A stretch of 40,621 nt of DNA from a virus, in IMG/VR virus record IMGVR_UViG_3300000116_000055, positions 1-40,621 of that record; one strand, written 5' to 3'. The position numbers and the translations under genes are program-made. Below, one piece after another: positions 1 through 40,621 of this stretch. Below the pieces are notes generated by a model. It searched no databases. It was given only the letters and a program-made list of their open reading frames with translations, and was not told the origin of the DNA. How positions within the stretch are numbered: position 1 is the stretch's first letter; each line of letters starts with the position of its first letter.

Positions 1-291
1 AAAAGCGTTGACTGGAAAGAAATTGAAGATACAATTTCAGATGGAAACACAATCGTAATCCCACCCGGATGGAACTGGGGAAACTATGGGTGTTGTGATT
101 TGTTTGGGATCGGGTCACATCGGGCAATGCTACTATATAGTATGTGGAATGAATTTTTCATGGGAACGATCCCTCTACATGCAAACAATGAGGGATCACT
201 TAGACATTACTTAGAAAAAATATGTGAACTGAGGTTAGTCGAATACCCATTTGAGTATTTGGGTATCCACAGATCAGAAACCGTTCACTAG
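1..291 (+). CDS. Unidentified protein, C-terminal part (5' end outside window)
   Basis: An open frame runs from the first base to a TAG at 289-291 and has no start codon before 100, so this is the last 96 residues of a longer protein that begins upstream. The visible part is rich in aromatic and glycine residues (a PPGWNWGNYG stretch at residues 21-30) and ends in a mixed helical segment with several Glu, Leu and His residues. I do not recognise a family. It lies 14 bases before a glycosyltransferase in the same direction, so it may belong to the same surface-sugar or host-interaction cluster, but that is only positional. An ATG at 100 could start a shorter product, but there is no good ribosome binding site before it and the frame is open throughout, so a truncated reading is preferred. 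Confidence 0.55.
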   Translation, partial: KSVDWKEIEDTISDGNTIVIPPGWNWGNYGCCDLFGIGSHRAMLLYSMWNEFFMGTIPLHANNEGSLRHYLEKICELRLVEYPFEYLGIHRSETVH

Positions 292-305
292 ACAATGGAG
301 TTATC

Positions 306-1568
306 ATGAGCAGCAAGCAAAAACCAACAGTTACTCTTTGCATGATTGTAAAGAACGAAACCCACGTTATCGAACGATGTCTTCGTTCAATGGCTCCGGT
401 AGTAGACCGATACGATATTACCGACACGGGTTCAACTGACGGAACACCGGAAAAAATTAAAGAGATCATGGATGAACTCGGCATTGAAGGTGAAGTTTAT
501 CTCTCTGACTGGAAGGGATTTGGTGACCACTTGGAACAAGAGGGTTCAAGAACCGAATCACTGAAACGATGTGATGGCAAAGCAGACTATGCTTGGATGA
601 TTGATGCGGATGATTCACTTGAAGGAAACTTCAAGTATCCCACTAATATGGACAAAGATGTTTACTCGTTGAGAATTCATCGAGGTGATTTTACTTGGTG
701 GAGAAATCAAATCTTTAAGACCGGCATCGGTTGGAAGTATGTTGGTGTTCTCCACGAATATGCGGCTTGTGATAAAGAAGGATTGAGTGGGGATCGGATT
801 GAATCACCATACCATGTCGAAGCAAGAACAGAGGGTGCCCGTAACGTAGACATCGAACCTGTAGAAAAGTACAGTAAAGATGCAGAAGTCTTGGAAAAGG
901 CACTCGAAGAAGATCCAACAAATCACCGATACATGTTCTATGTTGCACAGTCATACTTCGACTCACAGCAATACGACAAGGCACTCATCGCATATCAAAA
1001 ACGTGCAGAGGAAGGTGGATGGGAAGAGGAAGCATTCTACTCTTATTATAGAATGGCAATCTGTATGTCTATCCTAGAGCATCCCATTCAAGACCAAATC
1101 TTTGCTTACCTAAAGGCATATGACTATCGTCCTATCCGAGCAGAACCGTTGGTGCAAGCTGCTCGTATCCTGAGAATGAATGGTCTACCTCGAATGGCAT
1201 ACGTTTATGCGAAGCAAGCATGTTCTCTTCCGTATCCAAAGACTGACATTCTCTTCCTAGCAGACGAAGTGTATAGTTGGATGGGTCTGGATGAACTGGG
1301 TGCGACTGCTTTCTATGCTCATGATTTCCAGACAGGACTGTATGCCTGTAATAAACTTCTACAAGAGGGCCGATTCCCACAAGAACACAAAGACAGAATT
1401 CTCGATAACAAGAAGCAATACGAAATTAAAGTGGCAGAAATCAACGGTCAATCTGTGGAAGCACAAGCAGAGGTAGAAAAGCAAAAGACAATAGAAGAGC
1501 ATGAAAGAAAGAAGAGAATTAAGAACAGGCAAAATCTTAAGAATAAGAGAAAAAAAGTAAAGAAGTAG
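306..1568 (+). CDS. Family 2 glycosyltransferase with TPR-like repeats
   Basis: Predicted to transfer a sugar from a nucleotide sugar to an unknown acceptor in the cytoplasm. The N-terminal 180 residues carry GT-A hallmarks: the MIVKNE opening strand (13-18), the nucleotide-binding DTGSTDG segment (40-46), and a DADD metal-binding motif (100-103), followed by a WKYVGVLHE segment typical of this subfamily. Residues about 190-290 form helix pairs resembling tetratricopeptide repeats (paired Tyr/Ala positions such as YVAQSYFDSQQYDKALIAY), and the last 50 residues are Lys/Glu-rich and probably coiled or disordered. GT2-TPR fusions are common in large phages and bacteria. The ATG at 306 follows a GGAG at 297-300. 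Possible roles are glycosylation of virion proteins, modified DNA bases or host surface; the sequence does not decide among them. Confidence 0.85.
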   Translation: MSSKQKPTVTLCMIVKNETHVIERCLRSMAPVVDRYDITDTGSTDGTPEKIKEIMDELGIEGEVYLSDWKGFGDHLEQEGSRTESLKRCDGKADYAWMIDADDSLEGNFKYPTNMDKDVYSLRIHRGDFTWWRNQIFKTGIGWKYVGVLHEYAACDKEGLSGDRIESPYHVEARTEGARNVDIEPVEKYSKDAEVLEKALEEDPTNHRYMFYVAQSYFDSQQYDKALIAYQKRAEEGGWEEEAFYSYYRMAICMSILEHPIQDQIFAYLKAYDYRPIRAEPLVQAARILRMNGLPRMAYVYAKQACSLPYPKTDILFLADEVYSWMGLDELGATAFYAHDFQTGLYACNKLLQEGRFPQEHKDRILDNKKQYEIKVAEINGQSVEAQAEVEKQKTIEEHERKKRIKNRQNLKNKRKKVKK

Positions 1569-1601
1569 ATTGATTTTTTATATTATGGAGAAGACTATAT
1601 T

Positions 1602-2171
1602 ATGTCCGAGACGATGAAGATCCACAAGTTGTATCCTAATACACTTGAACTGAAACTAGGCAGTGACGAGTCTGCCTGTCACGACATCCACGCTCACTTG
1701 CGTGGTCCAGTCACCCCCGAAGATGTTGCGCCAACCATTCGTGACATCAAGTGGTTCGACTGTTATAACCAAGCACATATAACCACACCGCATGTCGTCT
1801 TTGAAGATGACACACCCATGTGTACATTTGTACTCGGACCAAAGTGCCGTGCATTGATCCCAACTGGTATGGTGATGAACATCCCCATTGGTTTTTCTGC
1901 TCGTCTTCATCCGCGATCAGGTATTGCATGGAAGAACGGCGTAACTCTCATCAACGCAGAGGGTGTGATTGACTCTGACTATTGTGAGGAAGTTTTTATT
2001 CCTCTATGGAACACAACCAGTACGCCTTTCCAGATTAAGCATGGTGATCGAGTTGCACAGGTAGAAATTATCGAACCTGCTCGTAGAGTACAATTTATCA
2101 CCTACACCCAAGCATCACCCAAGACACAAAAGACCAACCGCAAAGGCGGATTTGGTTCAACTGGTGTTTGA
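1602..2171 (+). CDS. dut: dUTPase (deoxyuridine triphosphate nucleotidohydrolase)
   Basis: Hydrolyses dUTP to dUMP and pyrophosphate, keeping uracil out of phage DNA and supplying dUMP for thymidylate synthesis, which fits with the ThyX gene downstream. All five trimeric dUTPase motifs are visible: I around ESACHDIHA (24-32), II HPRSGIAWKNG (about 103-113), III with NAEGVIDSDYCEEV (about 117-130), IV GDRVAQ (about 147-152), and the C-terminal P-loop-like motif V RKGGFGSTGV at the extreme end. At 189 residues it is longer than the usual 140-155 because of an insertion of roughly 40 residues between motifs I and II, as seen in some T4-like phage enzymes. The start follows a TGGAGAAG at 1586-1593, 8 bases before the ATG. 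Confidence 0.93.
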   Translation: MSETMKIHKLYPNTLELKLGSDESACHDIHAHLRGPVTPEDVAPTIRDIKWFDCYNQAHITTPHVVFEDDTPMCTFVLGPKCRALIPTGMVMNIPIGFSARLHPRSGIAWKNGVTLINAEGVIDSDYCEEVFIPLWNTTSTPFQIKHGDRVAQVEIIEPARRVQFITYTQASPKTQKTNRKGGFGSTGV

Positions 2172-2178
2172 TTTTTAC

Positions 2179-2207
2179 TTGACAAGAGTGGTAAACTGAG
2201 GTATACT
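2179..2207 (+). promoter_or_regulatory. Sigma70-type (early-like) promoter
   Basis: TTGACA at 2179-2184 and TATACT at 2202-2207 are separated by exactly 17 bases, matching the consensus at 11 of 12 positions. It lies in the only clear gap of the region, right after the dUTPase stop and 25 bases before the ATG at 2232. Transcription would start near 2214 and read the DUF1599, lysozyme-like, methyltransferase and polymerase genes, suggesting use by unmodified host RNA polymerase early in infection. Confidence 0.8.
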
Positions 2208-2231
2208 ACTGTAAATGAATTGGAGATATTT

Positions 2232-2684
2232 ATGACCCGTGACGAATTACTAAACTATCACTCAAAGATTTGCCAGTCGGCTCGTGACTTGATGAATCTA
2301 AAGAACCGAGACTATGCAGGCAGCGAGGGAACTGAACCCTTTGCTAACTTTACACGATGTGAAGCAATGGGTATCTGTGATACCGAGCAGGGATTCCTTG
2401 TTCGAATCACTGACAAAATGAGCAGATTGTCATCTTTCCTTCGTGCTGGTAAGATGTATGTTACAGATGAAAGTTTTAATGACACCGTTGTGGATGTCAT
2501 CAATTACATGGTTTTGCTTTCGGCCTATATCGCCGATAAAGATAATGAAATTTCTTATGAAGAAGAAGAAGTCGAAACCCCTGTGCGTCCTTTCCCTCCT
2601 GATATTCGTACCAAGTCTAATGGCGTTCACAGGAACACAGACCCAATTGTCACCTCAACTCTTGTCGGCGATGCGGACTGTTGA
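2232..2684 (+). CDS. DUF1599 / MazG-like nucleotide-modification-associated protein
   Basis: Matches the all-alpha NTP pyrophosphatase-like family known as DUF1599 or Nmad1: the KNRDYAGSEG segment (about 28-37), an FLVRITDKMSRLSSFL helix (about 56-71) and the ESFNDTVVDVINYMVLL helix (about 81-97), in which the acidic residues of the last two would bind the metal-nucleotide. The role in phages is unproved; family members lie near DNA-base-modification or nucleotide genes, and the dUTPase, ThyX and reductase here fit that. The last 45 residues are acidic and probably disordered, and this is the part overlapped by the next gene in another frame. The ATG at 2232 is chosen over an in-frame TTG at 2220 because GGAG lies at 2222-2225. 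Confidence 0.75.
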   Translation: MTRDELLNYHSKICQSARDLMNLKNRDYAGSEGTEPFANFTRCEAMGICDTEQGFLVRITDKMSRLSSFLRAGKMYVTDESFNDTVVDVINYMVLLSAYIADKDNEISYEEEEVETPVRPFPPDIRTKSNGVHRNTDPIVTSTLVGDADC

Positions 2685-3006
2685 GAGTGGGAATGATGAC
2701 TCTGCGGTCGGCGACAACGGAAATGCGATTGGACCTTTTCAAATTTGGAAAGTCTATTGGCAGGATGCACTAGAGCATGATCCGTCTATTGGTGGCAAGT
2801 ACAACGACTGCTTCGATCCAATCTATGCCGAGAAGGTAGTTCGTGCTTACATGTCACGGTATGCTACCAAAAATCGTTTGGGTAGAATCCCGACCGCAGA
2901 AGACATGGCTAGAATTCATAATGGTGGACCGAATGGATATAAGAAAAAATCTACGGTCGTTTATTGGAAGAAGGTAAAGAATGTCCTACGAAATTCTAAT
3001 CGGTGA
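2545..3006 (+). CDS. Exported i-type (destabilase) lysozyme-like muramidase
   Basis: Likely cleaves peptidoglycan, as endolysin or entry lysin. The N-terminus is a signal peptide: four lysines, a hydrophobic stretch (13-26) and an SLMA-F cleavage candidate. The mature part has TVESGN with a candidate catalytic Glu47, then GDNGNAIGPFQI (56-67) with candidate Asp57, YWQDA (71-75), an AYMSRYA helix, and ARIHNGGPNGY followed by a YWKKVKNVL end. This order of motifs matches invertebrate-type lysozyme/destabilase, but the usual cysteines are missing. A lytic-transglycosylase-like fold is the alternative. The first 140 bases overlap the previous gene in a different frame; the signal peptide argues that this overlap is real. 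A second ATG at 2557 keeps the signal peptide and is equally possible. The 3' end overlaps the methyltransferase by 26 bases. Confidence 0.72.
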   Translation: MKFLMKKKKSKPLCVLSLLIFVPSLMAFTGTQTQLSPQLLSAMRTVESGNDDSAVGDNGNAIGPFQIWKVYWQDALEHDPSIGGKYNDCFDPIYAEKVVRAYMSRYATKNRLGRIPTAEDMARIHNGGPNGYKKKSTVVYWKKVKNVLRNSNR

Positions 3007-3808
3007 TGTCCGAGAAAAACTAAAAGAGATTCCAGATCAAACAGTACAGGCAGTGGTAACTTCACCACCATACTGGAATCTTCGTAACTACGATAAAGAC
3101 GATCAACTCGGACAAGAGAAAGACGCGGAGGACTACATCACTAACATGGTTGAGGTCTTCCGTGAATGTCGTAGGACTCTTAAGGATGACGGTGTATTTT
3201 GGTTGAATGTTGGCGATGGATATACCAACAAGAATCTAGACTGCATTCCTTGGAGACTCGCCCTCGCACTTCGTGCTGATGGGTGGATTCTTCGTAGTGA
3301 TGTTATCTGGCACAAGACAAATGGTATGCCTTCCTCAGTGATGGACAGGTGTTCTATGTGTCATGAATATATCTTCATGTTTGCAAAAAACAGAAAGTAC
3401 AAGTTTGATATGAAGCCGATCGAGGAACCACTGCTGGGTAAAGGTGGTGGTGTCTTTGGTGGCAAGAAGCACGCAGAGCGTGGTGAAAACGCAATCTACT
3501 CTGGGAAAAAGTGGAATGCCGAGGGCAAGACAGGAAAACACCGAAGAACTGTTTGGTCAATCGCAACCAGTAACTCCAAGGATGCCCACTTCGCAGTTTT
3601 TCCTAAGAAGATTCCAGAACTTGCTATCTTGTCTACATCAGACAAGGGGGACACTATCTTGGATCCTTTCAGTGGCACCGCTACGACTGGAGTCGTTGCC
3701 TGTCAATACGAAAGGAACTATATTGGGGTTGAACTGAACGAGAATTATGCTAAGATGTCTCTTGATCGTTTGTCATCCGAGTGTGCCCTTGAGGAGTTCT
3801 TGACTTGA
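2981..3808 (+). CDS. Beta-class DNA methyltransferase (N6-adenine or N4-cytosine)
   Basis: Transfers a methyl group from S-adenosylmethionine to an exocyclic amino group in DNA. The catalytic motif IV TSPPYW lies at residues 27-32, and the AdoMet-binding motif I DPFSGTATTG lies near the C-terminus (228-237), followed by an IGVELNENYAKM segment; catalytic motif first and AdoMet motif last is the permutation that defines the beta group. The SPPY form is used by both N4-cytosine and N6-adenine enzymes, so the base is not decided. No restriction endonuclease lies beside it, so it is probably an orphan protecting phage DNA from host restriction or acting in regulation. It starts inside the lysozyme-like gene, with the GGAAGAAGG site at 2967-2975 serving as ribosome binding site, and its stop overlaps the polymerase start as TTGA. 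Confidence 0.9.
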   Translation: MSYEILIGDVREKLKEIPDQTVQAVVTSPPYWNLRNYDKDDQLGQEKDAEDYITNMVEVFRECRRTLKDDGVFWLNVGDGYTNKNLDCIPWRLALALRADGWILRSDVIWHKTNGMPSSVMDRCSMCHEYIFMFAKNRKYKFDMKPIEEPLLGKGGGVFGGKKHAERGENAIYSGKKWNAEGKTGKHRRTVWSIATSNSKDAHFAVFPKKIPELAILSTSDKGDTILDPFSGTATTGVVACQYERNYIGVELNENYAKMSLDRLSSECALEEFLT

Positions 3809-6324
3809 AATTCTACACCAATGTTTCCCGCATTGGCAACTACATCTTGTGCCGAGAGATCGACGGTGATGAACATCGTGTGATCCGTGAAAAGTATTCA
3901 CCGACTCTTTACGTTCCGTCTAAGAACCAAACGGAATACAAGACTCTAGATGGCAAGTATGTCGAACCAATCCAGCCGGGTGAAATGAGTGAATGTCGAG
4001 AGTTCATTGACAGGTATTCAGGTGTCAGTGGGTTTAGTGTGTATGGAAACACAGACTATGTGTACCAGTACATCGGCGACAACTACACCGAGGACTATGA
4101 CTTCACTAAGTTGCGTGTCGCTCACATTGATATTGAGACGACATGTGAGGGTGGGTTCCCTGACGTAAACAATCCCGAAGAGAAGGTCATTGTGATTACT
4201 ATCTCTTTCAATGGGGTTAAGTATGTTCTCGGTCTAGGTGAGTTCACCACACCAAACGGAGAACATTATGAATGCTTCGACAATGAAGAATCGTTGCTCG
4301 ATGCCTTTATCAACTTATGGGCTGAAAAGTGTCCTGACATCGTAACTGGTTGGAACATCAAGTTCTTCGATATTCCTTATCTGGTCAATCGAATCCGTCG
4401 CGTGTTGGATGACAAAGCAGCAAACATGCTGTCTCCGTTTGGTAAGTTGCGAGAGAAGAATATACAGAGAATGAACCGAGACCACCTTGTGTTTCAGATA
4501 ATGGGTGTCTCTGTTCTTGATTATCTTGATCTGTACAAAACCTTTACCTACACAAATCAAGAGAGTTATCGACTCGATCACATTGGTCACGTTGAACTGG
4601 ATGAAAAGAAGTTGTCATACGAAGAGTTCGACAACATCCGCGAGTTCTACAAGAATGATTTCCAGAAGTTTGTCGAGTACAATATCAAAGACGTTGAGTT
4701 GGTCGAGATGTTGGAGGAGAAACTGAAGTTACTTGAACTGGCAGTTGCTCTTGCATACTCTGCACAAGTAAACTATGAAGATGTATTCTCTCAGGTTCGA
4801 ACGTGGGATGCGATTATCTATCACTACCTTCGACAGCACGGGTATGTCATTCCTCAGAAGAAAGTAGGCAAGAAGGACGAGCAGTATGCTGGTGCTTATG
4901 TCAAGGAACCGCTTGCTGGCAAGCACGATTGGATTGTTTCTTACGACTTGAATTCTCTGTACCCCCACTTAATCATGCAGTACAACATCAGTCCAGAGAC
5001 ATTGATCTCCATGACTGAAGACAGTCGGTTTGGTATCGGACCCGAAAACATCCTCAAGGGGCCCGATGACTTCTATGGTAAGACTTGTTTCCAGAACTTG
5101 GACAAACTAAAGTCTCAGGGTTATTCGGTCGCCGCAAACGGAACTTGCTACGATTCTAAGTCGCAGGGATTCCTGCCTGCACTGATGGAGAAGATGTACA
5201 AAGATCGCAAGATGTTCAAGAAGAAGATGATAGAGTGCGAGAAGCAGAAGCAGAAGGATCCAAACAACAAGCAACTTGACTTCGAGATTGCAAAGTACAA
5301 CAACTTCCAGTTGGTTCGTAAGATTCAACTAAACAGTGCTTACGGCGCAATCGGGAACGAATACTTTCGATACTACGACACACGCATGGCAGAGGCAATC
5401 ACTCTGTCTGGTCAGTTGAGTATTCGATGGATTATCAATCACCTGAACGAGTTCCTAAACAAGACACTGGAGACACAGGACGTTGACTATGTTGTCGCTT
5501 CTGATACTGATTCTGTGTATCTCACATTAGGTGGACTGGTCGAGAAGTTCCTTGGTGACGAGAAGGACAAGCAGAAAATCGTAGACTTTCTTGCCAAGTC
5601 GTCAGACAAAATCATTCAGCCCTTCATCGACAAGAAGTACGACGAACTTTGTACCATGATGCAAGCGTATGAAAACAAGATGGTCATGGAACGGGAAGTG
5701 ATCGCTGATGTTGGTGTATGGACCGCGAAGAAACGGTACATGTTAAACGTACACGACTCAGAGGGAATCAGGTACGAAACTCCCAAGATGAAGATCATGG
5801 GAATCGAAACAACCAGATCCTCAACACCGTCTGTAGTTCGTGCGGAACTCAAGAAGGCAATTAAGATTGTTCTTACTGGAACCGAAGACCAGATGCACAA
5901 GTTCATCGAAAAGTTCAAGAGTGAGTTTCATGAGATGGAACCGGAAGACATTGCCTTCCCTCGAAGTGTAAACGGCATGAACCGATACAGAGATTCCGCC
6001 ATGATTTATCGCAAGGGAACGCCTATTGCAGTGAAGGGATCTTTGGTGTATAATCATCACATCAAGAAGAATGGACTGGACGGTAAATACTCCACCATCA
6101 TGGATGGTGAGAAGGTAAAGTTTCTTTATCTAAAACAACCCAACCCAGTTCAGGATTCTGTTATTTCTTTCGTTAGTGGTATCCCAAAGGAGTTGGATCT
6201 TCATAGGTTTGTTAACTATAAGAGTCAGTTCGAGAAAAGTTTTCTCGATCCACTCCAGAACATCCTGACTGTGGTTGGATGGACAACGGAGGAGAGAAGT
6301 AGTCTAGAAAGTCTATTTGTTTGA
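3805..6324 (+). CDS. 43: Family B replicative DNA polymerase (T4 gp43 type)
   Basis: Main replicative polymerase with proofreading exonuclease. The exonuclease domain shows Exo I DIE (109-111), Exo II in GWNIKFFDIPYL and Exo III in YNIKDVELV. The polymerase domain shows motif A DLNSLYP (381-387), motif B KIQLNSAYG (about 505-514) and motif C DTDS (567-570) with its two catalytic aspartates. All catalytic acids are present, and 839 residues compares with about 900 in T4. The start is a TTG at 3805 that overlaps the stop of the methyltransferase (TTGA); the next in-frame ATG would remove the conserved N-terminus, so translational coupling is likely. It heads the replisome series polymerase, UvsX, helicase, primase. 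Confidence 0.96.
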   Translation: MKFYTNVSRIGNYILCREIDGDEHRVIREKYSPTLYVPSKNQTEYKTLDGKYVEPIQPGEMSECREFIDRYSGVSGFSVYGNTDYVYQYIGDNYTEDYDFTKLRVAHIDIETTCEGGFPDVNNPEEKVIVITISFNGVKYVLGLGEFTTPNGEHYECFDNEESLLDAFINLWAEKCPDIVTGWNIKFFDIPYLVNRIRRVLDDKAANMLSPFGKLREKNIQRMNRDHLVFQIMGVSVLDYLDLYKTFTYTNQESYRLDHIGHVELDEKKLSYEEFDNIREFYKNDFQKFVEYNIKDVELVEMLEEKLKLLELAVALAYSAQVNYEDVFSQVRTWDAIIYHYLRQHGYVIPQKKVGKKDEQYAGAYVKEPLAGKHDWIVSYDLNSLYPHLIMQYNISPETLISMTEDSRFGIGPENILKGPDDFYGKTCFQNLDKLKSQGYSVAANGTCYDSKSQGFLPALMEKMYKDRKMFKKKMIECEKQKQKDPNNKQLDFEIAKYNNFQLVRKIQLNSAYGAIGNEYFRYYDTRMAEAITLSGQLSIRWIINHLNEFLNKTLETQDVDYVVASDTDSVYLTLGGLVEKFLGDEKDKQKIVDFLAKSSDKIIQPFIDKKYDELCTMMQAYENKMVMEREVIADVGVWTAKKRYMLNVHDSEGIRYETPKMKIMGIETTRSSTPSVVRAELKKAIKIVLTGTEDQMHKFIEKFKSEFHEMEPEDIAFPRSVNGMNRYRDSAMIYRKGTPIAVKGSLVYNHHIKKNGLDGKYSTIMDGEKVKFLYLKQPNPVQDSVISFVSGIPKELDLHRFVNYKSQFEKSFLDPLQNILTVVGWTTEERSSLESLFV

Positions 6325-6336
6325 TCGGAGCATATT

Positions 6337-6537
6337 ATGAAAAATAAAACATATGAAGTCTCAGAAGAGACATTTACTGTCTGCAAGAATACACTTCATG
6401 CAGCACATGAACAAATCAAAGAAGAACTAAAGTCTTTGATAAAGAACAAGCATTCAAGAAAAGAAGATGTAGACGGTTGCATGGAAACGAGCCGAATAGT
6501 CGGAGAAGCATTGAAAGAAATGGAGAAACTAAAGTGA
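6337..6537 (+). CDS. Small unidentified helical protein between polymerase and uvsX
   Basis: A 66-residue, charged, mostly helical protein (Lys and Glu rich, two heptad-like stretches at 15-36 and 45-66) with no recognised domain. It has a good start: GGAG at 6325-6328 and ATG at 6337. Its TGA stop overlaps the GTG start of uvsX, so the two are probably translationally coupled. Its position inside the replication gene chain suggests an accessory role in replication or recombination, but nothing in the sequence proves it. Confidence 0.7.
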
Positions 6538-7592
6538 ATTTTCTAAGTGATATTATTAAACAATCTGGAAATGAGTATGCGTCTGTGGTGTCGGACGGAA
6601 TTGAGGGATCAGACATCAATGGATTTGCTGACACAGGATCATATGCTTTCAATGCTTTGTTGAGCGGATCCTTGTATGGAGGAATTGCAGACAACAAAAT
6701 CACTGCGATTGCCGGTGAGTCTGCAACTGGTAAAACTTTTTTTACTATTGGTATTGTACACCAGTTTCTAAAGGACCGACCGGACGGTGTGGTTCTTTAC
6801 TTCGACAGTGAACAGGCGGTCACCTCAGAAATGTTTTCCGACCGTGGTGTTGATCCTAGTCGGGTTGCTGTCTTTCCTGTGGCAACTGTAGAAAGTTTTC
6901 GACATCAGGCGATCACTGTGGTTGACCAATATCTGGCCCTTCCTAAGAAGGATCAGAAACCAATGTTGATCGTTCTCGATTCTCTTGGTATGCTTTCCAC
7001 TGAGAAAGAGATGAATGATACGGCAGAAGGTAAGACCACCAGAGACATGACTCGCGCTCAGGTTATCAAAGCGACCTTCCGTGTATTGACACTGAAACTA
7101 GGCAAGGCAAACCTTCCGATGATTATGACCAACCACACATATGATGTTGTTGGTTCGATGTTCCCAACCAAGACGATGGGTGGTGGATCTGGTCTGAAGT
7201 ATGCCGCTTCCACCATCATCTATCTTTCTAAGAAGAAAGTCAAGGAAGGAACCGAAGTCATCGGTAACATCATTCATTGCAAGAACTTTAAGTCTCGACT
7301 GACCAAAGAGAATGCTATGGTTGATGTCTTGCTAAGTTATGATGAGGGTCTACATCCTTACTATGGACTTGTGGACTTAGCACTTAAGTATGAAATTTTT
7401 AAGAAAGTTTCTACCAGAATCGAATTGCCAGATGGGACCAAGGCATTTGAAAAGGTAATTTACAGAAACCCAGAAAAGTATTTCACCGAGGATGTAATGA
7501 AGCAACTCGAAGAAGCAGCACAAAAGGAATTTAAATATGGAAAGTCAGACAGCATCGAAGACCCCGAAGTATCAACTGATCGAGACGAATGA
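6534..7592 (+). CDS. uvsX: UvsX-type RecA-like recombinase
   Basis: Forms filaments on single-stranded DNA and catalyses strand exchange for recombination-dependent replication and repair. Counting from the GTG at 6534, Walker A is GESATGKT (61-68), the Walker B strand is LIVLD (145-149), and the DSEQAV segment (91-96) follows the usual conserved strand. The protein has 352 residues against about 390 in T4. The frame is open upstream to an ATG at 6477, but the GTG is preferred because GGAG lies at 6522-6525, it makes a four-base GTGA overlap with the preceding stop, and the resulting N-terminus [12 protein letters not shown] looks like other UvsX proteins. The last 56 bases overlap the next gene in another frame. 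Confidence 0.92.
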
Positions 7593-7938
7593 TAACAAAG
7601 ATAGTCTAATCAACACGGCTATCGAAATCACCGAGGGTGATTACGCGGGAACAAAATGGTTGTATGGTAAGGCATACTTCAATCAAACCGACAATGGTCA
7701 AATGATTATGAAGTTTGAATATGAATTGCTAGACGAGGAGGCCGATCAGGCCAGTCCAGAACTGATCGACATCATGGGAGATATTCTCGTAGAAATTCTA
7801 GAAAAAGAGGTTGCACCTGTTGAAAAGCATCTTGATCTTGATATAATACAAGATGACCCAGACCTAGTTGGTCGTGTTGAGGAACTGAAACAAGAAGCTG
7901 AAAAGCAACGTCAGGAGAGTAATGACCGCGAAGATTGA
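7537..7938 (+). CDS. Unidentified acidic protein between uvsX and helicase
   Basis: A 133-residue acidic protein. Residues 10-70 look like a small beta-rich domain ([11 protein letters not shown], then alternating strands including [11 protein letters not shown] and [10 protein letters not shown]), and 75-133 are acidic helix rich in Glu and Leu with a coiled-coil look. It overlaps uvsX by 56 bases and the helicase by 17, and has an AAAGGAA at 7524-7530. In T4 a small gene (40) lies in the equivalent place between uvsX and the helicase gene 41, but I see no clear sequence match. A single-stranded-DNA or helicase accessory role is a guess from position. Confidence 0.7.
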
Positions 7939-9328
7939 AAAAATGGTATTGTCTTCACTCGTCAATGATGATGAGTATTCTCGAAAGGTTGCACCGTTCT
8001 TAAAGGAAGAGTATTTTGCTGATCCAGCTGAAAAGGTTGTGTTCAAAAGAATCTATGACTTTATCTTAGAGTACAACAGTCGTCCAACCAAAGAGGCGAT
8101 TGAGATCACCCTAAGTGGTGATGAAAAACTGCATCAGAAATTGTTTACTGATGCAACAGAACTCGTAAGTGAAATCTTCGAAATGAAGACTGACCAAGAT
8201 CAATCTTGGCTGTTCAAGGAGACTGAAAACTTTTGTCAAAACAAATCCATCTACAATGCGATCATGGAGTCGATCAAGATTTATGATGGAAAATCTGACA
8301 AAACTACCAGTTCTCTGCCCTCACTCCTGTCCGATGCGTTGTCGGTATCTTTCGACACACACATTGGTCACGATTACATTGAAGATGCAGATGATCGGTT
8401 CGACTTTTACCACAAGGTAGAAACAAAGATCCCGTTCGATCTTGACTTCTTTAATTCGATCACACAGGGGGGCACCCCCCAGAAGACACTTAACATTGTC
8501 ATTGCTGGTACGGGTGTAGGTAAATCCATGTTTCTCTGTCATCATGCAGCGAATTGTCTTGTTCAAAACAAGAATGTTCTCTACATCACTTGCGAGATGG
8601 CAGAGGAAAGGATTGCCGAAAGAATTGACGCTAACCTTATGGACATCTCTATGGATGACCTGAAGGCACTACCCAAGCAGATTTACGACAAGAAGATTGA
8701 ACGTGTCTCGTCTGGAGTGACTGGTAAGTTGATCGTTAAAGAGTACCCCACGGCTTCAGCAAACTCAAACCACTTTCGGTCTTTGCTTGATGAACTGGAA
8801 ATCAAGAAGAAGTTCGTCCCTGACATCATCTTTATTGATTACCTAAATATTTGTGCAAGTTCTAGGTACAAGCAAAATGGAAATGTAAATTCTTACATGT
8901 ACATTAAGTCTATCGCCGAAGAGTTGCGGGGTCTTGCTGTAGAAAAAAATGTTCCCATCTTCTCAGCAACACAAACCAACCGAGAGGGTTTTTCGAACAC
9001 AGATGTTAGTCTCGAAAACACATCCGAATCTTTCGGTCTTCCTGCAACTGCGGACTTCATGTTTGCTCTCATCTCAACTGAAGAGTTGGAAGACGCGGGC
9101 CAAATCATGATTAAGCAACTCAAAAACAGATACAATGATACTGCGGTTAACCGAAAGTTTATACTCGGACTGGACCGAGGTAAAATGAAGTTTTATGATG
9201 TGGATATAAATGAATCCATTGAACTGTCTGGTGCGAATACTAAAGATACAAACGACTTTGGATCAGGATTCGGTTATAGTGATAAGTTTCAGGGCAACAA
9301 AGAAAAGTTTTCTGAATGGAATTTGTGA
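7922..9328 (+). CDS. 41: Replicative DnaB-type helicase (T4 gp41 type)
   Basis: Hexameric 5'-3' helicase that unwinds the fork and works with the primase encoded next. The N-terminal 110 residues are helical as in DnaB-family proteins. The RecA-like motor has Walker A AGTGVGKS (195-202), the ITCEMAEERIAERI segment with the catalytic Glu, the Walker B strand in PDIIFIDYLNI, and an ATQTNREG segment typical of DnaB motif H3. Length 468 is close to the 475 of T4 gp41. The final residues are polar, ending FSEWNL. It overlaps the previous gene by 17 bases and its TGA stop shares one base with the primase ATG. Confidence 0.93.
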   Translation: MTAKIEKMVLSSLVNDDEYSRKVAPFLKEEYFADPAEKVVFKRIYDFILEYNSRPTKEAIEITLSGDEKLHQKLFTDATELVSEIFEMKTDQDQSWLFKETENFCQNKSIYNAIMESIKIYDGKSDKTTSSLPSLLSDALSVSFDTHIGHDYIEDADDRFDFYHKVETKIPFDLDFFNSITQGGTPQKTLNIVIAGTGVGKSMFLCHHAANCLVQNKNVLYITCEMAEERIAERIDANLMDISMDDLKALPKQIYDKKIERVSSGVTGKLIVKEYPTASANSNHFRSLLDELEIKKKFVPDIIFIDYLNICASSRYKQNGNVNSYMYIKSIAEELRGLAVEKNVPIFSATQTNREGFSNTDVSLENTSESFGLPATADFMFALISTEELEDAGQIMIKQLKNRYNDTAVNRKFILGLDRGKMKFYDVDINESIELSGANTKDTNDFGSGFGYSDKFQGNKEKFSEWNL

Positions 9329-10377
9329 TGTCGTCGTTTATAGACAAAAAGTATATCAATCTAATGTCTCCGATCCTAGATCGTTTTGCATGGAAAAAGG
9401 ATAATCTAGCAAATTGTAGATGTCCTATCTGTGGAGACTCACAGAAAAACAAATCAAAGGCAAGAGGGTTCTTCTACCAAAAGGGGAATGACTACTTCTA
9501 CAAGTGTCACAATTGTGACCACGGATGTTCACTGTACAGATTCTTGGAAACAGTGTCGCCATCTTTGAAGGAAGAGTATTCACTTGAACGGTGGAGGAAT
9601 GGAGAGTCTGGTAGATCGAACTATGTTAAACCGAAAGAGGAGAATATGTTTTCATTTAGCAAACCTAAGTTCAAGCAAAAGCACGATCTTCTTAAACCAC
9701 TTCTTTGTGTAAAGGATGCTCCTGAGAATCACATTGTTAGACAGTTTGTTGAACTCAGGCAGATCCCTAAGAAGTTTTATGATCTCCTATACTTTACTGA
9801 TAACTTTGGTAGGTACATGAAACTGGTGGACCCCGATGTGGCTGCCATGCCCCCAGAACCTCGTCTGGTTATTCCGTTCTTCAACAAGAACGATGATGTA
9901 GTTGCGGTTCAGGGAAGAGTTCTTACGATGAAGGGCGAAGCAAACGCAAGAAGGACTGCAAGGTATATCACAGTCAAGTCCGACAAGTCTATTGACAGGC
10001 TGTGGTATGGTATGTGGCGAGCGAACGCGAAGAAGAGAGTCTATATTGTGGAGGGTCCATTGGACAGTCTCTTCGTACCAAACACGATCGCTATGGTTGG
10101 TGCTGGTGTGGTGGACGAAATCCCTGCTAAGTTCTATAACTCGGATGTGGTGTTTGCACTCGACAACGAACCACGCAATCCGCAGATCGTGTCTTATGTA
10201 AGTAAACTAATTGACATGAATCGACAAGTCTGTATCTGGCCTGATGAATTGAAAGAAAAAGATATCAATGATATGATACACAGAATCTCATCGGCTGAGG
10301 TGAAGAAAATTATGGACAAGAATACATTCAGTGGACTAGAAGCAAAACTTCGATTTAATAATTGGAAGAAAATATAA
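9328..10377 (+). CDS. 61: DNA primase (DnaG-type, T4 gp61-like)
   Basis: Makes RNA primers for lagging-strand synthesis together with the helicase. The N-terminal zinc-binding domain has CPIC (32-35) and CHNC (60-63). The TOPRIM domain has VYIVEGPLDS with the metal-binding Glu at 242, and the acidic VFALDNEPRN motif about 30 residues later. Length is 349 from the chosen start, close to T4 gp61. An in-frame ATG at 9316 lies within the helicase gene; the ATG at 9328 is preferred because it shares one base with the helicase stop (TGATG), has GGA at 9318-9320, and gives the better N-terminus MSSFIDKKYI. Confidence 0.92.
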   Translation: MSSFIDKKYINLMSPILDRFAWKKDNLANCRCPICGDSQKNKSKARGFFYQKGNDYFYKCHNCDHGCSLYRFLETVSPSLKEEYSLERWRNGESGRSNYVKPKEENMFSFSKPKFKQKHDLLKPLLCVKDAPENHIVRQFVELRQIPKKFYDLLYFTDNFGRYMKLVDPDVAAMPPEPRLVIPFFNKNDDVVAVQGRVLTMKGEANARRTARYITVKSDKSIDRLWYGMWRANAKKRVYIVEGPLDSLFVPNTIAMVGAGVVDEIPAKFYNSDVVFALDNEPRNPQIVSYVSKLIDMNRQVCIWPDELKEKDINDMIHRISSAEVKKIMDKNTFSGLEAKLRFNNWKKI

Positions 10378-11102
10378 TGATGCAGCAGACAGTTTTATGT
10401 AAAGGTCATGTTGATCTGGTAGATCACATGGGATCGGATCTCACGGTGTGTAACGCCGCACGGGTTTCGTTCTCAAAAGACACTGAGTGGGAGATTGACG
10501 AGGAAGCAGTTGCAAGACTGAAAGAATCAGGATCCTCTTATCACGAAGAGGATGTTCGTAAACTGTCAAACGGTGATACAAAACTGATTCGATACCTTGC
10601 TCGACATAATCACTGGACACCTTTTGCACATCCGCAGATCACTATGCGTATCAAAGCACCTGTGTCTATTCGCACGCAATTTTTCAAGCACAAACAAGGT
10701 TTCGTGGAGAATGAAATTTCTCGTCGTTACGTCTCGTTTACACCTGAGTTTTATTATCCGTCTTGGAGAGGAGAACCAACTCATGGTGCAAAACAGGGTA
10801 GTAGTGATTTTATTTCTATTCATCCTGAAGCAGAGAAAAATTTCGATAATGTGATGCGTCTTGCGGTCTATACATATAATGAACTACTCCGCAATGGAGT
10901 TGCACCGGAACAGGCTAGATTTTCACTACCACAAGGAATGTATACTGAGTGGTATTGGACTGGATCTCTTGCTGCTTTTGCCAGATTCTATAAGCAAAGA
11001 ATCGACCCACATGCACAGTGGGAAATTAGAGAATACGCAAAGGCAATTGGTAAGGTTATTAGTCCACTATTTCCGGTTTCATGGGAGTCATTAATCTCCT
11101 AA
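10377..11102 (+). CDS. thyX: Flavin-dependent thymidylate synthase ThyX
   Basis: Converts dUMP to dTMP using FAD, NADPH and methylenetetrahydrofolate. The ThyX signature, usually RHRxxSxNExSxRY, appears here as KHKQGFVENEISRRY, so both outer arginines of the RHR part are lysines while NE-S-RRY is intact; this variant also occurs in other T4-like phages as I recall them. Other conserved parts are NAARVSF, HNHWTPFAH and a C-terminal LPQGMYTEWYWTGSL segment that would bind dUMP. Two adjacent ATG codons (10377, 10380) follow GGAAG at 10364-10368, and the first shares one base with the primase stop. With dUTPase, DUF1599 and ribonucleotide reductase it completes a phage route to dTTP. Confidence 0.93.
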   Translation: MMQQTVLCKGHVDLVDHMGSDLTVCNAARVSFSKDTEWEIDEEAVARLKESGSSYHEEDVRKLSNGDTKLIRYLARHNHWTPFAHPQITMRIKAPVSIRTQFFKHKQGFVENEISRRYVSFTPEFYYPSWRGEPTHGAKQGSSDFISIHPEAEKNFDNVMRLAVYTYNELLRNGVAPEQARFSLPQGMYTEWYWTGSLAAFARFYKQRIDPHAQWEIREYAKAIGKVISPLFPVSWESLIS

Positions 11103-11106
11103 ATAA
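11099..11106 (+). promoter_or_regulatory. Possible T4-type late promoter box CTAAATAA
   Basis: The sequence differs from the T4 late -10 element TATAAATA at few positions and sits 5 bases before AAGGAG (11111-11116) and 18 before the ATG at 11124, at the switch from replication genes to tail genes. Transcription would start close to the ribosome binding site. The core TAAATA is short and overlaps the ThyX stop codon, so a chance match is possible. Confidence 0.35.
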
Positions 11107-11123
11107 CTGTAAAGGAGACTAAA

Positions 11124-11570
11124 ATGCCTTCAAGTGTATTCGACATAGAAATGGAACAAGGAGAAACATTTTCTCTGTTTCTCACTTTCAATGATCGAGA
11201 TGGTAACGGTGTTGATCTTTCCACATATGATGGGAGGATGCAAGTAAGAAGAACTCATTCATCTGAACCACTTCTTATTTTTGCAAGCGGAACGACAGCA
11301 GGAGGATCTGTTACAGGAGGCGGCTTGACCGGCGAATGGACAGAGGGAAATACTTTTGCTGGAGTCGGTGGCACCGGCGGTATGAGTTTGAACGTAGACA
11401 GCAGTGCGGTGGTCGGAACCACCGGCGGCATATTAATTCAAATCGACGCATTTAGCACATCTCTCATTCCATCTGGAAGACATTTTTACGATGTAGAAGT
11501 TGATTCTAATGGCACAGTGACGAAGATTGTCAGAGGACGATTCGAGGTCTTGCCAGAAGTCACTCGATAA
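11124..11570 (+). CDS. BppU-like N-terminal domain virion protein (tail/baseplate candidate)
   Basis: A 148-residue all-beta protein. The opening (FDIEMEQGETFSLFLTFND, then LSTYDGRMQVRR) and the closing (HFYDVEVDSNGTVTKIVRG followed by RFEVLPEVTR) match the beta-sandwich found at the N-terminus of baseplate upper proteins and many phage fibre adaptors. The middle is a Gly/Thr-rich loop (residues about 55-100). It has a strong ribosome binding site (AAGGAG at 11111-11116) and is the first gene of the tail-fibre block, 11 bases before the first collagen-like fibre. It probably links fibres to the baseplate; the fold assignment rests on pattern only. Confidence 0.7.
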   Translation: MPSSVFDIEMEQGETFSLFLTFNDRDGNGVDLSTYDGRMQVRRTHSSEPLLIFASGTTAGGSVTGGGLTGEWTEGNTFAGVGGTGGMSLNVDSSAVVGTTGGILIQIDAFSTSLIPSGRHFYDVEVDSNGTVTKIVRGRFEVLPEVTR

Positions 11571-11581
11571 AGGATTGACTC

Positions 11582-13539
11582 TTGACAACAGGACCAAGCA
11601 TACCTCAACAAACCCCAAACAGGGTTACCATACAGAGACCAAACACTACCAGTGTAGTGATTGGTTCTTCTGTGTCTCCACAAAAAATTGTTGGTGTGCC
11701 CCCTCAAAGAACTGAGACTGTAAAGGGAACCTCCACGCCCGGTGTACAGGGTCCGCAGGGTGTTCGTGGTGAAAAAGGATTCACTGGATCGACTGGTCCA
11801 ACAGGTCCAACAGGACCGACAGGACCACAGGGTCCTACTGGTCCCACTGGTGCTGATTCAACGGTTCCGGGTCCACAAGGTCCAACAGGATCGACGGGAC
11901 CACTGGGTCCCACTGGTCCCACTGGTGCTGACTCGACCGTCCCCGGTCCACAGGGTACGACTGGTGGAACAGGTGCCACTGGTCCACAGGGTCCTACTGG
12001 TCCCACTGGTGCTGACTCGACCGTTCCTGGCCCACAAGGAACCACGGGCCCGACTGGTCCAACGGGCGCACAAGGTACGACTGGTGGGACTGGTGCTACT
12101 GGACCTCAAGGTCCTCAAGGAAACACAGGCGCACAGGGAAACACAGGCGCACAAGGTACGGCTGGTGCAGATTCAACTGTTCCCGGCCCTCAAGGAAACA
12201 CAGGTGGAACAGGTGCCACTGGTCCACAAGGACCACAGGGCACGGCTGGTTCAGATTCAACTGTTGCAGGTCCTCAAGGAAACACTGGTCCAACAGGATC
12301 ACAGGGTTCAACTGGTCCAACTGGTGCTGCTTCTACCGTTCCCGGTCCTCAAGGAAACACTGGTCCAACAGGATCACAGGGTTCAACTGGTCCAACTGGT
12401 GCTGATTCTACCGTCCCCGGTCCACAAGGAAACACAGGCGGAACAGGTGACACTGGTCCACAGGGTCCTACTGGTCCCACTGGTGCTGACTCGACCGTTC
12501 CCGGCCCTCAAGGAAACACAGGTGGAACAGGTGCCACTGGTCCTCAAGGTCCCCAAGGTCCTACAGGATCAACTGGTCCTCAAGGTACAACTGGTGGAAC
12601 AGGTGCCACTGGTCCTCAAGGTCCCCAAGGTCCTACAGGATCAACTGGTCCTCAAGGTACAACTGGTGGAACTGGTGATACTGGTGCTGCTGGCCCTCAA
12701 GGTCCTACAGGATCAACTGGTCCTCAAGGTACAACTGGTGATGGATTGTTTGACACAACGCATGAAACAGGAACAACTCTAAACCACAGTTTGAATTTTG
12801 ACAATATCAATACAGTAGTCGGTGATGGTAGAAAATTCCCAGTGTTGCTTGCCGATGGATCTATTACCTTTGATTACATTCGTGCCCAAGACATCTTCTT
12901 GGACTCTGAGTTTGTCTTCGGTATCAATTCGTTTAGCATATCTGGCAGTGCTACAGTTCTGATAGGATCTGGAAACTACAGTCTTTCTGGTAGAAGTTTA
13001 TCTGCAACATATCAAACTCCGGGAAGTATATCAGTTTCTGCTGCCTCGGTTAGAACAAATGCCTCTTCTGACTCTGGGTTCCCGGTTGACCTGTCAAGTG
13101 GGTCGGCATCAGTCGCATCAAACAACATCGCTTATCCGGCCAGTAAAAATTCTTCTATAACATTCACCCTCGGTGCAACTGGTAGTGATGCCTCTTTTGA
13201 TTCCGCGACAGATACAATCACGTTTAGAAACAACAATTATAACGGAACATCTACTAACGCTGGGTTGACTGGTGGTGCATTAGTTTCATTGACTGCATCT
13301 CTAGACAACAATAGATCATCAACCTTCTCTGTAAACGCTGGTGCTGGTGAATATATCTATTATGCCTATCCCTCATCTTTTGGGGACGCTAGTTTCACTG
13401 TGGGTGGATTTGCTGGTGGGTTTAGTAAACTTCACGGCGGAGCAACCGCACATACGAATAGTGCTGGATTTAGTGAAACATATTTCATCTACAAATCAGA
13501 CAATGCAAATCTCGGATCAACTGAAGTGGTGGTGTCATA

Positions 13540-13540
<1 letters not shown>
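11582..13540 (+). CDS. Collagen-like tail fibre protein 1
   Basis: A 652-residue fibre protein. Residues about 55-395 are an almost unbroken Gly-X-Y collagen-like repeat rich in GPTGPTG and GPQGNTG, punctuated by repeated [10 protein letters not shown] units. Residues about 400-652 are a Ser/Gly/Asn-rich beta domain ([30 protein letters not shown]) that probably forms the receptor-facing tip. The triple helix would form a long thin shaft, the Thr/Gln-rich type known in phages that lacks hydroxyproline. The start is a TTG at 11582, chosen because AGGA lies at 11571-11574 and no ATG exists before the repeats. Its TAA shares one base with the next ATG. Long open frames on other frames and on the minus strand here are artefacts of the repeat. 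Confidence 0.88.
12269..12404 (+). repeat. 75-bp-period direct repeat inside collagen-like gene 1
   Basis: A 61-base segment at 12269-12329 recurs exactly at 12344-12404. Each copy encodes [20 protein letters not shown], and the copies are linked by a (D/S)STVPG-type junction. Such near-identical DNA copies allow unequal recombination that would change shaft length. Confidence 0.85.
12541..12684 (+). repeat. 72-bp tandem repeat inside collagen-like gene 1
   Basis: Two head-to-tail 72-base units (12541-12612 and 12613-12684) are identical over the first 60 bases and differ slightly at the end. They encode [20 protein letters not shown]-type sequence in phase with the Gly-X-Y triplets. Confidence 0.85.
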
Positions 13541-15317
<1,777 letters not shown>

Positions 15318-15321
<4 letters not shown>

Positions 15322-16028
15322 GTTTCGTTAGTATAATGACAAGCGAAAGTGGGATTGTGAAGGAAGGTCTTCAAGTTTGGTTGGATTCAAATATAAAGTC
15401 ATCATTCCCGAGTGAATCATCATCTCCATATACATGGCATGACTTAACATTAAACAATAGGTACGGGACTTTAACCCCCACATCTGTAAATGATATTGGC
15501 AATGATGGAGAAGTTGGACCAATATACTTTAATGGGGATAGTGGTATAGGAGGAGTAGTAAATTATAATTTGCCTGAATTACTTGCCGAAGATAGTTTTA
15601 CATGGTCTATTGTAATTTATCTTCCAAGTGGAAATCCTGCCAATAATGTTATATTTGGTAATAGGTACTCAACGGTTTCGGTGCCGTGGCTAGAATTTTT
15701 TAAGTTTACTCCTACAAATTTTGAATGGTATTATCAAGGTGGGGCGAATATGTCGTATACCATACCAACAAATCAACTTCATCACTTGTGTGTGACAAAA
15801 AATGGGAGTTTGTTTACATATTATGATAATGGTGAAGTAGTTAATACGAGAACAACTACAAAACCTTTAACTGAAGGTCATGCAATTTATTTTGCTACTG
15901 GTAATTCCGCCCGCACCGCCGAAAATGTTAATGTAACATTTTATCAAGTTTTACTTTATGAAAGAGGTTTATCAAAAGATGAAGTACAACAAAATTTTGG
16001 TGCCATTAGGGGCAGATATGGCATATAA
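15318..16028 (+). CDS. LamG/concanavalin-like domain tail protein
   Basis: A 236-residue protein with a laminin-G/concanavalin-like beta-jelly-roll pattern: [16 protein letters not shown] and [13 protein letters not shown] near the N-terminus, [21 protein letters not shown], then [20 protein letters not shown], and the closing [20 protein letters not shown] typical of phage LamG proteins. Such domains bind glycans and occur in tail fibres. The coding DNA is visibly richer in A and T than the flanking collagen genes, which suggests separate acquisition. It overlaps the previous gene by four bases (ATGA). Confidence 0.82.
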
Positions 16029-16031
16029 ATA
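16024..16031 (+). promoter_or_regulatory. Exact TATAAATA (T4 late-promoter-like) box
   Basis: This is an exact match to the T4 late -10 element, overlapping the stop of the LamG gene. It lies only 5 bases before the ATG at 16037, so a transcript from it would be almost leaderless, and no Shine-Dalgarno sequence precedes that ATG. It may be a real late promoter for the largest fibre gene or a chance match. Confidence 0.35.
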
Positions 16032-16036
16032 CTAGC

Positions 16037-19282
<3,246 letters not shown>

Positions 19283-19283
19283 T

Positions 19284-20606
19284 ATGACAGGAAGAACTTT
19301 TTATATTGATCCATTACATGGTAGTTCTGCAAATGATGGGTTGACTTCGGCCTCTTTTGCATCTGGAACGAACGGACCCTTTGGTTCCCTCACGGATGTT
19401 TGGTGGAACGGAAACTGTGCTGACCACGGTGGTTCGGGAGATACTTTTTTCTGTGTTGCCTCGACTGCTGATGTTATTGGTGATGGTACTTCTACCCAGT
19501 ATGTGGGATATTCATTTAATGACTCGGTGCGATGGGCATATAACGTATTCCAAAACAAAAAGATGGAAGAGTATCAACCCCAGTTTGTCGGTGTAAATGA
19601 GAATCTGGTAGAAGAAGAAAACACACACTATACAATAGAGTGGCGGCCTCCGTATTATAGTTCTGCTAACGTATATAAGTTCTTTGGCAACTATAGTTCT
19701 GACATAAGTTTCAGGCAATTGAAATGGGAGTGTATAGAAAACGATGGTGCCATGTACTACCACTCAAGTGGTGGTCATGGATTTTACTTTGTTGATTGTA
19801 TTTTTGATTGGAGTGGTGTGGATGACGCCAACGTCACCGCGAGCTCACTTTTCTCTACTGGCAACCCGTCTACTTCAGTTAAGAATTGTACTTTCATTGG
19901 TGCGGGGGATAGACAAAAAACCGCTATGGATATCGGGTCGCAGTACGGACAACATTCTGCTTCATATGGATGTAGATATGAAAACTGGAATAAGGCTTTT
20001 GTTCAAAAAGCGGGCAACGTCCACGGTTGTTTCATGGGTAACATTGTAAAAAACTGCAACATAGGGGTGTACGGTGGACTTGTCAGTGGGTTTGGTGGTG
20101 GTCATACTTTGGTGATGAATAATCTTTTCTATGATGTAAACAATCCAGTGGACATCAACGGAAAGCTTGGTGGCCGGATTATGAACAACTTGATGATTGA
20201 TGTTGGAGAATATGCTCTTGCAGATAGTAGTGGGACAACCAATTTTTCTCTGACAACGGGACTCATTTATTTTTGTTTTAGAAGAAATATAATTCAAAAT
20301 GCCACCTCGGGTATCATCGCCCCTGAGATTATTGCATTTCAAAATGGTAGTCTCATAGGATATACTGGACCGAACAGTTTGTGGGGAAACATCTCAGATA
20401 ATAAAGTGGTGACTGGATTGACTCTCGACATCGCCGATGATTTTTCTTTCACACTTGAGTGTCCACCTGAACTATTGGCACCGGGAATGACCACTGATTT
20501 AAATGAAGTAATTTCTCCAAATACATCTGTTGGACTTTTTATGACATCAGGTGGATATTCTGGGGGAATAACAAATGAGGGTCAGCAAGAAAGGATCACC
20601 CAGTGA
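19284..20606 (+). CDS. Beta-helix tailspike-like protein A
   Basis: A 440-residue protein with the right-handed parallel beta-helix (pectin-lyase-like) pattern: an opening TFYIDPLHGSSANDGLTS, then regular short strands with Asn and aromatic ladders (GFYFVDCIFDW, SVKNCTFIGAG, IVKNCNIGVYGG, MNNLFYDVNN, IMNNLMIDVG). In tailed phages this fold forms spikes that bind or depolymerise surface polysaccharide. Catalytic residues cannot be picked from sequence alone. The ATG at 19284 is preferred over a TTG at 19263 because GAGG lies just upstream (19275-19278) and it directly follows the stop of the fibre gene. It shares its N-terminal signature with the next gene. Confidence 0.82.
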   Translation: MTGRTFYIDPLHGSSANDGLTSASFASGTNGPFGSLTDVWWNGNCADHGGSGDTFFCVASTADVIGDGTSTQYVGYSFNDSVRWAYNVFQNKKMEEYQPQFVGVNENLVEEENTHYTIEWRPPYYSSANVYKFFGNYSSDISFRQLKWECIENDGAMYYHSSGGHGFYFVDCIFDWSGVDDANVTASSLFSTGNPSTSVKNCTFIGAGDRQKTAMDIGSQYGQHSASYGCRYENWNKAFVQKAGNVHGCFMGNIVKNCNIGVYGGLVSGFGGGHTLVMNNLFYDVNNPVDINGKLGGRIMNNLMIDVGEYALADSSGTTNFSLTTGLIYFCFRRNIIQNATSGIIAPEIIAFQNGSLIGYTGPNSLWGNISDNKVVTGLTLDIADDFSFTLECPPELLAPGMTTDLNEVISPNTSVGLFMTSGGYSGGITNEGQQERITQ

Positions 20607-21856
20607 CAGATTACTATGTTGATCCTTTAAATGGAAGCAATTCAAACGACGGACTTTCCTCGGGGACCGCATTTGGGTCATACGCATGGTGCATGACCGG
20701 AACTGTTTCTGGTGTGACTAATCCGGGAAATGTTATTTACTTGATGGCATCCACAGGTGACACTCTGGGGTCTGCTGTTGTGGGTGACTCTGGGGCACAA
20801 CTCGGCATCCTCACACCAAATGGCGTGACCAAGGGAACTACCGCCGGGAATCTTCAGATACGAGCAATAAACCCTACTACACTAGAAGAAGACGGAACTA
20901 AATATGTAATTTTTGGAAGGGACAGTCAGTATGCGTCTATACACGGCAAGGTACAAGATACTGTTTGGAACAACATAAAATTCTTGGGGTATGTTACAAC
21001 CTACAGTTCAGGAGCAAGCACATACGGATTCATCAATTGTGAATTTGCGGATAAGCACGGCGGCACCGAGTATAGTTCAATGACAAATTGGCACGGGCTC
21101 GACAACCAAACTGGACTTCACATGAATTGCAAATTCATCAGTTCCACCGGAGCAGCAGATTATGTTTGCTACAGAGGTGGTGGTGTGTATGGTCAGAGTT
21201 GGGTATTTGATTCATGTGAGTTTGTAAACTTGTCGGGTGCTGTTATCGGAGGCGTCGGAATCGGCACAAAGGGTGGTGTGTCGTCAATTAATGGTCGATG
21301 GAAAAATGTCGGGTCGTGTGTATTCTTTAATACAAGTGGCGACCGCGGCGGTGCCGGTGGTCAATTCGTAAACAACATAGTAGATAACACAGACAACAGC
21401 GCAATGCTTATTGACTCCGTTGACGATGATACATCTCCGGGGTACGACGAATCGAAACTCTCAACGACATGGAACAACGTATTCAATAATATTGGTGGTT
21501 ATGTCTTTGAGTATACTAGAGCGGGAGCAGAAGAAGTAGCAACTTATTGTGATGATAGAAATTCATATCCAACTGGCATCAATCTAAACGCAAATGTCGT
21601 GCAGGGTGTGGTGAGTGGAATCCACAGTTTACCCATCAATGAATTTCTTTTATCGGCCAGGTTTGCCTTTGACGAATATGCCGGAACGACCTACGGTAAT
21701 TTCGGGTTGACTCATGATACAGTGGGAACTCAATTGATGGTTGCCACTGGAGATAACTACTTATTTCAACTAGGAAAAAACCCCACTGGGATGGGTCAGT
21801 TTTTACACTCATTTACTGAGCAGGTTGGCAAACCAGAATTCGGAGATGTATTTTGA
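20603..21856 (+). CDS. Beta-helix tailspike-like protein B
   Basis: A 417-residue protein. Its N-terminus (YYVDPLNGSNSNDGLSSGTA) is clearly paralogous to that of the preceding gene, and the body has the same beta-helix rhythm (NIKFLGYVTTYSS, GFINCEFADK, MNCKFISSTG, VFDSCEFVNLSG, NVFNNIGGYVFEY). The start is GTG at 20603, overlapping the previous stop (GTGA) with AAGGA at 20590-20595 upstream. The C-terminal 60 residues (LTHDTVGTQLMVATGDNYLF and on) may be a trimerisation or cap region. It probably forms a second spike or an alternative partner of protein A. Confidence 0.8.
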   Translation: MTDYYVDPLNGSNSNDGLSSGTAFGSYAWCMTGTVSGVTNPGNVIYLMASTGDTLGSAVVGDSGAQLGILTPNGVTKGTTAGNLQIRAINPTTLEEDGTKYVIFGRDSQYASIHGKVQDTVWNNIKFLGYVTTYSSGASTYGFINCEFADKHGGTEYSSMTNWHGLDNQTGLHMNCKFISSTGAADYVCYRGGGVYGQSWVFDSCEFVNLSGAVIGGVGIGTKGGVSSINGRWKNVGSCVFFNTSGDRGGAGGQFVNNIVDNTDNSAMLIDSVDDDTSPGYDESKLSTTWNNVFNNIGGYVFEYTRAGAEEVATYCDDRNSYPTGINLNANVVQGVVSGIHSLPINEFLLSARFAFDEYAGTTYGNFGLTHDTVGTQLMVATGDNYLFQLGKNPTGMGQFLHSFTEQVGKPEFGDVF

Positions 21857-21871
21857 ACAGGAGACATAACA

Positions 21872-22504
21872 ATGCCATTCCCAAATAGTCCCTCCACGGG
21901 AGACACAACAACAATAGGAACTAGCACATACAGGTACAATGGTTATGCTTGGGTTCGAATCGGTACTATTGTTGGTTTGACTGGTCCACAAGGTCCCACA
22001 GGATCGGCCGGATCGGATGGTCCATCCGGAACTGCTGGGACTGCTTTCAGTCCTCAACTTTTGAGTATACAAGCGACTGGTGCTGCATTTCAACCTTACA
22101 ATGTTGGACGGCAGACTGATCGTCAATATAGCGGAATGACTACTGATCCGGGAGGAACAAATGATTTTGCCGCATCTGGATTGACTGCAAATTACAGCGA
22201 AGGTTCTTTCACAATTAAACAAGATGGTTTTTATTCCCTAGTCGCATCTCACCATTGGTTTAATAACACGACCGTTAGAACTTTTACCGATGTCTTCATT
22301 AAGAAAAACGGAAATAAACTCCCGACAATAGCAGGTGGATATATCAGAGATGCCAGTAGCCATGAAGAAATGACTGCTTCCGTAACCAGATTCGATCGCT
22401 TGTCTGATGGTGACGTAATTACTTTTGGATTTAACAACATAGGCAACAGCGGGTCCGGCCACTACCTCCGTGACTCAAATTTTCAAATTGTAAGACTTTT
22501 CTGA
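21872..22504 (+). CDS. C1q/TNF-like short fibre protein A
   Basis: A 210-residue protein in three parts. Residues 1-32 are the PFPNSPSTGDTTT...YRYNGYAWVRIG docking domain, 34-58 a short Gly-X-Y stalk, and about 60-210 a C1q/TNF-like beta-sandwich with the typical order FTIKQDGFYSLVASHHW, FTDVFIKKNGNKL, RLSDGDVITFGF and a terminal FQIVRLF. Collagen stalk plus C1q head is a known trimeric binding arrangement. It has GGAG at 21860-21863 before the ATG. Its stop shares one base with the ATG of its paralogue. Confidence 0.8.
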   Translation: MPFPNSPSTGDTTTIGTSTYRYNGYAWVRIGTIVGLTGPQGPTGSAGSDGPSGTAGTAFSPQLLSIQATGAAFQPYNVGRQTDRQYSGMTTDPGGTNDFAASGLTANYSEGSFTIKQDGFYSLVASHHWFNNTTVRTFTDVFIKKNGNKLPTIAGGYIRDASSHEEMTASVTRFDRLSDGDVITFGFNNIGNSGSGHYLRDSNFQIVRLF

Positions 22505-23130
22505 TGGCAGTAGATTTTCCAAATTCACCAAGCGACGGAGACACCGTTACAATAGAAGGTAAAACTTTTACTTTCAGTGACGGTGCGTGGCGAACTGTTG
22601 ATGGAATTCTTACCGTCGTCGGGGCCGTCGGTCCACAGGGCCCGGCTGGTCCAGACGGCGACCAAGGTCCGGTATACTCACAAAAAATTGCAGAATTTAG
22701 TAAGAACACATCTGCCGAAGTTACTATTGTCGTGGGCACTGAATATAATTTCACTAATTTTACCCAAGTCACAAATGAATTTACCACCGATGAACTCGTT
22801 GTTGATTTAACCAACGGAACTTTCACCGTAAAGGAGGACGGATTCTTTTTTCTTGCAATTTCTATGAGATGGGCCAGCAACGCAGGGGCCAGATACCATG
22901 TTCATAATAGAATTTACATAAACGACAATCTCGCATGTCCACCTGCTGGTGCCTTTACTCGCACCGTGTTTTTGGATCAGCACGAAGGTTCATCGTATAC
23001 TGGATTGTATACAAGATTATCGACAGATGACGTTATTAGATATACCTATCAAGATCAAACTAACTCTGCAACACAATCAAGTCACCAGATAGATCCAAGT
23101 TCATTCCAGATTATTAGACTATATAGTTAA
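22504..23130 (+). CDS. C1q/TNF-like short fibre protein B
   Basis: A 208-residue paralogue of the previous gene: docking domain VDFPNSPSDGDTVTIEG...W (1-33), very short Gly-X-Y stalk (about 40-56), then a C1q-like head with FTVKEDGFFFLAISMRW, RIYINDNLACPP, RLSTDDVIRYTYQD and the terminal FQIIRLYS. The head sequences differ strongly apart from the fold positions, as expected for receptor-binding modules. It begins one base inside the previous stop (TGATGG). Confidence 0.8.
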   Translation: MAVDFPNSPSDGDTVTIEGKTFTFSDGAWRTVDGILTVVGAVGPQGPAGPDGDQGPVYSQKIAEFSKNTSAEVTIVVGTEYNFTNFTQVTNEFTTDELVVDLTNGTFTVKEDGFFFLAISMRWASNAGARYHVHNRIYINDNLACPPAGAFTRTVFLDQHEGSSYTGLYTRLSTDDVIRYTYQDQTNSATQSSHQIDPSSFQIIRLYS

Positions 23131-23152
23131 GCAATTAAGAACATTTTAGAGG

Positions 23153-23160
23153 TATAAATT
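23153..23160 (+). promoter_or_regulatory. T4-type late promoter candidate TATAAATT
   Basis: One base away from TATAAATA. It lies in a 57-base gap, and the expected start near 23167 is followed by GGAG (23178-23181) and ATG (23188), which is good late-gene geometry. It also supports the later start chosen for the next gene, since an ATG at 23164 would lie upstream of the transcript start. Confidence 0.45.
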
Positions 23161-23187
23161 ATTATGGTAGCAACCACGGAGTATATT

Positions 23188-23403
23188 ATGGAAGATAAAT
23201 ACATTGAGTGTTTAGCAGAAATTTCGGTTAAGCGATATCAGGAAATGATAGGACACGCTTTGAAGTTGGAGGCAAAGGTTGCATCTTTGGAGATGCAGGT
23301 CAACCAACTAAGACAAGATAACGAAACACTTGCTACACAATTAGAATCTAGTAGTAAAAGAAAAACAAAAACCGCAGCGAAATCCGCTGAAGAAACTCTT
23401 TGA
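23188..23403 (+). CDS. Small coiled-coil protein
   Basis: A 71-residue protein with a clear coiled-coil heptad pattern (LKLEAKVASLEMQVNQLRQD and on to about residue 52) and a Lys/Ser/Thr-rich basic tail. No known family. The ATG at 23188 is chosen over one at 23164 because GGAG precedes it at 23178-23181 with the same spacing (tatatt) as other genes here. It lies between the fibre genes and another tail-block gene, so it may be a fibre chaperone or connector; that is only inference from position. Confidence 0.65.
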   Translation: MEDKYIECLAEISVKRYQEMIGHALKLEAKVASLEMQVNQLRQDNETLATQLESSSKRKTKTAAKSAEETL

Positions 23404-23410
23404 GTAAATA
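23403..23410 (+). promoter_or_regulatory. Weak late-promoter-like box AGTAAATA
   Basis: This box carries the TAAATA core 29 bases upstream of the ATG at 23440, with a GGAG ribosome binding site between. It overlaps the previous stop. On its own it is weak; the repeated placement of TAAATA before late genes in this window is what makes it worth listing. Confidence 0.25.
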
Positions 23411-23439
23411 AAAAATAGACCACGTTTACGGAGAATAAC

Positions 23440-23766
23440 ATGGCAGATATAACAGACCCAGAAGCAATTAGATTTGTAAATGAATACATCAGACCTATGG
23501 CGGAGCAGATTAGATACATGACTGCTCGCGGCCAAGACTTTGCACTAAAGTGGCAGGAACTTGCTGTTGATTTTCCAAACGCCGAAGAGGATATGCTTCA
23601 AGATGGCAGAGAAAATCAAGGTGTCAGTCGTCTTTCTGGTGCGGACATCAATGGAATGGCACAAGTGATCCTTTCACTCTTGACAATCATGAATGAAAGC
23701 ACGCAATCAGTGGTATCGAAACCATGCGTTCGTCCACTTCTATATGTACCAACAAATGAAGGTTGA
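23440..23766 (+). CDS. Unidentified tail-block protein
   Basis: A 108-residue, mostly helical protein opening MADITDPEAIRFVNEYIRPM, with a further amphipathic stretch around GADINGMAQVILSLLTIMNE (about 67-86). No family recognised, although the opening resembles small virion or structural proteins of myophages. It has a strong GGAG at 23430-23433 before the ATG. The stop codon lies inside the ribosome-binding region of the next beta-helix gene, so the two are likely co-translated. Confidence 0.7.
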   Translation: MADITDPEAIRFVNEYIRPMAEQIRYMTARGQDFALKWQELAVDFPNAEEDMLQDGRENQGVSRLSGADINGMAQVILSLLTIMNESTQSVVSKPCVRPLLYVPTNEG

Positions 23767-23768
23767 CG

Positions 23769-25184
23769 ATGACAGATTGGTTCATGAACATAAACAATAC
23801 TTCCGGTACTGTCAACGGAACATCTGAATCCACTGGGTGGACAGATTTCAACGATGTACGGGCAAGTCACTGGGGATCCTCCATAACCGGGGGTGACCGT
23901 TTGTATGTCAAGGCAGGACAAAACGGATTGACTTATGGTATCGAGGGTGGTAACAATTATTTTTCTACCGAACAAGGCAATATGGCATTAAATAACCTAG
24001 GCGTTGCCGACGATGCGGTAGATATAATTGGATATCCGTATGCCGGGACGACCAGTGATGTTGCTCTGGGAGACGATCGACCCTGTATCGTTCCTCGCAG
24101 GACCAATGGACAGAGTTGGTTTCTGCGAAAAGGTGGCAAGATGTCGAACATTCGGTTCGAGGTTCCGCCGGATACGACTGACAACAGAACGGCCCATGTG
24201 GATCTTTCTGATCCTGGCAGTTTGGTAAAAAATTGTGCAGTGGTACATAAGGACGGAACCATCGGGGATAGAATGCAGTGTGTAACTTTGGCATATGGAA
24301 TCAATGCAATGGGATGTGAATTTGACGATCAGGTCGAGGCGTCAAATTGGCCAACGAGGGACGCAGGTTATAATGTAAATTTCACTTGCTATAGTGGCAA
24401 TGAAATAAATGGATGTCTGTTTAAACAAAGAACGCCTTCATTTTTCTTTAGGTTTAGAAACACATACGGCAGGGAGACTTGGAAAAACTGCATTTTCATA
24501 GGAACTCCCAATTGTCTCGGTATAGTTGACAATGTAACTTACACTGCGGCTGGTCACCAACTCAGCTCAGGGATCAAGTTTGACAACTGCATTTTCTACA
24601 ATATGGGTGTTGGGTTCAACCCACCCATGATAACTTCTGCGGGGAGCAGAACAACAGAAAGTTCATGGAGATCGGCCTACGGTAGTTTTTCAGCAAGGAA
24701 TTGTATTTTTGAAAATTGTGGTAAGGCAATAAAGTCACCTGCCGATTATTCTGACCCATCTGGTTGGGTATCTGGTAATTTCAGTTACAATAGCACGGTC
24801 GCAATTCGAGACTGCGTTTTTGCACAGAACACCACAAACATGGAAGGTGATCTAAATGAAGCCGGTTCCGTATACGCGACTGGTAGTGTATTTAAAAATG
24901 CTGCTGCTGGAGACTTCAGACTAAACGACATACCCGGTCGTGGCGCACTCGTAAAACAGAAACTGCCCATGTTCGAATTCAATCTGCTTTCGAACATGGG
25001 GTTCAATCCTAGACCCGGCGAGAACTCATTTGAGGAACAGGTTGTGGTTCTGTCAGGATCGTCGCCATCATTCAACACCGATTTGTCCAACAATTCGAAG
25101 ATTGTTTTCACTGGGACAAATAGAAAATTTAAAATAGAAACCGCTTCCTCCGGGGCAAAAGTGTTCCGTCGAGTAAAGCGGTAA
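23769..25184 (+). CDS. Beta-helix tailspike-like protein C
   Basis: A 471-residue pectin-lyase-like beta-helix protein: repeated short strands with Asn/Cys ladders (KNCAVVHKDG, NGCLFKQRTPSFFFRF, KNCIFIGTPN, FDNCIFYNMG, ARNCIFENCGKAI, IRDCVFAQNTTN) and the AAAGDFRLN closing turn common at the end of such helices. The last 45 residues are a Ser/Asn-rich strand domain ending in basic residues. The ATG at 23769 is preferred to a TTG at 23763 because GAAGG at 23758-23762 lies at good distance. It lacks the FYIDPL(H/N)G opening of tailspike-like proteins A and B. Probably a capsule- or polysaccharide-binding spike. Confidence 0.8.
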   Translation: MTDWFMNINNTSGTVNGTSESTGWTDFNDVRASHWGSSITGGDRLYVKAGQNGLTYGIEGGNNYFSTEQGNMALNNLGVADDAVDIIGYPYAGTTSDVALGDDRPCIVPRRTNGQSWFLRKGGKMSNIRFEVPPDTTDNRTAHVDLSDPGSLVKNCAVVHKDGTIGDRMQCVTLAYGINAMGCEFDDQVEASNWPTRDAGYNVNFTCYSGNEINGCLFKQRTPSFFFRFRNTYGRETWKNCIFIGTPNCLGIVDNVTYTAAGHQLSSGIKFDNCIFYNMGVGFNPPMITSAGSRTTESSWRSAYGSFSARNCIFENCGKAIKSPADYSDPSGWVSGNFSYNSTVAIRDCVFAQNTTNMEGDLNEAGSVYATGSVFKNAAAGDFRLNDIPGRGALVKQKLPMFEFNLLSNMGFNPRPGENSFEEQVVVLSGSSPSFNTDLSNNSKIVFTGTNRKFKIETASSGAKVFRRVKR

Positions 25185-25207
25185 ACCAAAAAAGAAACGT
25201 AAAAGGC

Positions 25208-25235
25208 TTGATTCACACCGGAGTCGGTGTATAAT
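25208..25235 (+). promoter_or_regulatory. Sigma70-type promoter with internal operator-like palindrome
   Basis: TTGATT (25208-25213) and TATAAT (25230-25235) are separated by 16 bases. The spacer holds a perfect 6-base inverted repeat, ACACCG (25215-25220) and CGGTGT (25225-25230), around GAGT. The promoter drives the ribonucleotide reductase, whose GGAGG (25261-25265) and ATG (25271) follow. No T-run follows the palindrome, so it is not a terminator; a repressor site is the natural reading. Confidence 0.75.
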
Positions 25236-25270
25236 ACATATCTTATTATTTAATTGTATCGGAGGTCCAC

Positions 25271-27226
25271 ATGACACAAAAATTACCTAGTTTATATCAA
25301 TCGTTCATCCACCTGTCTCGTTACTCAAGGTGGCTTGATGAAGAAGGTCGTCGTGAAACATGGAGTGAAACTGTTGCTAGGTATTTCGACTTCTTCGAGG
25401 AACACCTCAAGGAAGAATGTGATTATGATGTACCAGATAAACTCAGAAAAGAATTAGAAACTGCTGTTCTAAATCTAGAGATCATGCCGTCTATGCGGGC
25501 ACTTATGACCGCAGGCGAGGCTCTTAAGAGGGACAATGTTGCAGGGTATAATTGTTCCTACGTTAGTGCAAGCAAAGTCAAGTCGTTTGATGAGATTCTG
25601 TACATTCTCATGTGCGGAACTGGAGTCGGGTTCTCCGTAGAACGCGACCTCATCAAGACCCTGCCGACGATAGCAGAGGAGTTTGAAGACAGTGATACGA
25701 CTATTGTTGTCAAAGATTCAAAGATGGGTTGGGCGAAAGCCTATAGAGAACTGTTTAGCCTTCTCATTGGAGGTCAAGTTCCAAAATGGGACACAAGCAA
25801 AGTTCGTCCTGCGGGCGCAAGACTTAAGACTTTTGGAGGAAGAGCGTCCGGCCCGGAACCGCTCGAAGACCTCTTTGGGTTTACAGTCGAAACTTTCCGA
25901 AAAGCAAACGGTCGAAAACTTACTTCGATCGAATGTCACGATATCATCTGCAAAATTGCGGAGATTGTTGTTGTCGGAGGTGTTCGTCGATCAGCCCTTA
26001 TCTCTCTCTCGTCCTTAACCGACGAACGAATGAGGGACGCTAAGAGTGGTGCATGGTGGGAAGCAAACACACAGAGAGCCCTTGCGAATAACTCTGTTTC
26101 ATACAGAGAAAAACCAGAACCCGGCACATTCATGGAAGAATGGGTCGCTCTGTACAAGTCTAAGAGTGGTGAGCGTGGAATCTTCAACCGTGAAGCAGCA
26201 CAGAAACAGGTTGAAAAGGCAAACGCATTCAGAACCAAGATGGATCCAGATTACAGAACCCGCGATGCGGATCACCTGTTTGGAACTAACCCTTGCTCTG
26301 AAATCATTCTACGAGACCGTGAGTTCTGCAACCTCACGGAAGTCATTGTCCGCGAAGATGACACACCCAAGAGTCTGGCACGCAAGGTAAAACTTGCCAC
26401 CATTCTCGGAACATGGCAGTCAACTCTTCTCAACTTCCGATTCATCTCTGGTGAGTGGAAGAAGAATTGTGAAGAAGAACGCTTGCTTGGAGTGTCACTT
26501 ACTGGTATAATGGACGCAGAAGTAACGAGAAAGGTAGATGGATTGGATTTAACTTTACAGAGACTTCGCAGCGAAGCGATCAAGGTGAACAAGGAACATG
26601 CTGATACTCTCGGCATTCCTCAGTCTGCCGCGATCACTTGCGTGAAACCATCTGGAACCGTTTCTCAACTTACAGACGCAGCGTCTGGTATTCACGCTCG
26701 TCACAACGCACAGTACATCCGTACAGTGCGTGCGGATAACAAGGATCCCCTATGTTCGTTTATGAAGGACAATGGATTCCCGCATGAAGCAGATGTCATG
26801 AAACCAGAACATGTCACTGTATTCTCCTTCCCTGTTCAGTCACCTGCTGGTTGTGTCACTCGTAATGACATGACTGCGATTGAACAACTTGAACTGTGGT
26901 TAGTTTACCAACGGCACTGGTGTGAGCATAAACCATCCGTTACGATCACAGTGAAGGAAGAAGAATGGCCTACCGTGGGTGGATGGGTATACGATCACTT
27001 TGATGAAATCTCTGGAATTTCGTTCTTGCCACATAGTGACCACTCATACCGACAAGCACCCTATCAGGATTGTACTTGGAAAGAGTACGAAAAAATGCTC
27101 AAGCAAATGCCAGTCGATATCGACTGGAGCGGTCTCGGAGAGTACGAGAAGGAAGATAACACTTCCGGAACTCAGACAATGGCTTGTTCTGGGAACTCTT
27201 GTGAGATCGTAGACTTAACAAACTGA
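25271..27226 (+). CDS. nrdJ: Class II (adenosylcobalamin-dependent) ribonucleotide reductase
   Basis: Reduces ribonucleotides to deoxyribonucleotides, independent of oxygen but requiring vitamin B12 cofactor. The monomeric triphosphate-reductase type is suggested by GYNCSYV (first redox Cys, about 96) followed by MCGTGVGFSVE, the active-site loop NPCSEI (340-345, with radical Cys342 and Glu344), the VKPSGTVSQL segment, and a C-terminal CSGNSC pair (639 and 644) that re-reduces the active site. Length 651 is shorter than the 739 of the Lactobacillus enzyme. No small subunit or thioredoxin gene is seen nearby. It is the first gene of a unit with its own promoter and a 22-base gap to the porin gene, implying shared transcription. 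Confidence 0.93.
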   Translation: MTQKLPSLYQSFIHLSRYSRWLDEEGRRETWSETVARYFDFFEEHLKEECDYDVPDKLRKELETAVLNLEIMPSMRALMTAGEALKRDNVAGYNCSYVSASKVKSFDEILYILMCGTGVGFSVERDLIKTLPTIAEEFEDSDTTIVVKDSKMGWAKAYRELFSLLIGGQVPKWDTSKVRPAGARLKTFGGRASGPEPLEDLFGFTVETFRKANGRKLTSIECHDIICKIAEIVVVGGVRRSALISLSSLTDERMRDAKSGAWWEANTQRALANNSVSYREKPEPGTFMEEWVALYKSKSGERGIFNREAAQKQVEKANAFRTKMDPDYRTRDADHLFGTNPCSEIILRDREFCNLTEVIVREDDTPKSLARKVKLATILGTWQSTLLNFRFISGEWKKNCEEERLLGVSLTGIMDAEVTRKVDGLDLTLQRLRSEAIKVNKEHADTLGIPQSAAITCVKPSGTVSQLTDAASGIHARHNAQYIRTVRADNKDPLCSFMKDNGFPHEADVMKPEHVTVFSFPVQSPAGCVTRNDMTAIEQLELWLVYQRHWCEHKPSVTITVKEEEWPTVGGWVYDHFDEISGISFLPHSDHSYRQAPYQDCTWKEYEKMLKQMPVDIDWSGLGEYEKEDNTSGTQTMACSGNSCEIVDLTN

Positions 27227-27248
27227 TCTATACCATAAGGAGAAAATT

Positions 27249-28271
27249 ATGAAGATCAACGCTATTATTGCATCTTGTGTTATCAGTGGAGTTGCTGTTG
27301 CACAAGAAACGGACATGGACGCATTTAGTCTTGTCCAACGGGATGCCGCTACGCGAGCATCACTCAATGAACCCATGCTCAGTCTCAATGTCGGTGGTTT
27401 CATTCAGACTGGTTGGGAGTATTCCAACGGTGGCGGACTTCCCGCACAGAACGGTTTCGCGGTTGACCGCGCCCGTCTTACCTTCTCAGGAGATATGAGC
27501 AATGAGAGTTTCTCTTACCTCATCAGTGGTGAATGGTCGGATGTTACGAACAGTTTCGATCTGCTTGATGCTGTCGTTACTCTTCGCATGTTCGACGAAG
27601 CAAACGTCCGAGTTGGACAGTTCGTTCCCCAGTTCTACGCTGGATACGTCACCGACCCAACTCAACTCACAACCCTCAACTACAGCGTCTCAGCCCTTAC
27701 CTTTGGTCAGGGACGAGGAGCAGGTGTCGAAGCCTTCCGATCCTTCGGTGACTTCGAAGTCAGTGCCTTCTACAACAACGGTTTCGACACCGCTGGTGCA
27801 GGAGTCGGTGATAACAACTACGCCATCGGTGTTGCTGCGATTTACCATGTGGACAGTACTGTGTCTCTTAACGGTGGTTGGGCTTATGATTCTGTCACGG
27901 AAGGTGTAAACAGTTTCACCTTTGGTGGTACTCTTACGGAAGGTCTACTCAGTCTTGACGCTGATTGGATCGTCAACGATGCAGGTGATGGCAGTCTGAA
28001 CAACTGGTCCATCGTTACTACCGCTGCTTACCAGTGCATGGATGACTTTGAAGGTTTTGCACAGTGGGAAATCGGTGACTACGACGGTAGTCTCAACCTT
28101 CTCACTGTAGGTGGTAATTACGATCTTGCTCACGGACTTGTCTGGACCAATACCTTCGGGTTTGCTCTTGAGGGTCTTGGTAGTAATTTCGTAACTGATA
28201 ACACTGGATGGCGTTCTGGTTCCTCATCGGGCCAGTTCGTTCTTCGTAGTGGTGTTACTCTTAGTTTCTGA
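27249..28271 (+). CDS. Outer-membrane beta-barrel porin (OprP/OprO-like)
   Basis: A 340-residue exported protein. Residues 1-19 are a signal peptide ending AVA-Q. The mature part has the periodic amphipathic strands of a trimeric porin: LSLNVGGFIQTGWEYSN, AVDRARLTFSGDMSN, FSYLISGEWS, then VRVGQFVPQF (typical of phosphate-selective porins) through to a final strand ending VTLSF with the terminal Phe used as the outer-membrane sorting signal. The mature N-terminus (SLVQRDAATRASL) resembles planctomycete porins as I remember them. It would insert in the host outer membrane, either improving nutrient uptake or altering phage receptor display. The codons look more C-ending than those of neighbours, hinting at transfer from a host. 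AGGAG at 27238-27242 precedes the ATG. Confidence 0.85.
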   Translation: MKINAIIASCVISGVAVAQETDMDAFSLVQRDAATRASLNEPMLSLNVGGFIQTGWEYSNGGGLPAQNGFAVDRARLTFSGDMSNESFSYLISGEWSDVTNSFDLLDAVVTLRMFDEANVRVGQFVPQFYAGYVTDPTQLTTLNYSVSALTFGQGRGAGVEAFRSFGDFEVSAFYNNGFDTAGAGVGDNNYAIGVAAIYHVDSTVSLNGGWAYDSVTEGVNSFTFGGTLTEGLLSLDADWIVNDAGDGSLNNWSIVTTAAYQCMDDFEGFAQWEIGDYDGSLNLLTVGGNYDLAHGLVWTNTFGFALEGLGSNFVTDNTGWRSGSSSGQFVLRSGVTLSF

Positions 28272-28291
28272 TTTTTTAGAAAGGAAATAAA

Positions 28292-28555
28292 ATGACTAAT
28301 AAACAAGAAACATGTTTGGTTAAAAGTTGCTCCCCATGCCGCTGTGGGTGGCTCAGCAAGAAAGTCCTCGGACTTCCCCTCTGCACTTGGGTACTGCTTT
28401 TCGCAGTCCTCCCCTTCACTGCTCGCGGTGTTGCTTGGAGTGCAAGAACCGTCGCAGGAATCTGGGACGGTGGTGCCAAGGTTGTTGGTGTAGAGAAGGC
28501 GAAGGTTCGTTCCTCGGAACGCCGCGATCGTCGATCTGATACATCGACAATGTGA
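28292..28555 (+). CDS. Small Cys-rich membrane protein
   Basis: An 87-residue protein with four cysteines in its first 20 residues (including CSPCRC), one membrane segment (about 24-48, LGLPLCTWVLLFAVLPF), and a basic Arg/Lys-rich C-terminus. AAGGA at 28280-28284 precedes the ATG. It follows the porin by 20 bases and is ended by a strong terminator, so it belongs to the reductase-porin unit. No family is recognised. The Cys cluster could bind metal or form disulfides; a role in the envelope together with the porin is only inferred from position. Confidence 0.65.
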   Translation: MTNKQETCLVKSCSPCRCGWLSKKVLGLPLCTWVLLFAVLPFTARGVAWSARTVAGIWDGGAKVVGVEKAKVRSSERRDRRSDTSTM

Positions 28556-28578
28556 ATTAATCTTCACTGAACCGAAGA

Positions 28579-28608
28579 CCCCCGTGCTAAATAGTACGGG
28601 GGTTTTTT
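28579..28608 (+). terminator. Rho-independent terminator
   Basis: CCCCCGTGC (28579-28587) pairs with GTACGGGGG (28594-28602) around loop TAAATA, including one G-U pair, and is followed by TTTTTT (28603-28608). It closes the reductase-porin-membrane-protein unit. The GGGGG arm lies 8 bases upstream of the ATG at 28611. Confidence 0.92.
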
Positions 28609-28610
28609 AT

Positions 28611-29174
28611 ATGATAGTAGGAATAGATTACAGTTTGACATCTCCAGCAATTTGTGTTTTCACTGGTGGTAGGTATAGCAAATTTCAATACGAAAAGTGT
28701 AAGTTTTATTTTCTAACTGACACCAAAAAGTATGCACAAACATGGGACGATCAGATATTTGGAACTAGATTTTCTGACTATCACTGTGAGTCCCAAAGAT
28801 ACAGCACTATAGCAGACTGGGCGACTGAGCATTGTATGGGTGCATCGTGTATTGCCCTTGAGGGATATGCGTATAATGCGAAGGGTTCTTCTGCCTTTCA
28901 ACTAGCAGAGAACATGGGCATCTTTAAATATAAGTTATTCGAGTTATCTTTACCACTCGATGTGGTTGCACCAACAGAGGTCAAGAAGTTTGCCACTGGA
29001 AAGGGTAACTCAGATAAACCAGCAATGCACGTTGAGTTTATGAAAGCAACAAAGATAAACTTAAAAAATAAAATAACCCCAGATAAATCTGGGGTGACTA
29101 ATCCTGTCTCTGACATTGTTGATGCTTACTTCATTTGTCGTTGGCTTCACTCGAAGATGAATTCCGTCCGATGA
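28611..29174 (+). CDS. RuvC-like/RNase H-fold Holliday junction resolvase-like protein
   Basis: A 187-residue protein with the RNase H-fold acidic residues: Asp6 in IVGIDYSLTSPAIC, a Glu in CIALEGYAYNAKG, and an Asp in VSDIVDAYFICRW near the C-terminus. A PTEVKKFATGKGNSDK segment follows the middle strand as in RuvC-like resolvases of phages. Expected to cut branched DNA before packaging, matching T4 endonuclease VII in role but not in fold. The ATG at 28611 is chosen because upstream frame would pass through the terminator; the only SD-like sequence is the GGGGG of that terminator stem. Its last 44 bases overlap the minus-strand lipoprotein gene. Confidence 0.8.
   Translation: MIVGIDYSLTSPAICVFTGGRYSKFQYEKCKFYFLTDTKKYAQTWDDQIFGTRFSDYHCESQRYSTIADWATEHCMGASCIALEGYAYNAKGSSAFQLAENMGIFKYKLFELSLPLDVVAPTEVKKFATGKGNSDKPAMHVEFMKATKINLKNKITPDKSGVTNPVSDIVDAYFICRWLHSKMNSVR
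29061..29095 (-). terminator. Rho-independent terminator for minus-strand unit, inside RuvC-like gene
   Basis: ACCCCAGA (29076-29083) pairs with TCTGGGGT (29088-29095) around loop TAAA. Read on the minus strand, the stem is followed by TTATTTTATTTTTTAA (29076-29061), a T-rich tail. It sits 36 bases after the end of the lipoprotein gene and lies wholly within the coding sequence of the opposing RuvC-like gene. On the plus strand no T-run follows, so it acts in one direction. Confidence 0.8.
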
Positions 29175-29403
29175 ACAAAAGAGTCACACAGATTCCTACA
29201 ATGGACGCCCATGCGACCCAAGGGAATACCTGCTTTGCGACATTGGGTTCATCTATCACTTGAATGGTTTCTGTTGGTTCTGCATTGTTCTGGCCCTTGA
29301 GTGTATAGTTACCACCTGCACACCCAAACATAGAAACCAGTATCATGATACTAATCACGACAGATATTATCAATGTGATAAGAAGTTTTCTTGTTTTAGT
29401 CAT
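29131..29403 (-). CDS. Small lipoprotein with C-terminal membrane segment
   Basis: A 90-residue protein. The N-terminus is a lipoprotein signal (TKTRK, a hydrophobic stretch, then SMFGC with the lipidated Cys near residue 28), followed by a polar linker and a second hydrophobic segment (WVAWASIVGICVTLLFIG, about 62-79), ending in a Ser/Asn-rich tail. The ATG at 29403 shares one base with the upstream stop and has AAAGG upstream. It could be a lysis accessory (spanin-like position after a holin candidate) or a superinfection-immunity protein; neither can be proved. It overlaps the RuvC-like gene tail to tail. Confidence 0.65.
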   Translation of the reverse strand: MTKTRKLLITLIISVVISIMILVSMFGCAGGNYTLKGQNNAEPTETIQVIDEPNVAKQVFPWVAWASIVGICVTLLFIGRNSSSSEANDK

Positions 29404-29855
29404 CACTTACCTTTTGCCGCCGCGTTACCGAAGTAGAAACCTACGATGGTTACCAGTATCTGTCTGTTCTCTGTCGTAAACAAGTAACCACGAACCGTCT
29501 CGAATGAGATGTACTTGTTGGTCCCAAACAGACCGAAGAAGTCGAGTGGTGCTGGTTTGTTTTCTTCTATTTCTACAGTAACTGGAATATCAAAGAAGGG
29601 TAGTAGGAATGGGGCGATGATCGTTCCAAACAGTATGCAAAGGACGATGGTTCTACGAACAACCTTTCCTGCTTCCACGCTGACTCTCTGGACAGCAGCG
29701 TCTGCGACTTCTTTTCGTTTGTCGATGAGTGAGAGAGTTCTGTCGAATCTCTCTTGTTCTGCTTTTCTTCGTTCTGCCATTGCACGGAAGATAAATCCAA
29801 CTGCACTACCTCCGACCAGAGATAGAAATTCTGTCGTCAATAAAGATTCTAACAT
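29403..29855 (-). CDS. Membrane protein, holin candidate
   Basis: A 150-residue protein with three possible membrane segments: FLSLVGGSAVGFIF (about 10-23), VLCILFGTIIAPFLLPFF (about 71-88) and QILVTIVGFYFGNAAA (about 131-146), separated by a charged helical segment (26-65) and a hydrophilic loop. The size, topology and the small lipoprotein directly after it would suit a holin-type lysis protein, similar in style to three-TM holins of gene transfer agents. GGAGGG lies about 8 bases before the ATG. No sequence signature proves the function. Confidence 0.65.
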   Translation of the reverse strand: MLESLLTTEFLSLVGGSAVGFIFRAMAERRKAEQERFDRTLSLIDKRKEVADAAVQRVSVEAGKVVRRTIVLCILFGTIIAPFLLPFFDIPVTVEIEENKPAPLDFFGLFGTNKYISFETVRGYLFTTENRQILVTIVGFYFGNAAAKGK

Positions 29856-29856
29856 A

Positions 29857-30510
29857 TCAGTAACCCTCCAAACCTACGGGGGCGTTCGGCCCACTCAGTC
29901 CCTTTCTACGCTGTACGGTTGACTTCTTCACTGGTGGTGGGAACTTCAACCCAGCAACTTCTCCAGACCCAGCAACATTAGCAATGTCCTCTTCCAGTTC
30001 ATTGCTCGACACGACGAGTTCTTTGCCGTGTATTTTGATCTTATATAAAGGTACACCGAGAACAGTAGAAGTAGACTCTGTTCTTGGGACATAGATGGTT
30101 CTTCCCTTGTAGGAGTAGGTTCCTTCTATCACAAGTTTAGATTCTGTCAGGTTTGTTTTTACTGGCATGTGATTATTTTCACACCAGTTTTTACAGGCAG
30201 ACTCAAGAACAAGGAACTGCTCATCTGACATTTGTGTTTGTTCTTTGAGAAGGAATAGAGCAGCGGCGAAGGAACCGAGTCTAGATTTCAATCCGGGTAC
30301 TTTGTTAAATATCTTTTTGATATTAAACCCGATTGTATGAAATATAGTATATGCTCTTTTCTCATCAGACTTCTTGAGGTCAACTCTTTTCTTGAGGACT
30401 TTTCCGTTCTTGTCGATGATGCCTAACTTATAGGCATCGGTATCCTCGAATGGTGTCGAAAGAATCTTGATAAACTGAAATGCGACGTATGTATCTACGG
30501 GTGCTGCCAT
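29857..30510 (-). CDS. Conserved T4-like phage protein
   Basis: A 217-residue protein. The opening (VDTYVAFQFIKILSTPFEDTDAYK followed by LGIIDKNGKVLKK) and the GLKSRLGSFAAALFLLKE segment (about 73-90) match a protein found widely in T4-like phages as I recall it, usually annotated as hypothetical or virion-associated. The C-terminus is Pro/Lys-rich and disordered (KFPPPVKKSTVQRRKG). GAGGGA precedes the ATG, and the stop of the previous gene shares one base with it. The function is unknown; the position among small late genes favours a structural or assembly role. Confidence 0.7.
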   Translation of the reverse strand: MAAPVDTYVAFQFIKILSTPFEDTDAYKLGIIDKNGKVLKKRVDLKKSDEKRAYTIFHTIGFNIKKIFNKVPGLKSRLGSFAAALFLLKEQTQMSDEQFLVLESACKNWCENNHMPVKTNLTESKLVIEGTYSYKGRTIYVPRTESTSTVLGVPLYKIKIHGKELVVSSNELEEDIANVAGSGEVAGLKFPPPVKKSTVQRRKGLSGPNAPVGLEGY

Positions 30511-30893
30511 CAGATTTCCCTCAACCTTTCTACAATCTCATCTTCCAGTGGTATCAAGTCCAAGTCGATGTCTCCAACATCATCTGGCAGGTACTCAAGG
30601 TAGATCAAAAATGTTTTTAAAGAAGGATATAAATCTTCTTCTAGTTTATAAAACAACATCTTGGAGCAGAACGAAGGAGAAAAGACATTGGCCAGTATGA
30701 TGATGTGATTGAGTATGAGTCTTTCACGAAGTTCACCTGTCTTTTCATATCTACGCAACAATCTCTTAATGTATTTAATTCTATGTAAATCTTCATAGAA
30801 CTCTTCTACGCCAGTAAATTGAGGATTGTCGTACATCTTCATAGCAAATAATAAAAAATTATTTTCGTTCAATTCATCCACAAATAATTCCAT
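30510..30893 (-). CDS. Conserved T4-like phage protein (helical)
   Basis: A 127-residue helical protein (DELNENNFLLFAMKMYDNPQ, FYEDLHRIKYIKRLLRRY, LILNHIIILANVFSPSF, FLIYLEYLPDDVG). The ELNE-NF-LFA-YDNPQ...EFYEDL...LNHII pattern recurs in small conserved proteins of T4-like phages as I recall them. The ATG at 30893 is used; a TTG at 30899 that overlaps the previous stop (TTGA) would add two residues and is equally possible, since neither has a strong ribosome binding site. The function is unknown. Confidence 0.7.
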   Translation of the reverse strand: MELFVDELNENNFLLFAMKMYDNPQFTGVEEFYEDLHRIKYIKRLLRRYEKTGELRERLILNHIIILANVFSPSFCSKMLFYKLEEDLYPSLKTFLIYLEYLPDDVGDIDLDLIPLEDEIVERLREI

Positions 30894-30895
30894 TT

Positions 30896-31117
30896 TCAAT
30901 ACATCACATATAGAGTACCCGCGGCCACTGCTGTCACTTTGGTTGCCCCAAAGGGAACTGGAGTTCTAGCAGGAATCGTAATGCTTTTTGAGTCACCGTC
31001 ATAATCGGTAAATGTAACTGACGCCGCCGCGCTGTGATCGAGGTAGAGTGCTTTGACTCTACCGAGTCCAATGTTAAGTTCCACTGGTTTTATTTTTTGG
31101 TATGTTCTATCTGACAT
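30896..31117 (-). CDS. Small beta-rich protein, possible virion component
   Basis: A 73-residue protein with alternating strands (VKALYLDHSAAASVTFTDYD, SITIPARTPVPFGATKVTAV) ending GTLYVMY, the look of a small beta-barrel such as a decoration or tail-tube-associated protein. GGGAG lies before the ATG. Both ends overlap neighbouring genes by one to a few bases. No family recognised. Confidence 0.65.
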   Translation of the reverse strand: MSDRTYQKIKPVELNIGLGRVKALYLDHSAAASVTFTDYDGDSKSITIPARTPVPFGATKVTAVAAGTLYVMY

Positions 31118-31617
31118 CAGTTATCTCCCGCGTCTACTGCTTCACCGTCGTCACTTGGTTCAGACCCTGATGAGTCTGGGACGATGGATGCTTTTACATT
31201 GTAAAGACCACTCTCGCCGATTTGATAGTCGCACTTGATGTTAAGACCATAACCGAGTTTAGGTGTGATACCATCGTCTTCGGTGTATTCGCCCATCATG
31301 TTCATGCCCTGTCGCCCGCCGAAGAGGGTTAGTTTGTAAGTCTCTGATTCTTCTGGGATTGATCTGGTGTCAAAATTGAAGTCAAGACCTGCGGTGTTTA
31401 GTTTCGCTCTAAGTTCAGCCATCGCATACTTGGGAGTGAGGAATGACTTACTAAAGAAAGACTCTAGGAATGCGTTGAGTGCCATGATGGCGCGTGGATC
31501 TTCGATCTGGTGAACACCAATTTCGATATTGTGTGCTGATCTAGGGGACCCGCCATCAGGAGACTGTGCGCCTGAGGACTCTATGAGATCCGCTCTTAGT
31601 TCTTTAAAATTTTTCAT
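31117..31617 (-). CDS. Phage protein with capsid-targeting-like N-terminus
   Basis: A 166-residue protein. Its first residues, MKNFKELRADLIES, resemble the T4 capsid-targeting peptide (MKxY/F... ending in I/L-x-E), with a possible prohead-protease cut after LIE. The rest includes AIMALNAFLESFFSKSF and RLAKLNTAG-type helices, a beta part (YKLTLFGGRQGMNMMGEY), and an acidic tail (EPSDDGEAVDAGDN). It could be a head-internal or neck protein. The ATG at 31617 is preferred to one at 31620 because it leaves a better gap to AGGGAG. Confidence 0.65.
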   Translation of the reverse strand: MKNFKELRADLIESSGAQSPDGGSPRSAHNIEIGVHQIEDPRAIMALNAFLESFFSKSFLTPKYAMAELRAKLNTAGLDFNFDTRSIPEESETYKLTLFGGRQGMNMMGEYTEDDGITPKLGYGLNIKCDYQIGESGLYNVKASIVPDSSGSEPSDDGEAVDAGDN

Positions 31618-31883
31618 CATTCTCCCTTTGCGATTCTTTGGAATTTGGTCATGTTGATATTATTTAGTTGTACACCATGTTCCTCTGCGGCTTTATACAT
31701 CGCAGTGTTTAGGTGCTTGCCAATATCTTCTGGTGCTACGTTATCCCCAATTGATTCGCCTGCTGCTTTTGCAGCATTGATGAATGGTTCAGGTAAAGAA
31801 TCATCTTCGATGTGTTTATTTACCATACTTGAGATATCATTAATTAAATCTTTATCAAAACTGTTTGCGCCAAACGATGTCAT
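31617..31883 (-). CDS. Small unidentified helical protein
   Basis: An 88-residue helical protein (DKDLINDISSMVNKHIED, FINAAKAAGESIGDN, IGKHLNTAMYKAAEEHG) with no recognised family. AAGGAG lies 7 bases before the ATG. It is the first of seven closely packed minus-strand genes running to 29131, and its stop overlaps the next start. Confidence 0.65.
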   Translation of the reverse strand: MTSFGANSFDKDLINDISSMVNKHIEDDSLPEPFINAAKAAGESIGDNVAPEDIGKHLNTAMYKAAEEHGVQLNNINMTKFQRIAKGE

Positions 31884-31913
31884 AATTAACTCCTTTTACT
31901 TTATATTTACTTA

Positions 31914-31921
31914 TATTTATC
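31914..31921 (-). promoter_or_regulatory. T4-type late promoter candidate GATAAATA
   Basis: Read on the minus strand, this box differs from TATAAATA at one position and overlaps the stop of the giant gene; a second TAAATA lies just downstream. The start would be near 31908, ahead of AAGGAG and the ATG at 31883, so it could serve the seven small genes. Confidence 0.4.
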
Positions 31922-34900
31922 AGTCGAGATCACTGACCGTTTGACCCTTTGACCACATTCTACATGACCAATACTTTGCTTTGGTCTTTGGTCCGGGGTT
32001 GTCACATCCGTGTCTGTCTCTAAATGCTTTTCTTCTCTTCGGATCGTCTCTCTTGATCTCCATGTTGGGATCACCAAAACGAACTGTCTTCACGTTTCCA
32101 GTGGAGGGATCCTTTACCTTGACCATGAACTTCTTTGCTCCACCAGATGTGCGGGTTGGATTGTTCAGTTTTGGTTGTGCTTCTTCACCAACCCAATCCG
32201 ACTTCGCATTTAGCATCTTCGAGAACTTCTTTCTTGCGGAAGCAGTCCTGAAGTATAGAATCTGATCCTTGCCTCTGGTTTCTCTGTCACTGACAAGTTT
32301 GGACATGTCCTTCTTTGTCTTGTCAGAGAATCCCATGATCTTCTTCATCTTTGCTTTCATTGCAGGTGTATTTGGTAACACCAGTGAGATGTTGGTAGTT
32401 TTCTTTTCTAGTGGCTTGAGGTTTCTGGTCTTCATGACCTTTCTGTCTGCCATTGTCGCCTCACGGGTGAACCCCTTTTTGTAGTCTCTGTCGAGAGACG
32501 CTGCCATCGCAGCACTTCTTTTATCATCTTTTTTCTTTTGCTTTACAGACATGGCCGACTGACTATCTGTCTTCGTTCTTCCTGCTTGGGCCTTTGCTCC
32601 CTTGTAGGCGTCCTTTGGACTTTCGCGGTTCTTTCTCTGTCGGTAGTAGTATGCCATTGTACCAATCTTGGCTTCCATTCTACTGCGGTAGTCTTTACCG
32701 ACAATCCTACGCATGGCGATATCAGTCTTCGCATTTGCCACACCCTTTTGTCTCTTTCGTAACTTACGCATCTCACCCTTGTCTGCTTTCATGTGACTTG
32801 GTTTGTCTGTCATTCGAATGACACGCTGGGTGTTATCCTTCTGTGCCTTGCTGATGTATGATCTTAAGGTTTTTACCTTGAGTTCATCAACCTGTTCGAC
32901 ATCTTCCTTGAAGACTCTCTTCATGCGAGGACCCTCGTCTGTGCGTAGTAGTTTACCACCAAACTTCTTCATGAGCTTTGCCATCTGTTGATGTGCCCGT
33001 GTTGGACTACCAACACCTGCTTGGTTTGGTCCCTCTGTCCTGACTTTGCCGTCTTTGGTTCCAGTCGAAGATCCAAGTCTGTTGCGAGAGACTTGCTGCA
33101 TGAATGACTTGGCATTTTCTTCGGATGGGAATTCGAACTCAAACGCTTCTCGGGTATACTTCTTTCTAATCGCTTTCTTTCTACCCTTAACGCGGTTTCT
33201 CAACTCACGTTCTAACTCTGCTCTGTGTTTGGCAGAAACTGGACCTTGCTTTCCCTTTGCTTTCAGGACGTTCCCGATACCTTCGATGTCACCCTGTGCC
33301 TTATCCGCATAGGATCCGAGAGTATCTCGTTTGAGTTCATCAACCTGTTTGACATCTTCTCTCTTGAGTTTTGGCTCTAGGTTGTTCTTGCGGGCATCAA
33401 GACGAGAGAGTGCTGCAACCACGCCCTTTGCTTTCTTGTTAGTCTTTGGGGAGTGTTTGCCAGTGTTGAGATCACTCTGGACTTGTCCTCTTCTCTTGTA
33501 AACATACTTACGAAGGGTGTCTGATGAAATCTCATCAATCTGCGAGGACTCCAGAAGACCACGATTCTTCGCCATCTTCATTGCACCTGCTGCTGATGGG
33601 TGTGATCCGTGGAAAGAGAACAACTTGAGACTGCCGGGGCGTGACGGATTGCTTGTGATTGCCATGACAAATTGGTCTTGATCTTTCCTGCCAGCGGCGG
33701 CCGGATTCTGTAGAACTGTGAACACACTTTTGCCACCGAGGGAACTTGGTGCTGACTTCACAACCTTCATCTTACCACTTTCGATTGCTTTCTTCATCTC
33801 TGGTGATGGGGGGACAGCAGTATCGCGTACTGCTTCGGTTGTGTATTCGAACGATTCTTTTCTCCAACTTCCACCCTTACTCTTGTAGTTCTTCGATGCC
33901 CATGCGTTTGCATATGCAGAAGGATATACATCAAACTTTGCTTTCGCTGCTGACTTTGATGCTGCCCACTTAGCGGGATCAGTTGGTACGTTTTTCTCTT
34001 CGAGAGATTTTTTGAATTGATCGAATGACTTCATGGAATGCTCTTTCTTTATTCTGTTCGATACGTTTATTGGTTTGTTTCCTGTGCCGGGGCGATCCTG
34101 ATTGGGGTCTGCTGCCTTTTTACGCTTTGCTGCATTCCCAATCGCTTTCTTGCCACCTTGCGCTCTTAGTTTTCTTGCTTTCTCTGGGGAGAGACACTTT
34201 GGTTTGCCTTCGCCCGGTTTGGAGTCGCCACATTTACCGACTCGTTCGCCCTTGGTGTTGTAACGGTCCCACCCCGCCTCACCGCCTGCGGATTGACCGA
34301 ACCATTTACCCAGACCGGAGTCTTTATATACCTTTTCGTTCACGGTTTCTCCCGGCGTGTCTTTTTTATACTTCTTTAGTAGTTTTTTGGTTCCCTCATC
34401 ACCTGCACCGTGTTCCTCTTTTCGAGTATACTTCTTTGAGTTGTTATCTCTCGAACGGTTTGCTGATTTCGAAACCACGCGAGTGTTCCCACTGGAGTTG
34501 TCTCGGGCGTTTCCATTTACATGGTGTACGTCCTTGCCATCACCCTTAGAAACTCGCCCAGCGGACTCTGCGTCCCTTCTGGCCTGCACCCGTGATGCTC
34601 TGTCTGCACGGTACTCTGGTTTGCTGTGATACTTGTCGTACTCGGCAGCGTAATCTCTTGCCTCGGCCTTGGGACCGACTGCGGATTGTTGACGAGCTCG
34701 CTCTTTCTTGACAATGGTGGGATACATCTTCTTTGCGACCATCTCTATTCTGTTCTTTTTGATCTTAGAGATGCGATCGTCTATTCGGATTCTTTCACTG
34801 AACCCAAGTTCATAGTAGTTCTTACCCTTGAGCAATCGCTTGCGGAACGCCCTCTTCGCTGCACGATAAGACATCTTCCTCAACTGGTCAGGTGTCTTCT

Positions 34901-35591
34901 TTCGCTTACGCATGATCTCTTTCTTTCGACGGATGCGAGGTGCGAGTCTCTTGAACATGATCGAACGCTGTCTTTTTTGTGCAGCGGTCATCACTTCATC
35001 AATTTGCTCTACCTCTTCCTTGAGCCCCGCCTTCTTGCGTAGTGTCTTAAATAAAGCGTCTGCTACATCTTTCGTTGTGGCAGACGGCATTGCTTTTCTA
35101 AATTTCGCTTTGTGGTTCTTCTTAACCATCTCTCGAACTTTAGTTCCTGAGATACCAGTTACACCTTCGGCGTCTGGATCTCTTCTACCTGCACTTACAA
35201 CAGTAAACTTATCAAATTTATACTTGCTTGGTATGTACTTGGCAATACCTTTTTTCAGTTCCCCTACACGACTACCACCAAGAACTAGGTACACTTCTTT
35301 GTATCCTTCGTCGCTTAGTTTTTGCATCATGTCAAATGGATTGCGAACGTCTTTGTCTTTCGCTACCTTGAGTCCGGGGATCTGCTTTCTCATAAACCGA
35401 ACCTTCTCTGCGTGTGTCAGTGGGTTACTCGCATCTCCCTTGGTGAAGGTTGTGTAGATACGATAGTCACCGCCCACTTTCTTGGCGGTGTCTCTGACTT
35501 TGTTCATGAGAAGTTCGTGACCACCAGTCATCGGTTGGAACCGACCAATGGTCACGACTATTGGTTTAGATTTTCTTGCCTCGTTTATCAA
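31920..35591 (-). CDS. Giant modular polyprotein-like virion protein with nucleotidyltransferase-like N-terminus
   Basis: A 1223-residue, Lys/Arg-rich mosaic. Residues 1-170 are a cytidylyltransferase-like domain (GRFQPMTGGH near 16-25, with Thr in place of the first His of HxGH, and ISGTKVR at about 147-153). Then follow a basic linker, an HNH-like HHVNGNARDNSSGN motif (about 355-368), a DSGLGKWF...CGDSKPGEGKPKC zinc-like module, an internal MKSFDQFKKSLEE peptide, a YPSAYANAWASKNYKSKGG module, four Q(I/V)DE units (near 197, 689, 746, 899), and a C-terminal EIKRDDPKRRKAFRDRHGCD module known from marine phages. The Q(I/V)DE units resemble T4 prohead protease sites. The start is TTG at 35591, overlapping the previous stop (TTGA); no strong ribosome binding site is seen. 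Confidence 0.85.
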   Translation of the reverse strand: MINEARKSKPIVVTIGRFQPMTGGHELLMNKVRDTAKKVGGDYRIYTTFTKGDASNPLTHAEKVRFMRKQIPGLKVAKDKDVRNPFDMMQKLSDEGYKEVYLVLGGSRVGELKKGIAKYIPSKYKFDKFTVVSAGRRDPDAEGVTGISGTKVREMVKKNHKAKFRKAMPSATTKDVADALFKTLRKKAGLKEEVEQIDEVMTAAQKRQRSIMFKRLAPRIRRKKEIMRKRKKTPDQLRKMSYRAAKRAFRKRLLKGKNYYELGFSERIRIDDRISKIKKNRIEMVAKKMYPTIVKKERARQQSAVGPKAEARDYAAEYDKYHSKPEYRADRASRVQARRDAESAGRVSKGDGKDVHHVNGNARDNSSGNTRVVSKSANRSRDNNSKKYTRKEEHGAGDEGTKKLLKKYKKDTPGETVNEKVYKDSGLGKWFGQSAGGEAGWDRYNTKGERVGKCGDSKPGEGKPKCLSPEKARKLRAQGGKKAIGNAAKRKKAADPNQDRPGTGNKPINVSNRIKKEHSMKSFDQFKKSLEEKNVPTDPAKWAASKSAAKAKFDVYPSAYANAWASKNYKSKGGSWRKESFEYTTEAVRDTAVPPSPEMKKAIESGKMKVVKSAPSSLGGKSVFTVLQNPAAAGRKDQDQFVMAITSNPSRPGSLKLFSFHGSHPSAAGAMKMAKNRGLLESSQIDEISSDTLRKYVYKRRGQVQSDLNTGKHSPKTNKKAKGVVAALSRLDARKNNLEPKLKREDVKQVDELKRDTLGSYADKAQGDIEGIGNVLKAKGKQGPVSAKHRAELERELRNRVKGRKKAIRKKYTREAFEFEFPSEENAKSFMQQVSRNRLGSSTGTKDGKVRTEGPNQAGVGSPTRAHQQMAKLMKKFGGKLLRTDEGPRMKRVFKEDVEQVDELKVKTLRSYISKAQKDNTQRVIRMTDKPSHMKADKGEMRKLRKRQKGVANAKTDIAMRRIVGKDYRSRMEAKIGTMAYYYRQRKNRESPKDAYKGAKAQAGRTKTDSQSAMSVKQKKKDDKRSAAMAASLDRDYKKGFTREATMADRKVMKTRNLKPLEKKTTNISLVLPNTPAMKAKMKKIMGFSDKTKKDMSKLVSDRETRGKDQILYFRTASARKKFSKMLNAKSDWVGEEAQPKLNNPTRTSGGAKKFMVKVKDPSTGNVKTVRFGDPNMEIKRDDPKRRKAFRDRHGCDNPGPKTKAKYWSCRMWSKGQTVSDLD

Positions 35592-35776
35592 TCTGCTAGA
35601 ACTTTCTTAAGCACTGGTTTTGTCTTTACGACTTTCTTTTCGGCCTTGACAGGAGCAATCCATTTCCATCCTCTTGTACATCGGATGAATTCACCACCAT
35701 CAGCGGCGATCTTCTTTGCTCTGTTTGATACTTGTCTAGCGTCGTCGTTGAAACGTACCCATTCTCTGCTTGCCAT
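35588..35776 (-). CDS. Small unidentified basic protein
   Basis: A 62-residue protein with many Lys residues at its C-terminus (KAEKKVVKTKPVLKKVL) and two Trp near GWKWIAP. AAAGGAG lies upstream of the ATG. It links the ligase-like gene and the giant gene in one chain, overlapping the latter by four bases. A DNA-binding or head-internal role is suggested only by its charge and position. Confidence 0.6.
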   Translation of the reverse strand: MASREWVRFNDDARQVSNRAKKIAADGGEFIRCTRGWKWIAPVKAEKKVVKTKPVLKKVLAD

Positions 35777-35777
35777 G

Positions 35778-36980
35778 TCAGTCTCCTTTGATCCAGTCTT
35801 TCGATGTCGTGAAGTTGAGTCGTGAAAATTCCATGCGGTCCACGAGCTTGTATGCCTTGTCAGTCAAGTGGTCAATTACTACGAATCCTTCAGGATCGGT
35901 TGCCTTAAACCCATCCTTAGTCTGAATAAATGAAGGCATATTATCTATACGAGCGAGTTTTCTCGTAAGTAGAGTTTTGACCTGAGCGAGTAGTTTTTGT
36001 AGTCTAAATGCCTTGTTTAGATTAGAACGCATGGCAGAAACCGTTTTGAGTTTGGCATCCAGTGCTTCTTGTTTGCGTTGTCTACCCTTCTCGGTCTTTA
36101 ATTTGTCCACCTTGGATTGTTCCTTGTCCTTAAGGAACTCGATGAATTCTTTTGCGGTTGGTTTGAACCCACCGGCTCGAACCAGACTGTTAACGTAGAT
36201 TTTAATCTCATCGACAATCGGATCCTTTGCTATATTGTCAAGAAACGTCTTGCTGTTATTCGATAGAGTTTCTATCTTACTAATTTGCTTGTCTACTACA
36301 CTTGCTTCTCGGGATGTTAGTGATCCTGTCCCGGAAAAATCCTTCACTGTCGCATCATCGAACCATACCTTTTTAGGTGTACGAAGACCCTTGACACTTG
36401 CACCAAATTTTGCACTCATGGTTGGAAGTGTCTTACCCTTATACTCCGTATGGAACACAATGCCCACATCGGCGGATTTGATTCTGGATCCTAGTTTCGA
36501 GTCGGAAGGGACAGCATATGTTATGGTGTTCGGTTTAAATGTTATATGTTGAACACCATTTATCTTTTGATTACTCTTGTCCCCCGGCGTGAATAGGAGA
36601 TCCCCTTGCAAAACGCCCTTTATGCCGATTTTCTTTAGGGCGAAGCAAGCAACTAATTTATCAACAACACCACCAACGTGGTTCCTTCGAACGTCCGCTG
36701 GTGTGTAGTTTATCTTTGGAGTTTTATTGAAAACACTCTTCGACCCAACGAAAAACTTTCCGTTCTCTGGGTTGATACCGCAGAAGACAGAAGGCGCACC
36801 GTCCCACTTCGTTGTGACTGAGTATTTCTTAGAGGTGTTGCCACGGATCATATCCGTGACTGCGTTGATGAATAGAATCGCTTCTTCAACGCCAGATGAT
36901 CCCTCGTTGAATACGGAATCTTCTAGATGTTCAAGGTGTAGATTCTTGGACTCTGTTATGAATTGATCGAAACTTATCAT
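35778..36980 (-). CDS. Ligase-like nucleotidyltransferase (DUF6267 type) with capsid-targeting-like N-terminus
   Basis: A 400-residue protein. Residues about 60-70 contain TTKWDGAP, which matches the KxDG active-site motif of ATP-dependent DNA/RNA ligases and capping enzymes (the Lys takes the AMP). GKFFVGSKS, GVLQGDLLF, ADVGIVFHTEYKG and EGFVVIDHLTDKAYKLVDR are plausible motifs III to V. The first residues MISFDQFITES match the T4 head-targeting peptide (MKTYQEFIAE-A), with a predicted cut after Glu10, and HLEHLED follows. The ATG at 36980 is preferred over an upstream start at 37013 because GGAGG sits 4 bases before it. It is probably an end-sealing or tagging enzyme carried in the head; the substrate is unknown. 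The C-terminal third is helical and basic. Confidence 0.75.
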   Translation of the reverse strand: MISFDQFITESKNLHLEHLEDSVFNEGSSGVEEAILFINAVTDMIRGNTSKKYSVTTKWDGAPSVFCGINPENGKFFVGSKSVFNKTPKINYTPADVRRNHVGGVVDKLVACFALKKIGIKGVLQGDLLFTPGDKSNQKINGVQHITFKPNTITYAVPSDSKLGSRIKSADVGIVFHTEYKGKTLPTMSAKFGASVKGLRTPKKVWFDDATVKDFSGTGSLTSREASVVDKQISKIETLSNNSKTFLDNIAKDPIVDEIKIYVNSLVRAGGFKPTAKEFIEFLKDKEQSKVDKLKTEKGRQRKQEALDAKLKTVSAMRSNLNKAFRLQKLLAQVKTLLTRKLARIDNMPSFIQTKDGFKATDPEGFVVIDHLTDKAYKLVDRMEFSRLNFTTSKDWIKGD

Positions 36981-36994
36981 GATACCTCCAAAGG

Positions 36995-37002
36995 TATTTA
37001 TG
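36995..37002 (-). promoter_or_regulatory. Late-promoter-like box CATAAATA
   Basis: One base from TATAAATA on the minus strand, in the gap between the exonuclease and ligase-like genes. The expected start near 36989 falls at the GGAGG site (36989-36985), leaving almost no leader, so it is a weak candidate for separate late expression of the ligase-like gene. Confidence 0.3.
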
Positions 37003-37026
37003 TTTCGCTTCAATTACGATGTTAGT

Positions 37027-37689
37027 TTACCCGAATGGATGTTCTCGTTTATAATCTTCGATCATCTGTTTCAGGTTTTTCACATGGGATCTTGGATCGT
37101 CTACAAAGGATTCAGTGTGTCCGTCCTCGCATGACATCAGAATGGCCACTTGGTGAATTGGTATACCAGTTCGTTCTTGCCACATGATTGCATATGCAGT
37201 CGCCTGCATGAAGTATTCTTTAATGTCTGAGGGTCTTTTGCGACGGGTTGATCCCTTGAAGTCAATGATCGACAGTTTTCCATCGTACTCGGCGACACAA
37301 TCGACTCTACCTGCAAGACCTATCATCAACGACCAGAGTGGTGACTCTTGTTCGTACACGTTGTCAATCTTGTTCAACTCCGGAAGCAACTGAATGAACA
37401 GCTGTGCTTCGTTTACAGGAATGGCAGAGATGTCTATTTCTTTGTTGTTGATATAGTCTTCAATTACACTGTGTAATTTATTACCACGAACGAGAACACG
37501 CTTCGACTCGTCTGGATTCTTTCGTCTCCATTCGGCGAAGAATGCTTTCTTCTTGTGGCCTGTGACTGTGGTTACTGACGGGAGTAAGTTTTCATCTAAG
37601 ACGTAGTATCGACTACCATTATTCGTCGTCGTCTTTAGATTTGTCAACTCCCATGTCTTCTCTACATGATGAAACTTTTTCATGTCCAT
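37027..37689 (-). CDS. PD-(D/E)XK superfamily exonuclease (RecB/Cas4-like)
   Basis: A 220-residue nuclease. The core GRVDCVAEYDGKLSIIDFKGS (about 127-147) supplies the Asp, the DFK (D-x-K) pair and the strand between them, and QATAYAIMW (about 161-169) matches the Q-x-x-x-Y motif of RecB-family exonucleases. The N-terminal LPSVTTVTGHKKK and RGNKLHSVIE segments also fit the family. It would act on DNA ends in recombination or host DNA breakdown. It has GGAG 8 bases before the ATG at 37689. Its 5' end lies inside the preceding small gene. Confidence 0.85.
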   Translation of the reverse strand: MDMKKFHHVEKTWELTNLKTTTNNGSRYYVLDENLLPSVTTVTGHKKKAFFAEWRRKNPDESKRVLVRGNKLHSVIEDYINNKEIDISAIPVNEAQLFIQLLPELNKIDNVYEQESPLWSLMIGLAGRVDCVAEYDGKLSIIDFKGSTRRKRPSDIKEYFMQATAYAIMWQERTGIPIHQVAILMSCEDGHTESFVDDPRSHVKNLKQMIEDYKREHPFG

Positions 37690-37852
37690 TATATTTACTC
37701 CTCACTCTATACCATATGTATGCGAGTTCTCTCGTGCTGGCAACCCCGCGTTCGCGGAGTTCCAACTTACCTTCGAGGATCATGTCACATGTTGTGCATA
37801 AAAAATCAAATATACTTTCTTTTTCTATTATCAGTTTACGCAACTTGAACAT
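37619..37852 (-). CDS. Small protein between HNH nuclease and exonuclease
   Basis: A 77-residue protein (MFKLRKLIIEKESIFDFLCT, then a basic part and a KSKDDDE acid tail). No family recognised. It overlaps the HNH gene by 17 bases and the exonuclease by 71 in another frame, and has GGAG before its ATG. The overlaps match the packed style of this genome, but it could be a non-coding open frame. Confidence 0.5.
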   Translation of the reverse strand: MFKLRKLIIEKESIFDFLCTTCDMILEGKLELRERGVASTRELAYIWYRVRSKYNGHEKVSSCREDMGVDKSKDDDE

Positions 37853-38339
37853 ACCATCGTCTCCAGATGTCTTTTTTGACTTCTAGGAACGCGGTGTTAT
37901 AATCAAGTTTCACTGGTTCATTGAGGAGAGTCATGTGTGCTTCCGATGGGGTTCGTGAACCCTTCTTGGTGTTGCACTTCTTACATGCTCCTACGACGTT
38001 TGTCCATTCATGTTTGCCCCCACGACTCCGTGGTTGCACATGGTCAATGCTCGCGTTCTTGCTATTAAGATTACACCCGCAGTATTGACAAGTGTAATCA
38101 TCTCTCCTCATTATGTTCCTGCGAGATGGTCTTGCAGTCACATACGGAACCCTAACGTAATCTGTGAGTTGAATGGCAGCAGGTAAATCAAAGATACCAT
38201 TCGTCGTTTTTATACGATACGAAATATCGTAGTTGTAAGGTGCTTGTGCCTTACCCGTAAACAGAAGAGCAATCGCTCTTCTCCAGTCTATCACTTTGAG
38301 TATTTCCTCAGAAGCATTCAGTAGCAGAATATCTCTCAT
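37836..38339 (-). CDS. HNH endonuclease
   Basis: A 167-residue protein. Residues 80-125 form the HNH nuclease core: CQYCG, then SIDHVQPRSRGGKHEWTNVV with the paired His-Asp/His and Asn, then CKKCNTKKG, so that two CxxC pairs hold a zinc and the DHV...N residues bind the catalytic metal. The N-terminal half (NASEEILKVIDWRRAIALLFTGKAQ) is the domain that commonly precedes bacterial and phage HNH enzymes of this sort. No intron or split gene is seen, so it is probably a free-standing nuclease, either homing-type or for host DNA. GGAG lies 6 bases before the ATG. Confidence 0.9.
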   Translation of the reverse strand: MRDILLLNASEEILKVIDWRRAIALLFTGKAQAPYNYDISYRIKTTNGIFDLPAAIQLTDYVRVPYVTARPSRRNIMRRDDYTCQYCGCNLNSKNASIDHVQPRSRGGKHEWTNVVGACKKCNTKKGSRTPSEAHMTLLNEPVKLDYNTAFLEVKKDIWRRWYVQVA

Positions 38340-38363
38340 CTAGAACTCCGGTGGTGATATTCA

Positions 38364-38392
38364 AGTATACTACAAAAAAAGAGAGAGGTCAA
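38364..38392 (-). promoter_or_regulatory. Sigma70-type promoter embedded in terminator
   Basis: On the minus strand TTGACC (38392-38387) and TATACT (38369-38364) are 17 bases apart, five of six and five of six matches. The -35 lies in the loop and right arm of the terminator hairpin and the spacer is its T-run. Transcription would begin near 38357 and read the HNH gene 18 bases later. Confidence 0.7.
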
Positions 38393-38402
38393 GCCTCTCT
38401 CT
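38374..38402 (-). terminator. Bidirectional rho-independent terminator
   Basis: AGAGAGAGG (38380-38388) pairs with CCTCTCTCT (38394-38402) around loop TCAAG. On the minus strand it is followed by seven Ts (38380-38374), ending the 38700-40604 and 38410-38700 genes. On the plus strand a T-rich tail also follows (38405 onwards), so it can work both ways. Confidence 0.9.
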
Positions 38403-38409
38403 CATTTTT

Positions 38410-38700
38410 TTATTTTTTATCTTTACCGTCTTTGGTCTTGTGGGACTTGTACCCTTTATTCTTCATGTACCATGCTAATGCCCAAGGGTTATCAATATCT
38501 TTGTGCTTTTTCATTGCCTTAACTGTTCCCTCGAATCCCGGTGGTGATTTCTCATTCACTTTCTTTTTTTTCTTCTCATGGGGGACAACTCTGTCATCCA
38601 TTGCATCATCAGAGTTTTCCCAGTCGAGAGCAGCGTCGTTTCTCTCACGACGCTTTCTCTCTGCTTCAGTCTCTTCTCGGAATTCCCAGAAAGATTTCAT
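38410..38700 (-). CDS. Small phage protein with capsid-targeting-like N-terminus
   Basis: A 96-residue basic protein. The start, MKSFWEFREETEAE, resembles head-targeting peptides (MK-x-F...), although no clear I/L-x-E cut is seen. The C-terminal half (PPGFEGTVKAMKKHKDIDNPW then ALAWYMKNKGYKSH) is a module found repeatedly in marine T4-like phages as I recall it. The ATG at 38700 shares one base with the upstream stop and has AAGGGTGGG upstream. Likely a packaged or core protein; the exact role is unknown. Confidence 0.7.
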   Translation of the reverse strand: MKSFWEFREETEAERKRRERNDAALDWENSDDAMDDRVVPHEKKKKKVNEKSPPGFEGTVKAMKKHKDIDNPWALAWYMKNKGYKSHKTKDGKDKK

Positions 38701-40604
38701 CAATACCCACCCTTTTCACGACTTTGATATCGCTGCATTGCCTTTTCGCCCTTTTTGAATGACGAGTCGGCCGTCTTTGAGTCACCTCTGTCAACTGCTT
38801 TGAGTGAGTCATCACCGTGCTTTGTGAACTTGTTGAATGCTCTTTCCGCACCCTTTCTTTTAGCAGCCTTGATCTTAGGATTGTTTGGGTTTTTTGGCAT
38901 CTTGAGTTCATCAACCTGATCGACCTCTTCATACTTGCTACGAATACCGTCTTCACGTTCCCGTGCAATCTGATTGGCACGGGCTTCTTGTTCCCTCTTG
39001 ACCTTAGCATAATACGCCTTCATGGAAGGGGTGTTCTGTGCTGCCTTCATTCCAGTCTTGTGAGCGATCCCCGGTCCCATGGCCTCACCAATCTCTTCGC
39101 CTTCTTCGTGATCGTGGTTCTCATGAACCTCTCCCAGATGGATGTGTAGGTCGTCCGTAGGCACGCCCTGCTCGATTCCATGCTCGAACATGACATCATA
39201 CCATTCGATGTCACCGAACTCGTCAGGAGTCGCGTGTTGTGAGTGAACGGGGTTTCCGTGACCGAACTGGGCATGTTCGACATGAGTGGCACAATAGTGA
39301 GTACCCTTTGGATACTTCTTGCCATGCAGTTTGGTGATTCTCTTCTTCTTCTCTTCGCTCATGAGTTTCTTGTGGTTCTTGATGGCGTATGCGTCTGCTT
39401 CCTTCTTGTTGTCGAATGATGCAGCTACGTTACCGTCTTTTGTCATTACTTCGAACTTGCCATCCTTTTCCTTGACATGATCGGTTGGATCCATTTCCTC
39501 CAACTTCAGTTTAAGGTCACGCATTCTTCTGATCTTGGTGTTACCGGGTTTTCCACCCTTGTCTGACTGATATGACTTTACACTCTTTGCGACATCCTTC
39601 TCTCCTGCACGAAGTCTTACCTTATTAACAGTAGAGCGAGTTGGCTTGAGTCTGCGGTCTGCGTCACGCTCCTGTGCCGGAGTCATGTCTTCGATGGCCT
39701 CTCTGCGACTGAGACGTTCCTTCTCTCGACGGTCTGCCTCGATATCACCTGCACTCTTCTTGAGTGGACGGCCTGGGTTGTGTACGTCTCTTGGTGTGTC
39801 CTGCCGCATCTTACCCAGCATCTTAGCGGCCTTCTTCGCTGTATCTGACATTCCCTCAGCAACGTCATGCTCAACATGATCCTTTGTGAGTCGAGGGTTT
39901 GATAAATTGCGAGAATCGTATGGTTTGGTTCCCTTTTTGCGAGCAGTCTTGATAAGTCTACCCATGTCTCTTGCTTTGATTGGGATTTTCGCACCGTCTT
40001 TGTAGGTGTCGGAACCCTTATAAGTGACCTTGACTTCACCACCTGCTCCACGATCTCGCTTACCCTTACCAGTGACAGTTCCTGTCGAGTCCCCAGCAGA
40101 GTCATACTTGATTGCTTCTTCGACCTCAGACTCTTCTTTCTTCAGACCCTTAATCATCTTTGCGTTGCTCTTGACATCCACGCTGCCAAGGTTCTGTGTC
40201 TGTGTACCTGTCTTGGACTTCACATGAAGTTGTCCATCTTTCTCATAGAACTTGCGACCAAACTTCTTGTCTGATCCGATGTAGTTCATTTCTGAAAGAC
40301 TGACTGGTTCACTGTATTCTTCCCACTCTTCACGAACAACCTTACCGTTCTTCTCTACGGTGACGTTGAGACCTTTGTGTTGTGCCTTAGCAAACTTGAT
40401 TGCGTCGTCGATTTCCTTGGGGTTAACCTTCATCGACTCGACGACTTTGTTTCCCTTGCGTACAAACAGTGTATATGTCTCAGAAAGATCAACATTGGCA
40501 CCAAATTGGTGCTTGTTGATGGAAACGTCATCACCGAGACCGGCCTGTGCATTGATATTCTGCTGGGCCGCTAGTGATGCTAGGAATTGTTGGTGGTTGT
40601 TCAT
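38700..40604 (-). CDS. Large modular virion-type protein with metal-binding His module
   Basis: A 634-residue charged mosaic. The first 100 residues are a small beta module (VDLSETYTLFVRKGNKVVE, then an IDDAIKFAKAQ helix). A long basic, low-complexity middle follows. At about 425-500 is a THYCATHVEHAQFGHGNP...WYDVMFEHGIEQ...HIHLGEVHENHDH module, with many His residues that could bind metal, of a kind seen in other marine phages. After a MKAYYAKVKREQEARANQI helix comes EEVDQVDELKMPKN (near 555-570), the same Q-V-D-E unit that marks the giant minus-strand protein, then a basic C-terminus. AAAGGA lies 9 bases before the ATG at 40604. Likely a head core or internal protein. Confidence 0.8.
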   Translation of the reverse strand: MNNHQQFLASLAAQQNINAQAGLGDDVSINKHQFGANVDLSETYTLFVRKGNKVVESMKVNPKEIDDAIKFAKAQHKGLNVTVEKNGKVVREEWEEYSEPVSLSEMNYIGSDKKFGRKFYEKDGQLHVKSKTGTQTQNLGSVDVKSNAKMIKGLKKEESEVEEAIKYDSAGDSTGTVTGKGKRDRGAGGEVKVTYKGSDTYKDGAKIPIKARDMGRLIKTARKKGTKPYDSRNLSNPRLTKDHVEHDVAEGMSDTAKKAAKMLGKMRQDTPRDVHNPGRPLKKSAGDIEADRREKERLSRREAIEDMTPAQERDADRRLKPTRSTVNKVRLRAGEKDVAKSVKSYQSDKGGKPGNTKIRRMRDLKLKLEEMDPTDHVKEKDGKFEVMTKDGNVAASFDNKKEADAYAIKNHKKLMSEEKKKRITKLHGKKYPKGTHYCATHVEHAQFGHGNPVHSQHATPDEFGDIEWYDVMFEHGIEQGVPTDDLHIHLGEVHENHDHEEGEEIGEAMGPGIAHKTGMKAAQNTPSMKAYYAKVKREQEARANQIAREREDGIRSKYEEVDQVDELKMPKNPNNPKIKAAKRKGAERAFNKFTKHGDDSLKAVDRGDSKTADSSFKKGEKAMQRYQSREKGGY

Positions 40605-40621
40605 GTGGACAGTCCTTTTTT

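Follow-up and report, generated by a model that had tools for sequence, protein, structure and literature searches.

The window, that is, the whole stretch of DNA analysed here, is a 40,621-bp virus fragment (IMG/VR IMGVR_UViG_3300000116_000055), for which a megablast search found no near relative among phages. Its minus strand holds, reading from 35591 down to 31920, an open reading frame of 1223 codons, the product of which (P0001) starts with LINEARKSK (LINE-A) and is strongly basic, with a pI of 10.3 and a net charge of +158. The earlier note had described this product as a string of unrelated modules, and this description holds: the ORF is real and carries nucleotidyltransferase, HNH-like, two-Cys and conserved C-terminal modules, arranged as follows (CTS, capsid-targeting signal; residue numbers are those of P0001).

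31920-35591, minus strand: P0001, 1223-aa modular basic protein, candidate head-cargo polyprotein (ORF and translation; TTG start)
35016-35579, minus strand: module 1, HIGH-type cytidylyl/nucleotidyltransferase (residues 5-192; phrog_3041, phrog_395)
34995-35006, minus strand: QIDE junction 1, candidate gp21 site (residues 196-199)
34335-34994, minus strand: module 2, basic helical stretch and HNH_3-like domain (residues 200-419, HNH 351-378)
34035-34334, minus strand: module 3, GKWFG/two-Cys ('GKCGDSKPGEGKPKC') (residues 420-519), with homologous genes that have their own CTS in L056, L072 and L083
33996-34034, minus strand: internal capsid-targeting-like peptide MKSFDQFKKSLEE, with an LEE site at its end (residues 520-532)
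33852-33995, minus strand: module 4, KNVPTDPAKW..YPSAYANAW domain, predicted folded (residues 533-580)
33549-33830, minus strand: module 5, VFTVL.. domain (residues 588-681), with BLAST homology to an L039 ORF
33531-33542, minus strand: QIDE junction 2 (residues 684-687), in a segment of pLDDT<50 in one model
33336-33347, minus strand: QVDE junction 3 (residues 749-752)
32883-32894, minus strand: QVDE junction 4 (residues 900-903)
32664-32882, minus strand: module LKVKTLRSYISKAQKDN..KPSHMKADKGEM (residues 904-976), the order of which differs in relatives
31953-32171, minus strand: C-terminal module FMVKVKDPSTGNVK..YWSCRMW (residues 1141-1213), a separate gene in HTVC008M

Module 1 matches phrog_395 (E 3e-41, residues 5-196) and phrog_3041 (E 3e-45, residues 5-297), and with its GRFQPxTxGH motif and full-length domain match P0001 meets the test for this cytidyltransferase family; phmmer gave no match of the module to the PDB. 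The HNH-like domain scores 20.8 bits against PF13392, slightly below the cut-off of 24.8, and its close homologues pass with 26.0 and 26.3 bits. The basic stretch of module 2 is similar to a separate HTVC008M gene, AGE60476 (MRTYRAF...VVEA), and the conserved C-terminus of P0001 gives a weak match to DUF5754. AlphaFold models of residues 395-690 and 680-980 are of low confidence (pLDDT 64 and 50) and yielded no PDB fold match, the KNVPT domain alone being confident, with a block of pLDDT ~91 from the LEE site onward. Disparate domains are thus joined in one polypeptide (nucleotidyltransferase, HNH-like, several unnamed modules), a trait that P0001 has in common with the polyvalent proteins (Iyer et al. 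2017, PMC5512222), along with quick domain shuffling and with injection or packaging, which is inferred for P0001. Proteins of this class, with 2-15 disparate domains, are believed either to be injected intact or to be processed by peptidases of their own (PMC5512222), and P0001 might likewise be a head-packaged multidomain protein that is ejected whole and uncut, its acidic, E-rich linkers serving to join domains; these linkers are indeed acidic and, from their low pLDDT, probably flexible. The hallmark peptidase and ART domains of polyvalent proteins, however, were not found in P0001: a search for zincin-like or other peptidase domains found none, and at E values up to 1 Pfam gave no hit for a zincin-like MPTase, ART, primase or methylase-helicase. 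Processing of P0001 is instead predicted to be by a capsid protease at repeated junctions.

The neighbouring features in the window are the following.

35588-35776, minus strand: 62-aa basic ORF, the TGA stop of which overlaps the TTG start of P0001
35778-36980, minus strand: DUF6267 protein, start MISFDQFITE-S (PF19782, E 1e-111; GGAGG ribosome site)
36995-37002, minus strand: CATAAATA, resembling a T4/S-PM2 late promoter, ahead of the DUF6267 start
38410-38700, minus strand: 96-aa gene with CTS-like start MKSFWEF and a VNE-KSPPGFEG junction
38700-40604, minus strand: 634-aa second modular protein, with QVDE at 38907-38918 and modules in common with L001, L003 and L044
31117-31620, minus strand: 167-aa gene with CTS-like start MKNFKELRADLIE-S, the syntenic homologue of which in G007 starts MKKFKELREDIHE-S

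The overlap of the 62-aa gene with P0001 likely reflects translational coupling; a frameshift from this gene into P0001 was considered as a source of a targeting signal, and there is no evidence for it. The start of the DUF6267 protein is a near copy of the targeting signal of T4 IPIII (MKTYQEFIAE), and in G007 the module of the 96-aa gene is fused to a nucleotidyltransferase-HNH protein. Sites like NATAAATA precede the DUF6267 gene and the gene at 31883; matches to the T4/S-PM2 late-promoter motif (PMC2984593) are no more numerous in the window than expected by chance, and for this reason the motif was dropped as statistical evidence. The P0001 gene lies in a neighbourhood of replication and nucleotide metabolism genes.

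In the CTS of T4, residues 4/7 act in targeting and residues 8/10 in processing (PMC9026906). P0001 does not meet the N-terminal pattern M..[FY]..F[IL]xE, its only CTS-like peptide being the internal one at residues 520-532; the start test is met by the adjacent DUF6267 gene and by the module-1 homologues of S-SM1, Syn9 and L009. The internal peptide MKSFDQFKKSLEE, likened in the earlier note to a head-targeting signal, corresponds to the N-termini of stand-alone genes, for example that of L056 (MKSFKQFVEEIQNLEE-KNVPT), and is therefore the former N-terminus of a fused gene. In L056, L072 and L083 the GKWFG module and the LEE-KNVPT module are adjacent separate genes, each with its own CTS-like start (in L072 and L083 with a 4-nt overlap between the two), whereas in the window and in L004, L005, L035 and L089 the two are fused and the second CTS is retained internally. 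More widely, P0001 modules occur in related T4-like phages shuffled, split or as separate genes, the C-terminal module of HTVC008M included, so the comparison of module order that had been suggested as a check came out in favor of modules that also exist on their own. Among isolated phages, the cyanophage S-BM3 has fused cassettes, with YIEE ahead of KNVPT in SBM3_00185, and the modules of the Pelagibacter phage HTVC008M are split. The strict CTS pattern is found in 62/342 module-related ORFs and 17/741 others (Fisher 5e-19). Of the 110 ORFs in G007 (128 kb), four alone account for all occurrences of the linker motif and the strict CTS, namely the two modular proteins, the DUF6267 protein and one encoded between gp20 and gp21, and in S-SM1 the strict scan returned a single annotated gene, T4-GC190 (MKKFSAFLNE-A), the module-1 homologue.

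Mass spectrometry had identified T4-GC190 in purified S-SM1 virions (Sullivan 2010, PMC3037559); these data concern the presence of the homologue in virions, not its cleavage. Together with its CTS start, this finding speaks against P0001 acting in the cytoplasm, outside the virion, as an enzyme or DNA-binding protein of several domains, its CTS and QIDE likenesses being remnants or coincidence. Proximity to replication and nucleotide genes and an N-terminus without CTS would suit such a protein, but CTS-bearing starts are concentrated in the P0001 gene family and the Syn9 counterpart of the gene cluster includes the annotated head proteins gp188 and gp190, and we hold this the least probable of the readings considered.

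The repeated Q(I/V)DE units described in the earlier note are real: four are present against 0.01 expected, a number reached in 0/2000 shuffles. P0001 has no excess of generic [IL]xE (6 vs 5.0 expected), and the density of this motif was accordingly dropped as evidence. At the junctions the gp21 pattern [IL]xE is fitted by IDE 197-199, IDE 685-687 and LEE 530-532, the remaining two junctions being VDE. The 17-base string said to be shared with the 634-aa gene, TTGAGTTCATCAACCTG, was recovered in two copies in the P0001 ORF and one in the 634-aa gene; its degenerate form occurs in only 35 IMG/VR stretches, too few for a conserved DNA element, a conserved recombination element included.

Across proteins, one module is preceded by varying [ILVM]xE tripeptides. 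Upstream of the KNVPT module (52 distinct contexts) P1 is Glu in 50/52 and P3 is L/I in 41, F in 9 and A in 2, with P2 and P4 free; upstream of the LxxxTLxxY module P3 is I/V/L in 21/27. At module boundaries drawn independently by BLAST [ILV]xE is enriched (z 11-12), with controls at z 0.5-2.3 for [ILV]xD and no enrichment for [ILV]xK. The reverse motif Ex[ILV] is likewise enriched there (z 8), so acidic-linker composition may explain part of the signal, a point in favor of an uncut P0001; the BLAST boundaries, junction contexts and CTS counts lack phylogenetic independence, and some loci overlap. A plain acidic linker, however, would not require that P1 Glu and a hydrophobic P3 stay constant amid variation at P2, P4 and further upstream. 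On sequence grounds the junctions carry a gp21-type pattern, with P3 hydrophobic, P1 Glu and P2 free, cleavage itself being inferred.

A gp21 gene is absent from the window, a 40.6-kb fragment; the protease is encoded in 4/4 near-complete relatives and in 21/44 module-bearing contigs. The refuting condition of the earlier note, a genome without a prohead protease gene, does not apply to such a fragment. Inferred gp23 maturation sites read ISE-A, LTE-A, LGE-I, LHE-A, ITE-Q, VSE-A and VTE-A, those with V at P3 coming from G024 and G048, and because V is found at this position QVDE is acceptable as the near form of a gp21-type site that it had been taken for. Constraint at P3 and P1 with a free P2 is common to module junctions and these gp23 sites. 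Covariation between cargo P3 and gp23 P3 was considered, and contig G014, with F-type junctions, has gp23 LDE-A and provides none. That relatives encode gp21 and that their gp23 sites are inferred to fit the same pattern again disfavors an uncut protein, which we judge unlikely.

Processing by gp21 could also mean that P0001 is a sacrificial prohead-core protein that shapes the core, its fragments leaving the head like those of T4 gp22, gp67 and gp68. Cleavage breaks the core proteins of T4 into numerous fragments (PMC9026906), and the G007 protein between gp20 and gp21 has the same EEVEVDE linker; set against this, the module-1 homologue persists in mature S-SM1 virions, nucleotidyltransferase and HNH modules are improbable scaffolds, and the predicted main products, which alternate with acidic linkers, are basic (pI 10.0-10.6), as are retained internal proteins. 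This role appears quite improbable.

We consider it probable, short of established, that P0001 is a gp21-cut polyprotein of internal head (cargo) proteins from a T4-like phage of aquatic bacteria; its packaging, cleavage, ejection and function are inferred, and the modules and their shuffling, the former N-terminal signals, the pattern at junctions, the protease of relatives and the charge rest on computation. The cleaved head cargo precursor proposed in the earlier note is in this way supported by the former N-terminal signals, the junction pattern and the S-SM1 virion homologue, its cleavage remaining inferred. Genes each bearing a T4-type CTS or an [ILV]xE processing site would have merged into a single ORF, its product would be drawn into the prohead core, and a gp21-type protease would cut after [ILV]-x-E at the junctions (Q(I/V)DE, LEE at 532 and others). 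Cutting would leave ~8 small basic products, each of net charge +9 to +42 and pI at least 10, among them the nucleotidyltransferase and the HNH-like domain, which would remain in the head with the DNA and presumably be ejected alongside. Observations that go against this polyprotein reading are the internal signal in the absence of an N-terminal CTS, the lack of [IL]xE enrichment, F at P3 in 9/52 KNVPT contexts, the enrichment of Ex[ILV] at boundaries, the phylogenetic dependence of the counts, the replication and nucleotide-metabolism neighbourhood and the low-confidence AlphaFold models.

Among known systems, T4 IPI, IPII and IPIII, which have a CTS and are cut by gp21 at L/I-x-E, resemble the window cluster in signal pattern (MISFDQFITE-S; MKSF..E-K), site type, basic products and the T4-type head genes of relatives, but each of them is a small protein on its own with one signal, at the N-terminus, whereas P0001 combines several modules in a chain that has its signal inside and many sites. 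T4 Alt, an ADP-ribosyltransferase cut by gp21 at both ends, is likewise a head-packaged, gp21-processed enzyme, yet one enzyme with terminal propeptides, where P0001 has several units and no ART domain. With the gp21-like protease of phiKZ and SPN3US (AxE in SPN3US) many head proteins are processed, with several cuts per precursor; there the cuts trim propeptides without releasing several mature units per chain, and the motif differs. Module 1 and the DUF6267 neighbour belong to the cyanophage T4-GC190/DUF6267 cluster (phrog_395, phrog_3041, phrog_455), whose members are separate or two-domain proteins, in contrast to the fusion of module 1 to a series of modules in P0001.

If true, the T4 internal-protein system, so far a matter of a few coliphage proteins, would extend to T4-like phages of aquatic settings, and P0001 would represent a new way of loading a virus head, a polyprotein strategy of which our literature searches found no description in tailed-phage heads. 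It would also supply an exact list of predicted cut sites and a search rule for ejected proteins among unannotated genes: a start of the form M..[FY]..[FY][IL]xE, or modules bounded by [ILV]xE. T4 IPI has a known role in counter-defence, and IPIII likely has one too (PMC9391042), which makes the cargo modules candidate early host-takeover or counter-defence proteins. More tentatively, and with less than even confidence, we suggest that aquatic T4-type phages may share interchangeable head-cargo cassettes bounded by [ILV]xE sites, which would be fused into polyproteins, loaded by one targeting signal and cut by the capsid protease into DNA-associated, ejected effectors (HNH-like nuclease, nucleotidyltransferase, basic proteins), so that the shuffling of cassettes, and not new genes, would drive cargo evolution.

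The minus-strand frame at 31920-35591 is a genuine ORF of 1223 codons whose TTG start overlaps the stop codon that ends a 62-aa gene. It lies on a 40,621-bp virus fragment that also carries T4-like genes for replication and nucleotide metabolism, and tail-fibre genes of collagen-like type. The encoded protein is very strongly basic (pI 10.3, net +158) and comprises a nucleotidyltransferase (module 1, matching phrog_3041 and phrog_395), an HNH_3-like domain that is under the Pfam cut-off here and over it in close homologues, a basic helical stretch, a two-cysteine module, a KNVPT...YPSAYANAW module, a series of modules bounded by QIDE or QVDE and a C-terminal module. The modular genes of the window are:

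31920-35591, minus strand: the 1223-aa modular protein
38410-38700, minus strand: gene consisting of the PPGFEGTVKAM module
38700-40604, minus strand: second modular protein, 634 aa

Elsewhere in the window we observed the following genes:

2443-3006, plus strand: Destabilase (invertebrate-type lysozyme) domain, E 1e-16; the ORF overlaps 2220-2684 in another frame, and its true start probably lies further downstream
11582-19282, plus strand: several long tail-fibre-type proteins with collagen-like GPQG/GTTG repeats
15318-16028, within the preceding region: laminin-G/lectin-like protein
27249-28271, plus strand: phage-encoded outer-membrane porin-like protein (PF07396 Porin_O_P, 30.3 bits, over cut-off), with a likely signal peptide and an adjoining B12-type ribonucleotide reductase gene
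28584-29174, plus strand: RuvC-like Holliday-junction resolvase, barely over the Pfam cut-off

The earlier note had raised the possibility that the protein is a cleaved head cargo precursor and suggested asking whether its modules occur as separate genes in related phages, which they do: across IMG/VR contigs they are found in different orders and also as stand-alone genes, and in Pelagibacter phage HTVC008M module 1, the basic module (start MRTYRAF...VVEA) and the C-terminal module are three separate genes. The PPGFEGTVKAM module, which is its own gene in the window, is fused to a nucleotidyltransferase-HNH protein in the 128-kb contig G007, and the LKMPKNPN module ends the 634-aa protein here and a different protein in a related locus (L003). 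Similar-looking motifs, DNPWALAWYMKNKGYKSHK and YPSAYANAWASKNYKSK, occur in the 38410-38700 gene and in residues 533-580 of the 1223-aa protein, and may represent one domain family.

Q(I/V)DE, the unit proposed as a protease site, occurs four times in the 1223-aa protein against 0.01 expected, but the generic [IL]xE motif is not enriched in it. With P4 to P1 denoting the residues before the cut, P1 is Glu in 50 of the 52 distinct contexts upstream of the KNVPT module; P3 is Leu or Ile in 41, Phe in 9 and Ala in 2, while P2 and P4 are free. Upstream of the LxxxTLxxY module P3 is Ile, Val or Leu in 21 of 27 contexts, most of them with DE. One module is preceded by differing [ILVM]xE tripeptides in different proteins. 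In one group of contigs the [ILV]xE rule does not hold: the KNC variants (L042, L068, L074, L086 and L088) carry Phe at P3 (LFLE-KNC) ahead of the KNVPT-type module. Module boundaries defined by BLAST show enrichment of [ILV]xE (z 11-12) but not of [ILV]xD or [ILV]xK; Ex[ILV], the motif reversed, is enriched there too (z 8), so that linker acidity contributes to the boundary signal. Inferred maturation sites of the head protein gp23 in related phages include ISE-A, LTE-A, LGE-I, LHE-A, ITE-Q, VSE-A and VTE-A, the last two making it plausible that this protease group would accept Val at P3. Judged by such motifs alone, the module junctions look like sites of the prohead protease gp21.

In T4 capsid-targeting sequences, residues 4 and 7 serve targeting and residues 8 and 10 processing (PMC9026906). 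T4 IPIII, for comparison, starts MKTYQEFIAE-A, and the DUF6267 gene upstream, preceded by a GGAGG site, starts MISFDQFITE-S. The internal peptide MKSFDQFKKSLEE, which the earlier note had likened to a head-targeting signal, indeed corresponds to the starts of separate genes: in three related loci (L056, L072 and L083) the GKWFG and KNVPT modules are neighbouring genes, both with T4-like capsid-targeting starts (MKSFKRYLEE... and MKSFKQFVEEIQNLEE-KNVPT...), while in the window and four further loci (L004, L005, L035 and L089) the two modules are fused and the second signal is retained internally. The peptide MKSFDQFKKSLEE is therefore a former N-terminus. The strict form of the signal is present in 62 of 342 module-related ORFs vs 17 of 741 other ORFs on the same contigs, counts that are not wholly independent, some loci overlapping. 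The 1223-aa protein itself has no N-terminal signal.

The prohead protease gp21 is encoded by all four near-complete relatives and by 21 of the 44 module-bearing contigs. Only 4 of the 110 ORFs in G007 carry the linker motif or the strict signal: two of them encode modular proteins, one encodes DUF6267, and the fourth lies between gp20 and gp21. The product of the fourth (L023, G007:61792-62361, minus strand; 189 aa) bears an EEVEVDE-A linker as in the modular proteins, which connects this linker with the prohead core. A strict-signal scan of Synechococcus phage S-SM1 matched a single annotated gene, SSM1_190 (MKKFSAFLNE-A), which is T4-GC190, the homologue of module 1; the only other match was a spurious short ORF within a tail-fibre gene. 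Sullivan et al. 2010 (PMC3037559) report having detected both T4-GC190 and gp21 in purified virions of S-SM1. That detection is the sole direct experimental support, and it shows presence, not cutting.

Cutting at the candidate sites is computed to yield basic products of 65-233 aa, each of net charge +9 to +42, and to excise short acidic peptides as well. In the structure predictions, which are of low confidence, LEE-532 sits at the edge of the only domain with a confident fold, and the Q(I/V)DE sites within residues 680-980 fall where pLDDT is under 50.

We found no description of such a polyprotein in the literature searched, most subscription journals lying outside coverage. The main uncertainties concern cleavage, the missing N-terminal signal, and what the products do and what becomes of them; because that signal is absent we do not claim strict membership in the T4 internal proteins. 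As the best explanation we consider it probable that the 1223-aa protein is a fused set of T4-type internal head proteins processed by gp21, cleavage itself being uncertain, and propose that it would work like the T4 internal-protein system.
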